Part shown: positions 1 through 64,000 of the stretch, one piece after another
Numbering within the stretch: position 1 is the stretch's first letter
How the letters are laid out: every line of letters starts with the position of its first letter
Origin: [Mycobacterium] stephanolepidis
GTDB lineage: Bacteria; Actinomycetota; Actinomycetes; Mycobacteriales; Mycobacteriaceae
Direction: 5' to 3'
Assembly: GCF_002356335.1 (NCBI RefSeq)
Contig: NZ_AP018165.1
Coordinates: 1,054,001 to 1,118,000, forward strand
DNA: 64,000 nucleotides
Notes under the pieces: model-generated
Database searches by the model: none
Told to the model about the DNA's origin: nothing
What the model saw: only the letters and a program-made list of their open reading frames with translations
Program-made: the position numbers and the translations under genes

Positions 1-141
1 GTACCCATTGGTCTTGAGGTCATTGATGACAGCGCTGGCATCGCCCGATCCCGATGGCCCGGCGAGCGCGACACTTGCCGATCCCAGCGACGCCCCGATG
101 ACGCCAACTGCGGCAATACCTGCAAATAACAATCTCTTCAC
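1..141 (-). CDS. Small secreted protein, N-terminal part (runs off the window edge)
   Basis: Only the first 47 codons lie in the window. The GTG start at 141 is preceded by an AGGAG ribosome-binding site with 7 bases of spacing. The peptide begins with a short basic segment (MKRLLF) and a hydrophobic Ala/Gly/Val stretch ending near ALAG, which is a typical Sec signal peptide. The start of the mature part (SAVINDLKTNGY) matches the same region of the complete neighbour at 411-725 (SVINQYQSQGY), so the two are tandem paralogues. Function is unknown. A strong IdeR-box-like sequence lies about 255 bases upstream. Confidence 0.75.
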   Translation of the reverse strand, partial: MKRLLFAGIAAVGVIGASLGSASVALAGPSGSGDASAVINDLKTNGY

Positions 142-396
142 GATTTCACTCCTCTCGCCTCACTCCTCGTGGCTTCGCTGTTACGGAAATGTGTCCGCAT
201 ACCACACGAATGCCCGATCCCCGACTCGCCAAATCATCAACGCTCGTGAATCTGTCCAGTCCAACGCACTAATACCCAGATTGATTCCCAATCGGGGAAA
301 TTAACGTCAAATTCACATTCTCGTCTGCGGCCGCTCTCAGGCGGCGCGCGTATCGGCCCGCGGGGCGTGCAACACCCAGCGAACTGGCAAATCTTG

Positions 397-415
397 TTAG
401 GTTAGGCTAACTAGA
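397..415. promoter_or_regulatory. IdeR iron-box-like sequence overlapping a stop codon
   Basis: TTAGGTTAGGCTAAC (397-411) is an exact 15-base match to the first 15 positions of the mycobacterial IdeR consensus as I know it (TTAGGTTAGSCTAACCTAA); over 19 bases 16 match. It overlaps the stop codon of the secreted-protein gene at 411-725 and lies upstream of the leftmost gene, on the same strand. It could make that leftmost gene iron-responsive. No -10/-35 pair was assigned with confidence. Confidence 0.55.
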
Positions 416-725
416 CGTTGCAGTTAAGGGAGATGTACACCAATTTGTGGTCGAGTACGCGGACCGGCAGCACCAGCCACTTGCCGCTGGGCATCCAGGT
501 GCGCTGATACTCGGTGCGGTAGACGTCCTGCCCGTTACGGATGTTGGACACCGTGCACTTGTTGGTGGGGGCGGAGCCGTTTCGGTCGATGATGACCTGA
601 TAGCCCTGCGACTGGTACTGGTTGATGACCGATTGCGCGTCATCGGCGAGCGCCGTGCCGGTAGTGAGAGCCATCAACGCTCCGACACCGAGTGCCGCAG
701 TCGTTAGGCGAGCCGCCGTCTTCAT
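411..725 (-). CDS. Small secreted protein, 104 aa, paralogue of the leftmost gene
   Basis: The ATG at 725 opens a classical signal peptide (MKTAARLTTAALGVGALMAL, with cleavage likely after ALA at residue 27). The mature protein is about 77 residues and has two cysteines (in NKCTV and near the C-terminus in LNCNV) that could form a disulfide. Several mycobacterial short exported proteins have this plan, but I do not recognise a named domain. It lies beside a related partial gene on the same strand. The next gene rightward, a lipoprotein at 822, is divergent. No enzymatic motif is visible. Confidence 0.8.
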   Translation of the reverse strand: MKTAARLTTAALGVGALMALTTGTALADDAQSVINQYQSQGYQVIIDRNGSAPTNKCTVSNIRNGQDVYRTEYQRTWMPSGKWLVLPVRVLDHKLVYISLNCNV

Positions 726-821
726 CTCATACCGTCCTCACAGGTGTTAACTCTTGGCCACACAGACATTGTTCCCTATAGGTGCCATCGATTTTTCGGT
801 CCGAATCGATACAGTGGCCGG

Positions 822-1508
822 GTGTTGAAGCCGGTGACCGTCAAGAGCTGGGGAATCTGGGCCACCTGCGCGCTTGCGCTCGTGGTGCCGGGCTGCGGCC
901 GAACCGTCCAGAACCCCGTCAATCACAACGTGAAGATCGGAAACATCGCCTCACTGAAGACCCAGTTCGGACCGGAGTTCGTCGTCAAGACCATGGAACC
1001 GGCGGGGATGGACCCCAAGCTGCTCTCCCCGGCGCCATTGCCGCAGGGAATGACGGTGGATCCTCCCGGCTGCGCCAAGTACAGCGGCGGCAGTGCCGTA
1101 CCCGCCGGGCTCAAGGGCAACATGGCCGCGCTCACCGCCACGGGCGCCGGAAATCAGTACGTAGCGGTCGCGGTGGAAACTTCGCAGGAGGTCCCCTTCG
1201 ACCCCGCGGTGTCGGCGGAATGCAAGAAGGTCGGCTTCCGCGGCAACGGGATCGCCGGGCAGACCGAGGTGATCGACGCACCCGCCATCGAGGGTGCGCG
1301 CACCCTCGCCATGAAGCGGGATGTGCTCAGCGGAACCTCGGGCAGGGCCGTCGGTCAAGAGGTGCTCAACTATTCGGCATATCTCGGTCGCTACATGGTG
1401 GTCGTCACGGTCAGTCCGGTTGCGGTCGGCAAGGTGCCGCCCGCGTTGCCCGACGGCAAGCGCGCATCGGATCTGTTGGTCAAGGCTGTAGCCGCCGTCC
1501 GTTCTTAA
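822..1508 (+). CDS. Probable lipoprotein (DUF5642-like)
   Basis: The protein is 228 residues from the GTG at 822. A signal segment of about 20 residues ends in the lipobox-like VVPGC with the lipidation cysteine at residue 25, so it should be an outer-leaflet lipoprotein. An in-frame GTG at 834 is an alternative start; neither has a strong ribosome-binding site. The body has two further cysteines (PPGCAKY and SAECKKV) and resembles mycobacterial lipoproteins of the DUF5642 type. That family call is from memory and moderate. The gene overlaps the end of the convergent alkB-like gene by 4 bases. Confidence 0.7.
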   Translation: MLKPVTVKSWGIWATCALALVVPGCGRTVQNPVNHNVKIGNIASLKTQFGPEFVVKTMEPAGMDPKLLSPAPLPQGMTVDPPGCAKYSGGSAVPAGLKGNMAALTATGAGNQYVAVAVETSQEVPFDPAVSAECKKVGFRGNGIAGQTEVIDAPAIEGARTLAMKRDVLSGTSGRAVGQEVLNYSAYLGRYMVVVTVSPVAVGKVPPALPDGKRASDLLVKAVAAVRS

Positions 1509-2116
1509 CGCACGTCGCGGGGCCGGTATTGCAAGCTGATCCGCGGGCCCACCGGCTTGGACGTCTTAGGGATCGCGTGTTCCCACGTTCGTTGGCAGGT
1601 ACCTCCCATCACCAAAAGATCGCCATGGCCCACATGGATGCGAATAGAGTCGCCACCGAGTCGTGGCCGCAACGCGAAAGTGCGTGTCGCGCCAATGCTT
1701 ACGATCGCGACCATGGTGTCTTCGCGTAGTCCGCGCCCGATGGTGTCGCCGTGCCAGGCGACGCTGTCGGTGCCGTCCCGGTACTGACACAGGCCCACCG
1801 TGGTGAATGGCTCGCCGAGTTCGGCGGTGTACTCGCCGTTGAGGCGGTCGCAGATCGTCTCCAGCACCGGATGTGGTGGCGGGCCCGCGGTCAGATCGTG
1901 GAAGCTGACCAGCCGGGGGACGTCGAGGGTGCGGTCGTACATGCGGCGACGTTCGGCGCGCCACGGCACCTGCGTCAACAGCTGGCCCATGAGGTTATCG
2001 GCACGTCCGAGCCATTCATGGTGTACCTCAAGCCAAGCGCCGCCGGCCAGCTCGCGGCGCGGGACCGGTGGGGCGCCGAACAGGGATGCCTGCACAGCGT
2101 GTGGAGAGGCTGTCAC
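1505..2116 (-). CDS. alkB: AlkB-family 2-oxoglutarate/Fe(II) dioxygenase
   Basis: A DNA/RNA alkylation-repair dioxygenase that would remove methyl lesions from 1-methyladenine and 3-methylcytosine by oxidative demethylation. From the GTG at 2116 the protein is 203 aa. The iron ligands are H122 and D124 (WHGD) and H180 (EHAIPK), and the 2-oxoglutarate/substrate arginines R192 and R198 lie in PRISLQYRPR. The N-terminal SLFG segment is common in actinobacterial AlkB proteins. The frame stays open to a TTG at 2155, so the start is uncertain. It is divergent from arcA, with about 50 bases between the starts. Confidence 0.88.
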   Translation of the reverse strand: MTASPHAVQASLFGAPPVPRRELAGGAWLEVHHEWLGRADNLMGQLLTQVPWRAERRRMYDRTLDVPRLVSFHDLTAGPPPHPVLETICDRLNGEYTAELGEPFTTVGLCQYRDGTDSVAWHGDTIGRGLREDTMVAIVSIGATRTFALRPRLGGDSIRIHVGHGDLLVMGGTCQRTWEHAIPKTSKPVGPRISLQYRPRDVR

Positions 2117-2169
2117 ACCTCCATGGTATCGCACACATGTTCGATTGCGTGGCAAGCTAGCGTCTTCTC

Positions 2170-3384
2170 ATGACGGATGCGCCAGTGCTGGGTGCCAATT
2201 CAGAGGTGGGACGGCTGCGGGCGGTGGTGCTGCACCGGCCCGGTGACGAGCTCAAGCGGCTGACTCCGCGCAACAACGACCAGCTGCTGTTCGATGGCCT
2301 GCCCTGGGTGGCGCGCGCTCAAGAGGAGCACGACGCCTTCGCCGAGGTGCTGCGCTCGCGAGGTGTCGAGGTGCTGCTGCTCTCCGAACTGCTGCGTGAG
2401 GCGCTGGCCAGTGGCGCCGCCAGGGTGCAGGGCATATCGGCGGCGGTCAACGCGCGCAGGCTGGGTTATGCGCTAGCGCAGGATCTTTCGGAGTACCTGC
2501 GGTCGCTGGATGCTGCCGACCTTGCCTACGTGTTGATGTGTGGGATGACGTTCGACGAGCTGCCGGTGGGCGGCAAGGTGGCGCAGCCGTCCTTGGTGCG
2601 GACCATGCACCACGGATCGGATTTCGTCATCGAGCCGCTGCCCAATCTGCTGTTCACCCGCGATTCGTCGTTCTGGATCGGTCGTAAGTTCGCGATCACC
2701 TCGCTGGCGCTTCCGGCGCGCGTCCGCGAGACCTCGCTCACCGACCTGATCTACGCCCATCATCCGCGGTTTCTCGGGGTGCGGCGGGCCTATGAGTCGC
2801 ATTCGGCCCCCGTCGAAGGCGGCGATGTGCTGCTGCTGGGGCCCGGGGTGGTGGCCGTCGGTGTGGGGGAGCGCACCACTCCAGCCGGTGCGGAAGCCCT
2901 GGCGCGCAGCCTGTTCGACGATGACCTGGCTCACACCGTGCTCGCGGTGCCCATCGCGCAGGAACGGGCGTCGATGCACCTGGACACCGTCTGCACCATG
3001 GTCGACACCGATGCCGTCGTGATGTATCCGGCGATTCAGGATTCGCTGTCGGCGTTCACCATTCGGCGTAACGATGGTGGGGTCAGCATCTCGGGTTCAG
3101 CTCCGTTCGTGGAAGCGGCGGCCGATGCGATGGGCATCGGCAAGTTGCGTGTCATCGATACCGGGCTGGATCCGGTGACCGCCGAACGTGAGCAGTGGGA
3201 TGACGGGAACAACACCCTGGCATTGGCTCCCGGTGTGGTTGTCGCCTATGAGCGCAATGTGGAGACCAATGCGCGCCTGGAGGAATCGGGTGTTGAGGTG
3301 CTTGCCATCTCGGCGTCGGAGTTGGGCACGGGCCGGGGTGGACCCCGCTGCATGTCCTGTCCGATATCGCGTGATCTCCTCTAG
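2170..3384 (+). CDS. arcA: Arginine deiminase
   Basis: Hydrolyses L-arginine to citrulline and ammonia in the cytoplasm. The 404-aa length is normal. Family motifs are all present: FTRDSS, the EGGD guanidinium-binding segment, HLDTVCTM with the catalytic histidine, and the C-terminal GGPRCMSCP in which C394 aligns with the nucleophile (first cysteine of CMxCP in the Pseudomonas enzyme). There are no arcB/arcC neighbours, so this looks like a stand-alone deiminase, as in the equivalent M. tuberculosis position. It converges on pmt with a 4-base overlap of stops. Confidence 0.95.
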
Positions 3385-4934
3385 CGCCAGCTGGGCAGCC
3401 ACATCTCCATGTTCCACATGAACGGTGAGATGGCGGCGCCGGTGAGGATCGGATACAGCCATGCGAAGTTGGTGACCACCACCGCCAGATAGAACGTCGC
3501 AATGAACATTCGCAACGTTTTTCGCTCCGGATTGGCCACCGGCTTGCGCAGGAAATCGCCGATGATGAACGCGATCATCATGACCAGGAACGGCACCATC
3601 GGGGTGGCGTAGAAGAAGTACATCTGCCGGTCGATGTTGCCGAACCAGGGCAGCCATCCTGCGCAGTAGCCGACCAGCGCCGCCGCATAGCGCCAGTCGC
3701 GCCGGACCACCGTCGCCCACGTGGCCCACAGCAGCACCGGGACGGCCAGCCACCAGATGGCCGGGGTGCCGACCAACAACACCGCGCGCACACAGGAATT
3801 GGCGCCGCAGCCGGGAATGTTCTTGTCCTCGATGGCGTAGAGCAGCGGTCGCAGCGACATCGGCCATGTCCACGGCTTGGACTCCCACGGATGATGATTG
3901 CCGTTGGCGTTGGTGAGCGTCGAATGGAATGTGTAGACGCTGTGCGTGTAGTACCAGAGCGATCGCAGGGCATCGGGTACCCAACTGCCGACGCCGATTT
4001 GGCGGCCTTCGGCATGCCGATTGATGCCCGTCTCGGAGGCGAACCACGACCAGTACGAAGCCATGTATACGAGGAACGGAATGACCACCAGCGCATACAG
4101 GGCCGGCCCCAGGTCCCGCACCCCGGTGCCCGCCCAGGGCCGCTGCACGCCGTAGGCGCGCCGCGCCGCGATATCGAATGCGATGCACAGCACTCCGAAG
4201 AACGCGATGAAGTACAGCCCCGACCACTTAGTGCCACAGGCCAATCCGAGCAGGATTCCGGCACCGAAACGCCACCAACGCACGCCCAGGCGCGGGCCCC
4301 AGGCGGTCTCGCCGATGCGCCCGTCAAGGTACGCGTTGTACAGCCGTTCCCTCACCTGATCACGGTCGACGATCAGCGCGCCGAAGGCGGCCACCACAAA
4401 CAGTGCCTGATACACATCGAGCAGTGCGGTGCGTGCGGTCACGAAGCTGACACCGTCCGCGATCAGCAGCAGTCCCGCGATCGCACCCATCATGGTGGAC
4501 CGGCCGATCCGCCGGGCGATCCGCGCGACCAACAGCACCAGGATGGTGCCCGACAGCGCGGCGGCGAATCGCCAGCCGAACGAGTTGTATCCGAAGAGCC
4601 ATTCGCCGAGGGCGATCATCTGTTTGCCGATGGGCGGATGCACCACCAGCCCGTAGCCGGGGTTGTCTTCGACGCCATTGTTGGTGACGACCTGCCAGCC
4701 CTGCGGCACGTAGTGCTTCTCGTCGAAGACGGGGGTGCCGCGATCGGTGAGTGCGCCGAGATTGATGAATCGGGTGAGCGCCGCGATTGCTGTGATGACG
4801 GCGGTCATCACCCAGCCCTGGAACCGGTGGGTGGGCCCGAAATCCGCGGGCGGTATCCGGGGCGCCGGCGACTCGGTGCCGTCTGAGCTCCGAGACGTCT
4901 CCCCCGTAGGCGGCAGGGTTGCGGGCACGGTCAC
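3381..4934 (-). CDS. pmt: Polyprenyl-phosphate-mannose protein mannosyltransferase
   Basis: A membrane glycosyltransferase of the PMT (GT39) family that transfers mannose from polyprenyl-phosphate mannose to Ser/Thr of secreted proteins. From the GTG at 4934 it is 517 aa, close to the M. tuberculosis enzyme; the frame stays open upstream to 5048 but that would overlap the divergent rsmI. After a cytoplasmic tail and the first membrane segment (residues 40-60), the catalytic acidic pair is D71-E72 (FDEKHY), followed by HPPIGK and roughly ten further hydrophobic segments. It shares a short intergenic region with rsmI. Confidence 0.93.
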
Positions 4935-5020
4935 ACGGTCGATCGTAAGGGAGGGCCCGGCCCGGGCCTGTTGGTGCGGCGGGCTGGAGCGATAGCAACG
5001 AGGGCATTTAGTCTTGCGGG

Positions 5021-5854
5021 ATGGGGAACTTGCTGCTGGCGGCGACACCGCTGGGGGAGCCCGGGGACGCCTCGCCCCGATTGCGCGAGGCGCTGGCCAA
5101 GACCGCGGTGGTGGCCGCCGAGGACACTCGTCGGGTCCGGGCGCTCGCCAAGTCGCTGGATGTGCAGATCAGCGGCCAGATCATCAGTTTCTACGACCAG
5201 AACGAAGCCAGCCGCATCGAGCCGCTGCTGGCCGATCTGGAGGCCGGGTACGACGTGCTGGTGGTCACCGACGCGGGGATGCCCTCGATCAGTGACCCGG
5301 GGTATCGCTTGGTCGCCGCATGCGTGAAAAAAGGGATACCGATCAAATGTCTGCCCGGGCCGTCGGCGGTGACGACGGCGTTGGCCGTTTCGGGGCTTCC
5401 GGTTGACCGTTTCTGTTTCGAGGGGTTCGCGCCGCGCAAGCAGGGGGCGCGGCGCCGTTGGCTCGCCGAGCTTTCGGCGGAGCCCCGCACCTGTGTGTTC
5501 TTCGAGTCGCCGCGCAGGCTGGCCGAGACCCTGGCCGATGCGGTGGAGGTGCTGGGGCCCGAACGCCGTGCGGCGGTATGTCGCGAGCTGACCAAGACCC
5601 ATGAAGAGGTCTTGCGGGGCACCCTGCGTGAGTTGGCCGTCTGGGCCGAGGGCGAGGTGCTGGGGGAGATCACCGTGGTGCTTGATGGTGGTCGCCCTGC
5701 CGTCCCCGAAATCGACACCCTGGTGACCAGGGTGGAGGAGCTGATGGACGATGGCATGGGGTTGCGTGAGTCGTGCGCGATGGCCATCGGGGAGTCCGGC
5801 GCGACGCTGTCGAGGCGCGACCTTTACGACGCGGTGGTCAAAGCGCGGGCTTGA
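5021..5854 (+). CDS. rsmI: 16S rRNA 2'-O-ribose C1402 methyltransferase
   Basis: SAM-dependent enzyme that methylates the 2'-OH of C1402 in the decoding centre of 16S rRNA. The 277-aa protein has the tetrapyrrole-methylase fold motifs: LLAATPLGEPGD at the N-terminus, AAEDTR, the DAGMPSISDPG loop, CLPGPSA and FFESPRR. An actinobacterial feature is the replacement of the usual TPIGN with TPLGE. The ATG is at 5021. The 3' end overlaps the convergent pabB by 17 bases. Confidence 0.95.
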   Translation: MGNLLLAATPLGEPGDASPRLREALAKTAVVAAEDTRRVRALAKSLDVQISGQIISFYDQNEASRIEPLLADLEAGYDVLVVTDAGMPSISDPGYRLVAACVKKGIPIKCLPGPSAVTTALAVSGLPVDRFCFEGFAPRKQGARRRWLAELSAEPRTCVFFESPRRLAETLADAVEVLGPERRAAVCRELTKTHEEVLRGTLRELAVWAEGEVLGEITVVLDGGRPAVPEIDTLVTRVEELMDDGMGLRESCAMAIGESGATLSRRDLYDAVVKARA

Positions 5855-7091
5855 GCAGTGCGGTCGCGGTGAGGTCGACCGTGGCAGCCGCTTTGTGCAG
5901 ACACTCCTGCCATTCGGCATCGATATCGGAGTCGGCGGTGATACCGCCTCCGACGCCGAGCACGGCGGTTCCGTCGGGTGCGATTTCCACGGTGCGAATC
6001 GCGACGTTGAGTTCCAGGCCGGCCACGGGCGACAGCATGCCGACGGTGCCGCAGTACACCCCGCGGTTATCCGATTCCCATTGGCGCAGTAGTTGGCGGG
6101 CACGGGTTTTCGGTGTCCCGGTCACCGAGGCGGGTGGAAATGCGGCCGCCAGCAGGTCTGCCGCAGTGGCCTCGGTAGGTATCTGCGCGGCGACGGTGGA
6201 CACCAGGTGCCACACACCGGGTGCCGGGTGGACGGCGAGAAGTTCGGGAACGGTGACAGTGCCGGTGATCGCGATGCGCCCGAGGTCGTTGCGCACCAAG
6301 TCGGTGATCATGACGTTCTCGGCCACATCCTTCACCGAGGTCAACAACGCGGCGGGGTCCTCGGTCGCCGCGAGGGTGCCCTTGATGGGGCTGGAACGTA
6401 CATCAGATCCATTGCGTTGCAAGAACAATTCGGGTGACAGTGAGGCCACTGCACCCCAGGCGCCGGAGATGAAGGCGGCTCGGGCCGGCGCGGTTTGGGT
6501 GATCGCATCGGCGAAGAAGTCCACCGGTTCTCCCGTCAGCGCACCGCGGAATTGCGTGCACACGCAGGCCTGGTACACCTCACCGGCGGCGATGGCCTCC
6601 AGGCAGCGTCCGACGGCGGTGCGATGACGCTCGCGATCGGGGGCCGTCCAGTCGATGGACCACACCTCGGGAGCGCGGAGATGGGTGAGCGCCTGAACTA
6701 TCCACGGAGGACATTCTTCATCGAGAAGGCTTTCGTACCACCAGCATTCGTCATTATCCAGACGTAGAACCGCGTCGCTCCAACCTCCGGCCGAAGCGGG
6801 GAGTCGTGGGGCCCGGGCGTCTGCGGCCAGGTCCGGATATGCCCGATAGCCGATCCAGCCGCCTCCCACCGCGCCGGGTGGAACGGTATTCGCATGAGAA
6901 GTATTGCCGCTGAACGCTTGTCGTGGAAGCACCGCGCGGGCGGCGAGGGACGGGGCGATGATCGCCCGTGAATCGAACCAGCATCCGGTCAATGCGGCAG
7001 GTGCCGGTCGTCCCGTCTGGCGTGCGGCGACGGCAAGGGATCGCAGCACGGCGGGCGGTGCGCCGAGATCGCCGAGCTGCTGGACGCGCAT
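5838..7091 (-). CDS. pabB: Aminodeoxychorismate synthase component I
   Basis: Chorismate-utilising enzyme that makes 4-amino-4-deoxychorismate for folate synthesis, using ammonia from a PabA glutamine amidotransferase. The protein is 417 aa. The C-terminal chorismate-binding half holds the conserved SSPIKGT, ENVMITDLVRNDLGR and FPPASVTGTPK motifs, and the lysine in PIKGT is characteristic of PabB and anthranilate synthase. The N-terminal half is the usual, more variable, lobe. The gene order rsmI-pabB-metG matches M. tuberculosis. Its start at 7091 lies 4 bases from the end of the GNAT gene on the same strand, suggesting co-transcription. Confidence 0.93.
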   Translation of the reverse strand: MRVQQLGDLGAPPAVLRSLAVAARQTGRPAPAALTGCWFDSRAIIAPSLAARAVLPRQAFSGNTSHANTVPPGAVGGGWIGYRAYPDLAADARAPRLPASAGGWSDAVLRLDNDECWWYESLLDEECPPWIVQALTHLRAPEVWSIDWTAPDRERHRTAVGRCLEAIAAGEVYQACVCTQFRGALTGEPVDFFADAITQTAPARAAFISGAWGAVASLSPELFLQRNGSDVRSSPIKGTLAATEDPAALLTSVKDVAENVMITDLVRNDLGRIAITGTVTVPELLAVHPAPGVWHLVSTVAAQIPTEATAADLLAAAFPPASVTGTPKTRARQLLRQWESDNRGVYCGTVGMLSPVAGLELNVAIRTVEIAPDGTAVLGVGGGITADSDIDAEWQECLHKAAATVDLTATALLKPAL

Positions 7092-7095
7092 GGGT

Positions 7096-7936
7096 CTAGT
7101 TTCGCAGACCCTTCACCAGGATCGCGCGGGTGTACAGCAGTGAGAAGCCCTGACGCTGGGTGTTCTGCTGAGATTTTGAGCCGGGCTGTGTGGTGACCAC
7201 GGCCAGATCCGCGGCGGCTCTTGCGGCTTCGTGAAGCCGGGTGGTCAGCAGCGCTGTCTGGATACCGTGCCGACGATGTGGGGCGGCAGTCGCCGCGCCG
7301 TTGAGCTGGGCCACCCCGTCGAGGATTCGCATACTTGCGCCGCCTGCGACAGCGCCCTGCCGCAGGGCGATGTAGCGCTGCTCACCCTCCACCGTGGACA
7401 GCGCGGCGATCGCACGGGACAGCACCTCGCGCGGAAACGATTCGTGCGAGGCCACGCCCTGGTCATCGGGGACCGCGAATCCCTCGACGATCACGTCGAG
7501 CCAGCTGGCCAGCTCATCGGTCCCGCTGTGGCGCACCGTGATGTCATCCGGGATCACCGGCGCGGGGGTATCGCGCAGTGTCAGGCCCAGCACGTCCTCG
7601 AACGACACCAGCAGGTAGCCGCGCCGGGTCAGCAGCTCACAGACCGCCGGATCGGCCAGGCTCGATACCTCGGCCTGCACCGGGGTATCGCGGTCGGCGA
7701 ACATCTGCTCGACGGCCTCGAGTTCGGATGCGGTGGGCACACCACCCCACCCGAGTCCGGCGACCTTGTTCATCGGTGAATCCGGTCCCGCATACGACGC
7801 GACGCCCCCCGGCCAGCGGTATCACGACACCGTCGTCGCATCGCGCGGTTCCCGCGGCAATCGTGTCGGCTTCGGCGCGCTCAATGCGTGCGGCGGTATC
7901 GATGTCACAGAACACGCCGGTGATTGTGTCCGACAA
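7096..7936 (-). pseudogene. GNAT N-acetyltransferase, split by a one-base insertion in a G6 run
   Basis: A 225-aa open frame (7773-7096, from the ATG of MNKVAGLGW) contains the GNAT acetyl-CoA fold, with the PHRRHGIQTALL binding loop. However, the family normally has about 50 residues before this. They are present upstream in another frame: from TTG 7936, through GVFCDIDTAARIERAEAD and DDGVVIPLAGG. Dropping one base from the run of six C (plus strand 7805-7810) joins the frames as LAGGVASYAGPDSPMNKVAG, giving a 279-aa protein. So the gene is frameshifted here or the base count is wrong. The substrate is unknown. Confidence 0.8.
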
Positions 7937-7956
7937 CCTGCCGGGACCGCTACCGG

Positions 7957-8862
7957 TTATCTGCTGATGTGGCGCGCTGTTTCGGCGGTGGCCAGCTTGT
8001 CGGGGTTGCGGATCGCGAAGACGTGCGCCACCTTGCCGTCCGTGATCGATACGGCCAGCACGGCGTCGAGGCGGCCCTCGCTGTAGATCAGCAGCGCGGG
8101 CGTGCTGTTGTACGTGCTCAGTTCCATGCGGACGTCGGGGAACGACGCGGCCGCCCGCGAGAGTCCGATGGCGACGCGCGCCACTCTGTCGGCCCCGTAC
8201 ACCGGGCGCCGCGCGGCACTGACCTTCCCGCCGCCGTCTGATGTCCACACGGCGTCCGGGGCGAGTATTTCCACCAGTGCATCGACATCGCCGCCCGCAG
8301 CGGCCAGCAGGAACTTGGTGGTCAGTTCCTCGGTCTGCTGATCAGTCGGGGTGAACCTGCGTCGGCGCGACTGCACATGCTCGCGGGCGCGGTGCGCCAT
8401 CTGGCGCACCGCGGACTCCGATTTGCATACCGTGGAGGCAATTTCGGCGTAGTCGAAGCCGAAGACCTCGCGCATGACGAATACCGCACGCTCATCCGGT
8501 GTCAGCGTTTCCAGTACCACCAGCATGGCCATGGAGACCGACTCTGCCAAGACCACGTCGGTCGAGGCGTCGTCGGTGCTGCCCTCAAAGGTCACCCGCA
8601 CCGGCTCCGGCAGCCACGGTCCCACGTACTCCTCGCGTCTACGGCTGTTGGCCCGCAAGGTGTTCAGTGATTGGCGGCTGACGATCTGCGCCAGATAGGC
8701 CTTGGTGTCGGTGACAGTGTTCAGGTCCACCTGCGCCCACCGCAGATAGCTCTCCTGCAGTACGTCGTCGGCTTCCGTTGCGGAACCCAGCATTTCGTAC
8801 GCGATGGTGAACAGCAGCGGGCGCAGGTGGGTGAACAGCTCGGCATGAGCGGAGTCGGACAC
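7957..8862 (-). CDS. sigJ: ECF41-type RNA polymerase sigma factor (SigJ-like)
   Basis: Extracytoplasmic-function sigma factor with a C-terminal SnoaL-like domain that replaces an anti-sigma factor. The 301-aa product has region 2 (residues 8-75), region 4 (111-165), and the three ECF41 hallmarks: WLPEP (83-87) in the linker, DGGGK (209-213) and NPDKL (286-290) in the SnoaL domain. The GTG start at 8862 is 2 bases beyond the stop of the flavoprotein gene at 8865-10022, so the two form an operon. That pairing of an ECF41 sigma factor with an oxidoreductase is the rule for the group. The symbol is by analogy with M. tuberculosis SigJ. Confidence 0.9.
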   Translation of the reverse strand: MSDSAHAELFTHLRPLLFTIAYEMLGSATEADDVLQESYLRWAQVDLNTVTDTKAYLAQIVSRQSLNTLRANSRRREEYVGPWLPEPVRVTFEGSTDDASTDVVLAESVSMAMLVVLETLTPDERAVFVMREVFGFDYAEIASTVCKSESAVRQMAHRAREHVQSRRRRFTPTDQQTEELTTKFLLAAAGGDVDALVEILAPDAVWTSDGGGKVSAARRPVYGADRVARVAIGLSRAAASFPDVRMELSTYNSTPALLIYSEGRLDAVLAVSITDGKVAHVFAIRNPDKLATAETARHISR

Positions 8863-8864
8863 CG

Positions 8865-10022
8865 CTAGGCCTGCACCTTGAGGGCCTCGGCGCGCTTGCC
8901 GCCCTGGGGCCAGAAGTACCACGTGGGGTGCTTGGCAGCAGTCGCGATGATGGAAAGCGTTCCGTTGCAAACCATTTCCTTGATGGCGGCGCCTGCTCGC
9001 CCGCCTATGTACAGCTTGCGGGGAGTGTCGTCGGTGTGGCCCAACTGGATGACGGCAGCGTTCCGTCCGATGCTGACATTCTGTCCGGTGAAGATTTGGC
9101 TCCGAGCCTCCGGCTGCAGACCATCGACCAGGGCGAGCACCGTCTTGACGGCGCGGGCGGCCAGTGGCCCGGCGGCCTGGCAGCTCATCCGAAGCGGCAC
9201 ACCTGACGGGCTGGCGGCGTCCCCGGCCGCGATGACGCGGGGATTGTCCACGCTGACCAGCGCCTCGTCGGTGAGTAGTCTGCCCAGGGCATCGGTGCTC
9301 AGGCCGCTGTCGGCGGCCAGCTGTGGCACCCCGAATCCCGCGGTCCACACCGTGAGCGCGGTCGGTAGCACGCGTCCGTCGGACAGCGTCACCGAATCCT
9401 CGTCGACCCGCACGACCGTGGCGGGCAGCAGCACCTCGACACCCAGCTTCTCCAGTCGCCTGGCGGCTGCGCGCCGTGCCGGATCGCCGACGGAGGGCAA
9501 CAGTTGTGTACCGCAGATCAGTGTCACCCGACGTCCGACCTCGGCGAGTTCTCCGGCCAGCTCGACGCCGGTCAGGCCCGCGCCGACGACCACGATCGGT
9601 GCGTCCGGCGCCAGCCTCTCGTATCGGGCGCGCACCTGCTGGGCGTGTTCGAACTCGTTGATGGACAACGCATGTTCTGCCACACCGGGGATGTCGGGGG
9701 TTGTGGTGGTGCTTCCGACGGCGTAGACCAGGTAGTCGTACGGCAGCACCGCGCCCGAGGCGAGCTCCAACTTCTGTGCGCCGGCATCGATATGGGTGAC
9801 CTTGTCGACCACGAGGTGGATGGCCGGGTTGAGCAGCGTGTCGTACTCGGCGGTCGCGGTGCTGTTTCCGGCAACCAGCTGATGCAGTCGGATTCGTTCG
9901 ACGAAGTGCGGTCGGGGATTGACGAGGGTCACGGTCAGGTTTTTGTTGGCGAGCAATTGGTTGGCCGCCAGGGTTCCCGCGTAGCCTCCGCCGATCACGA
10001 TCACTCGGGTGTTCTCGGTCAT
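8865..10022 (-). CDS. NAD(P)/FAD-dependent oxidoreductase (NDH-2-like), ECF41 partner
   Basis: A 385-aa flavoprotein of the pyridine nucleotide-disulfide family. The N-terminal FAD-binding GGGYAG is at residues 11-16, a second Rossmann motif follows (VVVGAGLTGVELAGEL), and the second FAD contact is VIAAGDAA. No redox-active CxxC is visible, so it is closer to type II NADH dehydrogenases or carotenoid-type oxidoreductases than to thioredoxin reductases. It is the first gene of the operon with the ECF41 sigma factor and has an ECF41-like promoter at 10058-10084. The substrate cannot be told from sequence. Confidence 0.88.
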   Translation of the reverse strand: MTENTRVIVIGGGYAGTLAANQLLANKNLTVTLVNPRPHFVERIRLHQLVAGNSTATAEYDTLLNPAIHLVVDKVTHIDAGAQKLELASGAVLPYDYLVYAVGSTTTTPDIPGVAEHALSINEFEHAQQVRARYERLAPDAPIVVVGAGLTGVELAGELAEVGRRVTLICGTQLLPSVGDPARRAAARRLEKLGVEVLLPATVVRVDEDSVTLSDGRVLPTALTVWTAGFGVPQLAADSGLSTDALGRLLTDEALVSVDNPRVIAAGDAASPSGVPLRMSCQAAGPLAARAVKTVLALVDGLQPEARSQIFTGQNVSIGRNAAVIQLGHTDDTPRKLYIGGRAGAAIKEMVCNGTLSIIATAAKHPTWYFWPQGGKRAEALKVQA

Positions 10023-10057
10023 TTCGGTGACTTCCTTTCAGTCGCTGATGCCCTTAA

Positions 10058-10084
10058 GACACCGATGCGATGAAATCTGTGACA
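10058..10084 (-). promoter_or_regulatory. Candidate ECF41 sigma-dependent promoter
   Basis: On the minus strand TGTCACA (10084-10078) is followed after exactly 16 bases by TGTC (10061-10058). The ECF41 target consensus as I recall it is TGTCACA-N16-CGTC. It sits 36 bases upstream of the oxidoreductase start, in the right orientation for autoregulation of the operon that encodes the ECF41 sigma factor. Confidence 0.6.
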
Positions 10085-10111
10085 GACCGTGACCGGGATC
10101 ACTGTCGCGAC

Positions 10112-11671
10112 CTACTTGGGCACCTGATACTTCGGGAACACGCCCGTCGGCGCGGGCAGGCTCACGCCGGGCTTGAGTCGTGTCCCCATCGCGGAGAAGT
10201 CCCGCTGATCTTCGGACTGGCCCAATAGATCCAGCAGTGTGGCCGCGGACTCGGGCATCACCGGCTGCACCAGTAGCGCGACAATCCGCACCACCTCCAA
10301 CGTGGTGTACAGCACGGTGCCGAACCGCAGCTGGTCCTCGGCGCTATCACTCTTGCCCAGCACCCATGGCTCCTGAGCCGAGAAGTACCGGTTGCTCGCG
10401 CCCAGCACCTGCCAGATCGCCTCCAGCGCGAGATGCATCGCCGGCACCTCGAAATGGGTGCGGGCCTGTTCCAGGAGGCTGTCAGCAGCGCTGAGTAGCT
10501 CCAGGTCCTCGGGTGCGAAGTCGCCCGGTTCGGGCACGATGCCGTCGAGATTCTTGGCGACCATGGACAGCGACCGCTGCGCCAGGTTGCCCAGCTCGTT
10601 GGCCAGGTCGGCGTTGATCCGCCCGATCAGACCTTCCTCGGTGTAGCTGCCGTCCTGGCCGAAGGGAACCTCGCGCAGCAGGAAGTAGCGCACCTGGTCC
10701 AGTCCGAAGGTGTCGATGAGGTTGATCGGGTCGACCACATTGCCGATCGACTTACTCATCTTCTCGCCCTTGTTGGTCAGGAAGCCGTGCGCGAAGACCC
10801 GCTTGGGCAGTGCGATGCCGGCCGACATCAAAAATGCTGGCCAGTACACGGTGTGGAACCGGCTGATGTCCTTGCCGATCATGTGCAGATCGGCGGGCCA
10901 GTACCGCGCGAACGAGTCCGATGAGGTGTCGGGGAAGCCCACCCCCGTCAGATAGTTGGTGAGGGCATCCACCCACACATACATGACGTGGTCGGGGTGG
11001 TCGGGCACCGGCACGCCCCAGTCGAACGTGGTGCGGGAGATGGAGAGATCGCGCAGACCACCGGAGACGAAGCTGACGATTTCGTTGCGCCGTACCGCCG
11101 GGCCGATGAACTCCGGATGGGCTTCGTAATGCGCCAGCAGCTTGTCCTGGTAATTCGACAGCCTGAAGAAGTAGGAGTGTTCTTCGGTCCAGTCGACCGG
11201 GGTTCCCGTCGCGGTGGCGGTGCGGGTGCCGTCGGGGGCGACGGTGGTTTCGGCGTCGGTGTAGAACGCCTCGTCGCGCACCGAGTACCAGCCCGCGTAG
11301 GTGTCCAAATAGATGTCGCCGTTGTCGGCCATCCGGCGCCAGATCGCCTTCGACGCCTCGTAATGGTCTGGGTCGGTGGTTCGGATGAACCGGTCGAAGG
11401 AGATGTTGAGCTTGCGCTGCAACGCCTCGAACACGTCGGAATTGCGCCGGGCCAGCTCCGCCGTCGGAATTCCGGCTGCTGCCGCCGTCTGCGCCACCTT
11501 CAAGCCGTGTTCGTCGGTACCGGTGAGGTAACGCACGTCGAAGCCGTCCAGCCGCTTGAAGCGGGCGACCGAGTCGGTCGCGACGTACTCGTACGCGTGG
11601 CCGATGTGCGGCTCGCCATTGGGGTACGCGATGGCTGTGGTGATGTAGAACGGATCCAATGATTCAGGCAT
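10112..11671 (-). CDS. metG: Methionyl-tRNA synthetase
   Basis: Class I aminoacyl-tRNA synthetase charging tRNA-Met. The ATG at 11671 ([19 protein letters not shown]) gives 519 aa, the mycobacterial length; an upstream extension of the frame to 11821 would overlap the divergent tatD and has no family support. The HIGH signature is at residues 22-25 (HIGHAY) and the KMSKS loop (EKMSKSIGN) is near residue 305. There is no C-terminal tRNA-binding extension, as usual for the short actinobacterial form. It is divergent from tatD with 31 bases between the starts. Confidence 0.96.
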
Positions 11672-11702
11672 GGTCTGAGCAACTTTATAGACTGGTGTTC
11701 TG

Positions 11703-12578
11703 ATGACGCCCGGCAATAAGAGGCAGGCCCCGCCCAACCCCGAGCCGCTCGCGCCCCTTATCGATGCGCACACCCATCTGGATGCATGCGGTGCCGTGAC
11801 GGACCAGGACGTGCGCGCCATCGTCGATCACGCCGAGTCCGTGGGTGTGGGGCGTGTGGTGACGGTGGCAGACGACCTTGCGTCGGCCCGATGGGCGGTG
11901 TCGGCCGCCGCGGGTGATCCGCGGGTGTACGCCGCCGTCGCGTTGCATCCCACTCGCGCCGGTGATCTGACCGACTCCGCGCGCGCGGAGTTGGAAAATC
12001 TGGCCGCACATCCCCGCGTGGTGGCGATCGGGGAGACCGGTTTGGATCTGTATTGGCCGGGCCGATTGGAGGGCTGCGCGGAGCCGTCGATTCAACGCGA
12101 AGCATTTGCTTGGCATATCGAGCTGGCTAAGCGGACGGGCAAGCCGCTGATGATTCACAACCGCGATGCCGACGCCGAAGTGCTCGATGTGCTGAAGTCC
12201 GAGGGCGCGCCGCCCACGGTTATCTTCCACTGCTTCTCATCGGATGCTGAGATGGCGAAGAGGTGCGTCGCTGAGGGCTGGATCTTGAGCTTGTCGGGGA
12301 CGGTGAGTTTCAAGAACGCGCATGCGCTTCGGGAGGCCGCCGCGCTCATTCCCGACGAACAACTGCTGGTAGAGACCGATGCGCCCTACCTCACCCCCCA
12401 TCCGTATCGGGGTGCACCGAATGAGTCGTACTGTCTGCCGTACACCGTCCGGGCCCTCGCCGACATAACCGGGCAACGCCCCGAGCGATTAGCGGCCGCG
12501 TCCACGGCGACGGCAGTAAGGGTGTTCAAGATGGTTGATGAGTTGCCTCGGCGCGATGCTTTCGTTACCGTGTCGTGA
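11703..12578 (+). CDS. tatD: TatD-family metal-dependent DNase
   Basis: Predicted metal-dependent hydrolase/nuclease of the amidohydrolase fold. The 291-aa protein has the DAHTHLD metal site near the N-terminus, GETGLDLYW, the MIHNRDA and FHCFSS histidine motifs, and the closing ETDAPYLTP. Start ATG 11703. The order metG-tatD-rpfB is that of M. tuberculosis. It is divergent from metG, and rpfB follows 73 bases downstream on the same strand. Confidence 0.93.
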
Positions 12579-12606
12579 TCAGATCGCCGGGTTGCGTCAC
12601 CGTTGA

Positions 12607-14642
<2,036 letters not shown>

Positions 14643-14645
14643 GTT

Positions 14646-16131
14646 CTACTTGTCACCGAGGTTGGGCGGGTCGTCCATCATCGGAGTCTCCGCGATCACC
14701 GGGTACTGCCCGGTGTAGCCCACGCGCTCGCGAGCCAGCTCCATGACGCGTTCCTTGGAGAGGTACCAACCGATGATGAGCAGCGGCGTGAAGATCCCCA
14801 GAGCCACCAGGTTCCAATAGTTTTCGTAGCACATGAGTACCAGCACCACCAGCAGGAAAACGAGCGTCGCGTACCCGGTGTAGGGGGGCGCCGGGCATCT
14901 GGAACTTGCCGCGTCGCAGGATGCCCCGTTGCGTCCATTGGTACAGCCGCAGCTGACAGATGACGATGGTGGCCCACGAGGCGATGATTCCGAGCGCTGC
15001 CACATCCAGCGCGGTCTCGAACGCCTTGGCGGGGATGACCATGTTCATGAAGACGCCGACGACGGTGAAGCAGGCGGTGAGAGCGATGCCCGCGAAAGGG
15101 ACGCCATTGGATGACATGCGAGACAAGAGTTGCGGTGCACTGCCATTCATGGACATGGAGCGCAGGATGCGGCCGGTGCTGTACAGGCCCGCGTTCAGGC
15201 TCGAGAGCGCGGCGGTGAGCACCACGAAGTTCATGATGTCGCCGGCGTAGGGCAGACCCACTCGGGAGAAGAACGTCACGAACGGACTCTCGCCCTCCTT
15301 GTAGAGGGTGTAGGGCAGCAGTAATGCCAGCAGAATCAATGAGCCGACGTAGAAGACGGCGATACGAATCACCACTGCGTTGATGGCCTTCGGCATGACC
15401 TTCTCGGGATTTTCCGTCTCACCCGCCGCGGTGCCCACCAATTCCACTGAGGCGTAGGCGAAGACCACACCGGAGGTGACCACCACCAGGGCCAATAGTC
15501 CGGTGGGGAAGAGTCCACCGTTGTCGGCGAGTATCGAGGGCCCGGTGGTGGCACCCTCGACCGTGAATCGTCCCGCCAAGAACACGATGCCGACGATCAA
15601 GAAGGCTACGAGGGCAACGACTTTGATGAGTGCGGCCCAGAACTCCATCTCGCCGAACAGCTTGACGCTGATCATGTTCATGGTGAGCACGATGACCAGG
15701 GCGATGAGCGCGATGGTCCACTGGGGGATGGCCTTGAAGGAGCCCCAGTAGTGCATGTAGAGGGCGATCGCGGTGACGTCCACGATCGAGGTGGCCGCCC
15801 AGTTGACGAAGTACATCCAGCCGGCGATGTAAGCGGCCTTCTCCCCGAGGAATTCGCGCGCGTAGGACACGAAAGACCCCGATGACGGGCGGTGCAGCAC
15901 CAGCTCACCGAGGGCACGCAGCATAAAGAAGACGAAGATGCCGCAGACGGCGTAGACGAGCCACAGGCTTGGCCCGGCCTCGTGCAGACGTTTTCCGGCG
16001 CCCATGAACAGGCCGGTGCCGATGGCACCGCCGATCCCGATCATCTGGACTTGGCGGTTCTTCAGGCCTTTGTGATATCCCTCGTCCTCGCGAGTGAGGG
16101 CGGACGTATCGTAATTAGCTGGAGATGCCAT
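14646..16131 (-). pseudogene. Amino-acid permease (APC family), frameshifted near the 3' end
   Basis: A 12-segment amino-acid/proton symporter of the AnsP/GabP/LysP type: the start [10 protein letters not shown] is followed by the conserved [16 protein letters not shown] loop and regularly spaced hydrophobic helices. The frame fails after GKFQMPGAP. The rest of the protein ([13 protein letters not shown]..., ending PPNLGDK at 14646) continues in another frame, and removing one base from the six-G run at plus-strand 14883-14888 joins them smoothly. Uncorrected, the last two helices are replaced by an unrelated Arg/Gly/His-rich tail ending at 14653. It lies downstream of the kinase and mmpS/mmpL on the same strand. 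Confidence 0.85.
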
Positions 16132-16150
16132 GGGGCGACGGTACCGGGGA

Positions 16151-16951
16151 TTAGGTCATCGCGTGTGTCAAAAGTGTTATGAACTCCGTACATGTCGGAT
16201 AGCGGCTTAACGGATCCTTGGACATGGCCTTGGCGACGATCGAATCGAACGCTCGGGGGATGTCCTTATGGCGGTAAGAGATCGGCCACGGCGTGGCGTT
16301 CAGGTGCAGGTCAGCGAGTCTCATCGCCGTGCGTGCGGTGAACGGGGGTCTGCCGTCGAACAGTTCGACCGCGGTGCAGGCCAACGCATACTGGTCGGTG
16401 GCCGCCGTCACGGGTTGCCCGCGCAGCACCTCGGGTGCCGCGTAGGGCAGGGATGTCTGTACGACGGGCCTGCGTGGCCCGGCGGCGAGGATAAGTTCCT
16501 GGGCGATACCGAAATCGGTGAGCACGGCGCTGCCTGAGCGCCGACGCATGATGTTGGACGGCTTCACGTCGCAATGCACCACCTGGGCGTCGTGGATGTA
16601 GTCGAGCGCTCCGGCGATCTGATGGAGGGTAGTTAGCTTTATGGGCATGATCCAGCTTTGATTGGTGCCCACCAAGTCCTTCGCGGAGCCGCCGGTGAGC
16701 GCTTCCATGGCCAGCCAGTCCTCGCCGCGTTCGTAGACCGTGATGATGCGGGGATGCGAAAACCGTTGGGCCAAAACAAATTCCCGGTGCAACCGGTCGA
16801 TGCTCTCCGGGTTCCGATGCCGTGGATCCAGCACCTTCAGAGCGACGTCCGGACCGTCATCGCGGTGTGCCAGGAAGACCTGTGCCGTCCCGCCACGTCC
16901 CGCCACAGCGTCGATGACGTAGCCATGGAATTCGCCACCCGGTACCGGCAT
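16151..16951 (-). CDS. Soluble serine/threonine protein kinase (non-RD)
   Basis: Hanks-type kinase of 266 aa, essentially only a kinase domain: glycine loop GRGGTAQV (18-25), ATP-binding lysine K39, catalytic loop HCDVKPSN (126-133, with D128), DFG 146-148 and APE 172-174. HRD is HCD here, so the arginine that couples activation-loop phosphorylation to catalysis is missing. There is no transmembrane segment or sensor domain, unlike most mycobacterial Pkn proteins. It lies 49 bases downstream of mmpL and 19 upstream of the permease on one strand, so may belong to that operon. Substrates are unknown. Confidence 0.9.
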
Positions 16952-17000
16952 GCACCGAGGGTGTCACGAGTACCCCAGCGTGGTGGCGGATTTCGTTCTA

Positions 17001-19949
17001 CTACGCGTGTCTGGGGAACTCCGACGGCGGCCCAGTCACCGGATCTGGTCCCGCACCGACGGGCGCTGGGGGAGGCGGTACGGAACTTGCCGGCCGAGGT
17101 GTTCTCGGCGGCGGCAGCGGCCGGGCGCGCACGTTCAGCGGCCACCAGAACCAGCGGCCCAGCAGGGTCGCGATGGCCGGTGTCATGAACGACCGCACCA
17201 CCAGGGTGTCGAACAGCAGACCCAGACCGATGGTGGTGCCCACCTGGCCGATGATCGTCAGATCGCTGATGGCCATGGCCATCATGGTGAAGGCGAACAC
17301 CAGGCCGGCGGAGGTCACCACACTGCCGGTGCCGCCCATCGCCCGGATCATGCCCGTCTTCAACCCGCCCGGTAGTTCTTCCTTGAGGCGGGAGACCAGC
17401 AGCAGGTTGTAGTCGGAGCCCACGGCGAGTAGCACGATGATCGCCATTTGCATGACCATCCAGTGCAATTCCTGACCCAGGATGTACTGCCAGATGATGA
17501 CCGACAAGCCGAATGAGGCGCCCAGGGAGAGCAATACGGTGCCGACGATCACCAGCGAGGCCACAAAGCTTCGCGTGATGAGCAACATGATGAGGAAGAT
17601 CAGGCACAGCGCGGAGATGCCGGCGATCATCAGGTCGTATCGGGCGCCGTCGGACATGTCCTTGAATGTCGCTGCGGTGCCGCCCAGTTCGATCTTGGCG
17701 TCTTCAAGGGGGGTGCCCTTGACGGCTTCGATCGCGGCCAGCTTGATGGGCTCGATATGTGAAAGTCCTTCGGGCGACGTGGGATCGCCGCGATGCGAGA
17801 TGATCATCCGCAGCGTCTTGCCGTCGGGGGACAGGAACATCTTGAGGCCGCGCTTGAAATCCGGGTTGTCGAAGATCTCCGGCGGCAGGTAGAACGAGTC
17901 GTCGTTCTTGGCCTTGTCGAACGCCCTGCCCATGGCGGTCGAGTCCTTGCTCGTCTCGTCCTGGAGGTTGTACATGCCGGCCATGGTGCTGTGCATCGTC
18001 AACATCATGTTCTGCATGGATTCCATGAGCGGGATCATGTCCCGCATGTCGGCGACCATCTGAGGCATGATGACGTCCATCTTCTCCATCGAGAGGACCA
18101 TGCCGTCCATGTTCTCGGTGAGCTCATCGATCTTGTCGAGCACCTCGAAGATCGATCGGAACGCCTGACAGATCGGGATATCGAAGCAGTGCTTCTCCCA
18201 GTAGAAGTAGTTCTTGATGGGACGGAAGAAGTCGTCGAAGTTCTCGAGGCTGTCCCGCATGTCGTGGATGGTGCCCTGCAGGTGATGCATGTCGCCGATC
18301 ATCTGGTGCATCACGCCGGTGAGCTCGGTCATGTTGGCCAGCATCTTTTTCATGGTGTTCACCATGAGTCCCATTTGGTCGGCCTGGACCTTCATATCGG
18401 CCATCCGGTCCTTCATCAGCTTCAGGTTCTGAACCTGGCCGACGCCTTGGGCGCTGATGAGGAAGGGGATCGAGCTGTGCTCGATCGGGGTGCCCTGTGG
18501 GCGGGTAATCGCTTGCACGCGTGCGATTCCCGGCACCTTGTATACGGCCTTGGCCAGCTTGTCGATGACCAGGAAGTCCGCGGAGTTCCGCATATCGTGA
18601 TCGGACTCCAGCACCAGCATTTCGGGGTTCATCCGGGCCGGGTCGAAGTGCCGGTCGGCGGCCTGGAAACCCTGATTCGCGGGGATGTCCTTGGGGATGT
18701 ACTTCTTATCGTCGTAGCTGGTCTGGTAGCCGGGCAGTGCGGCCAGTCCGATGATGGCGATCGCCATCGAGGCGGCCAGGATCGGGCCAGGCCAGCGGGT
18801 GATCGCGGCACCGATGCGACGCCAGGTGCGAATTCGCATGGCGCGCTTGGGCTCGAACAGCCCGAAACGGCTTCCGATGGTGATCAGCGACGGCCCCAGG
18901 GTGAGGGCGACGGCCACGGCCGTCAGAACCGCCACGGCGCAGGGCACGCCCAGGGTCTGGAAGTAGGGCATGCGGGTGAAGCTCAGGCAGTACATGGCGC
19001 CGGCGATCGTCGATCCCGTGCCCAAGATGACATGGGCTGTGCCATGGAACATGTCGTAGTACGCGGCTTCGCGATCCAGTCCCTTGACCCGGGCTTCCTG
19101 ATATCGCCCGATTAGGAAGATGGCGTAGTCGGTTCCGGCCGCGATGACCAGCACCACAAGGAGATTCACCGCGAAGGTGGACAGTCCGATGATGTGGTTG
19201 TCGCCGAGCACCGAGATCATTCCGCGTGCGGCACCCAACTGGATACCCACCATGAGCAGCACCAACAGCACGGTGAAGAACGATCGGTAGAAGAACGCCA
19301 GCATCACGATGATGACGATGAACGTCAGCCCGGTGATCTTGATCATGCTGCTGTCGCCGGCATGGGCCAAGTCGGTCTGCAGGGCGGCGGGACCGGTGAC
19401 GTAGACCTTGAGCCCGTCCGGCATGGGCTTCGGGTTGCCCTGGGCGTCGGTCGTCAGTTTCTTGATGACGTTGCGGACGGACTCGATCGATTCATTCGCG
19501 AGTGTCTCGCCCATATCGCCGGCCAGGTTCAGCTGGACGTAGGTCGCTTTGCCGTCGGTGCTCTGCGCGCCGGACTCGGTGAGGGGATCACCCCAGAAGT
19601 CCTGTACGTGCTGAACGTGTTTGGTGTCGGCGCGTAACTGCGTCACCATCTCGTCGTAGAACTTGTGTGCGCCGGGGCCCAGCGGTTGGTCGCCCTCGAG
19701 CACGATCATGGCCGCGCTGTTGGAGTCCGACTCCTGGAAGAGCCGTCCCATGTTCTTCATGGCCTTCATCGACGGTGCGTCGTTGGGGCTCAGCGAAACG
19801 GTGTTCTCTTGACCCACCTGCTCCAGCTGAGGCGCTGAGAGGGCGAGGAGGACGACGATTGCCACCCACGCGATGACGATGGGAACCGACAGGCGCCGAA
19901 TCCATTTGGCGATGAATGTGGGCTCGCCGTTGGCGTGTGCCCCGCTCAT
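17001..19949 (-). CDS. mmpL: MmpL-family RND transporter (MmpS-linked)
   Basis: Large inner-membrane transporter of lipids or small molecules. The 982-aa protein has the MmpL layout: one N-terminal helix, a first periplasmic domain, a block of about five helices, a long second periplasmic domain, and a final helical block. The second periplasmic domain is unusually Met-rich (runs such as [18 protein letters not shown]) and looks like a helical hairpin, as in MmpL4/MmpL5-type proteins that work with MmpS. The start overlaps the mmpS stop by 4 bases (ATGA). The cargo cannot be inferred; siderophore or drug export is known for relatives. Confidence 0.93.
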
Positions 19950-20368
19950 GCGGACTTCACAAAGCAGTAGACGTAGGCGCTCACCTCGTTGGTATACCTC
20001 TCGTCTTTTATCTCGCCATTGGCCGTGATGCGGCAGCCCAGTCCGTCAGCATTGCGGGTTTGAGCCAAGATGTTTCCCGTCATCGACGGTGCCGTCGTGA
20101 TGATCTCAATCGACCACGGTAGCGTTGCCCCGTTGATCTGGTGGGGCTCCCCTTCCTTGTCGATGTAGTTGATGTCGGCGACGGTTCCGGGCGGGCCGAA
20201 GATGTCGTAGACCACGTGCTTGGGCTTGGAGTTGTTTTTGTCGTCGGTCATGCTGCCGGCGTAGGTGGGCAGCTGCTGCGAGCCGAAGATGCTGCGAATG
20301 CGCCACACCGCAAAACCCGCGATGGCCAGGACAAGCACCATGACCACCGGAATCCACGCCCGCTTCAA
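19946..20368 (-). CDS. mmpS: MmpS-family membrane accessory protein
   Basis: A 140-aa partner of the adjacent MmpL. One N-terminal membrane helix (residues 5-27) is followed by a periplasmic beta-rich domain with the family pattern [20 protein letters not shown] and a late cysteine pair (GLGCRI and YVYCFV). The best start is the TTG at 20368 that begins [18 protein letters not shown]. It is translationally coupled to mmpL and divergent from the TetR gene at 20534, with inverted repeats between them. Confidence 0.92.
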
Positions 20369-20438
20369 TGCGCTGAGAATCGCAGGACCCCTTCACCCGT
20401 GTGCTGTCGAACAGATCGATTACCGGAAAGTGCATGAA

Positions 20439-20522
20439 GCGTTCACGTATAACGCATAGCGTGTGCGTTACAGGCAACCTACCAGCGGGTAAGTGCGCCC
20501 GCAAGTCACACGCCGTGCGTTA
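20439..20522. promoter_or_regulatory. Inverted-repeat cluster, probable operator of the TetR regulator
   Basis: The mmpS-tetR intergenic region contains TAACGCA-N7-TGCGTTA (20450-20470), a perfect 21-base dyad. It overlaps a second dyad, GCGTT-N7-AACGC (20439-20455), and the half-site TGCGTTA recurs at 20516-20522 just before the tetR start. Such an arrangement fits a TetR dimer controlling both divergent promoters. Confidence 0.6.
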
Positions 20523-20533
20523 TCTTGAGGTAG

Positions 20534-21190
20534 ATGACACACCTGGGTTTCCGGCGCGCACGTTCGGAGGAGAACAAGCGTCAACGTGCGGCAACGATCG
20601 TGGAAGCCGCCCGGTCGCTGGCGTTGGAGTCCGGTGTCGCGTCGGTCACTCTCACCGGTTTGGCCAATCGTGCGGGTGTGCATCACTCCGCGGTGCGTCG
20701 CTACTTCACCTCCCATAAAGAGGTGCTGCTGAGACTCTCGACGGAGGGCATGGCCGCGCTGGCTCAATCCGTGTGCTCGGAATTGGGCGGCTCGCAGGAG
20801 CGGTCGCCGGCAGACGTCGGTGCGGTGTTGTCGAGCGCTCTCATCGAGGAGCCGCTGTTTTGCGATCTGCTGGGCAGCCACTATCTGCATCTCGAGCATG
20901 AGGTGGCACTCGGCCAGGTCCGGGAGGCTCAGCGGGTCAACCAGGCGGCTGCGATGACGATGGTCGACGCGATAGAGCGCGCGGTGCCGGAGCTCGACCG
21001 CAACAGTGCGCTCGACATTGTCACCTCGGCCTTCGCGCTCGCCGGGATGCTGTGGCAGTTCGCCCATCCTCCTGCGGGGCTCGAGCACGATTTCGGGGAA
21101 GAGCCGGGCTTTCCGGAGGATTGGGATACGGATTTCGCCAGCACGCTCACCCGGCTGCTCACCGCCACCTGCATCGGGGCAGCGAAGTAG
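20534..21190 (+). CDS. TetR-family transcriptional regulator
   Basis: A 218-aa regulator with an N-terminal helix-turn-helix (residues about 17-63; key stretch LTGLANRAGVHHSAVRRYF) and a helical ligand-binding C-terminal domain. The ATG at 20534 has AGG three bases upstream in GAGGTAG. It is divergent from mmpS-mmpL and converges on the second mmpL with a 24-base gap, so it most likely represses the mmpS/mmpL operon and itself through the dyads at 20439-20522. The ligand is unknown. Confidence 0.92.
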   Translation: MTHLGFRRARSEENKRQRAATIVEAARSLALESGVASVTLTGLANRAGVHHSAVRRYFTSHKEVLLRLSTEGMAALAQSVCSELGGSQERSPADVGAVLSSALIEEPLFCDLLGSHYLHLEHEVALGQVREAQRVNQAAAMTMVDAIERAVPELDRNSALDIVTSAFALAGMLWQFAHPPAGLEHDFGEEPGFPEDWDTDFASTLTRLLTATCIGAAK

Positions 21191-21214
21191 TCCAGGGCGG
21201 AGTTGGCATGGCGC

Positions 21215-24200
21215 CTACACCTTGCTGGGCCACCAGATCCTGTTACCGATGATTGACATTGCCGCCGGAACCATGACGGTGCGCACAATGGTGATGTCGA
21301 GTAGCAGCCCGACGCCGATGGTGAAGCCGATCTGCAGCAGGTTGATCACGCTTCCGCTCATCAGCGCGAACATCGTGAGGGCGAAGACGAGCCCAGCGGT
21401 GGTGATCACACTCCCAGTGCTGCCAAAGCCGCGGAGAATGCCGCGGACTATGCCGTCTTGTGATTCCTCCCTGATTCGGGCCGCGAACAACATGCTGTAG
21501 TCGGCACCCACCGCGATCAACGCCATGAACGACACCGGGAAAACCGACCAGTCGACGTCGATCCCGATGATGTGCTGCCAGAACAGGATCGTGATGCCCG
21601 CGGCAGCGGCGAATGACAACGTGACCACGGCCACCATGAACAGCGGTGCGAGCAGGCTGCGCAATAGCACGGCGAGTACCAGGAATACGCCGAGGATGGC
21701 CACCACACCGTAGGTGGCGAAATCGCGCCAGACCTGATCGCGCATGTCTGCCGACAGCGATGCCAAACCCGTGCTCGCGAATTGTGCGTTCCGCAGGCTC
21801 GTTTCGCCGGCGGCCTGGGTGGCGGCCTGGGCAAGTTGATGTGCGGTGTTCAGTGCCCGATAGCTGTCGGGCTCGACGTCGAACACCACTAGCATCCGGG
21901 CAGTCCTGCCATCGGGAGAGAACAGCAGTTCCTGGCCGGCGACAAACTGTTTTTCGGTAAAGCCTTGTGGCGGTAGGTAGAAGCCTGCCCCAGGGCCGGT
22001 AGAGGTATGCGCGCCGATGTTGTTGAGGTAGCCCGAGGCTTCCCCCAGCCCGGTGTTGAGCTGGCCGGTCAGGCCGGAGATCTGATCGACCCCGCCTCTG
22101 AGCTGGGTGAGCCCGCCAGACAACCGCGATACTCCTTGGGAGAGCGCCGATGCACCCTGGACCAGTTCGTCCAGTTGTTTACGGACCTGCGTCGGCGATT
22201 GATTTCCGAGCTGCTTCGACAGTGACTGGAGCCGTGCAAGGGTGTCTTTGACCCGTGGCAATGCCAACCGTGCGTTCTCGATGGTCTCCTGCGGAACGGC
22301 GGTCGAAGCCAGGAATTGTCGCAGCACCCTGGTCATGGCGCCGTTGGAGATCGAGTCGAGTTCGTCGAGCTGCGTCCGGGCATGTGTGCAGATCGGGTTG
22401 GTGGTGCATGCCGGCGCCGGTTCTGGAGTCAGTGCGGGACCGAGCACTGATTCGAGGGTGTTCACCGCATCTGCCGTTAACGCGTTGGCGCTCAGGGCTT
22501 GTAGCGAATGATCGAGGACGTCCACCAGGGCGGTTAGATCGGCAAGTGTCTGCGGAACATCGGCTGTACTGTTTGTCGCGGTCGATATTGCCTGCCCCGC
22601 CGATTCGTAGCTGTTGATGAGGGTGCGGGCGAGTTCGACGACTTGTCTGGTGCCTGCCACCAGCCGCGGCGCGTTGGCCGCTGCCGTGTCGGCTCCGCCC
22701 TGCAGCTGTGCCAGTCCGGATACCAGTCGCCCAAGATCGGGACCGGATTGGGCGATGCGCTGCTGTGCCTCTTGCAGGCGCTGGCCGATGACACCGGCCT
22801 GATACCCGGTGGTCGTCTCCGTGAGGGGTTTTCCGGTGGGCCGGGTTATCGATCGGACATAGGCGACATCGGGCAGTGTGGATATGGCGGTAGCGATGTG
22901 CTCGAGGGCCGCTAAGTCGTCGGTGTTGCGCATGTCCGTGGCAGAGGTGATGACCAAGTACTCGGGTGCAGCTTCGTTGACCCCCCAATGGTCGTGGACC
23001 TTTGCATAACCGGTTGTGCTTTCGGTGTCGTTCAGCAGCATCGAACTTTCGCTGAAGTTCACACGGAACGTGGCGACAACCGAGGCGGCGGCGAGCAAGA
23101 GGACCACGCAGGCGGCACTGAGGACCCCCGCGTGACGGACAATCCTCGCGCCGGTACGTCGCCACTTGAGCTCGTTCAGATGCCGAGGTTCGGCGTACCC
23201 GCGTGCGCCAAGGATCGACAGGATCGCGTACGGCACGGTGAGGGAGACCGCGAGTGCTAGCACGATAGCGATGGCGATCGGGGGGCCCGCGGCTTTGAAC
23301 ATGCCAAGCTCGGTAAAGGCCATGGCAGATGCCGCGACAGCGATGGTCAGCGCCGATGCGGCGAGGATTCCGTTGACCTTGCTGGTTCCCTGGCCTAGGG
23401 CCTCGGGAACCGAAAGCTTCGCTCTTCGTCCCTCGTGGTAGCTGGCGACGATGAAGATCGCGTAGTCGGTGGCGGCGCCCAGCAGCAGTGCCGTCATCAG
23501 CGAGATCGTGAAATTCGATACCAGCAGGACTCCGTGCTCGCCCAGTAGGGAGATCACCGGGCGGGCCACGCCCAGGGCGATGCCGATGGTGATCAGGGGG
23601 ACCATTGCCGTGATCAGCGAGCGGTAGACCGCTAACAGCACCAGTGTGATCAGGACTATCGAGACGCCCGTGATCACCACCAAGGAGGAGTCCATCGCGC
23701 TGAACATGTCGGTCAATATCGGTGAGGGCCCGGTGAGATAGATGTCGAGTCCCTCCGGTTTAGGCAGCTCGTCGATCATCTGACGGATGCGCACCGTGTT
23801 CTCGTGGGCTTTGGTCGTCCCGATATCGCCGGTGCCGGCGAGGGCGAGGTGGATTGCCTTTCCGTCCGGGCTCAGCCCGATATCACGCAGGTCTTCACTG
23901 GTGTAGGCGTCGAGCATGTACGCAACGTTCTCGTTGTCCGCGCGTAGGGCATCCACCAGCTTTCGGTACACCAGTCGGTCGGCTTCGTTGATGCCTCGCT
24001 CGTCGACCAGCACGATGCTGCCGATGGCCGATGACGCCGGCACGCCGAAGCGTTCCGACATGTACTGAAAGGTTTGTGCAGCTTGGGTATTGGACGGCAT
24101 GAAGGGTGCGGAGTGCTTAGCGACCGTTGTCTCCAGCTGAGGTATCCCGAGATTCAGGATGACAAGGACTGCTAGCCATGAGCCGATGACCAGCCACGGA

Positions 24201-24268
24201 CGCCGCCACGAGAACTGACTGACCGCGCGAAGTGCCCGGTTGTCGCTGTGTGCCATGTAAGCCGCCAT
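21215..24268 (-). CDS. mmpL: MmpL-family RND transporter (stand-alone)
   Basis: A 1017-aa transporter (1013 if the ATG at 24256, MAHSDNRALRA, is used) with the MmpL two-fold layout of helical blocks and two periplasmic domains. It differs from the neighbouring MmpL: the second periplasmic domain has Leu/Gly/Gln-rich coiled-coil-like repeats (for example SQGVSRLSGGLTQLRGGVDQ) and two cysteines (PACTTNPICTH) instead of the Met-rich hairpin. No mmpS accompanies it. Palindromes directly upstream suggest its own control. The cargo is unknown. Confidence 0.93.
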   Translation of the reverse strand: MAAYMAHSDNRALRAVSQFSWRRPWLVIGSWLAVLVILNLGIPQLETTVAKHSAPFMPSNTQAAQTFQYMSERFGVPASSAIGSIVLVDERGINEADRLVYRKLVDALRADNENVAYMLDAYTSEDLRDIGLSPDGKAIHLALAGTGDIGTTKAHENTVRIRQMIDELPKPEGLDIYLTGPSPILTDMFSAMDSSLVVITGVSIVLITLVLLAVYRSLITAMVPLITIGIALGVARPVISLLGEHGVLLVSNFTISLMTALLLGAATDYAIFIVASYHEGRRAKLSVPEALGQGTSKVNGILAASALTIAVAASAMAFTELGMFKAAGPPIAIAIVLALAVSLTVPYAILSILGARGYAEPRHLNELKWRRTGARIVRHAGVLSAACVVLLLAAASVVATFRVNFSESSMLLNDTESTTGYAKVHDHWGVNEAAPEYLVITSATDMRNTDDLAALEHIATAISTLPDVAYVRSITRPTGKPLTETTTGYQAGVIGQRLQEAQQRIAQSGPDLGRLVSGLAQLQGGADTAAANAPRLVAGTRQVVELARTLINSYESAGQAISTATNSTADVPQTLADLTALVDVLDHSLQALSANALTADAVNTLESVLGPALTPEPAPACTTNPICTHARTQLDELDSISNGAMTRVLRQFLASTAVPQETIENARLALPRVKDTLARLQSLSKQLGNQSPTQVRKQLDELVQGASALSQGVSRLSGGLTQLRGGVDQISGLTGQLNTGLGEASGYLNNIGAHTSTGPGAGFYLPPQGFTEKQFVAGQELLFSPDGRTARMLVVFDVEPDSYRALNTAHQLAQAATQAAGETSLRNAQFASTGLASLSADMRDQVWRDFATYGVVAILGVFLVLAVLLRSLLAPLFMVAVVTLSFAAAAGITILFWQHIIGIDVDWSVFPVSFMALIAVGADYSMLFAARIREESQDGIVRGILRGFGSTGSVITTAGLVFALTMFALMSGSVINLLQIGFTIGVGLLLDITIVRTVMVPAAMSIIGNRIWWPSKV

Positions 24269-24277
24269 TCGTTTGCA

Positions 24278-24335
24278 TTACCCCACTGGGTAAACCGATC
24301 GGTATACCACCGCAGCATATAGACCGATCGATCTA
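24278..24335. promoter_or_regulatory. Three adjacent dyads upstream of the stand-alone mmpL
   Basis: Three symmetric elements lie in the 58 bases just upstream of the mmpL start: TTACCC-N4-GGGTAA (24278-24293), the perfect palindrome ACCGATCGGT (24294-24303, touching GGTATACC), and the near-palindrome TAGACCGATCGATCTA (24320-24335). The last two share ACCGATCG. These look like binding sites for a TetR- or MarR-type repressor; which regulator is not known. Confidence 0.5.
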
Positions 24336-24391
24336 TTGCCAAGCGTTGCTGTGGCGGCGTGCCAGAACCGCGGAATCGAGCTCGATTGCGG

Positions 24392-25309
24392 TTAGCTCAG
24401 CGGTTTTTCGAACCAGTGGTGTGCGTACTTTTCGTCGTTGAACGCGGCGACCTCGCCATAACCCGCCGAGCGGTACATCGCGATCGCCTCGGTAAGCGCC
24501 CGATTGGTGTCCAGGCGAATCGTGCCGGCGCCGTGGGCGATCGCCAGCTGCTCCAGCTCGGCGAGAATTCGTTTCCCGAGCCCCATGCCGCGGACATTGG
24601 GGGAGATCCATACTCGTTTGATTTCGGCCGTTTCGATGATGCCGCCGGCGTTCCTGAGCAGCTTGAGCCCACCGCAGCCGACGGGCTCTTCATGCAGGGT
24701 TGCGACGAGGAACAGTCCGGCGGGAGCGCAGAGTTCGGTGTCTCCGGCGGGGAGCGTCAGCGCGGGATCAAACCCGCCGGAGAATCTGGCGGAGATCTCG
24801 TCGAAGTAGGCGCGAATGCAATATCGGGCCTCCGGGGCGCGGGTGTCCATCACGGCGGTCTGAACCTGCGAGGCCACAAAGAGTCGTTCGACTTCGGCCA
24901 TGGCATCGGCGAGCCGTCGCCGCTGATCGATGCTGAGCGGTTCCAGGATGGAACGCGCCAGGTCGTCCGAGCGGCGATCCAGCTCGGACAGTTCGGCGTG
25001 GCCGGTGGGTGTCAGGCGCGCGGTGCGTACCCGGGTGTCGCCGTCCGCGGCGTTCACCTCGATGAGCCCACCGCCTTCCAGTGCGCGCAACAGCCGGCTC
25101 AGGTACCCCGAGTCCAAGCCCAGGCGGGCGCGCAGCTCGCGGATATCGCATCCCCGCGAAATCCCGGAACCGTTGGCGCCGATCTCCCACAACACCCGCG
25201 ACTGACCCAATGGGCGGTCCCGGGTGAGGTAGTCGCTCTCGAGGACGCCTATTCGTTGGGTGACGGTTCTGTTGAAGCTGCGCAACCCGTCGACCAGGGC
25301 ATCGGTCAT
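24392..25309 (-). CDS. MarR-GNAT fusion regulator/acetyltransferase
   Basis: A 305-aa fusion. Residues 1-150 form a MarR winged helix-turn-helix (DIRELRARLGLDSGYLSRLL recognition region and the DGDTRVRTARLT wing). Residues 160-305 form a GNAT acetyltransferase, with the acetyl-CoA loop VRGMGLGKRILAEL and the closing YRSAGYGEV. Proteins of this plan are common in actinobacteria; the acetylated substrate is usually unknown. Start ATG 25309. An inverted repeat immediately upstream (25314-25327) suggests autoregulation. It is divergent from ispE. Confidence 0.9.
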   Translation of the reverse strand: MTDALVDGLRSFNRTVTQRIGVLESDYLTRDRPLGQSRVLWEIGANGSGISRGCDIRELRARLGLDSGYLSRLLRALEGGGLIEVNAADGDTRVRTARLTPTGHAELSELDRRSDDLARSILEPLSIDQRRRLADAMAEVERLFVASQVQTAVMDTRAPEARYCIRAYFDEISARFSGGFDPALTLPAGDTELCAPAGLFLVATLHEEPVGCGGLKLLRNAGGIIETAEIKRVWISPNVRGMGLGKRILAELEQLAIAHGAGTIRLDTNRALTEAIAMYRSAGYGEVAAFNDEKYAHHWFEKPLS

Positions 25310-25313
25310 TTAC

Positions 25314-25327
25314 CTGACTTTAGTCAG
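25314..25327. promoter_or_regulatory. Inverted repeat next to the marR-gnat start
   Basis: CTGACT-TT-AGTCAG is a perfect 6+6 base inverted repeat 5 bases upstream of the ATG at 25309, where a bound MarR dimer would block transcription or initiation. Confidence 0.5.
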
Positions 25328-25392
25328 ATAAAGCCGCGATGTCTCCGTTGTTCGAGGGGTAACGGCCAAGTGCGCCGCCAGAACGTACCCTC

Positions 25393-26343
25393 ATGGGCGT
25401 GTCCGAGACCGTCTCCGATTGGGTGCCCACCGGCGCGGTGACCGTTCGAGCGCCCGGCAAGGTCAACCTGTATCTCGCCGTCGGAGATCTGCGTGAGGAC
25501 GGCTATCACGAGCTGACCACCGTTTTCCATGCGGTGTCGCTGGCCGATGACGTCACGGTTCGGGATGCCGACGTGCTGTCCGTCGATGTCGTCGGGCAGG
25601 GCCAGGGGACGGTGCCCACCGACGAGCGCAACCTTGCCTGGCAGGCGGCCGAGCTCTTCGCCGACCATGTGGGCCGCGCCCCCGATGTCTCGATCTTCAT
25701 CAACAAGGACATCCCGGTCGCGGGCGGTATGGCGGGCGGATCCGCTGATGCGGCTGCGGTGCTGGTCGCGATGAACGAGCTGTGGCGCGCCGGTGTGCCG
25801 CGCCGCGATCTGCACCACCTGGCCGCCCGGCTCGGCAGCGACGTCCCGTTCGCATTGCATGGGGGAACCGCCTTGGGCACGGGTCGGGGCGAGCAGCTCG
25901 CCACGGTTTTGGCGCGCAACGTCTTTCACTGGGTGTTCGCGTTCGCCGACGGGGGCTTGTCGACGCCCGATGTGTTCCGGGAGATTGACCGGCTGCGCGA
26001 GAACGGCGATCCGCCGCGGCTCGACGAGTCCGACGAATTGCTCGGGGCGCTCGCTGCCGGGGACGCACGCCGACTGGCGCCGCTGCTGGGTAACGAGCTG
26101 CAGGCCGCCGCGGTGAGCCTCAATCCAGGCCTGCGGCGCACGCTCCGAGCGGGGGAGTCTGCGGGCGCCCTCGCCGGAATCGTGTCCGGTTCCGGCCCCA
26201 CCTGTGCGTTCTTGTGCACCTCGGCCGATGATGCGGTGCAGGTGGGTGCCGAGCTCGCGGGTGCCGGTGTGTGCCGAACCGTCCGAGTGGCCAGTGGGCC
26301 CGTGCACGGCGCACAGGTCATCCAGGGTCGCAGCGACGGCTAG
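25393..26343 (+). CDS. ispE: 4-diphosphocytidyl-2-C-methyl-D-erythritol kinase
   Basis: GHMP kinase of the MEP isoprenoid pathway; phosphorylates the 2-hydroxyl of CDP-methylerythritol using ATP. The 316-aa protein has APGKVNLYL (residues 20-28), the ATP-binding glycine loop [15 protein letters not shown] (108-122) and the C-terminal SGSGPTCAF. The ATG is at 25393; GTG 25399 is possible. In M. tuberculosis it follows ksgA directly and shares its operon; here it must have its own promoter in the 83 bases shared with the divergent marR-gnat gene. Confidence 0.95.
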
Positions 26344-26390
26344 ACACGCCGAATAGCGCGACACGCCGAACGGCCAGATCACAGTGGGTT

Positions 26391-26418
26391 TTGACGGCGA
26401 TTAAGAAAAGCCTAAGAT
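26391..26418 (+). promoter_or_regulatory. Candidate housekeeping promoter for the pks16-like gene
   Basis: TTGACG (26391-26396) and TAAGAT (26413-26418) are separated by 16 bases, close to the SigA consensus. It would leave a leader of about 150 bases before the GTG at 26575. Confidence 0.5.
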
Positions 26419-26574
26419 GCTACGGGATCGTAAGAAGGCATCCGGACTGTCACCTGAACGATATGAATCCGCTGCTAACGGCCTCGCGCGCGCCTACCGC
26501 GCGTCGCGGCAGCTGTGGCGGACCATCCGATAAGGACGCGTGACTCGCCCAACAGGCCTAGGCCAGGAGGAACT

Positions 26575-28224
26575 GTGAGCAGGTTTACCGACGAGCTCTA
26601 CGCCAATGCGCTGTCCAGCAGCAAGGGCATGGTCACCGGCGAACCCGATACTCCCGTTCGGCACACCTGGAAGCAGGTCCACGAGCGCGCCAAGCAGCTG
26701 GCCGGTGGTCTGGCCGCGGCGGGTCTCGGGCCTGACGATGCGATCGGCATGTTGGTGGGTATGCCCGTCGAGATCGCTCCGGCGATTCAGGCGGTGTGGA
26801 TGCGTGGTGCCTCGCTGACGATGCTGCACCAGCCGACCCCGCGCACCGACCTCGCGGTGTGGGCCGAGGACACCCTCAAGGTTGTCGACATGATCGGCGC
26901 CAAGGCCGTCATCGTGTCCGCGCCGTTCGACGCCGCCGCGCCGGTGCTGGAGGAGAAGGGCGTCATCGTCGTCCAGATCAAGGATCTGTGGGATGCCGAT
27001 GCGATCGAGCCCCTGGATGTCGACGAGGATGCTGTCGCGCTGATGCAGCTGACCTCGGGATCTACCGGGTCCCCTAAGGCTGTCAAGATCACTCACCGCA
27101 ACCTGTACGCCAACGCGCACGGCATGTACGTCGCCTCCAAGTACAAGCCGGAGTCCGACGTGATGGTCAGCTGGTTGCCGCTGTTCCACGACATGGGCAT
27201 GGTCGGCTTCCTCACGGTGCCGATGTTCTTCGGCGCCGAGCTGGTGAAGATCACCCCGATGGACTTCATGCGCGATGTTCTGTTGTGGGGCAGGCTGATC
27301 GACAAGTACAAGGGCACCATGACGGCCGCCCCGAACTTCGCCTACTCGTTGTTCGCCAAGCGGCTACGCAACCAGGCCAAGCCGGGCGACTTCGACCTTT
27401 CGACCCTGCGATTCGTGCTCTCCGGTGCCGAGCCGGTGGATCCGGCCGTGGTCCACGACCTGTGCGATGCCGGAAAGCCGTTTGGGTTCAAGTCCTCCGC
27501 GATGGTGCCTGCCTACGGCATGGCCGAAACCGCCTTGGCCGTGTCCTTCTCCGAGGTTGAAGCCTCCGGTCTCATCGTCGACGAGGTTGACGCCGACCTG
27601 TTGGCCGCGCTGCGCCGGGCGGTGCCCGCCACCCGCGGAAATCTGCGCCACCTGGCGACACTCGGCCCGCTACTGCCCGGCATCGAGGCACGTGTCATCG
27701 ATGAGGACCTGAATGTGCTGCCTCCGCGCGGCGTCGGTGTCATCGAGTTGCGTGGCGAGTCGGTCACCCCCGGTTACGTCACCATGGGTGGATTCCTGGC
27801 GGCGCAGGACGAAAACGGTTGGTACAACACGGGTGATCTCGGTTATCTGACCGAGCGTGGGCACGTGGTGGTCTGCGGTCGCGTCAAGGACGTCATCATC
27901 ATGGCGGGCCGCAACATCTACCCGACCGACATCGAACGCGCGGCCGGCCGTGTCGAGGGTGTGCGTCCGGGTTGTGCGGTCGCCGTGCGGCTGGAAGCCG
28001 GGGTGGACCCCAAGAATCAGCGCGAGACCTTCGCGGTTGTGGTGGAGTCCAACGCATTCGAGAATGCGGATGAGGTTCGCCGCATCGAGCAGCAGGTCGC
28101 GCACGAGGTCGTTGCCGAGGTCGATGTGCGGCCGCGCAATGTGGTGGTGCTCGGACCGGGCAGCATTCCGAAGACCCCATCGGGCAAGCTGCGCCGCTCG
28201 ACGTCGGTGGCCCTCGTCATCTAA
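26575..28224 (+). CDS. Acyl-CoA/acyl-AMP synthetase (Pks16-like)
   Basis: A 549-aa member of the adenylate-forming superfamily that would activate a fatty or related acid with ATP. Motifs in order: P-loop [38 protein letters not shown], the hinge [16 protein letters not shown], and the catalytic lysine in [10 protein letters not shown]. The GTG at 26575 follows AGGAGG with 5-base spacing. The position after ispE matches the M. tuberculosis gene called pks16, which despite its name is a ligase and not a polyketide synthase. The natural substrate is not known. Confidence 0.9.
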
Positions 28225-28227
28225 TCG

Positions 28228-28611
28228 ATGGCGTACTTTCTCGGGCAGCGGCTCGCCGAGCTCGTCATGTTTGGCCCGATAGTCCTGCTCGTCGTGTGGT
28301 TGGCGACTCGTCGCCTGCGGCGTAAACCATCTCAGCAGAATCACTGGGAGCACGCGGTACGGACGTGCGCTGCGAATCCCGCCTTCCACTTGGGACAGAT
28401 CGTCGAAGTGCTTTCGAGCGATGCGGAGCAAGGAGAGCACGCGCGAATCGCATGGCATGACACCGGCGTAGAGCAAGAGATCTGGTTCGGTGATGCCTGG
28501 CCGCTGGAAGGCGTGTGGGTGGTGGTGAGTGGCGCCAACGGAGACGGTGCCGCTGAACGTAACCCACAGGTCTTTTACGTGTCGGAAGTTCATGACATCA
28601 TCGTGTTGTGA
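28228..28611 (+). CDS. Hypothetical small membrane protein, 127 aa
   Basis: No recognised family. Starts 3 bases after the stop of the pks16-like gene, so it is probably co-transcribed. One N-terminal hydrophobic helix (about residues 8-26, FGPIVLLVVWLA) is followed by a basic stop-transfer sequence (RRLRRK) and a soluble domain of about 95 residues with alternating hydrophobic residues. Its valine/tryptophan-rich content suggests a small beta barrel, cytoplasmic by the positive-inside rule. It converges on fabH with a 16-base gap. Confidence 0.75.
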   Translation: MAYFLGQRLAELVMFGPIVLLVVWLATRRLRRKPSQQNHWEHAVRTCAANPAFHLGQIVEVLSSDAEQGEHARIAWHDTGVEQEIWFGDAWPLEGVWVVVSGANGDGAAERNPQVFYVSEVHDIIVL

Positions 28612-28627
28612 ACGCCGAAAGCGCTGA

Positions 28628-29650
28628 CTACTCGAACGGAACGGGTGGCATCCTGACTACCTGGGCGGCGTAGCTCAGTCCGGCGCCGTATCCGATGAGC
28701 AGGGCCAGATCGCCCGGCTTGGCGGCGCCGGTGGACAGCAGGCCCTCCATGGCCAACGGCACCGAAGCGGCAGAGGTGTTGCCCGTGTGTTCGATGTCGT
28801 TGGCGATCACCGCATCCGAACGCAAGTGCAGGTTCTTGGCCAAGAGTTCGTTGATCCGGCTGTTGGCCTGGTGTGGGACGAAGACGTCGATATCCTCCGG
28901 GCCCACCTTGGCTGCTTCCAGGGCGCGCTGGCCCACCTTGCCCATTTCAAATGCGGCCCAACGGAATACAGAGGTTCCTTCGATGCGCAGATAGGGGCGC
29001 GGGCCCTCCGGGTCGGGCGCTGCCGCGAAGTCCATCCAGTCGATATCCTGCCGAATGGCGTTGGCCTGGCTGCCGTCGCTGCCCCATACCGTGGGGCCGA
29101 TACCCTGTTCGGCGGTCTCGCCGACGACAACCGCACCGGCCCCGTCGCCGAAGATGAAGCAGTTGCCGCGGTCGGTCATATCCAGCGCGGGGGAGAGCTT
29201 TTCGGAGCCGATGACCAGCACCTTGCTGGCGCTGCCACCGCGGATCATGTCGCCCGCCACGCCCACCGCGTATCCGAACCCGGCACAGCCGGCGGACAGG
29301 TCGAATGCCGGGACGCCTTGGGCCCCCAGCGCGGTGGCGACGGCCGGGGCGGATGCCGGTGTCTGCAGGTAGTGGGTGCTGGTGGCGACGATCACCGCGT
29401 CGATCTCGGCGCCGGTGAGCAGGGCGTTGGCGATGGCCTTACGTCCGGCTTCGATGGCCAGGGTCTGGGCGGATTCTTCCTTGGCAGCGAACCGGCGGGT
29501 CTTGATACCGGTGCGGGTGTAGATCCACTCGTCGGAGGACTCGATGTGCTCGCAGATCTCTTCGTTGGTGACGACGCGTTCGGGACGGTATGCCCCCAGG
29601 CTGAGCAGGCCGATCTTGTTGATGCCGGTGATCTCCGCGATGTCGGTCAT
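28628..29650 (-). CDS. fabH: Beta-ketoacyl-ACP synthase III (FabH-type)
   Basis: Thiolase-fold condensing enzyme linking acyl-CoA primers to malonyl-ACP. The 340-aa protein has an intact catalytic triad: C122 (SAGCAGFGY), H260 (PHQANSRI) and N291 (HTGNTSAAS). RTGIKTRR and the FGDGAGAVV segment are also typical. In M. tuberculosis fabH lies elsewhere and is not found between pks16 and pth, so this is an extra gene in this backbone; whether it is the main FabH or a paralogue cannot be decided here. The downstream pth gene is on the same strand. Confidence 0.92.
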
Positions 29651-29680
29651 GAGGAGACCATAGCGGGACCATCCGAACGT

Positions 29681-30271
29681 CTAACCCCAGGCATGTACCT
29701 GATTCTGTGCCGCCTCCAGGCCCAGGCGGATCAGCAGCTCGGTCGCGTCGACGCCTTGCTCACACAGCAACGGAACCTGTTCGGTCTCCGTCTTGGCGAA
29801 ATTCTCCAGTACGAAGGCGGCTGGGTCCTTGCGGCCGGGTGGGCGACCGACACCCAGACGGACCCGCAGATAGTCCTTGGTGCCCAGTGATTGCGATATC
29901 GAGCGCAGCCCGTTGTGGCCACCCTCGCCGCCGCCGAGCTTGAGTCGCACGGTGCCGAAGTCGAGATCCAGCTCGTCGTGCATCACGATGACGTTCCCGG
30001 GGGGAACTGAAAAGAATTTGGCCAGTGCGGCCACTTGAGGGCCGGATGTGTTCATGAACGTGCGTGGCTTGGCCAGATTCACGGCCCGGCCGCCGAGGCG
30101 AATCGTTGTCGCCTCGGCGCCGGACTTCTTGTGCGGCTTGAATGTTGCGCCGTCCTTGGCCGCCAACAGGTCGGCAACCATGAATCCGAGGTTGTGCCGG
30201 GTCTTGGCATAGGTCGGCCCGGGGTTTCCCAGGCCGACCACCAGCACGGCGTCGTCGGATACGTCGGGCAC
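29681..30271 (-). CDS. pth: Peptidyl-tRNA hydrolase
   Basis: Releases tRNA from peptidyl-tRNA that has dropped off ribosomes. The 196-aa protein has the three catalytic-site elements: N16 in [10 protein letters not shown]26 in TRHNLGF and D99 in MHDELDL, as well as [12 protein letters not shown]. Its start is 3 bases from the stop of rplY, and the rplY-pth pair is the normal mycobacterial operon. Confidence 0.96.
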
Positions 30272-30274
30272 GTC

Positions 30275-30928
30275 TTACTCCTCGGAGGAGCCCTCGGCGG
30301 CCTCGTCCGCGGCGGGAGCCTCAGCGGCACCTTCACCGCCGCCACCCTCGGCGTCCATCTCGTCGGCGGTCGGGGCCGCGACGACGTTGACGACCAGGGT
30401 CTCGGGATCGGAGATCAGGGTGGAGCCCTTGGGCAGCTCGATCGATCCGGCGGTGATCTGGGTGCCCGCTGCCAGGCCTTCGACCGACACGGTGAGGAAC
30501 TCGGGGATGGACAGCGCCTCGGCCTCGATCTCCAGGGTGTTGGCGTCCTGGGTGACCAGGGTGCCGCTCTCGGCGTCGCCCTCGACGTGGACGTTCACCT
30601 CAACGGTGACCTTCTCGCCCTTGCGCACGACCAGCAGGTCGGCGTGCACCAGGTTGCGGCGGATGGGGTGGATCTCGATGGTCTTGGTGAGGGCCAGCTG
30701 CTCGTGGCCTTCGATGTCCAAGGTCAAGATGGCGTTGGTGCCGGTGTGGCGCAGCACGGCCGCGAAGTCGCGGGCCGGCAGGTTCAGGTGCTCGGGGGTG
30801 GTGCCGTGGCCGTACAGGACCGCGGGAACCAGGCCGTCGCGGCGGGCGCGGCGCGAGGCGCCCTTACCCGTGTCCGTGCGGACGGTGACGGTGAGGTTAT
30901 TGCTGGTGGGGGCGTTCTTCTGGGACAT
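30275..30928 (-). CDS. rplY: 50S ribosomal protein L25 (general stress protein Ctc form)
   Basis: 5S rRNA-binding ribosomal protein of the long CTC type, 217 aa. The ATG at 30928 has an AGGAG ribosome-binding site 8 bases upstream; a longer reading to 30958 lacks one. The N-terminal L25 domain ([34 protein letters not shown]) is followed by the TL5 beta domain and an acidic, Ala/Glu/Gly-rich tail ([12 protein letters not shown]...) typical of actinobacteria. It is upstream of pth. Confidence 0.95.
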
Positions 30929-31083
30929 CTGGTCAACTCCTTGCGTTTCGTGAGACACGGCGCAGGGAGGACATCAGGATGACGCCCGTGATCCCGTCGA
31001 TAACGGTGGGAAGACCCACCCTCGCCGTGACAGCCCGTTCAGAGTAGCCGAGCCCGGACCTGAAAGACCAATCAGTGCAGGGG

Positions 31084-31956
31084 TCAGAGGGGGAACGACA
31101 CCCCGGTGAGCTGCTCGGACAGGTCCCACAGGCCCTTTGCGCTCTCGGCGTCCTGGGCTCTGCGGCTACGGCCCACCGGCTTGGGGTAGCCCTTGGCTTC
31201 GAACGGGCCGTCCGGCCCGATGTACGTGTCGCCCGGCAGGTCCTGGGAAGCGGCGTACAGCGACGGCAGGGCGCCGTGTGCGGCATCCTGCGCAAAAAGG
31301 TTGCCGGTCTTCAACGCGATCTCGAAGATCGGGTTCCCGCTGTGCGACTGCAGCTCGGTGGCCGCCACACCCGGATGGACGGTCAGCGCGCGAACGGACG
31401 ATCCGGCCGCGCTCAGCCGGCGCTGCAGCTCCTTGGTGAACAGCAGATTGGCGAGCTTGGATGCGCCGTACGCGCCGGCGCGGGTGTATCCACGCCGCTC
31501 GTAGTTGAGGTCGGCGAGATCGATCTTCCCGGCGCGATGAGCGACCGATGCCACCGCGATCACGCGGTCGGTGATCTTGGGGAGCAGCAGGTTGGTGAGC
31601 GCGAATGCGCCGAGATGGTTTGTGCCGATTTGGCTTTCGAAGCCATCGACGGTCTTGGCCTGCGGCACCATCATGATGCCGGCGTTGTTCACCAGGATGT
31701 CGGCGGTGTCGATGGTGTCGGCGAAGGCGCGCACCGACGCCAGATCGGCGACATCGACCTGACGCACCTCGGTGCTTCCCGTGATCGAGGACTGGGAGGC
31801 CTTGCCCTTCTCGGTGTTGCGCACCGCCATGACGACATGAGCGCCCACGCGAGCCAGCTCGCGGGCGGTCTCCAGGCCGAGTCCGCTATTGGCTCCGGTG
31901 ATGATGACGGTGCGGCCTTCGAATGACGGCAGCGCCGCGGCGGTCCATTTGGTCAC
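31084..31956 (-). CDS. Short-chain dehydrogenase/reductase
   Basis: NAD(P)-dependent oxidoreductase of 290 aa, similar to the retinol dehydrogenase/protochlorophyllide-reductase-like SDRs. Cofactor motif TGANSGLG (20-27), structural NNAG (90-93), and catalytic S137, Y163 and K167 (YGASK) are in place. The sequence has the C-terminal extension common in mycobacterial copies, ending SEQLTGVSFPL. The substrate is unknown. Divergent from the erythromycin-esterase-like gene with about 40 bases between starts. Confidence 0.9.
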   Translation of the reverse strand: MTKWTAAALPSFEGRTVIITGANSGLGLETARELARVGAHVVMAVRNTEKGKASQSSITGSTEVRQVDVADLASVRAFADTIDTADILVNNAGIMMVPQAKTVDGFESQIGTNHLGAFALTNLLLPKITDRVIAVASVAHRAGKIDLADLNYERRGYTRAGAYGASKLANLLFTKELQRRLSAAGSSVRALTVHPGVAATELQSHSGNPIFEIALKTGNLFAQDAAHGALPSLYAASQDLPGDTYIGPDGPFEAKGYPKPVGRSRRAQDAESAKGLWDLSEQLTGVSFPL

Positions 31957-31997
31957 GGGAGCTGACCCTAACGGTCGCGGCCGATACCGTCGAGGGT

Positions 31998-33176
31998 GTG
32001 ACTTTTGAGGCAGACGTCGACGCCTTCCTTTCGGGCTTGAACACCCCGCCCCGCCTTCTCGGCATCGGAGAACCGACCCATGGGCCGCAGGAGTTCGGGT
32101 ATCTGCGCAACCGGCTGCTTCGTCACCTTGTGGCCGAGCGCGGCTTCCGGTCGGTCGCGCTGGAGAGTGACGCCGTGGCCGGATTCGCCGTTGACCGATA
32201 TGTGACGGCAGGGGAGGGCACGCTCGACGACGTGCTCGACGCCGGATTCAGCCATGGGTTCGGTGCCTACCCGGCCAGCCGCGAGCTCGTCGAGTGGCTG
32301 CGCGACTGGAACGGCGGCCGAGGCCCCGGCGACCAGGTGCGGTTCTACGGTTTCGACGCCACCACCGAGATGATGGCGTCACCGAGCCCGCGCGACACCC
32401 TCCTTGCGGTGCACAGGTATCTGTCGAACGGTGGCGTCGACCTGCCCTACTCGGAGGAGGTGATCACCGATCTGGTGGGTGAGGATGCCGCCTGGTCTCA
32501 TCCGGACGCCATGCTCGATGCCACCGTCTCGATCGGTCGATCGGCTCCGGCACGCGCATTGCGGCTGATTGCCGATGAACTCGTGATCGCGTTGGAGAGG
32601 CACGCCCCCTCGTTGCGTGCCTCAACCTCGCCGCGGCAGTTCTGGCAGATGCGCACCGTCGCCCGCGCGGCCGTGAGCCTGCTGCGGGCACATTTCGCGA
32701 TGGCCGACCCTGGCCCGCATCGCATGTCCACCATGTTGGGTGTCCGAGATGCGCTCATGGCCGAGAATCTGGAGGCTATCGCCGAGGCCGAAATGCATAG
32801 GGGCCCAACGTTGGTGTTCGCCCACAACGAGCACCTGCAGCGTCATCAGAGCACGGTGTCCATGGGCTCTGCGCAGGCGAGTTGGTGGTGTGCCGGAGCA
32901 CTTGTCGACTCGGCTGGTCGCGTCCCGTACGCGGTCATCGCGAGCGATTTCGGCACCCGTGAGGCCTCGAACATCGGTGTGCCGCACGCTGCCACCCTGC
33001 AGGGCTGGATGTGGAGCTGGGACGCCGACCGGATCCTCTTTCCCGTACGCGAGATACCGGCCCAACTGCTCGCTCGCCAGGACGTGGCTCCGCAGACGGG
33101 CTGTTATCCGATCGATCCCGCCCACGTGGCGGGCGTGGACGCCATCGCATTCATTCGGCGCCTCAGCGCTTCGTGA
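31998..33176 (+). CDS. Erythromycin esterase family protein
   Basis: A 392-aa protein of the erythromycin esterase/succinoglycan-biosynthesis superfamily (PF05139 as I recall). From the GTG at 31998 it begins with the family signature GIGEPTHG (E25 and H28), then FRSVALESD, FYGFDATTE and VFAHNEHLQRH, the conserved acidic/histidine clusters of EreA/EreB. True Ere enzymes hydrolyse the macrolactone ring, but many relatives have other or unknown esterase functions, so resistance cannot be claimed from sequence. It overlaps the convergent lpqT by 14 bases. Confidence 0.85.
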   Translation: MTFEADVDAFLSGLNTPPRLLGIGEPTHGPQEFGYLRNRLLRHLVAERGFRSVALESDAVAGFAVDRYVTAGEGTLDDVLDAGFSHGFGAYPASRELVEWLRDWNGGRGPGDQVRFYGFDATTEMMASPSPRDTLLAVHRYLSNGGVDLPYSEEVITDLVGEDAAWSHPDAMLDATVSIGRSAPARALRLIADELVIALERHAPSLRASTSPRQFWQMRTVARAAVSLLRAHFAMADPGPHRMSTMLGVRDALMAENLEAIAEAEMHRGPTLVFAHNEHLQRHQSTVSMGSAQASWWCAGALVDSAGRVPYAVIASDFGTREASNIGVPHAATLQGWMWSWDADRILFPVREIPAQLLARQDVAPQTGCYPIDPAHVAGVDAIAFIRRLSAS

Positions 33177-33813
33177 TCTTCAGGCCGCCGGTGAGGATGG
33201 CGACGTCCTTGGCCAATGCCGATGCCTGCGCCTCGGTGGTGGTCACCGTGAGCTGTACGAGGTAGTGCAGTGGTCCGTCCGGCACGATGACGTCCCGATT
33301 CCATGCGTGCACCCGTACGTTCTGGTTGTCGTAGGTGCCCTCGATGGCGGCGGACGGATATCCCTGAAAGTCATCCAGGGATGAGCTGATCTTCTGAAAG
33401 CCCTGAGCGTTCTGCGCGTCGACGAACCCGTGCTCGGTGATCGCCGTGCGCACCTCCAGGGGGCCCTCCAGCCTGATGAGGTAGATCACCGCACTCGGTG
33501 TTCGTCCTTGATCGGCCGCGCTGGGTTTGTCACTGACCAGGTAGGCGGGTTCGAACGCGCCCAGGTTCTCCCAGCCTTCGGGCAGCGGCATCTCGACACG
33601 CACGTTCGCGGAACTCTCCGGCGATACCGGGACGACCATGACGCCGGCGTTTTGCAGGTACTCGTTCATCGACGTCGGTGTGGTGGTGGGTGTCACCGCG
33701 GTGCTCGATGTCGAGCTGCTTGACGAACTGGCTTGTGGTTCGGGTTGTTTCGACTCGCATCCGGCCGCCGCGAGCGCCATCAGGCACCCCGCGACCAGCG
33801 CGGCGCTACGCAT
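33163..33813 (-). CDS. lpqT: Lipoprotein LpqT-like
   Basis: A 216-aa lipoprotein: the signal peptide ends in the lipobox LAAAGC with C19 as lipidation site, followed by a Ser/Thr-rich linker (SSSSSSTSSTAV) and an LpqN/LpqT-type globular domain. It sits directly downstream of prs with an 8-base overlap, as in M. tuberculosis (glmU-prs-lpqT). It acts on the outer face of the membrane; the molecular role is unknown. Confidence 0.9.
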   Translation of the reverse strand: MRSAALVAGCLMALAAAGCESKQPEPQASSSSSSTSSTAVTPTTTPTSMNEYLQNAGVMVVPVSPESSANVRVEMPLPEGWENLGAFEPAYLVSDKPSAADQGRTPSAVIYLIRLEGPLEVRTAITEHGFVDAQNAQGFQKISSSLDDFQGYPSAAIEGTYDNQNVRVHAWNRDVIVPDGPLHYLVQLTVTTTEAQASALAKDVAILTGGLKITKR

Positions 33814-34792
33814 TCCCGTCGAAAAGTCCTGTTACCGAACCGTTCTCGAAGACTTCGCGGATGGTGCTGGCCAGCAGCGGCGCAATCGACAGCACGGTCA
33901 GCTGCGGGAAGCGCTTCTCCTCACCGATGGGCAGTGTGTTGGTGACCAGTACCTCGCGGGCACCACAGTTGGCCAGGCGCTCGGCGGCGGGGTCGGACAG
34001 CACGCCGTGAGTGGCGGCGATCACGACGTCCTTGGCACCGGCCTCGTGCAGCAGCCCGACGGCCCCGGCGATGGTGCCGCCGGTGTCGATCATGTCGTCG
34101 GTGATAACGCAGGTCTTGCCGGTGACGTCACCGACAACGCGGTTGGCCTTGACCTGGTTGGGCACTCGCGGGTCACGTGTCTTGTGGATGAAGGCCAGCG
34201 GCACACCACCCAGGGAGTCGGCCCACTTCTCGGCGACGCGCACGCGTCCGGAGTCCGGCGACACGACGACGACATCTTCGCCATTGCTCACGTAGTGCTC
34301 GGCGATGTATCCACACAGCAGCGACTGGGCGCGCATGTGATCCACCGGTCCGTCGAAGAAGCCCTGAATCTGGTCGGTGTGCAGGTCCACCGTGACGATG
34401 CGGTCGGCGCCCGCGGTCTTGTACAGGTCGGCCACCAGGCGGGCCGAGATCGGCTCGCGGCCACGGTGCTTCTTGTCCTGGCGCGCGTAGGGGTAGAACG
34501 GCAGGATCGCGGTGATGCGCTTGGCGCTGCCGCGCTTGAGCGCATCGATCATGATCAGCTGTTCCATCAGCCACGTGTTCAGCGGCGCCGGATGCGATTG
34601 CAGGACGAATGCGTCGCAGCCGCGCACCGACTCCTCGAAGCGCACGAAGATCTCGCCATTGGCGAAATCGCGGGCGGTCTGCGCGGTCACCTGGACGTCT
34701 AGTTCCTTGGCGACCTGTTCGGCCAGTTCAGGGTGCGCACGACCCGAGAACAGCATCAGATTTTTGCGGTTATCGGTCCAGTCGGTGCTCAC
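33806..34792 (-). CDS. prs: Ribose-phosphate pyrophosphokinase
   Basis: Makes PRPP from ribose 5-phosphate and ATP for nucleotide, histidine, tryptophan and (in mycobacteria) decaprenyl-phosphoarabinose synthesis. From the GTG at 34792 it is 328 aa, the expected length. Motifs: FSGRAHPELAEQVA, YPYARQDKKHRGREP, the divalent-metal loop VTVDLHTDQIQGFF and the PRPP-binding VITDDMIDTGGT. The reading frame continues to 34930 but without homology. Downstream of glmU, upstream of lpqT. Confidence 0.96.
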   Translation of the reverse strand: MSTDWTDNRKNLMLFSGRAHPELAEQVAKELDVQVTAQTARDFANGEIFVRFEESVRGCDAFVLQSHPAPLNTWLMEQLIMIDALKRGSAKRITAILPFYPYARQDKKHRGREPISARLVADLYKTAGADRIVTVDLHTDQIQGFFDGPVDHMRAQSLLCGYIAEHYVSNGEDVVVVSPDSGRVRVAEKWADSLGGVPLAFIHKTRDPRVPNQVKANRVVGDVTGKTCVITDDMIDTGGTIAGAVGLLHEAGAKDVVIAATHGVLSDPAAERLANCGAREVLVTNTLPIGEEKRFPQLTVLSIAPLLASTIREVFENGSVTGLFDGNA

Positions 34793-34965
34793 GGCGCAGC
34801 TAGTCCTCTTGGGTTCGTAATTTTGGGCTTTACAAGGACGGAGCCAGGTACCGGCCCGCCGGGATAATGGTACGGACCTTTCCCCGGTGACTGGGAGCGG
34901 GTTGCCGGAATTTGAACGCGAGATGTCCAACCCCGGTTTTCGGTGGCCGTGTTCGCCCTCGGTGG

Positions 34966-36414
34966 TCAGGAATCCCTGGACGCTTCTTCGGCGGCCTTGG
35001 CCGCGTCGCTTCCGGGGCGTTTCTGCGATACCCAGCCTTCGATGTTGCGCTGTGGACCGGCCGACACCGCCAGCGCGCCCGGCGGCACGTCCTCGCGAAT
35101 GACCGTGCCCGCGCCGGTGTACGCGCCGTCGCCGACGGTCACGGGCGCCACGAACATGGTGTCCGACCCGGTCTTCACGTGCGAGCCGATCACGGTGCGC
35201 CGCTTGGTTTCTCCGTCGTAGTTGACGAACACGCTGGACGCTCCGATGTTGCTGTGCTCGCCGATGTCGGCGTCTCCCACGTAGGTCAGGTGCGGCACCT
35301 TGGTGCCCCGGCCCACCGTGGAGTTCTTGACCTCCACAAACGCGCCCAGCTTGGCGCTCTCACCGGTCACCGTGCCCGGTCGCAGGTAGGTGTACGGCCC
35401 GATCACCGATCGCGCGCCGATGGTGGCGCCCTGGCCGTGGGTGCGGATGACGGTGGCGGAGTCGCCGACCGTGACGTCGATGAGGGTGGTGTCGGGGCCG
35501 ATGTGGCAGTGGCTGCCGATGACGGTCTGCGAGTGCAGCTGGGTGCCGGGGGCGATGGTTGCGTCCTGCCCGATCCGGACGTCGACATCGATCCAGGTGC
35601 TTGACGGGTCGACGATGGTGACTCCGGCGCGCTGATGGAATCGGATGATCCGCCGATTCAGCTCGGCGCCCATTTCAGAGAGCTGCACCCGGTCGTTGAC
35701 GCCGGCCACCAGCGCACTGTCATCAACGTGGTTGGCGTGCACCACTTTTCCGCCCTGGCGGATGATCGACACGGCGTCGGTGAGGTACAACTCGTGCTGT
35801 GCGTTGTCCGAGCGCAGCTGAGACAGCGCCGCATGCAGCGGCCCGATGTCGAAGGCGTACACGCCGGCGTTGACCTCACCGATGGCGCGTTGGCTGTCGG
35901 TGGCGTCGGTCTGCTCGACGATCGCGATGACCTCGCGGTCCTGGGTGCGCAGGATGCGCCCGTAGCCGGTGGGATCGGCCAGGGTGGTGGTCAGCAGGGT
36001 GGCCGCGGCGGGCTCGGCCTTATGCCGGTTGATGAGGCCGGCGAGCGTTTCCCCGTCGAGTAGGGGGATGTCGCCGGAGGTGACGACGACGGTGCCGGCG
36101 AAGTCCGGGGGCAGCGCCTGGAGGCCGCATGCCACGGCGTGCCCGGTGCCAAGCTGCTGTTCCTGCACGGCGACGCCGATCTCACGGTGGAGCGATTCGG
36201 CGAGTATCTCCACTGCGGTGGCGATGCGTTCGCGGTCGTGTCCCAGCACGATCACCAGGTGCTCGGGGTTGACGCTGGCGGCGGCATGTACCGAATGCGC
36301 CAACATCGAGCGGCCGCCGAGGGTATGCAACACCTTGGGGATGTCCGAACACATGCGGGTACCGGCGCCCGCGGCCAGCACGATTACTGCAGTCCCAGCG
36401 GAATTGCCTGGCAT
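34966..36414 (-). CDS. glmU: Bifunctional GlcNAc-1-P uridyltransferase / GlcN-1-P acetyltransferase
   Basis: Makes UDP-GlcNAc for peptidoglycan, mycothiol and arabinogalactan linker. The 482-aa protein has an N-terminal nucleotidyltransferase (LAAGAGTRM at 13-21, then [10 protein letters not shown] and TSGDIPLL) and a C-terminal left-handed beta-helix of hexapeptide repeats ([20 protein letters not shown]...) that carries the acetyltransferase site around [15 protein letters not shown]. The extended tail ([19 protein letters not shown]) is a mycobacterial feature. tRNA-Gln lies just upstream on the same strand. Confidence 0.96.
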
Positions 36415-36430
36415 TTCCTACTCCCTACTG

Positions 36431-36502
36431 CTCCGTCGCCAGGACTCGAACCTGAACTATCTGAACCAAAATCAGAGGTGCTGCCGATTACACCACGACG
36501 GA
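36431..36502 (-). tRNA. tRNA-Gln (anticodon UUG)
   Basis: The minus strand folds as a cloverleaf: acceptor arms TCCGTCG/CGACGGA (36502-36496 with 36438-36432), anticodon loop TTTTGGT with TTG in the centre, T arm with GGTTCGAGTCC, and discriminator G at 36431. CCA is not encoded. It lies directly upstream of glmU, as in other mycobacteria. Confidence 0.95.
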
Positions 36503-36570
36503 CTGTTACAGAATGAAGACTGTAGTCGACCAAGGAGCGAGGCTTGCCCGAGCGACATCAGGTCAACAAG

Positions 36571-36588
36571 CTCGGTCGTGCGACCGAG
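36571..36588. promoter_or_regulatory. Inverted repeat upstream of the tetR gene at 36603
   Basis: CTCGGTCG-TG-CGACCGAG is a perfect 8+8 base dyad ending 14 bases before the TetR start. It is a good candidate for the autoregulatory operator. Confidence 0.6.
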
Positions 36589-36602
36589 GAAAGTGATGGC
36601 AC

Positions 36603-37247
36603 ATGGCGGTACCTAGCAGGCCTGATGGTCCCGGGCGGACTCCTCGCGTCCGGATGGCCGGCACCGAGCGCCGCCGCCAGCTGATCGATGTCGCGCGGTC
36701 GTTGTTCGCCGAACGTGGTTACGAGGCCACGTCTATAGAAGAGATCGCCCAACGCGCCGGAGTTTCCAAGCCTGTCGTGTACGAGCATTTCGGCGGCAAG
36801 GAGGGCCTTTACGCCGTCGTGGTGGATCGCGAGATGTCGGTGCTGCTCGACGGCATCACCTCGTCGCTGACGAGTTATCGCTCGCGGGTGCGGCTGGAAC
36901 AGGTGGCGTTGGCGCTGCTGAGCTATATCGAGGACCGCACCGACGGGTTCCGGATCCTGATCCGGGACTCTCCGCCCGGGGTCAGCTCGGGGACGTATTC
37001 GAGCCTGCTCAACGACGCGGTCAGTCAGGTGTCGAGTATCCTGGCGGGCGACTTTCAGCGTCGGGGACTGGATGCCGAGATGGCGCCGCTGTATGCGCAG
37101 GCGTTGGTGGGGCAGGTATCGATGACGGCTCAGTGGTGGCTCGATGCGCGAGAGCCCAAAAAGGAAGTGGTTGCGGCGCACATCGTCAACCTGTGTTGGC
37201 ATGGCCTGAAGCATCTGGAAGCAGATCCGCAGCTACAGGAGGAATGA
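36603..37247 (+). CDS. TetR-family regulator (Rv1019-like)
   Basis: A 214-aa TetR regulator. The helix-turn-helix spans about residues 22-66 (TSIEEIAQRAGVSKPVVYEHF), followed by the all-helical ligand domain. The ATG at 36603 gives a short basic N-terminal tail; the internal ATG at 36654 (MAGTERRRQL) is an alternative. Position between glmU/tRNA-Gln and mfd corresponds to M. tuberculosis Rv1019. An 18-base dyad lies just upstream. In this genome the five small secreted genes follow on the same strand and could be its targets or simply neighbours. Confidence 0.9.
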   Translation: MAVPSRPDGPGRTPRVRMAGTERRRQLIDVARSLFAERGYEATSIEEIAQRAGVSKPVVYEHFGGKEGLYAVVVDREMSVLLDGITSSLTSYRSRVRLEQVALALLSYIEDRTDGFRILIRDSPPGVSSGTYSSLLNDAVSQVSSILAGDFQRRGLDAEMAPLYAQALVGQVSMTAQWWLDAREPKKEVVAAHIVNLCWHGLKHLEADPQLQEE

Positions 37248-37321
37248 GTCTTCGGACAGGAACATCTGCGCGCTCCGCATCGTTGGACATGACGGGTGGC
37301 TCGCTCAGGAGGTGGTCGGTG

Positions 37322-37555
37322 GTGACAGGGATTCGCCTGGTTCTCGGGGCCGCGGCTGCCGTCGCGATCGGCGTGATGGGCGCTCCCGTTGCGGCCGCAG
37401 ACGACTGCAGTGGTCCGCTGACCGCGCGGGTGTGCGTGAAGCCGGGCAACGCCGAGTTGCACTCCACGCCGAATCGGGAGTTCATCCCCGATGTTCCGCA
37501 GGCTTCGCCGTGGCTGGTCGTGGGTGGCACCGGCTCGGGTATCTGGATCCCATAA
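37322..37555 (+). CDS. Small secreted protein, AEL-motif family, copy 1 (77 aa)
   Basis: First of five tandem paralogues. An AGGAGG at 37307-37312 supports GTG 37319 or 37322. The signal peptide (MTGIRLVLGAAAAVAIGVMG) ends at AAADD. The mature part of about 47 residues has C-SGPLTARV-C followed by VKPGNAELHSTP, the shared signature, and a Pro/Trp/Gly-rich tail (PQASPWLVVGGTGSG). Two cysteines would form one disulfide outside the cytoplasm. I know no named domain for this; function unknown. Confidence 0.8.
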   Translation: MTGIRLVLGAAAAVAIGVMGAPVAAADDCSGPLTARVCVKPGNAELHSTPNREFIPDVPQASPWLVVGGTGSGIWIP

Positions 37556-37648
37556 CCGAACGTGCCGCCGGGCCGAACCGGTGCGTGACATGCGCCGATC
37601 ACCTAGAATTTAAGTCGTTGGGGTTGACCACAGGATGAGGTGTTTGTC

Positions 37649-37948
37649 ATGACGTCAGTAGTTGTGCGATGGGCAGTGGTCGGGGCTGCCGCGGCCGCGT
37701 TGGGCGCCTTGCCTGTGTCGCTGGCTTCGGTTGCCGCAGCCGATCCGCAGTGCGCGGACCCGGCCATGTGTCAGTCCGAGCCGCCCAATCCCGAGAACTG
37801 CAACGGTGGACCCGACGACATGGTGTGCACTCGTGCGGGGGATGCGGAACTGCACTCTTCGCCGAACCCGGCAGACATTCCGCCGGTGCCCCAGGCCGAG
37901 ACTCCGCCCTGGATGGTTTTCGGTAACCCCGGTATGGGCGGCCACTAA
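37649..37948 (+). CDS. Small secreted protein, AEL-motif family, copy 2 (99 aa)
   Basis: Start ATG 37649, chosen because the upstream pattern GAGGTG-N6-ATGACGTCA also precedes copy 4 exactly. Signal peptide to about AAADPQ, then CADPAMCQ (shared with copy 4), then C-NGGPDDMV-C and TRAGDAELHSSPNP. The tail is Pro-rich (PADIPPVPQAETPPWMV) and resembles the tail of copy 4. Four cysteines could form two disulfides. Same strand as the other copies, 93 bases after copy 1. Confidence 0.82.
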   Translation: MTSVVVRWAVVGAAAAALGALPVSLASVAAADPQCADPAMCQSEPPNPENCNGGPDDMVCTRAGDAELHSSPNPADIPPVPQAETPPWMVFGNPGMGGH

Positions 37949-37992
37949 CCGGTAACCCCGGGGCAACACCGACCTCGGTAATTGTTTTCCGA

Positions 37993-38023
37993 TCCTAACG
38001 AGTCTAATGTTGACTCGTTAGGA
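37993..38023. terminator. Long perfect hairpin between secreted-protein copies 2 and 3
   Basis: TCCTAACGAGTC and GACTCGTTAGGA form 12-base perfect arms around the 7-base loop TAATGTT. There is no T-tract after it, so it may be a mycobacterial-type terminator for copy 2, or an operator/attenuator in the 104-base gap before copy 3 (start 38053). Confidence 0.5.
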
Positions 38024-38052
38024 AATCTAAGCATTTAAAGGGGTGTTGTCCC

Positions 38053-38292
38053 ATGCCTGGCCTTCGATATGCCATGGCGGTGGTGGTGGCGGGTCTGCTG
38101 GCAGCGGTACCCGTCGGTGCCGGTTCGGTGGATGTAGAGAGTTCCGTCCGTGGCGGTCACGGACATTGCGCGCAGCCTCGGACTGGATCAGAGGTGTGCA
38201 TAACTCCGGGTGATGCCGAGCTGCGATCGTGGCCGGATCCGGCCGATCTGCCGACGCCACCTGACGTTCCGATACGCCCGGACAATCTCTGA
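38053..38292 (+). CDS. Small secreted protein, AEL-motif family, copy 3 (79 aa)
   Basis: ATG 38053. Signal peptide MPGLRYAMAVVVAGLLAAVP, then a His/Gly patch (GGHGHC) before the signature C-AQPRTGSEV-C and ITPGDAELRSWPDP. The tail is short and Pro/Asp-rich (ADLPTPPDVPIRPDNL) without the PPW motif of copies 2 and 4. It is the most divergent member in the variable part but keeps the core. A long hairpin lies 30 bases upstream of the start. Confidence 0.8.
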   Translation: MPGLRYAMAVVVAGLLAAVPVGAGSVDVESSVRGGHGHCAQPRTGSEVCITPGDAELRSWPDPADLPTPPDVPIRPDNL

Positions 38293-38410
38293 GGCGGTCG
38301 AGGCCCACAACCTTCGCGATATCTTCAAAAAAGCTGTGAACTAGCTGTATGACGTGCGAAAAGCGCCTAAAATCAGACTCTGGGGTCGATCGATAGGCGA
38401 GGTGGTCGTC

Positions 38411-38677
38411 ATGACGTCAACAGTGATGCGGTGGGTGGTGGCGGGAGCCGCCGCGGCGGCGCTGGTCGTCACGCCCGCGGTACTTGCCCCCACGGCTGCG
38501 GCAGAGCAGCCGTGCGCGGATCCGGCGATGTGCCAGGCACCGACACCGGGGCCGGTGCACGAGGATGCCGAGCTGCACTCGAAACCAAATCCAGCGGACA
38601 TGCCGCAGGCCCCGCAGAGCGGGATGCCGCCGTGGCAGATGATCAACGCCCCGGGGGAAGCGCGTAACCACCCCTGA
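38411..38677 (+). CDS. Small secreted protein, AEL-motif family, copy 4 (88 aa)
   Basis: ATG 38411 after GAGGTG, as in copy 2. The signal peptide is very similar to copy 2 (TVMRWVVAGAAAAALVV) and is followed by CADPAMCQ. The second cysteine pair of the family is missing: the sequence jumps from APTPGPVH to EDAELHSKPNPADMPQ. The tail SGMPPWQMINAPG matches copy 2. Copies 2 and 4 are therefore the closest pair and probably arose by duplication. Confidence 0.82.
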   Translation: MTSTVMRWVVAGAAAAALVVTPAVLAPTAAAEQPCADPAMCQAPTPGPVHEDAELHSKPNPADMPQAPQSGMPPWQMINAPGEARNHP

Positions 38678-38768
38678 GCCTTGGCATCGTCGGGCATCAG
38701 CTGTGAACTGGCTGGGAATTGTGCCGGTCTGATGGCATCTTGAGACGGCGCGACTTATCGTCTTGCTC

Positions 38769-39068
38769 ATGATGTTTGTGCTGGTACGGCGTGCGGCGCT
38801 GCTTGTGGCGGCGGGTGTGACCATCGGTATGCCGCTAGCGTTGGGGGTATCGCACGCCGACCCCCCGTGCGCGCCGGGCGCGCCCGCATGCGCGCTACCC
38901 ACGGCAGTTGTGCCGCCGGCAGGTGCCCACGAAAAGTGCAGTGCGCCAAAGCCGGGCGAAGAGGTCTGCGCCGAGCCCGGTGATGCCGAGCTCCACTCGA
39001 CTCCGACCGCTCACGTCCCGGCACCGCCGTTGACGGTTGCCCCGACCAAGAGCGGTGCCGCGCTCTAA
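38769..39068 (+). CDS. Small secreted protein, AEL-motif family, copy 5 (99 aa)
   Basis: ATG 38769 or 38772, no clear ribosome-binding site. Signal peptide MMFVLVRRAALLVAAGVTIG with cleavage near SHADPP. A CAPGAPAC pair precedes a Pro/Ala linker, then the signature C-SAPKPGEEV-C and AEPGDAELHSTP. The tail is Pro/Ala/Thr-rich. The stop overlaps the stop of the convergent lysA-like gene by 4 bases (39065-39068). Confidence 0.8.
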   Translation: MMFVLVRRAALLVAAGVTIGMPLALGVSHADPPCAPGAPACALPTAVVPPAGAHEKCSAPKPGEEVCAEPGDAELHSTPTAHVPAPPLTVAPTKSGAAL

Positions 39069-40411
39069 CGCGCGCCGCAGTCCCGCGAGAGCAGATCGGC
39101 GATCGTCTCGCGACGTACCAGCTCGCGTACCCGTCCGTCGCGGACCGCGAGCACCGGGGGACGCCCGACCAGGTTGTAGGACGAGGCCATGCTGTGGTTG
39201 TACGCACCGGTGCAGGCCACCGCCAGGACGTCGCCGGGGCGCACGTCGGACGGCAGGCTGACATCGCGGGCGATCTCGTCGCCGGATTCGCAGTGCCGCC
39301 CGGCCACCGTCACTAGTTGCGGTGGGGCAGAAGGGTGTCTATTGGCCAGTGCGACACTGTATTTAGCGTCGTACAGCGAGACTCGCGGATTGTCGCTCAT
39401 GCCGCCGTCGACGGCCACGAAGGTGCGCCCGCCGGGCTGGGTCTTGACCGACACCACCCGGTACAGCGTCACTCCCGCGCGTGCGGAGATGGCGCGACCG
39501 GGCTCCACCACAACGCGAGGCCGCGGGAAACGCTCGGCCGCGCAGGCGGCGTCGAGGGCGTCGTCGATGAAATCGGCGAGCTCGGCCAGGTCGAGTTCGG
39601 GGTCACCCGAGCGGTAGGGAACGCCGTGGCCGCCACCGATATTGAGTTCACCCAGGATCACGCCGTGCTTGGCGCGGATATCGGCCATCGCGGCGATCAT
39701 GCGGCGAATGGTCTCGCCGTAGAGCGCGCAGTCCGTGACCTGTGAACCGATGTGGCAGTGCAGGCCGACCAGGTTCAACAGGGGCTGGTCCAGCACCCGG
39801 CGGACGGCCTCGGTGGCGTGCCCGCTGTGTAACGGGAATCCGAACTTCTGATCGGTGACGCCCGTCGTTACCGCGGCGTGCCCGTGTATGTCGATATCGG
39901 GGGTAACCCGTACCAGTACACGCTGGCGTTTCTTGAGTCGAGTCGCCAGGAACATGATTTCGGTATTGGAATCCAGCACGATCCGGCTCACGCCGACCGC
40001 GGCCGCGTCACTGAGCTCGTCAGGGGTCTTGGCGTTGCCGTGCATGATGATTCGTTTCGGGTCGAAGCCGCCCGCAAGTGCGGTCGCCAACTCGCCGGAA
40101 GAGCAGACATCCAGCGACAGCCCCTCTTGCGCCACCCAGCGCGCGATATCGGTCGTCAGCAGCGCCTTGCTGGCGTACGCGATCTCTATCTCGCGCAGGG
40201 CACGGCGATAATGACGGGCGCGGTGGCGGAAATCCTCCTCGTCGACCACGTAGGCGGGGGTGCGGAATTGGTCGGCGATTTCCGAGAGCGCCGTCTCTCC
40301 GACGCACATCCGGCCCTGCTCGTCCAGGTGTGTGGTGACCGGCCACACGGCCGGGTCGACGCGCGGTCGCGCCACGTTATGTAAGGACGGCAGGAGGTCC
40401 AGAAGTGTCAT
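39065..40411 (-). CDS. Diaminopimelate decarboxylase-like PLP enzyme
   Basis: Fold-type III PLP-dependent decarboxylase, 448 aa from the ATG at 40411. The PLP lysine is K82 (YASKALL); GLHCHIGSQ, GGGHGVPY, VVEPGRAI and the active-site CESGD are typical of LysA. In mycobacteria the main lysA lies next to argS/thrA elsewhere, so this is probably a second, related decarboxylase or a specialised paralogue. Divergent from mfd. The gene is not part of the M. tuberculosis order here as I recall it. Confidence 0.85.
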   Translation of the reverse strand: MTLLDLLPSLHNVARPRVDPAVWPVTTHLDEQGRMCVGETALSEIADQFRTPAYVVDEEDFRHRARHYRRALREIEIAYASKALLTTDIARWVAQEGLSLDVCSSGELATALAGGFDPKRIIMHGNAKTPDELSDAAAVGVSRIVLDSNTEIMFLATRLKKRQRVLVRVTPDIDIHGHAAVTTGVTDQKFGFPLHSGHATEAVRRVLDQPLLNLVGLHCHIGSQVTDCALYGETIRRMIAAMADIRAKHGVILGELNIGGGHGVPYRSGDPELDLAELADFIDDALDAACAAERFPRPRVVVEPGRAISARAGVTLYRVVSVKTQPGGRTFVAVDGGMSDNPRVSLYDAKYSVALANRHPSAPPQLVTVAGRHCESGDEIARDVSLPSDVRPGDVLAVACTGAYNHSMASSYNLVGRPPVLAVRDGRVRELVRRETIADLLSRDCGAR

Positions 40412-40518
40412 GCATCTACCGTGCGCCTGTGGCGACCCCATGCGGAGTTTCTTGACGTGGCCTTGACGGTGATGGGCCCGATCTTTTCGAGATCTGGGCG
40501 CCGTAGAATGAACGCACC

Positions 40519-43500
40519 ATGACTGTGACTGCCCCGCCTCTCGCCGGGGTGATCCGGACAGCCTTGCGGGATCCCGCGTTCGATGTTCTTGCCCCGGCCC
40601 TCGCCGCCAAGACCGGCCTTGATCTGACGGCACCGTCGTGTGCCCGCCCACTCGTCGTCACCGGTATGGCCGATGCGAGCGACGCGCCTGTCCTGGTGGT
40701 GACGGCCACCACCCGGGAAGCGCAAGATCTGGCCGCCGAGCTGCGCGACGTGTACGGCGACGCGGTCACCCTGCTGCCGTCATGGGAGACGCTTCCGCAC
40801 GAACGGCTGTCACCCGGCGTCGACACCGTGGGTGCCCGATTGCAGGTGCTGCACCGGCTCGCCCATCCGGAGGATTCCCGGATGGGGCCCGCACTGCGGG
40901 TGGTTGTCACGACGGTTCGTTCACTGTTGCAGCCGATGTCTCCCGAGCTGTTCGATCTGGAGCCGGTGGAGCTCACCGTGGGTGCCGAGTCGGAATTCGA
41001 CGGGCTGATCGCGCGCCTGGTCGAGCTCGCGTACACCAGGGTGGACATGGTGGCCGGCCGCGGTGAGTTCGCGGTGCGCGGTGGCATTCTCGACGTCTTC
41101 AGTCCCACCGCAGACCATCCGGTGCGTGTGGAGTTCTGGGGCGACGAGGTCAGCGAGATGCGCTACTTCTCCGTCGCCGACCAGCGATCGATCCCCGAGC
41201 TGCAGGTCACCTCCGTGCTCGCGATGCCCTGCCGCGAACTGCTCCTCACCGAACAGGTGCGCACGCGAGCGGCCGAGCTCGCGGCGGCGGCGGGAGACTC
41301 CGGTAGTGCCGAGGGCGAGCACCGGCTCGGCACCGGGCTGGGGGAGATGCTGGCCAAGCTGGCCGACGGAATCTGCGTCGACGGAATGGAATCGCTACTG
41401 CCCGTACTGCATTCGGGTGAGCTGACCATACTGGTGGACCACCTGCCCGAGGGCACTCCCGTACTGATCTGCGATCCCGAGAAGGTGCGCACCCGGGCGG
41501 CGGATCTGGAGCGCACCGGCCGGGAGTTTCTGGAGGCATCCTGGTCGGTCGCCGCGATCGGCGCCGATGCGCCGATCGATGTTGCCGCGCTGGCAGACTC
41601 GGGATTTCGGGAGCTTGTTGACGTCAAGCACGCGGCAGACGAAAGCGGACATCCGTGGTGGTCACTGAGCCCGCTCAGCATGGGCGACGATCAGGCGATC
41701 GATCTCGCGGTACGGCCATCGCCGTCCTCGCGCGGCCACAAAGAGGGTGCGGCAGAGATCTTCGCAATGCTGCGCGCCCACGTGATGACGGGCGGACGGG
41801 CCGTGGTGGTGGCCGCCGGTGCGGGCACCACCCACCGGATCATCGAGCAGCTGGCCGAAACGGAAACGCCGGCAAAGCTGTTGGAGCCCAGGGCGGAGCC
41901 CGTCGAGGGTGTTGTCGGAGTGCTGCGCGGCCACCTCACCGACGGTGTGGTGCTCGCGGGGGCCAATATCGTCATCGTCACCGAGACGGACCTCACCGGC
42001 AGCCGAGTCGCGGCCACCGATGGCAAGCGGTTACCCGCCAAGCGCCGCAACCAGGTTGACCCGCTGGCCCTTGCCGCCGGCGATCTGGTTGTGCACGACC
42101 AGCACGGTATCGGGCGATTCGTGGAGATGGTGGAACGCACCGTCGGTGGCGCCCGTCGCGAGTATCTGGTGCTCGAGTATGCATCCGGTAAGCGTGGCGC
42201 CGCCGCCGGTGGGCAGAGCGATCGCCTGTACGTGCCGATGGACTCCCTCGATCAGCTGTCCCGGTACGTGGGTGGCGAATCGCCCGGCCTGAGCCGTCTC
42301 GGCGGCAGCGACTGGGCCAATACGAAGACCAAGGCGCGCAAGGCCGTTCGCGAGATCGCGGGTGAGCTTGTGGCGCTGTACGCGGCGCGCCAGGCCGCTC
42401 CCGGACATGCCTTCGCGGCGGACACTCCGTGGCAGCGCGAGATGGAAGACGCCTTCGGGTTTGTCGAGACGGTTGATCAGCTGACCGCCATCACCGAGGT
42501 GAAATCCGATATGGAGAAGCCGGTTCCGATGGACCGGGTGGTGTGCGGCGACGTGGGCTACGGCAAGACCGAGATCGCGGTACGCGCGGCGTTCAAGGCC
42601 GTCCAGGACGGTAAGCAAGTCGCTGTGCTGGTGCCCACGACGCTGCTGGCCGATCAGCATCTGCAGACGTTCACCAGTCGCACCGCGGGATTCCCGGTGA
42701 AGGTGGCGGGCCTGTCACGATTCACCGACCCCGCCACCTCGAAGCTGGTTATCGAGGGAATGGCCGATGGCTCAGTCGATATCGTCATCGGCACGCACCG
42801 GCTGCTGCAGACCGCGGTGCGGTGGAAGGACCTCGGTCTGGTGATCGTCGACGAGGAGCAGCGATTCGGCGTCGAACACAAGGAACACATCAAGGCGCTG
42901 CGCACCCATGTCGACGTTCTGACCATGAGCGCCACCCCGATTCCCCGCACCCTGGAGATGAGCCTGGCGGGCATCCGGGAGATGTCGACCATCCTGACCC
43001 CGCCCGAAGAGCGTTACCCCGTGCTCACCTACGTCGGTCCGCATGACGACAAACAGGTGGCGGCCGCCCTACGACGTGAGCTGCTGCGCGACGGTCAGGC
43101 GTTCTACGTGCACAACCGGGTGATCTCCATCGATCGGGCCGCCGCGCGCATACGCGATCTGGTTCCTGAGGCCAGAGTCGTTGTCGCGCATGGTCAAATG
43201 CCTGAGGAACTGCTTGAGCGCACCGTCGAGGGGTTCTGGAACCGCGAGTACGACATCCTGGTGTGCACCACCATCATCGAGACGGGGCTGGACATCTCCA
43301 ACGCCAACACCCTGATCGTGGAGCGGGCGGATATCTTCGGGCTGTCGCAGCTGCACCAGCTGCGCGGGCGCGTCGGTCGCAGCCGTGAGCGCGGCTACGC
43401 CTACTTCCTGTATTCGCCGGAGGTGCCGCTGACCGAGACCGCATACGACAGGCTCTCGACTATCGCGCAGAACAACGATCTGGGTGCCGGCATGGCCGTG

Positions 43501-44172
43501 GCCATGAAGGATCTGGAGATCCGTGGCGCGGGCAATGTGCTCGGTGTCGAGCAATCCGGACACGTCGCCGGGGTGGGTTTCGATCTGTACGTCCGGCTGG
43601 TCGGCGAGGCTGTCGAGGCGTATCGCGCGGCGGCCGACGGCAAGACGGTGCAGACCGCCGAGGAGCCCAAGGAGGTGCGTATCGATCTGCCGGTCGATGC
43701 GCACCTGCCCACGGACTACATCGGTAGCGATCGGCTGCGCCTGGAGGCATACCGCAGGCTGGCGGCGGCCGGGGACGCCGCGCAGATCGGCGCGGCGGTC
43801 GAGGAGCTCGTCGACCGTTACGGTCCGCTGCCGCTTCCGGTGCAGCGACTGGTCGCGGTGGCCTCGCTGCGTTTGCTGTGTCGTGAGATGGAGATCACCG
43901 ATCTTTCGGTGGTCGGTACCAACATCCGAATACAGCCGTTGCCGCTTCTGGACTCGGCGCAATTGCGGCTCAAACGTTTGCATCCGGCGGCGCAGTATCG
44001 CGCGACGACTTCCGTTGTGCAGGTGCCTATCCCGCGCGCCGGTGACGGGGGTGTGGGTTCGGAGCGCATCCGCGACCTGGAGCTGGTGCACATGATCGTC
44101 GATCTGCTGCTGGCGTTGTCGGGGCGTCCCGCGGGCAGTGTTGATATAACACCAGTGGAGGTGAGCAAATGA
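40519..44172 (+). CDS. mfd: Transcription-repair coupling factor
   Basis: DNA translocase that pushes stalled RNA polymerase off the template and recruits UvrA. The 1217-aa protein has the full layout: a UvrB-homology region (about 1-350), the RNA polymerase-interacting domain (about 490-570), the RecG-like translocase with Walker [12 protein letters not shown] (677-687) and DEEQRFGV near 777, the second motor lobe ending in [17 protein letters not shown], and the C-terminal UvrA-binding domain. Overlaps mazG by 4 bases (ATGA). Confidence 0.97.
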
Positions 44173-45158
44173 CCGTCATCCTTGTGGATCCGCGCCATCC
44201 GTCGATGGTCCCGGTCGAGGCTGTCGGTTTGCTTGCCGGTGATCTGCAGTACACCGAGGAGCTTCCCGTCCGGCTGGCGTGGTCGCTGTCGACCGCGCGG
44301 CCGGTGTACATCGGCGAGGACGCACCGGCGCTGTTGTCCTCGGACCGCAACCATCCCGAGGTGAAGGCGCGGATCGCGGCCGGGGCCACGGTCATCGCAC
44401 CGCCGGTGCGGCAGGGCGAGAAGCTCATCGACGCGGTGGCGGTGATGGATCGGCTGCGTACTAACGGCCCCTGGGAGGGCACCCAGACCCACGATTCGCT
44501 GCGGCGGTATCTGCTCGAAGAGACCTACGAGCTGTTCGACGCGGTGCGCACCGGTGACGTCGACGAGCTTCGTGAAGAGCTGGGGGATGTGCTGCTGCAG
44601 GTGCTGTTTCACGCCCGCATCGCCGAGGACGCCCCGGAGCATCCGTTCAATATCGACGATGTCGCCGAGGCGCTGCTGAACAAGTTGGGCAACCGTATTC
44701 CGGTGATACTCGGCGCCGGTGGCGATTCCAGCTCGATCTCGCTGGAAGAGCAACTGGCGCAATGGGAAGAGCGGAAGGCGCAGGAGAAGGATCGCGACTC
44801 CTGTCTGGATGGCGTGTCCAGCAGTCAGCCCGCGCTCGCGCTCACCCAAAAGGTGCTCGGCCGAGTGACGGCCGCTGGTCTACCGAGCGAGTTGATTCCG
44901 GCGCAGCTGCTGTCGGTGACCATCGAGCTGGATGGGGATGCCGAGAACCAGTTGCGCGCAGATGTTTTGGAGTTCATGGACACCGTGCGACGCGCCGAGA
45001 AGGGCATCCTGGCGGATCGCCGGGGCGAGGACACCGCCGCCGGGTTGGCCAGCGCCGATCTGCGTGGTGTCGATGCCGGGGAATGGCGCGCGCATTGGCT
45101 GAGGAATCCGGTTGAGGCACCTGCCGACGACGCCGGTGAGGTACCCGCCAAGAGCTAG
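44169..45158 (+). CDS. mazG: Nucleoside triphosphate pyrophosphohydrolase MazG
   Basis: Cleans the nucleotide pool by hydrolysing (d)NTPs, including oxidised ones, to NMP and PPi. The 329-aa actinobacterial form has an N-terminal extension, then the MazG helices with metal-binding glutamates: [12 protein letters not shown] and [17 protein letters not shown]. Translationally coupled to mfd, as in M. tuberculosis. The next gene on the same strand is the iron transporter with its own promoter. Confidence 0.94.
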
Positions 45159-45224
45159 GTAGCTCGGGAAACCGTGCGACGGGACTTTGTGCCCGGTGTC
45201 GTGTGACCGTGGTCCGCACAGCAT

Positions 45225-45254
45225 TTGCACAGTATTTAGGTACGCCATACCTTA
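45225..45254 (+). promoter_or_regulatory. Candidate iron-regulated promoter of the efeUO fusion gene
   Basis: TTGCAC (45225-45230) and TACCTT (45248-45253) are spaced 17 bases. Overlapping them is the dyad TTAGGTACGCCATACCTTA (45236-45254), which matches 14 of 19 positions of the IdeR consensus as I know it. A start of transcription about 7 bases after the -10 would fall on the GTG at 45260, giving a leaderless mRNA. This also argues against the upstream GTG at 45203. Confidence 0.55.
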
Positions 45255-45259
45255 TCCAC

Positions 45260-47314
45260 GTGGTGTTATCGGACGCGGTCCCCAATCTGTTGATTGGCCT
45301 GAGAGAGGGTCTCGAAGCAGGACTTGTGGTGAGCATCCTGCTCGCCGCTGTCCATCGTTCACCGCTGGCGGCCGACGGGCGCAGGGCCACCGAGCCGGTG
45401 TGGTTGGGCGTGCTCGGGGCGCTGTCGGTATCGGCGAGCTTCGCGGCGGTGCTCACCTCCACGACCAGCTCGCTCGGGGCAAACGGCCAGGACGTGGTGG
45501 GCGGTCTGCTCAGCATCCTTGCCGTCGGATTGGTCACCGCGATGATCTTCTGGATGTCGCGCACCGCCGCCAGCCTCTCCGGTGAGCTGTCCGGCAAGGT
45601 GGAGCACGCGCTCACACTCGGCGCGGGTGCGCTGGCCCTGACGGCGTTCCTGGCGGTCGCCCGCGAGGGACTAGAGACCACACTGTTCTTTTGGACCGCG
45701 GCCAAGGCAGCGGGGGAGACCACCGGGCCGGTGATCGGCGGCACCCTCGGCCTGGCCATTGCGGTCGCGCTGTGCTGGCTGCTGTACCGCCGCGCGGTGA
45801 AGCTCAACCTCAAAGTGTTCTTCACCCGCACGGCGGTGGTGCTCATTGTGATCGCCGCCGGAATCCTGGCGTACGGCATCGGGGACCTGCAGACCGCGGG
45901 CTGGCTGCCCGGGCGCACCTGGTACGCCTTCGATCTGAGTCAACGCATTTCCGCGGACTCCTGGTGGGTCACCATCGTCACCGGCATCACCCAGCTCACC
46001 CCGCGGATGACCGTGCTGCAGGTGGTGGCCTGGGCTGGATACCTGATACTGGTGATACCGCCGTTCCTGCGGGTATCGCGCGAAAGCCATTCGCCCACTG
46101 GCGCGTCCGAGCTCGACGGGGAACCCTCTGCCTTCGCGCGGTTGATCGGCCGGCGCCCATTCGCGGTCGCCGCGACCATCGTGGTGGTGCCGGTGCTCGT
46201 GGCGGCCGCGGTGATTGCGATTCTGCCGTCCGCCAACCGTGATGCCGATACGCACGTCACCGTGACGGCTAGCGGGTGCGCCGACGACTGGGCGTCCGCG
46301 GGTACCGGCCTGCAGACGTTCTCTGTCGTCAACAAGTCGGGCAAGACCGGTGAGATCAACCTGGTCGACGGCAATAACGGTGTGGTCGCCGAGATCGAGA
46401 CTCTGGGCCCGTCGACCAGCGCCACACTCACCGCGACGCTATCGGACGGCACGTACAAGTTCGCGTGTCTGATGGCCGGAGAGCCCGCCAGATACTCGGC
46501 ATCCCAACAAGTCCGGGGGAAGGCTGTTCCCGGAGCGCCGCAGCCGGTGGTCAGGGTGACCGAGGACGATCTCAAGCCGCCCCTGGAGGCCTACCAGCGT
46601 TACGCGAACAACCTCCTGGCGGTGCTGGGCACCCAGGCACGGGCCCTTCGTGCCGACCTTGTGGCGGGCAACATCGAAGCGGCCAAGAAGGATTGGCTGC
46701 CGGCGATTCTGACCTGGAATCGAATCGGTGCGGCGTACGGCAGCTTCAAGGACTATGGGGATGCCATCGCCGGGCTGCCGCATGGGCTCCCCGACGGGGT
46801 GAACGATCCCGATTTCAAGGGCTTACGGCGCCTGGAGTACGGGTTGTGGCACGGGCAGCCCTCGTCGACGTTGGTACCGGTGGCGGACGAGCTGGTCTCC
46901 ACCATCGACACACTGCGCGCCAACCTGGCGGACGTGATGACCGAGCCGGCCGACCAGACGAAACGCCCACACGAAATCCTCGAGGACACCTTGCGATTCC
47001 AGCTCATGGGCTACACGAATCAGGGAGCGGGAACCGAGTATGCGGAGGCGGCAGCGGCGGTCGAGGCCACCCGTGCGGTGCTAGGCCAGTTCTCTGTGCT
47101 GATCGACGCCCGTACACCGAAGTTGTTGGCAGAGAGCAATTCCCAGCTCGACATCCTTGACGCCGCACTCAGGGCGACGCAGCAGGGTCGGCAGTGGCGT
47201 CCGCTCGAGCAGGTGCCGTTGGCCGGTCGCCAGGCGGTGGATGCCGCGCTGGGGCAGGTACTCGAGACGCTCGCCTCGGTACCGCTGCTCATCGAACTTC
47301 CGCCGAGCCGATGA
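45260..47314 (+). CDS. EfeU-EfeO fusion: iron permease with periplasmic cupredoxin/M75 domain
   Basis: 684 aa from GTG 45260 (703 if GTG 45203). Residues 1-275 are an FTR1/EfeU permease with both REXXE iron motifs (REGLE at 15-19 and 135-139). Another membrane helix (301-323) leads into a cupredoxin-like domain (331-421, with single cysteines in SGCADD and FACLMAG) and an imelysin/peptidase-M75 domain (436-684). This joins EfeU and EfeO, which are separate proteins in E. coli and in the second locus here. The HXXE motif of EfeO is altered to RRLE (523-526). Overlaps by 4 bases an ATG that may start efeB. Confidence 0.88.
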   Translation: MVLSDAVPNLLIGLREGLEAGLVVSILLAAVHRSPLAADGRRATEPVWLGVLGALSVSASFAAVLTSTTSSLGANGQDVVGGLLSILAVGLVTAMIFWMSRTAASLSGELSGKVEHALTLGAGALALTAFLAVAREGLETTLFFWTAAKAAGETTGPVIGGTLGLAIAVALCWLLYRRAVKLNLKVFFTRTAVVLIVIAAGILAYGIGDLQTAGWLPGRTWYAFDLSQRISADSWWVTIVTGITQLTPRMTVLQVVAWAGYLILVIPPFLRVSRESHSPTGASELDGEPSAFARLIGRRPFAVAATIVVVPVLVAAAVIAILPSANRDADTHVTVTASGCADDWASAGTGLQTFSVVNKSGKTGEINLVDGNNGVVAEIETLGPSTSATLTATLSDGTYKFACLMAGEPARYSASQQVRGKAVPGAPQPVVRVTEDDLKPPLEAYQRYANNLLAVLGTQARALRADLVAGNIEAAKKDWLPAILTWNRIGAAYGSFKDYGDAIAGLPHGLPDGVNDPDFKGLRRLEYGLWHGQPSSTLVPVADELVSTIDTLRANLADVMTEPADQTKRPHEILEDTLRFQLMGYTNQGAGTEYAEAAAAVEATRAVLGQFSVLIDARTPKLLAESNSQLDILDAALRATQQGRQWRPLEQVPLAGRQAVDAALGQVLETLASVPLLIELPPSR

Positions 47315-47331
47315 CCAAGGAGGCGCGCAAC

Positions 47332-48558
47332 ATGGATGTCAACCGCAGGAACTTCCTCCGCGGCGCGGCTATCGGGGCGGCCGGCACGGCCGTAACGGGC
47401 GCGGTGCTGGCCCACGGCGCCGAGGTCGATGCGAACGCGGCGGCAGTGGCGTCGCCCCCGAGTAGGTACCCCTTTCACGGGGCCAAGCAATCGGGAATCC
47501 TCACCCCGGTGCCCGCCGAGAAGCAGAACTTCGCCTGTCACGTGGCATTCGACGTCACGTCAAAGAACAGGGATGCGCTGGCTGCGACCTTCAAAAAGTT
47601 GACCGAGCGGGCACGGTTCCTCTGTACCGGCGGCACCCCACCCGAGCTGGGGGTGGGGCAACCGCCGGCGGATAGCGAGGTGGTCGGGCCCGTGGTCGAG
47701 GCCGATGGTCTCACCGTCACAGTGGCCGTCGGGTCGAGCCTGTTCGATAAGCGATTCGGGCTGACGGACCGCAAGCCTGCCAAGCTCAAACCAATGACTG
47801 TGTTTCCCAACGACTTTCCCGACGCGGCGTGGACGCATGGTGATCTGCTGGTTCAGCTGTGTGCCCACAATCCCGATACGGTGCATCACGCACTGCGCGA
47901 CATCACCCGCGCGGTGCGGGGCGATCTGCAGATGCGTTGGCGTATCGAGGGATACAACTCGCCCCCGCGCCCGTCCGGAACGGGACGAAACCTCTTGGGA
48001 TTCAAGGACGGCACCGCCAACCCGGTGTCAAACGATGCCGAAAAGCTGATCTGGGTCGGCGATGATGAACCGGCCTGGACCGCGGATGGCACCTACATGG
48101 TGGTGCGCCTCATCCGGATGCTCGTCGAGTTCTGGGACCGGGTTTCCATCAATGAGCAGGAGCGGATGTTCGGTCGACGTCGTGACAGCGGCGCACCGCT
48201 GGACGGGAACAACGAGTTCGATACCCCCAACTACACGACTGATCCCGAAGGTCAGACCATTCCTCTTGATGCGCATATCCGGCTGGCCAACCCGCGCACC
48301 ACGGAAACCGACAACCAGCGGCTGGTCCGGCGCTCCTACAACTACGACCTGGGCGTGGAACCGAACGGGAACATGCAGTCGGGGCACGTCTTCGTCTGTT
48401 TCCAGCAGGACCTTGAGCGCCAGTTCGAAACCGTGCAGAACCGGTTGAACGACGAGCCTCTCGTCGACTATGTGCAGCCGTTCGGGGGTGGGTACTTTTT
48501 CGCCCTGCCGGGTGTCGTCGATGAGAACGACTGGTATGGCAGGGCCCTGCTCAGCTAG
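47332..48558 (+). CDS. efeB: EfeB dye-decolorising-type peroxidase, locus 1
   Basis: Tat-exported heme peroxidase of the DyP family, part of the ferrous iron uptake system. ATG 47332 follows AAGGAGG by 8 bases and gives 408 aa; ATG 47311 overlaps the previous stop and is the alternative. The twin-arginine signal is RRNFLRG (5-11), with a hydrophobic region to about residue 35. The DyP signature GFKDG is at 223-227 (heme-pocket aspartate), and the C-terminal domain has SGHVFVCFQQD and the closing YFFALPG. Its stop overlaps the stop of the second efeB on the other strand. Confidence 0.92.
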   Translation: MDVNRRNFLRGAAIGAAGTAVTGAVLAHGAEVDANAAAVASPPSRYPFHGAKQSGILTPVPAEKQNFACHVAFDVTSKNRDALAATFKKLTERARFLCTGGTPPELGVGQPPADSEVVGPVVEADGLTVTVAVGSSLFDKRFGLTDRKPAKLKPMTVFPNDFPDAAWTHGDLLVQLCAHNPDTVHHALRDITRAVRGDLQMRWRIEGYNSPPRPSGTGRNLLGFKDGTANPVSNDAEKLIWVGDDEPAWTADGTYMVVRLIRMLVEFWDRVSINEQERMFGRRRDSGAPLDGNNEFDTPNYTTDPEGQTIPLDAHIRLANPRTTETDNQRLVRRSYNYDLGVEPNGNMQSGHVFVCFQQDLERQFETVQNRLNDEPLVDYVQPFGGGYFFALPGVVDENDWYGRALLS

Positions 48559-49826
48559 CCGAAGAGCGCTTGACCCCAATACTCCTTGGCGCCCAGGCCC
48601 GGTGGACAGGCGAAGATCGCCGACCCGGTGTGCAAGATGTATTCGTTGAGGGCGTCCTCGGTGGCCAGCTTGCGCTGCATCGGGATGAACTGCGATTGCG
48701 GATTGCGCACGAAGGCGATGAAGAACAGCCCCGCGTCCAAATGTCCGAACCCGTCCGAGCCATCGGTGAAGTTGTACCCGCGGCGCAAGATCTCGATACC
48801 GCCCAGTTCTTCGGCGGAAGCCAGTCTCACGTGCGCGTCCACGTCCAGCAGCGGTTCCCCGTCGGGTTTCTTGCCGGTGAAGTCGATGGCCGCGAACTCG
48901 TCGCTCTGACCGATCGGCGCACCAGATCCCTTGGAGCGACCGATGACCCGTTCCTGCTCGTTGAGTACGGTGCGGTCCCAGCTCTCGATGAGCATCCGGA
49001 TGCGCCGCGCCACCAGGTAGGTGCCGCCGGTCATCCATTCGGGGTTATCGCCCTTGGCCACCCAGACGCTGGTGTCCACCTTCCCGGTGTCTTCGGCCTT
49101 GATGTTGCGGGTGCCGTCCTTGAATCCGAACAGGTTTCGCGGCGTCACCTGGGACCGGCTGGTCGAGGAGGTGCGGCCGAATCCCAGCTGCGACCACTTG
49201 ACGGCGACGGTTCCGAAGCCCACCCGGGCCAGGTTGCGAATGGCATGGACCGCGACCTGCGGGTCGTCGGCGCAGGCCTGAATGCAGATATCGCCTCCAC
49301 AGCGGGCGGGGTCCAGCTTCTCGTTACGGAACTTCGGCAGTTCCTGCAGGGGTGCCGGTAGCTTGTCGGCGATGCCGAACCGGTCCACCCCGTCCTTGCG
49401 GAAGAACGAAGGACCGAAGCCGATCGTGAGGGTCAGCGCGGAGGCGGCCAGGTCCAATGCCTCGCCCGTATCGGTAGGCGGGGCATAGGGATTGCCGTCG
49501 ATCGCACCGCCCGGTGTGGTCTCCTCGCCCTGGGACATCCGCTCGGCCATCTCGGTCCATTGGCGCAGCATGGCCTGCACCTCGCCGCGGGTGGCATTGG
49601 GCATCACGTCGAAGGCGCAGAAGTGCATCCGGTCCTGCGCCGGGGTGGTGATCCCGGCCTGGTGCTCGCCGCGGAACGGGACCTTGACGTTGTCCGGTCC
49701 GACGCTGGCCGCGCTCGCGCGGCCGCCCAGCACTCCCGCTCCCGCAGCGCCGGCCACGGCGGCGGTAACCCCCGCCGCGCCCAGCAGCTTGCGGCGGTTG
49801 AAGCCGTTACCGTCCGGCGATGACAC
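48555..49826 (-). CDS. efeB: EfeB dye-decolorising-type peroxidase, locus 2
   Basis: Second DyP-type EfeB, 423 aa from GTG 49826 (GAGG six bases upstream). The Tat signal has NRRKLLG (RR at 11-12) and an Ala/Gly-rich hydrophobic stretch ending GRASAA. GFKDG is at 234-238 and HLDAGLFFIAFVRN lies in the C-terminal half. It is clearly different from the locus 1 copy. It overlaps efeO by 20 bases, giving the standard efeU-efeO-efeB order. The stop codons of the two efeB genes share the palindrome CTAG. Confidence 0.92.
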   Translation of the reverse strand: MSSPDGNGFNRRKLLGAAGVTAAVAGAAGAGVLGGRASAASVGPDNVKVPFRGEHQAGITTPAQDRMHFCAFDVMPNATRGEVQAMLRQWTEMAERMSQGEETTPGGAIDGNPYAPPTDTGEALDLAASALTLTIGFGPSFFRKDGVDRFGIADKLPAPLQELPKFRNEKLDPARCGGDICIQACADDPQVAVHAIRNLARVGFGTVAVKWSQLGFGRTSSTSRSQVTPRNLFGFKDGTRNIKAEDTGKVDTSVWVAKGDNPEWMTGGTYLVARRIRMLIESWDRTVLNEQERVIGRSKGSGAPIGQSDEFAAIDFTGKKPDGEPLLDVDAHVRLASAEELGGIEILRRGYNFTDGSDGFGHLDAGLFFIAFVRNPQSQFIPMQRKLATEDALNEYILHTGSAIFACPPGLGAKEYWGQALFG

Positions 49827-50961
49827 CTTGCACCTCGCTGACCTCCTTGGACAACGCGTCGATCGCATGTGCGAGCTCGATGCGCTGATCTTGGGTCACC
49901 GTGTCGTAGAAGACGAATCCGTCACCCTTGCGGTACTTGCCCAGCAGTGTGTCGACTTCCTTGAACCGCTTGTCGATCGCCTGTCCCAGTTCGGGTTTGC
50001 GCTCATCGAGGATCGGGCGCACGGTAGCGACCGCGTTCTGCGAGCCGTCCACGTTGGCCTGGAAGTCCCACAGATCGGTGTGGCTGAAGGCCTCTTCCTC
50101 GCCGGAGATCTTCGTCCTGGCCACCTCGTCGAGCAGAGTCTGCGCTCCACCGGCGATCTTGGTGGTGTTGATGTCGAAGTCCTTGGCGCGCACGCCGTCC
50201 GAGAGCTCCTTGATGTCCTTGAGCAGCTGATCGGCGATCGCGTCGGTATCGGGCTGCAGGCCGGTCACCCACAGGTCCTTCTCCAGCCGGTGGTAGCCGG
50301 TCCACTTCTCGCCGGGCTGAAGGTCGGCCTCGCGCAAGTCGATTCGCGGGTCCAGGTCGTTGGGGAAGGCCTCGGCGACCGGCTCGATCCGCTCGTAGTA
50401 CACGCGGCTGGTCGGGTACTGCGCCTTCGCCGAGGCGATGTCCTTGGCCTTGACCGCCTCGACGAACTTGGCGGCGGATTCACTGAGGGCGTCCACCTGG
50501 CTGATCACGTAACCCCGGTAACGGTCCGTGGCGTCCTTGAACTTGCCCTCGGCGTCGAGCTTCACCGCGGCTCCGGTGATTGTGAAATCGCCGCGGATGC
50601 CGTCGCCGATCATGCCGGGCTTGCAGGCGGTCTGATACGTGCCGGGCTCGGTGAACTGCACGATGAGCTTGCGGTTGATGCCCGAGCCGATGTTCTCGAC
50701 CTCACCGAGCGCGCGGTCGCCCTTGTCGTAGACGTAGAACTCGGTGACCTTGGACCCGTTGTTGGTCACCTTGAAAGTGACTGGGCCCGTGGTGGCCTCG
50801 GTCTTGGACACGTCGCAGCTGGTGTCGGTGGCGGTCACGGTGATTTCTTGGCCCGCACCGGCGGCACCGCTTTCGGCAGGCTCCTTGGGGGTGCAGGCAG
50901 CCAAGGTCGTACCGGTGGCCATCGCAAGCGCGGCGGCTACGTAGGCGAGTGATGGTTTCAT
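49807..50961 (-). CDS. efeO: EfeO lipoprotein, iron-binding periplasmic component, locus 2
   Basis: 384 aa with a lipobox TLAAC (C23), so anchored to the outer face of the membrane. An N-terminal cupredoxin-like domain (about 37-130; cysteines in TSCDVS and YQTACKPG) is followed by a peptidase-M75/imelysin-like domain with the metal motif HXXE intact (H224-R-L-E227 in GYHRLEKDLW). It delivers iron to EfeU. Starts within the efeU stop (ATGA) and overlaps efeB. Confidence 0.93.
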   Translation of the reverse strand: MKPSLAYVAAALAMATGTTLAACTPKEPAESGAAGAGQEITVTATDTSCDVSKTEATTGPVTFKVTNNGSKVTEFYVYDKGDRALGEVENIGSGINRKLIVQFTEPGTYQTACKPGMIGDGIRGDFTITGAAVKLDAEGKFKDATDRYRGYVISQVDALSESAAKFVEAVKAKDIASAKAQYPTSRVYYERIEPVAEAFPNDLDPRIDLREADLQPGEKWTGYHRLEKDLWVTGLQPDTDAIADQLLKDIKELSDGVRAKDFDINTTKIAGGAQTLLDEVARTKISGEEEAFSHTDLWDFQANVDGSQNAVATVRPILDERKPELGQAIDKRFKEVDTLLGKYRKGDGFVFYDTVTQDQRIELAHAIDALSKEVSEVQGVIAGR

Positions 50962-51857
50962 CCAGCGGTCCTCTCGGGTTGGGCTTCTGTGGTGTTGGTG
51001 GTGGGTGCCTTGGGCCCAGTGGCCACAGGACGTAGGAAGAGGCCGAGCACGATCACCAGGTAGGTGATCCAGCCCGCCAGTTGCAGCACTGTCGGAGTCG
51101 GTGTCACGTTGAAGATTCCGCGCAGCAGCTCGCCATACCAGGCGCTCCAGTCGAACCAGCCGGTGATGTCAAAGGCCTTGCGCGACAGCCCGGGAAGCCA
51201 TCCGACGGTCTGGAGGGCGCCGATGCCATAGGAAAGAATGCCTGCGGCCACCACCACCAGGAAGGCGCCGGTGTACTTGAAGAACTTGCTCAAGTTGATT
51301 CTGACCGCGCCGCGGTACATGCCATAGGACAACGCGGCCGCGGCAGCGACTCCGGTGACCAGTCCGGCTAGGGGCCAGGCGGTTTCGGCCTTGGCGTACC
51401 CGACCATGAACAGGGCCGTCTCGACTCCCTCACGCCCGACCGACAGGAACGCCACAGTCAGGACCGCCAACGAGCCGGCCTCCAGCGCCTGGGCCATGCC
51501 CTGGCGCAGTTCCCCGGCGATGCTGGCGGCGGCGGTGCGCATCCACAGCACCATGGTGGTCACGATCGCCACCGCGACCAGTGAGGCCACCCCGGCGATC
51601 GCTTCGGCGCCCAGGTCGCTGATGGTGTTACTGCCGAAGTGGATCGTCACGAAGACGAGCAAGGTCATCGCGATGGCACCGGCCACGCCCAACCACACCC
51701 AGCGCAGCGCGTCGCGGCGGTTCGACTTGACCAGGAACGCCACCAGGATGGTGACGACGATTCCGCATTCAAGGCCTTCGCGCAGTCCGATGAGGCCGCT
51801 GCTGAAGTATTGCGAGAAGTGTGTCGGCCCGTCGGCTAGGACGCCGATACTGCGCAT
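50958..51857 (-). CDS. efeU: EfeU/FTR1 iron permease, locus 2
   Basis: 299-aa integral membrane permease with seven hydrophobic segments. The two iron-binding motifs are REGLE (26-30) and REGVE (142-146). The conserved GALQTVGWLPG loop is also present in the fused copy at 45260. The ATG at 51857 is preceded by AAGGA at 8 bases. First gene of the efeUOB operon; several dyads, one resembling an iron box, lie upstream. Confidence 0.94.
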   Translation of the reverse strand: MRSIGVLADGPTHFSQYFSSGLIGLREGLECGIVVTILVAFLVKSNRRDALRWVWLGVAGAIAMTLLVFVTIHFGSNTISDLGAEAIAGVASLVAVAIVTTMVLWMRTAAASIAGELRQGMAQALEAGSLAVLTVAFLSVGREGVETALFMVGYAKAETAWPLAGLVTGVAAAAALSYGMYRGAVRINLSKFFKYTGAFLVVVAAGILSYGIGALQTVGWLPGLSRKAFDITGWFDWSAWYGELLRGIFNVTPTPTVLQLAGWITYLVIVLGLFLRPVATGPKAPTTNTTEAQPERTAG

Positions 51858-51885
51858 GTCCAGGGTCCTTTTCCTTCATGTGACT

Positions 51886-51934
51886 TTGGCTAGCCAACGC
51901 TTGCCAAGGTGCGGCTGACCTTACCTGAACAGGT
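51886..51934. promoter_or_regulatory. Dyads upstream of efeU, including an iron-box-like element
   Basis: Three symmetric elements: TTGGCTAGCCAA (51886-51897), the 19-base CAAGGTGCGGCTGACCTTA (51905-51923), which matches 13 of 19 IdeR consensus positions including both AGGT/ACCT ends, and ACCTG-AA-CAGGT (51923-51934). They lie 29-77 bases upstream of the efeU start and could mediate repression by IdeR or a Fur-like protein. Confidence 0.45.
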
Positions 51935-52030
51935 CCTGTGGAAGCGATGGCAGCGCATCGGTTGCATCCGTGTGTGTCCAGCTCATGCGACGATGGAAGG
52001 CAATCCATCGCACCGTCTAGGAGTTCCGTC

Positions 52031-52798
52031 GTGTCGTCCCTCGCCGTGCGCTCCTTGTCGGCGCGCTTAGTGCGGATCGTGCTCGTCGTCTCCATTTCGA
52101 TGTTTCTGCTGGCAGCGGGCTGTTCCTGGCAGTTGGGCGGGCGTACGCCGCTACCGCAGGGGGTGCCGCCGCCCGCCGGTGATCCGGTGCCCGACATCGA
52201 GACGCCGCCCGCGCAGATCCATGGCCGTCCCGCCGACCAGCTCCGTGACTGGTCCACTCCACGTGCCCAGAAGACGGGAATCCCCGTCATCGCCCTTGAG
52301 GCGTACGCGTACGCGGCCAAGGTTGCCGAGCGCGAGAACCCACGGTGCAAGATCGCGTGGACGACGCTGGCCGGAATTGGCACCGTCGAGAGCCACAACG
52401 GCACCTACCACGGCGCCGAACTGCACCCCAACGGCGACGCACTGCCGCCGATCCGCGGGGTTCGCCTGGACGGATCCAATGGAAACCTGCGGCTTCCGGA
52501 CACGGACAAGGGCCTCTTGGACGGCGACGCGAACCAGGACCGGGCGATGGGGCCCATGCAGTTCATCCCCGAGACCTGGCGCATCTACGGTGTCCGCGCC
52601 GCAGGTGAGGGCGACCCCAGCCCCGACAACATCGACGATGCGGCGTTGTCGGCGGCGGGATACCTGTGCTCGCGCGGTGGCGACCTGAGCACCACCGAGG
52701 GCTGGATCAAGGCGCTGTGGGCGTACAACATGTCGGACGTGTACGCCGAGCAGGTACGGGATTGGGCCACGGCCTACGCCAAGGGCGGGTCGCTGTAG
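52031..52798 (+). CDS. lpqU: Lytic transglycosylase-like lipoprotein (LpqU-like)
   Basis: 255 aa from GTG 52031, supported by an AGGAG at 52019-52023. The signal peptide ends in the lipobox LLAAGC (C31), then a Pro-rich linker precedes an SLT-type lysozyme-like domain. The catalytic glutamate is likely E120 (GIGTVESHNG), followed by GPMQFIPETW and AGYLCSRGGDL typical of membrane-bound lytic transglycosylases. Located between mazG and eno as in M. tuberculosis, except that the two Efe loci have been inserted before it. Confidence 0.9.
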   Translation: MSSLAVRSLSARLVRIVLVVSISMFLLAAGCSWQLGGRTPLPQGVPPPAGDPVPDIETPPAQIHGRPADQLRDWSTPRAQKTGIPVIALEAYAYAAKVAERENPRCKIAWTTLAGIGTVESHNGTYHGAELHPNGDALPPIRGVRLDGSNGNLRLPDTDKGLLDGDANQDRAMGPMQFIPETWRIYGVRAAGEGDPSPDNIDDAALSAAGYLCSRGGDLSTTEGWIKALWAYNMSDVYAEQVRDWATAYAKGGSL

Positions 52799-52871
52799 CA
52801 CTAGTCTGTACCCGATGTTCTTCGCCCGAGTGGCTCATCAACATACGACGTCGGAACCGCAGCACCCCTAA

Positions 52872-54173
<1,302 letters not shown>

Positions 54174-54202
54174 CGGACAAGCCGACGGGCTGAGGCCGAG
54201 CT

Positions 54203-54820
54203 ATGGCTGATTCCAAACGCCGCCCCGCGTCCGGTAGGTCGCGGGGTCCGGCTCCGGCTGCCCGTAAACGGACGCCGGTGAAGCGGCCGGTGCAGAAGGT
54301 CGTCCGAGGCCCCGCCGGCAGCGGTCCGGCGGCTCCTGCCAAGGCTGCCAAGACGGGCGGGGCTACCGGCGCGGTGGCTGCCTCGATCGAACGCAGTGCC
54401 GAGCACCAGTCCGAGCAGCGCCTGGGGTCCACCGCACGCCGGGCCGCCGTCCTGGCCGCCGTGGTGTGTGCCCTGACCCTGACCGTGGCCGGTCCGGTGC
54501 GCACCTACTTCTCGCAACAGGCCGAACGGAACCAGCTTGCGGCGGCGGAGGCTCAGCTGCGGGACCAGATCGCCGGGCTCGAGGACAAGAAGCGTCGGCT
54601 GGCGGACCCGGCCTACATCGCCGCTCAGGCGCGTGAGCGCCTGGGGTTCGTGATGCCGGGTGAGGTGCCGTTCCAGGTGCAGTTGCCGAATACTCCCGTC
54701 GATGCCAAGCCGCAGGGCCAGGGGCCGGTGGACAACGGCAACCCGTGGTACACCAACCTGTGGCACAACATCGCCGACTCGCCCACGGCCATACCAGCCG
54801 CCCCGGTGCCGATCCCGTGA
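54203..54820 (+). CDS. FtsB/DivIC-like septum protein
   Basis: 205-aa bitopic protein. The cytoplasmic N-terminus is long, Arg/Pro/Ala-rich and low-complexity (1-70); one membrane helix (about 76-97, AAVLAAVVCALTLTVAG) is followed by a short coiled coil (AERNQLAAAEAQLRDQIAGL) and the conserved DPAYIAAQARERLGFVMPGE. This is the FtsB/DivIC arrangement for divisome assembly. Located eno-ftsB-DUF501-ppx as in M. tuberculosis (Rv1024). Overlaps the next gene by 4 bases. Confidence 0.9.
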   Translation: MADSKRRPASGRSRGPAPAARKRTPVKRPVQKVVRGPAGSGPAAPAKAAKTGGATGAVAASIERSAEHQSEQRLGSTARRAAVLAAVVCALTLTVAGPVRTYFSQQAERNQLAAAEAQLRDQIAGLEDKKRRLADPAYIAAQARERLGFVMPGEVPFQVQLPNTPVDAKPQGQGPVDNGNPWYTNLWHNIADSPTAIPAAPVPIP

Positions 54821-55296
54821 TCTCCGACGACGATATCGCCGCGGTCACAAGGCAATTGGGTCGCGCGCCGCGAGGCATGCTGGAGGTCTCCTACCGTTGC
54901 CCCAACGGGGAACCCGCCGTCGTCAAGACCGCTCCGCGGCTACCCGACGGCACACCGTTTCCCACGCTCTACTACCTGACGCACCCGGCTCTTACGGCCG
55001 CGGCGAGCCGTCTGGAGTCCGGCGGGCTGATGCGCGATATGACCGATCGCCTTGCCTCCGATGAGGATCTGGCCGCCGCGTATCAGCGCGCCCATGAGAG
55101 CTACCTCGCCGAGCGTGACGCGATCGAGCCGCTCGGCACCACGGTGACCGCGGGCGGAATGCCCGACAGGGTGAAGTGTCTGCATGTGCTGATCGGACAT
55201 TCACTTGCGGTGGGGCCGGGAGTCAATCCCTTGGGGGATGAGGCGATTCGAGAGCTGCTGGGCACCATGCCGGGCGTGCTGCCGGAGGTCTGGTGA
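54817..55296 (+). CDS. DUF501 family protein
   Basis: 159 aa, start GTG 54817 overlapping the upstream stop (GTGA). A conserved actinobacterial family of unknown function, always near eno/ppx. Typical segments are YRCPNGEPAVVKTAPRLPDG, FPTLYYLTHP, GGMPDRVKCLHVLIGHSLA and GVNPLGDEA; the conserved Cys and two His (KCLHVLIGH) resemble a metal site, but that is inference. Coupled to ppx by a 4-base overlap. Confidence 0.9.
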   Translation: MISDDDIAAVTRQLGRAPRGMLEVSYRCPNGEPAVVKTAPRLPDGTPFPTLYYLTHPALTAAASRLESGGLMRDMTDRLASDEDLAAAYQRAHESYLAERDAIEPLGTTVTAGGMPDRVKCLHVLIGHSLAVGPGVNPLGDEAIRELLGTMPGVLPEVW

Positions 55297-56246
55297 CAGC
55301 CCTTCGGGTTGGCGCCGTGGATTGCGGTACCAACTCGATCCGTCTGCTGGTCTCGGATGTCGACGACGCCGGACGGCTGACCGATGTGCACCGCGAGATG
55401 CGGATTGTGCGGCTGGGACAGGGTGTGGACGCGACGGGAGAGTTCGCCCCGGAGGCCATCGCGCGCACCCGGGTCGCGCTCGGGGCGTACACGGAATTGA
55501 TGGGCTCCCTTGGGGTGCAGCGTGTGCGCATGGTGGCCACCTCGGCCGCGCGTGACGTCACGAACCGCGAGGCATTCTTTGCGATGACCGCTGAGTTGCT
55601 CGGATCCGTCGTCCCAGGGGCGGTGGCGGAGGTGATCACGGGCACCGAGGAGGCCGGGCTGTCGTTTGCCGGCGCGGTAGGCGAGTTGGACTCGGCGGCG
55701 GGACCATATGTCGTGGTGGACCTCGGCGGGGGATCGACCGAGACGGTGATCGGTGATGCCGACGGGGTGACGGCCAGTTTCTCGGCCGATATCGGATGCG
55801 TACGGCTCACCGAGCGGTGCCTGCATTCGGATCCGCCCACCGACGACGAGATCGAGGCCGCACGCGATGCGGTGCGTGCGCAGCTGGCCCGCACCTTCGA
55901 GGTGGTGCCGGTTCAGGGCGCGCGAACCTGGGTGGGGGTCGCGGGCACCTTCACCACGCTGGCGGCGCTGGCGCACCGGCTGGACGCCTACGATCCCGCG
56001 GCGATCCATCTGTCGCGGGTGCCGTTGGGGCGTCTGTCCGAGGTGACGTCCGAGTTGATCGCGATGCCGCGCGCACAGCGGGCCGCCCTGGGGCCGATGC
56101 ATGAGGGACGCGTCGACGTCATCGGTGGTGGATCGATCGTCGTGCAGGAACTGGCGCGAGAGTTTTCCGCCCGCGCCGGCATCACCGAGCTGGTAGTCAG
56201 CGAGCACGACATCCTCGACGGCATCGCAATGTCCTTGCGCAGGTAA
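55293..56246 (+). CDS. ppx: Exopolyphosphatase/pppGpp phosphohydrolase family (Ppx/GppA)
   Basis: 317-aa member of the ASKHA superfamily hydrolysing polyphosphate and/or pppGpp. Phosphate-binding motifs: VDCGTNSIRLLV at the N-terminus and VVDLGGGSTETV around residue 145, with conserved TSAARD and ITGTEEA between. The short form (no C-terminal HD domain) corresponds to M. tuberculosis Rv1026. Start GTG 55293 overlaps the DUF501 stop. Last gene of the eno-ppx group; a repeat-rich regulatory region follows. Confidence 0.93.
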   Translation: MTALRVGAVDCGTNSIRLLVSDVDDAGRLTDVHREMRIVRLGQGVDATGEFAPEAIARTRVALGAYTELMGSLGVQRVRMVATSAARDVTNREAFFAMTAELLGSVVPGAVAEVITGTEEAGLSFAGAVGELDSAAGPYVVVDLGGGSTETVIGDADGVTASFSADIGCVRLTERCLHSDPPTDDEIEAARDAVRAQLARTFEVVPVQGARTWVGVAGTFTTLAALAHRLDAYDPAAIHLSRVPLGRLSEVTSELIAMPRAQRAALGPMHEGRVDVIGGGSIVVQELAREFSARAGITELVVSEHDILDGIAMSLRR

Positions 56247-56283
56247 CTGGGCCTTAACACGCAACCGTGTGACCTGCGTAACA

Positions 56284-56394
56284 GTTGACAATGTACCCCT
56301 TCCTCCAGTTGACAAGTTGATCAAATCAACTGACAGTTGATATATCAACACAGACCGATAGCGGGCAGTTGAAGTCTCATAAACGGTCAGTTGA
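56284..56394. repeat. Cluster of GTTGA/TCAAC half-sites upstream of the hydrolase-TSUP operon
   Basis: Within 111 bases the pentamer GTTGA occurs six times on the plus strand (starting at 56284, 56308, 56316, 56336, 56368, 56390) and twice inverted as TCAAC (56326, 56345). Four of the plus copies extend to CAGTTGA. TCAAC-TGACA-GTTGA (56326-56340) is the centre of a perfect 17-base palindrome. The same TCAAC-N5-GTTGA occurs once upstream of the EspR-like gene (60397-60411). Probable multi-site operator in the 217-base gap between ppx and the hydrolase. Confidence 0.65.
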
Positions 56395-56463
56395 GGAGGC
56401 GCAGCGTCGCGCACGAGCCCGGATCAGCAACGTTTGATTAGGTGCGGAAGGTTTGGATATCTC

Positions 56464-57354
56464 ATGTCCGGATTGATGTCGAAGGCCGAAGTACGCGAAA
56501 TTGGGGTTTCGGAAACAGGTTTCGTGCGACGGCCCGACCCGGACGGTGCCGCGGTCGCCTACCGGACATATGGGCGTGCGCGGCCCGGTGTCGCCGACGT
56601 GGTGTTGGTGCACGGCAGCCTGCAGAACTCGACCGTGTGGTCCAAGCACGGCTACATCGCGCAGCTCTCTCAGCAGTACCGGGTGACCACCATCGACGTG
56701 CGTGGGCACGGCGCCAGCGAGAAGCCCGATCATCCCGGCGGATACGCCATCGCCTCGTCGGCACGGGATGTCTGCGCGGTCATGGACCATCTGGGCATTC
56801 ATCGGACGCACTACATCGGCTACTCGCTGGGCGGGCGTATCGGGCTCACCCTTGCCGCCACCGCTCCCGAGCGGCTCACCTCACTGGTGGTGGCGGGGTC
56901 CTCGCACCGGCCACAGTGTGGTGCGGTGGACGTTTTGATCTTCCCCAACGCCGTTCGCGTGGTGGAGGAGTCCGGTCTGGAGGCGTTCGTCGACGGCTGG
57001 GAGGCACACCGCGGTCGGCAGATGGGCTCGGGATTCCGGGCGACCATCGAGGCCCTGGGCCAGCGTGGCCTGGCGGCCCTGCTGCGGCAGTGGGATGCCG
57101 AGCCGGGTGTCGCCGAGGACGCCTTGCTCCAAATCGAGACGCCCACACTGTTTTTCGCCGGGTCCGAAGACCCCATGCGACTGGCCGAGTCCCGGGAGGC
57201 GGCCGTCCGGATGCCGTGTGCCTACTTCGCCCTGCTGGACGGCTGCAACCACGGGCAGACGGTGACGATGCGCGAGCGCATTCTGGATCGCGCCGAGGCG
57301 TTCTTCCGGCTGTCTGAGTTCTCCGATATCGAGAAGCTGCGGGTGGCCGGGTGA
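56464..57354 (+). CDS. Alpha/beta-fold hydrolase
   Basis: 296 aa from ATG 56464 (ATG 56476 possible). Catalytic triad: nucleophile serine in GYSLGGRIG, the acid in AGSEDPM, and histidine in GCNHGQ. The oxyanion motif is LVHGSLQNS, and there is DVRGHGASEKPD. This resembles esterases and epoxide-hydrolase-like enzymes; the substrate is not evident. The stop overlaps the start of the TSUP gene (GTGA), so the two are co-translated. The upstream region has the GTTGA cluster. Confidence 0.88.
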   Translation: MSGLMSKAEVREIGVSETGFVRRPDPDGAAVAYRTYGRARPGVADVVLVHGSLQNSTVWSKHGYIAQLSQQYRVTTIDVRGHGASEKPDHPGGYAIASSARDVCAVMDHLGIHRTHYIGYSLGGRIGLTLAATAPERLTSLVVAGSSHRPQCGAVDVLIFPNAVRVVEESGLEAFVDGWEAHRGRQMGSGFRATIEALGQRGLAALLRQWDAEPGVAEDALLQIETPTLFFAGSEDPMRLAESREAAVRMPCAYFALLDGCNHGQTVTMRERILDRAEAFFRLSEFSDIEKLRVAG

Positions 57355-58223
57355 CCGGAGATTCCGGGCCGCGCCCGAGCCTGGCGACGCTTGCCCGCAT
57401 CGGTGTGCTCGGCGGCATGTCGGGCGGGCTGCTGGGCGGTGGCACCGGGGTGATCACCGTGCCCTCGCTGGCTCGGGCGACCACGTTGAGCCGGGCCGTC
57501 ATTCACGGCACCTCGACGCTGCCGAACGTCTCTGCTGTGATCGCGGGCAGCACCGTCTACGCGCTGCACGGGGCGAAGGTGGATCTGGTGGCGGGCGCCG
57601 GACTGATGGCGGGCGGCGTGATCGGCGCGGTGGTGGGGGCCAAGCTGGTGTCTCGCATCCCCGAGTGGATCCTCAAGGCGCTGTTCGTCTTTGTGCTGCT
57701 GGCCACCGCGCTCAAACTGCTGCTCAGTGCCGCCGGCATCGACCCCTCGGCGGGTGAGGCGCTGCTTCCCGATGCTGTGCTCGCCCATGTGCCATCGGTC
57801 ATCGCTATCGGTGCTGTCGTTGGTTTCCTGGTCGGCGCGTGGTCGGCCGCACTGGGTCTTGGCGGTGGGCTGCTGACGGTTCCGGCGATGCTGGGGCTGT
57901 TCGGTTCCGATCTGCACGTGGCAGAGGGCACCTCGTTGATGGTGATGCTGCCCAACGCGCTGGTCGCTGCGACCACATATCTGCGTCAGGGTACCGCTGA
58001 TGCTCCGATCGGCTTCCGGCTGGCGGCATTCGCGTTGCCGGGCACCGTCATCGGGGCGCTGTTGGCGCTCGCCCTGAACGCGCGCTGGCTGGCGCTGGTG
58101 TTCGGGTCTTATCTGGTGTTCATCGCCGTGCGCGAGATCGTGCGGGTGTTTACGAACTCGCCTGCCCGTACGACGAAGAAACCAAGTCCGGCGCCGGCGT
58201 CGCAGGCGTGTGTTGGCGGTTGA
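57351..58223 (+). CDS. TSUP (TauE/SafE) family membrane transporter
   Basis: 290 aa with eight hydrophobic segments arranged as two similar halves, each opening with a Gly-rich loop (GMSGGLLGGGTGVITVPSL; LGLGGGLLTVPAML) as in TauE/SafE permeases for sulfite, sulfoacetate or other organosulfur anions. Substrate unknown. It is coupled to the hydrolase, perhaps exporting or importing its product or substrate. The C-terminal tail overlaps the convergent membrane-protein gene by 74 bases. Confidence 0.88.
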   Translation: MTGDSGPRPSLATLARIGVLGGMSGGLLGGGTGVITVPSLARATTLSRAVIHGTSTLPNVSAVIAGSTVYALHGAKVDLVAGAGLMAGGVIGAVVGAKLVSRIPEWILKALFVFVLLATALKLLLSAAGIDPSAGEALLPDAVLAHVPSVIAIGAVVGFLVGAWSAALGLGGGLLTVPAMLGLFGSDLHVAEGTSLMVMLPNALVAATTYLRQGTADAPIGFRLAAFALPGTVIGALLALALNARWLALVFGSYLVFIAVREIVRVFTNSPARTTKKPSPAPASQACVGG

Positions 58224-59337
58224 TCTTCTGCAGCTCCCGGGCGACGTCCAGGAGCCAGCTCAGTTCTTCCTTGCGGTTGGCGCCCGTACGTTCGCCGATG
58301 ATCTTGGTGCCGGAGGTCTTGTCGTGCTGCGGTGCGGTGCGCTGTTGTTCGATGGCCGAATGAATCTGGCGCGCCGCTGATGTGGTGGACGCGTCTTCGG
58401 TGAGGTAGGGGCCGATGGCGCTCAGGCCGTCGCGAATCTCGACGATTCTGCGGTAGAGCCGGTAGTTGTGATCACCGATGGCGGCCTGCGGCGGTGCCAG
58501 TGCGATCTGGGCGTTGCCCTCATACAGCGCGGTCCACAGCGGTTCGAGTTGACGGTGCTGCCGGTAGGCCTGGATGCGTTGGCGTGCCGAGGCGACCAGC
58601 TGTGAGAAGGACGGTCCGGCAAGGCCTACCACGATGAGGATCTGCCCGATGGTGGCGGCCAGCGGGGCCAGACGCTGCCAGGAGTAGCTGTCGTTGGTGA
58701 TCATGCCGTAGATGGCCGAGTGTGCCCGCATGATGCAGAACAACAGGCACATGGCGGCTCCTGCCGCGGTGAGCAGCATGCTGCGTCGCAGCCACGCCAC
58801 ATCGTGAAAACGGGCGTACTGCAGGCATTTGACGGTGATCAGGAGTGCGCCCAGGCCGTAGGTGATCAGATAGATCAGCATGTAGAGCACCCAGGCCGGC
58901 TTGTTGCCGTGTGAGGCGTAGAAGTCCTGTGGCAGTTCGGAAGTCGGTGCCACAAACCAGCAGAGAACCAGCGCGGCGCCGATGGCTACTGCCATGCCGA
59001 CCCAGAGCCGTGCGCGCTGCACCGCACGTGGACCGGATTCACCCCAGAAGGTGATGACCGTGAGAACGCATGCGGTCCACGCCATGCCGCCCGAGAGGTT
59101 CAAGACGAGCCGGCCCATGTTGTGCACGCCGACCAAGTTGTCGAACTTCTCGTACAGGGGTGGAGTCGCCAACGTGACGGCAATCCCCTTGAAGAGGAAT
59201 GACAGCAACAGTGCCACCGACGCGGGTGGACGGACCCGGGAACGCAGCATCGCGGCGGCAACCACGACCACTGCACCAAAGCTGAAGACGGCCGCTATCG
59301 AATACGCCGCGGCGGAGTCTTCAAAAACTGAGGTCAC
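58150..59337 (-). CDS. Multispanning membrane protein of the MAB_1171c/DUF6545 type
   Basis: 395 aa from GTG 59337, which overlaps the upstream stop (GTGA). The first 250 residues contain seven hydrophobic helices; the remaining 145 residues are a soluble, helical cytoplasmic domain (QRIQAYRQHRQLEPLWTALY...) ending in a Pro/Ser-rich tail. I recall this family as MAB_1171c putative transporters, commonly paired with an XRE regulator and an ImmA-like protein, exactly as here. A transport role is unproven; it could be a sensor. Its 3' end overlaps the TSUP gene by 74 bases. Confidence 0.8.
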   Translation of the reverse strand: MTSVFEDSAAAYSIAAVFSFGAVVVVAAAMLRSRVRPPASVALLLSFLFKGIAVTLATPPLYEKFDNLVGVHNMGRLVLNLSGGMAWTACVLTVITFWGESGPRAVQRARLWVGMAVAIGAALVLCWFVAPTSELPQDFYASHGNKPAWVLYMLIYLITYGLGALLITVKCLQYARFHDVAWLRRSMLLTAAGAAMCLLFCIMRAHSAIYGMITNDSYSWQRLAPLAATIGQILIVVGLAGPSFSQLVASARQRIQAYRQHRQLEPLWTALYEGNAQIALAPPQAAIGDHNYRLYRRIVEIRDGLSAIGPYLTEDASTTSAARQIHSAIEQQRTAPQHDKTSGTKIIGERTGANRKEELSWLLDVARELQKINRQHTPATPAPDLVSSSYGQASS

Positions 59338-59852
59338 GGTGCCGCCGGTGAGCCTTCCAGCACGAGTGATGCCAGGATGCGCCGGAGGTTGGCGTTCGTG
59401 ACGGGGATGGGGCGGTGGCTGTCGGGACTGACGCGCTGCCCCATCATGGAGGCGAGCATTTCTGCCTCGACCTCCTGGTCGTCGAGATAGGTCTCGCGAC
59501 ACAGGACTTCGGCCAGTTCGCGCTTGCTTGAACTGGTGTGTCCACACATCACATGGCTCAGCTCGTGCAGGATGATGTGCTCGCGATGCATGGTGGTGGT
59601 ATCGCTGTCGTACACCACGTAATCGGTGGCATCGGTGCGGACCAGCAGGCCGTGCACTCCGCTGCCGGAGAGCGCGTAGGGCACCAACTGGATATCGCGC
59701 TCGCTGAGTTCACTGGCGCGGGCGCGGATGTCCTCGACCGTAGTGAGCGTGTCCAGGCCCAGATCCGCCAGCTTGCGGGTGCACTGCTTGTGGATGGCCT
59801 GAAGTTCGCGAGTCGATCGTAGATCGGTTGTGACACAACGCATCTTCGGCAT
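59334..59852 (-). CDS. ImmA/IrrE-like zinc metallopeptidase
   Basis: 172 aa. The zinc site is HELSH (96-100, HExxH); the third ligand is probably one of the glutamates in DQEVEAEMLAS (125-134). No signal peptide or membrane segment, so cytoplasmic. In known pairs (ImmA/ImmR in Bacillus ICEBs1, IrrE/DdrO in Deinococcus) such a protease cleaves or binds the adjacent XRE repressor to relieve repression; the gene here starts 2 bases after the XRE stop, supporting the same logic by inference. Confidence 0.85.
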   Translation of the reverse strand: MPKMRCVTTDLRSTRELQAIHKQCTRKLADLGLDTLTTVEDIRARASELSERDIQLVPYALSGSGVHGLLVRTDATDYVVYDSDTTTMHREHIILHELSHVMCGHTSSSKRELAEVLCRETYLDDQEVEAEMLASMMGQRVSPDSHRPIPVTNANLRRILASLVLEGSPAAP

Positions 59853-59854
59853 GA

Positions 59855-60334
59855 TTACTGCCCGTTGCTGACCGAGTTGTCCACCGTCGGCAGGCCCTGC
59901 AACGCGCGCACGTGATCGAGTACCGCGGCGACTGTTTCCAGGCTCTGCTTGTTCAGACCGATCGCGCGCAACGCGATCAGCTCCACCTCGTCCCGCGTGG
60001 TCTCATCCAGCGCACCCAGACGCTCGTCGAGCGAGTAGGTGCGCTCGGGGTCGATGAGCACCGAGAGCGGAACGCGGAAGAAATCGGCCAGCGCGCCGAG
60101 CAGGTCGATGGCGGGACGGGCGCGCTTACCGGTGCGCAGCGCCGAGAGGTAGGCACCGCCGACCTTGATGCCGGGGTGAGCCTTCTTGATGCCGTTGGCG
60201 ACCTCATCATTGGTCCACATCCGGCCGTCGGGACGACGATGCGACTGGAAGAGCGCATTGATGCGATCAGCAAGGTTCGCGTCGGCGGCTTTGGCGTCCT
60301 GAAGGGACACCTGCGGCGGGCTCGTAGTGGCCAT
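59855..60334 (-). CDS. EspR-like XRE/HTH regulator
   Basis: 159 aa. Residues 20-95 form a helix-turn-helix domain resembling mycobacterial EspR: LADRINALFQSHRRPDGR, then WTNDEVANGIKKAH, then AYLSALRTGKRARP and the ADFFRVPLSVLID helix. A C-terminal helical region (DEVELIALRAIGLNKQSLET) should mediate dimerisation, as in EspR. EspR-type proteins act on widely spaced half-sites, which fits the repeated GTTGA motifs at 56284-56394 and 60397-60411. The operon continues with the ImmA-like and membrane-protein genes. Confidence 0.82.
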   Translation of the reverse strand: MATTSPPQVSLQDAKAADANLADRINALFQSHRRPDGRMWTNDEVANGIKKAHPGIKVGGAYLSALRTGKRARPAIDLLGALADFFRVPLSVLIDPERTYSLDERLGALDETTRDEVELIALRAIGLNKQSLETVAAVLDHVRALQGLPTVDNSVSNGQ

Positions 60335-60362
60335 CTACTAAGTCAAACACCGATGCCGCGCG

Positions 60363-60411
60363 CCCTCAACGTGAGGGGGCAGACTCCCAGTGTGATTCAA
60401 CGCACAGTTGA
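60363..60411. promoter_or_regulatory. Operator-like dyads upstream of the EspR-like gene
   Basis: TCAAC-GCACA-GTTGA (60397-60411) repeats the dyad, spacer length and ACA spacer end found at 56326-56340. Nearer the gene is the perfect hairpin CCCTCA-ACG-TGAGGG (60363-60377), which also contains TCAAC and might instead end transcription from the acyl-AMP ligase gene. Both lie 29-77 bases upstream of the regulator start. Confidence 0.55.
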
Positions 60412-60419
60412 GGCCGGAT

Positions 60420-62261
60420 TTAGTGGTAGGTGTCCGTGAGGTATTCCGCGCGGCATGCGCCGCGGGCCAGCTTTCCGCTGGTGGTGCGGGGTATCGCGCC
60501 GGCGGCGACCAACCGGACGTCGGCCACGGGCAGATTGTGCTGGCGTGAGATGGCGGCACGGATCGCCTCGACGACGGGGGCGTGCTCGGCCCGTCCCGAT
60601 CCGGGGGCGCGTTCGGCGACGATCACCAGGCGCTCGCTGGTGTCGGCAATGGCGGCTTCGGCGAGCTGATTGGCCGCGACGGAGAACGCCGCCACATAGC
60701 CGGAACGCACCGCAGTCGAGGCCTCCGAGGCGGTGGCCTCGATGTCCTGCGGGTAGTGGTTGCGCCCGTCGATGATGATGAGGTCCTTGATGCGGCCGGT
60801 GACGTAGAGGTTGTCGTTCAGGTACACGCCAAGGTCCCCGGTGCGCAGCCATCGGCTGTCGGTGGCTGTCCCGGTTGCGTGACTGCGCTGGGTGAGCCGT
60901 GATTTCAGCGTGTTGTGGAAGGTGTCTTGGGTTTCCTGGGTGCGGCCCCAGTAGCCGCGGCCGATGTTGTCGCCGTGCAGCCAGATCTCGCCGATTTCTC
61001 CTTCGGGGAGTTCGTTTCCGGTGCGCGGGTCCACGATGGTCAGCCATTGGCTGGAGATCACCTGACCGCAGGAGACATGGGGGACCGCCATGGGTGCGTC
61101 CGGTGAGACGGGCACGGCGCGGTCTTCGGCCAGCTGGTCGCGGTCCAGGTAGATGACGCTGGGGCGCGCGTCGGTGGCGATGGTGGCCACGGAGAGCGTC
61201 GCTTCGGCCATGCCGTAGGACGGTTTGATCGCGGTGGCCGGAAATCCGTAGGGGGCGAAGGCCTCGGTGAATTTCTCGATCGCGGAAATGGTCACCGGCT
61301 CAGATCCGTTGAGCAGGCCCGCGACATTGCTCAGATCCCAGGTCTCACCGGCCGGTGGGCGGCCACGCTGGGCGGCGAGTTCGAAGGCGAAGTTGGGGGC
61401 GGCGGCGAACACCCGCCCGAACGCGGATTCGGTGGCCAGTTGCTTGACCCAGCGCCGGGGGCGCCGCACGAAGGCCAACGGCGACATCAAGGTGATGTGG
61501 CCGCCGCACAACGGGGGAAACAGGATCATGATCAAGCCCATGTCGTGATACAGCGGCAGCCAGCTCACGCTGCGGATGTTGGTGTCCAGGCCGCCCGCCA
61601 GGATCATCTGCAGCACGTTCGTACAGGCCGCGCGGTGGGTGATCTCGACACCGGCCGGGGTACGGGTGGAACCCGAGGTGTACTGCAGGTAGGCGAGATC
61701 CTCAGAGTCGAGTTCGGCGGGGATGAATGTCGCGCCGACCGAGTCCGGCACCGCGTCGATGGCGATGACGCGGGGGCGCCGCCCGCGAGGAAGCTTGCGC
61801 AGGAACGCGTTCACCGATTCGGCGGCACTGTCGGTGGTCAGGATGACCGACGGTGTCGCGTCGGCGAGCACCGCGTCGAGGCGTTCGGTGTGGCCGGGCA
61901 GCTCGGGGGCGAAGAGGGGAACCGCGATGTTTCCGGCCTGGATGGCGGCGAAGAATCCGATGACGTAGTCCAGACCCTGCGGCGCCAGGATCGCGACGCG
62001 ATCACCCGGCTGGGTGACCTGCTGCAGGCGGGCGCCGATCGCGCGCATCCGGGTGTCCAGCTCCACCCAGCTCAGTTCGATTGCGACGCCGTCATCGTCG
62101 CGGGTGAAGTCCAGGTAGCGGTAGGCGGCGGTAGCGCCGAACTCGGCGATGTTGTGTGCGAAGTTGGAGAGCAGCGTGGTGCCTGGGGGAAGGTCGATCG
62201 AGCCCTGGGCGTCGAGATAATCCTCAATTCCACTCTGGCGAACCGCCACTGCATCTGACAT
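60420..62261 (-). CDS. Fatty-acyl-AMP ligase (FAAL/FadD-type)
   Basis: 613 aa from ATG 62261. Adenylate-forming enzyme with the FAAL-style P-loop QYTSGSTRTPAGVEITH, SWLPLYHDMGLI, KPSYGMAEATLSV, WLRTGDLGVY, the hinge GRIKDLIIIDGRNHYPQDIE and the catalytic lysine in TTSGKLAR. FAALs activate fatty acids as acyl-AMP and hand them to a polyketide synthase, as FadD32 does with Pks13. No PKS or acyl carrier lies in this window, so the partner must be elsewhere. It precedes the EspR-like operon on the same strand. Confidence 0.9.
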   Translation of the reverse strand: MSDAVAVRQSGIEDYLDAQGSIDLPPGTTLLSNFAHNIAEFGATAAYRYLDFTRDDDGVAIELSWVELDTRMRAIGARLQQVTQPGDRVAILAPQGLDYVIGFFAAIQAGNIAVPLFAPELPGHTERLDAVLADATPSVILTTDSAAESVNAFLRKLPRGRRPRVIAIDAVPDSVGATFIPAELDSEDLAYLQYTSGSTRTPAGVEITHRAACTNVLQMILAGGLDTNIRSVSWLPLYHDMGLIMILFPPLCGGHITLMSPLAFVRRPRRWVKQLATESAFGRVFAAAPNFAFELAAQRGRPPAGETWDLSNVAGLLNGSEPVTISAIEKFTEAFAPYGFPATAIKPSYGMAEATLSVATIATDARPSVIYLDRDQLAEDRAVPVSPDAPMAVPHVSCGQVISSQWLTIVDPRTGNELPEGEIGEIWLHGDNIGRGYWGRTQETQDTFHNTLKSRLTQRSHATGTATDSRWLRTGDLGVYLNDNLYVTGRIKDLIIIDGRNHYPQDIEATASEASTAVRSGYVAAFSVAANQLAEAAIADTSERLVIVAERAPGSGRAEHAPVVEAIRAAISRQHNLPVADVRLVAAGAIPRTTSGKLARGACRAEYLTDTYH

Positions 62262-62574
62262 ATCCCACTCCCGACTCACGATGAAAAACACTACCTGCGC
62301 TAACTAAGGGATCTCTTTGTTCGCAGGTGACCCGTCGTACGAGGAGCGGGCGGCAACTTTCAATGTCGGCGATCGCGCGGTCTGGTGACGAATCACACCA
62401 GAGTCCGATCGAATCCCGGTGTTGTACAAGGGGTATCACTATCTGTCGGAGAGTTTCAATGTGACGCGAGGGTGTGTCGCGCCGGGGTGTGATCTTTGTC
62501 GTAGGCCGGTGAGGGTCGGGGCCGGAAGTTGGCGCCACGGGATACGCCGGGTAGAACTAGGGCTGACCTGCAAG
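62262..62574. other. Gene-free stretch between the acyl-AMP ligase and tRNA-Leu
   Basis: About 310 bases without a convincing coding frame. It must hold the minus-strand promoter of the acyl-AMP ligase (GGGAG lies just before the ATG at 62261) and the plus-strand promoter of tRNA-Leu. No strong repeat or hairpin was seen elsewhere in it. Confidence 0.6.
62529..62557 (+). promoter_or_regulatory. Candidate promoter of tRNA-Leu
   Basis: TTGGCG (62529-62534) and TAGAAC (62552-62557) are spaced 17 bases, and the -10 ends 17 bases before the mature tRNA 5' end. Confidence 0.55.
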
Positions 62575-62648
62575 GCCCCCATAGCCCAATTGGCAGAGGC
62601 AGCGGACTTAAAATCCGCCAAGTGTCGGTTCGAGTCCGACTGGGGGCA
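62575..62648 (+). tRNA. tRNA-Leu (anticodon UAA), short variable loop
   Basis: Cloverleaf: acceptor GCCCCCA (62575-62581) pairs with TGGGGGC (62641-62647), discriminator A 62648; D stem GCC/GGC; anticodon stem GCGGA/TCCGC with loop CTTAAAA (anticodon TAA); T arm GTCGG-TTCGAGT-CCGAC. The variable loop is only 5 bases (62619-62623), whereas bacterial leucine tRNAs usually have a long variable arm. CCA is not encoded. Confidence 0.92.
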
Positions 62649-62759
62649 CAGAGTACGAATTGGTAACGGCCCTGGGGTCAAACCGTGTACAGCGCGCTCG
62701 CAGCGGTCATACATTGAGCCGTGGAGCCAAAACGGCTCACGAGCCGACCCACGAAGCTG

Positions 62760-63965
62760 ATGCCAGCAGCGCAGGCGCCATCGTTGCGGGTCCTGGTCGT
62801 CGGTGCCGGTGTCGGCGGTATCTCCATCGCGCGGGGACTATTGCGCGACGGCCATGACGTGACCGTCTACGAGCAGCGTCCGGATGTGCACGCCGGTGGC
62901 GGTGCGGTGACGATCTGGTCGAATGGCGCCACGGTGCTGCGGCAGCTGGGTGTGGATATGGACCGGGCCGGCCAGCAGCTGTCCACGGTGCGGGTCATGA
63001 CATCGACGGGGCACTCGCTGGCCACCTTGGACGTGGCCACCATCGCCGACCGGCTGGGCGAGCCGGTTCGGATGGTCCCGCGCCACGTCTTGCTTGAGCG
63101 GCTGCTGAAAGGTTTTCCGGCCGAACGTATCCGGTGTAATGCCAGGGCCGTCGCCGTGGGTGGCGGCTGCAACGGAGCGCGAGTGGAGTTCGCGGACGGC
63201 AGCGTGGCCGAGGGAGACCTGGTGATAGGCGCCGATGGCAGGCATTCGCTTGTTCGTGATGTTGTCGGCGCGGAGCGTGGGCAGTCGACCGGATGGTGCA
63301 GCTGGCAGGGGCTGACAACCCTCCCGGACGGCGCCAATGAGCGGGTCGGCTTCGTCGTCATCGGTGAGCACGCAAGCCTCGGCCTGTGGCCTGCTGGAGG
63401 CTCCGATGTGCAGTGGTGGTTCGACTTGCCCTGGTCGTCCGGTTTTGTCAGACCCGAACGCCCGATCGACATGATCCGGTCCACGTTCGCCGGGTGGTCC
63501 GGGCCCGTCGATCGCGTACTTGCGACGCTCACCGATGACGATCTGGCGCATTCGCCCTATCCGCATTTCCGCCATCCCATTCCCCGGCCGGGCCATGGAG
63601 TGCTGACGCTGCTCGGGGATGCGGCCCACACCATGCCGCCCACGCTTGCGCAAGGCGCCAACCAGGCACTGCTCGACACGATGGTGCTGTGTAGGGCGGT
63701 TTCGGAATTTCAGCGCGGCAACAACACTGATCTGCCCGAGGCGTTGCGCTGGTATGAGAAGACCAGGCGGCGCCGCGCTGCCGCCGTCTCCCGGGTTGCC
63801 TCGCTTCAGGTTTCGCACGGTGAGGGTGTGCTGAGAACGGCGGGGCTGGTCTCGGACCGTTTCATGACGTGGGCACTGGCGACCTTCTTACAGTCGGTGA
63901 GTCATCGCCGGATGGCCGCTGACATCAGCCGGGGCCATGCCGCCGACACAGCCTGCCGGCCGTGA
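62760..63965 (+). CDS. FAD-dependent monooxygenase (PHBH-like)
   Basis: 401 aa from ATG 62760 (414 from GTG 62721). Group A flavoprotein monooxygenase: FAD-binding VVGAGVGG about 14 residues in, the GADGRHS (DG) motif and the second FAD contact LLGDAAHTMPP. NAD(P)H and oxygen would hydroxylate an aromatic or similar substrate, which cannot be identified. Similar enzymes include tetracycline and rifampicin monooxygenases, but those functions are not implied. The stop overlaps a possible next ATG. Confidence 0.88.
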   Translation: MPAAQAPSLRVLVVGAGVGGISIARGLLRDGHDVTVYEQRPDVHAGGGAVTIWSNGATVLRQLGVDMDRAGQQLSTVRVMTSTGHSLATLDVATIADRLGEPVRMVPRHVLLERLLKGFPAERIRCNARAVAVGGGCNGARVEFADGSVAEGDLVIGADGRHSLVRDVVGAERGQSTGWCSWQGLTTLPDGANERVGFVVIGEHASLGLWPAGGSDVQWWFDLPWSSGFVRPERPIDMIRSTFAGWSGPVDRVLATLTDDDLAHSPYPHFRHPIPRPGHGVLTLLGDAAHTMPPTLAQGANQALLDTMVLCRAVSEFQRGNNTDLPEALRWYEKTRRRRAAAVSRVASLQVSHGEGVLRTAGLVSDRFMTWALATFLQSVSHRRMAADISRGHAADTACRP

Positions 63966-64000
63966 TGTCCGAGGCTGTTCATGTGCGAGGCACGATCGAC
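63965..64000 (+). CDS. Possible start of the next gene (partial)
   Basis: ATG 63965 overlaps the monooxygenase stop (TGATG) and opens a frame reading MSEAVHVRGTID to the window edge. Twelve codons are too few to assign a family. Confidence 0.4.
   Translation, partial: MSEAVHVRGTID

Follow-up and report, generated by a model that had tools for sequence, protein, structure and literature searches.

What are the five small genes that stand in a row beside a tetR gene in [Mycobacterium] stephanolepidis, and to which proteins are their products related? Among the small exported proteins of fast-growing mycobacteria, those of the M. abscessus/chelonae group included, many carry no family name. The consulted part of PMC10892769 reports 600 secreted proteins of M. 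abscessus, more than half of them orphans. We analysed a window of 64,000 nucleotides of the M. stephanolepidis genome, in which five plus-strand open reading frames at positions 37322-39068, here called P1 to P5, form a tandem array (Table 1). A first-pass annotation had described five consecutive same-strand genes, each with an export-type start and the element [DN]AEL[HR]SxP, and the reading frames, a motif scan and hydropathy values agree with that description for all five. The same annotation had treated the core of these proteins as special to the array and had proposed a role in host interaction or competition. On both points our analysis leads elsewhere: sequence profiles place the array very probably as one branch of a family, so far unnamed, from fast-growing mycobacteria, whose members we would tentatively seek in the envelope.

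Table 1. Features of the array and its flanks, numbered from the first letter of the window
Feature	Position	Strand	Evidence
TetR-family regulator gene, array flank	36603..37247	+	Pfam TetR_N 1.9e-19; same neighbour in 10 other array genomes
P1, 77 aa, core C-x8-C, NAELHSTP	37322..37555	+	ORF, motif scan, orthologues, dN/dS
Block GATCACCTAGAATTTA ahead of P2, the same in all ten sequences aligned	37597..37612	+	intergenic alignment
P2, 99 aa, N-terminal C-x5-C, core C-x8-C, DAELHSSP, PPW tail	37649..37948	+	
Hairpin between P2 and P3, 12-bp stem, 7-nt loop	37993..38023	+	kept in ten aligned sequences
P3, 79 aa, core C-x9-C, DAELRSWP	38053..38292	+	
16-nt element AGCTGTGAACT[AG]GCTG before P4, repeated before P5	38332..38347, 38699-38714	+	15/16 alike in window
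Block CGCCTAAAATCAG before P4, resembling the block before P2	38364..38376	+	intergenic alignment
P4, 88 aa, N-terminal C-x5-C, without core Cys pair, DAELHSKP, PPW tail	38411..38677	+	
P5, 99 aa, N-terminal C-x6-C, core C-x9-C, DAELHSTP	38769..39068	+	
lysA-like decarboxylase ORF, flank separating array from mfd	39065..40651	-	TIGR01048 3.7e-126 from residue 109

The array had been placed between mfd and a tetR gene described in the annotation as Rv1019-like. The tetR flank, itself preceded by tRNA-Gln, is correct, whereas the direct 3' neighbour is a lysA-like reading frame on the minus strand, with mfd lying beyond it. The lysA-like frame extends into mfd, so its true start probably lies inside the frame, and its first coordinates overlap the end of P5 (39065-39068). 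No immunity, processing, export or transporter gene was recognised beside the array, whose flanks in 10 other genomes are likewise tetR, the lysA-like gene and then mfd. The TetR-family regulator may control the array and is named here as a candidate. Rv1019 is described as a repressor of mfd in M. tuberculosis in the consulted part of PMC9579286.

When the window is translated in six frames, the element [DN]AEL[HR]SxP is found once in each array gene and nowhere else, five times in all. The longer pattern C-x8/9-C-x2-[PA]-G-[DN]-A-E-L occurs four times, in P1, P2, P3 and P5, in agreement with the core cysteine pair previously noted in four of the five proteins. In 200 residue shuffles, a crude control, the mean counts of the two motifs were 0.005 and 0.0, respectively. 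Besides the core pair, P2 and P5 carry an additional N-terminal cysteine pair, while in P4, from which the core pair is missing, the N-terminal C-x5-C is the sole pair. Close to the start of every array protein lies a hydrophobic segment (best Kyte-Doolittle mean over 15 residues 2.03-2.50), and no LxxC-type lipobox was seen by eye before the first cysteine of any of these proteins. Such starts suggest that the array proteins are exported by way of a Sec-type signal, and the two core cysteines are presumably joined in a disulfide. P2 and P4 do have in common CADPAMCQ, the PPW tail and the start region GAGGTG-N6-ATGACGTCA, from which a recent duplication had been deduced. That age is contradicted by an identity of 51.6% and by the presence of P2 and P4 as distinct genes in 10 other genomes, so that their split is older than those species.

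We surveyed 396 genomes from the GTDB genus with the array profile, and 10 matched at E<=1e-12. The order tetR-P1-P2-P3-P4-P5-lysA-like-mfd is retained in 10/10 other array genomes; P3 has decayed in one of them, L209 (genome G298), which we counted for gene order and copy gain and loss and omitted from the intergenic alignments and the hairpin, covariation and dN/dS analyses. Across the array region the window has about 89% DNA identity to Mycobacterium sp. D16Q13 (L001). The names attached to relatives of the array proteins include M. abscessus, chelonae, saopaulense, franklinii, salmoniphilum and immunogenum, with not every protein type found under every name. Among the best 80 of 575 tetR loci, which include one array genome (L001), the 79 others gave no array match (tblastn E<=1e-3). 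A lysA-like match was found in 17 of these 79 loci and was absent from the remainder, so this gene comes and goes at this place. The array itself is a stable marker at a fixed genomic place in Mycobacteroides.

Copy number within this fixed order does vary. A sixth gene, P6, lies 3' of P5 in three of the ten array genomes (L202, L203 and L204), and a P6-like start is retained after P5 in L205. In L208 a further complete copy stands between P4 and P5, and in L209 the body of P5 carries a P6-like tail. These changes are of the kind that recombination between neighbouring genes would produce. A relic of an extra array copy can also be seen at L209:3036-3209, its complete counterpart being the copy between P4 and P5 of L208.

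Selection on the array was estimated as pooled pairwise dN/dS (Nei-Gojobori) over ten sequences, the window and nine others; P2 in L202 and L208 and P1 in L207 were entered with a start late by one or a few codons. The mature parts of P1 to P5 gave values of 0.065, 0.103, 0.073, 0.123 and 0.063, and the signal parts 0.373, 0.179, 0.592, 0.303 and 0.147. Purifying selection on the mature parts is strong, and these parts are conserved, not diversifying; their low dN/dS indicates that the array genes are real and constrained.

The spaces between the genes are also conserved in part. The blocks before P2 and P4 look promoter-like, TATCGT stands directly before P5 in 10/10 aligned sequences, and the 16-nt element before P4 and P5 is partly retained in other genomes. 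Scanning the array for consensus promoters and terminators found neither kind of signal. The conserved blocks before P2, P4 and P5 suggest that the array genes may be transcribed separately, each from a promoter of its own. The hairpin between P2 and P3 is paired in 95.0% of 119 cells over ten sequences, with one compensatory cell, and the window stretch around it folds more stably than its own shuffles (z -4.90). Covariation in this hairpin does not rise above shuffles, of which 162/500 reach its score and 232/500 its percentage paired. One-sided changes, mostly to G-U, preserve the RNA pair in 14 cells, which makes an RNA hairpin likelier than a DNA operator. The palindrome, allowing up to three mismatches, is found at a single place in 8/10 genomes and is absent in 2/10, and on these two grounds we set aside its reading as a DNA operator as the less fitting one. 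The hairpin may act as a terminator, a leader element or an operator.

Searched with the array profile, other mycobacteria yielded weak matches. On reading, these were small proteins of exported type with C...[TV]xC-x2-PG[ND]AQ[IL]xxxP and Gly/aromatic tails, some of them encoded two or three in a row. A profile built from seven of these distant proteins (A4) matched at least 727 database proteins at E<=0.1. It matched 198/297 genomes at E<=1e-3 and 170/297 at E<=1e-6; the 28 of the 198 with weaker matches include four in which the array is present (G001, G091, G095 and G170). Compared profile to profile, the array and A4 are similar with a probability of 93.6% (E 2.1e-07) over 25 columns, and this short common core limits the best explanation that we can give. 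The core that the annotation had regarded as special to the array also occurs in a larger family of other mycobacteria, as profile searches, profile-profile comparison and HMM ranking agree.

The ranking used an HMM built from 123 distant proteins, all of which lack the array motif and differ from every array-type protein. Of the 810 ORFs in the window, the five array frames took ranks 1-5 (E 1.2e-05 to 0.015; the next ORF had 0.068), in a test that is partly circular because the distant seeds had been found with the array profile. P1, which came top, was scored within a longer stop-to-stop frame (36626-37552). The array frames were again first when the mature part alone was scored (E 0.0011 to 0.032, next 0.32); here P2 (E 0.032) and P4 (E 0.011) were marginal, and P4 was also weak in the full-length test. 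A core of a cysteine pair, G-[ND]-x-[EQ]-[LI] and a proline is present in P1, P2, P3 and P5, and P4 keeps DAELHSKP alone. The unnamed small exported proteins of Mycolicibacterium resemble the array proteins in their signal-like start, cysteine pair, G-[ND]-x-[QE]-[LI], proline and tandem copies. They differ in their Gly/aromatic tails, in having no AELHS and in a longer cysteine spacing, the first two cysteines being separated by 9-23 residues in the 123 distant proteins versus 8-9 in the array core. Tandem arrangement is a habit of the family: 35/83 matches (E<1e-6), in 15/21 genomes, lie on the same strand within 800 bp of another.

Known families offer no home for these proteins. As the annotation had said, no Pfam domain covers them: the array proteins gave sub-threshold hits, none over the curated cut-off, in Pfam and NCBIfam, and 75 A6 members had no match at E<=0.01 in either. 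Sets of DUF732 or MPT63-like proteins are likewise small, exported and present in several copies, and differ from the array proteins and the 75 A6 members, which have no Pfam match. Six proteins compared with PHROGs gave no match at E<=0.1. A mobile origin was considered and rejected, as P0068 matched no plasmid and P0002 no phage. AlphaFold2 models of P1 (A7, 56 rows; mean pLDDT 64.7) and P0068 (A6, 75 rows; mean pLDDT 62.9) consist of a signal helix followed by two short strands and three strands, respectively, with the two cysteines on neighbouring strands in both. These low-confidence models suggest a shape of signal, cysteine-linked beta-hairpin and Pro/Gly tail. Solved structures gave no significant match by fold (best E 0.73) or by sequence (best E 0.36). 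The UniRef name of one relative, P0150, is 'Keratin associated protein', a label without tested meaning. Open full-text literature, searched partly with locus tags that were guesses, yielded no description of the family, and the consulted parts of PMC11925935, PMC8049324, PMC4694148, PMC10597346 and PMC11551767 do not treat the array family.

The family appears unevenly distributed with respect to growth rate. We searched with A6 in 50 genomes reached through named loci, 41 mycobacterial and nine from Nocardia, Rhodococcus and similar genera. At least 26 matched at E<=1e-5, or 21 after setting aside five with hemophore-like hits. True members were found in all eight named species that we take to be fast growers: M. 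iranicum, wolinskyi, hodleri, vinylchloridicum, arenosum, moriokaense, aquaticum and deserti. Among the candidates scored there was no true member in fourteen other named species, presumably slow growers for the most part: M. bohemicum, simiae, gordonae, gastri, numidiamassiliense, methanotrophicum, arosiense, colombiense, alsense, kyorinense, rhizamassiliense, triplex, arupensis and heraklionensis. No family member was found among the candidates scored in the nine non-mycobacterial genomes, and an A7 search of 36 non-mycobacterial genomes, these nine included, gave no match in a design without a positive control. Recognition of one family would unite scattered 'hypothetical proteins', supply a profile with which to search for more, and point to a testable split between fast and slow growers in their exported proteins.

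The hits in slow growers were rejected as family members. M. numidiamassiliense, colombiense, simiae, bohemicum and sp. 1245805.9 gave one hit each, which when read proved hemophore-like, presumably of the Rv0203 type. Such proteins resemble those of the array in being exported and in having a mature part that begins near a cysteine (CSPAGV...), which gives weak profile hits. Unlike the array proteins, they are encoded in open frames of 150-201 residues and have neither a second cysteine at the right spacing nor a G-[ND] turn. The best family hit in genome G076 is likewise hemophore-like and was discarded. The array proteins themselves had no match at E<=10 to heme-binding domain models of Pfam or NCBIfam.

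Our best guess at what the proteins do, held with a little less than even confidence, is that they are accessory proteins of the envelope or periplasm. The array would be the Mycobacteroides branch of a family of small proteins that fast-growing mycobacteria export by a Sec-type route, and its genes would have arisen by tandem duplication and recombination between neighbours. Each protein would consist of a signal peptide, a short core folded as a cysteine-linked beta-hairpin, and a tail of Pro/Gly or aromatic character, different from one paralogue to the next. The pattern of the core would be C-x8 or more-[VT]-C or [VT]xC, followed by G-[ND]-x-[EQ]-[LI] and Pro. Once mature, the proteins might be retained in the periplasm or envelope, or shed; the hairpin could serve as a rigid core while the tails touch wall or outer-membrane material. 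They would then be structural or binding accessories of basic upkeep, rather than variable antigens or toxins. Kinship itself might be doubted, since the core in common spans some 25 columns and mean column identity over 20 family sequences is 29%, so that short cysteine-hairpin proteins of similar composition could have converged without common descent. We think this very unlikely: the five array frames and no others lead the 810 frames with and without the signal part, architecture and tandem habit match, and Mycobacteroides has a dispersed copy (L172, L173) that resembles the Mycolicibacterium type.

Two other functions were weighed against envelope upkeep. Secreted effectors of host interaction or competition, whether antigens, adhesins or bacteriocin-like, would also be small, of exported type, arranged in tandem and gained and lost as copies. 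The mature parts of the array proteins are under strong purifying selection, though, and their orthologues keep a fixed order; the family is common in fast growers, with no true member seen in the named slow growers; and among the neighbours of the array no gene for immunity, processing or a transporter was recognised. A host or competition role is therefore left without support, and we consider it distinctly improbable. A role as extracytoplasmic partners of metal (manganese) uptake, either binding metal or serving an Nramp transporter, is suggested by Mycolicibacterium, where family genes sit between a DapDH-like gene and an Nramp gene. Among 22 family loci, an Nramp gene was present in at least 12, a DapDH-like gene in at least 11 and a short-chain dehydrogenase gene in at least 10, on the strand of the family gene in most loci; these counts are lower bounds because simple ORF picking hid some neighbours. 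The 20 loci from the Mycolicibacterium side, however, had been picked mainly from high-scoring places, and many of them are one orthologous locus. Moreover, the three Mycobacteroides Nramp loci that were read have no family gene alongside, the array is located elsewhere, and the family alignment has no conserved histidine or metal site besides the two cysteines. We judge a part in metal uptake to be just as improbable.

Extending the envelope reading, one may picture the family as a component of fast-grower envelope biology that was lost when slow growth arose, and its Mycobacteroides ancestor as the source of five or six specialised, separately controlled proteins acting together in one extracellular or envelope structure. 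We regard this fuller scenario as unlikely, if worth stating.

Some observations on the regulation of relatives may be added. Control by SigF was considered and dropped, as 0/47 upstream stretches matched against a background of 0.7%, with starts chosen by rule of thumb. At one locus (L264:3017-3103) a 20-bp palindrome resembling a TetR operator separates a TetR gene from a family gene. The dispersed copies in two Mycobacteroides genomes (L211:2967-5850 and L212) stand beside response regulator and histidine kinase genes, as does a family copy in M. moriokaense (L267).
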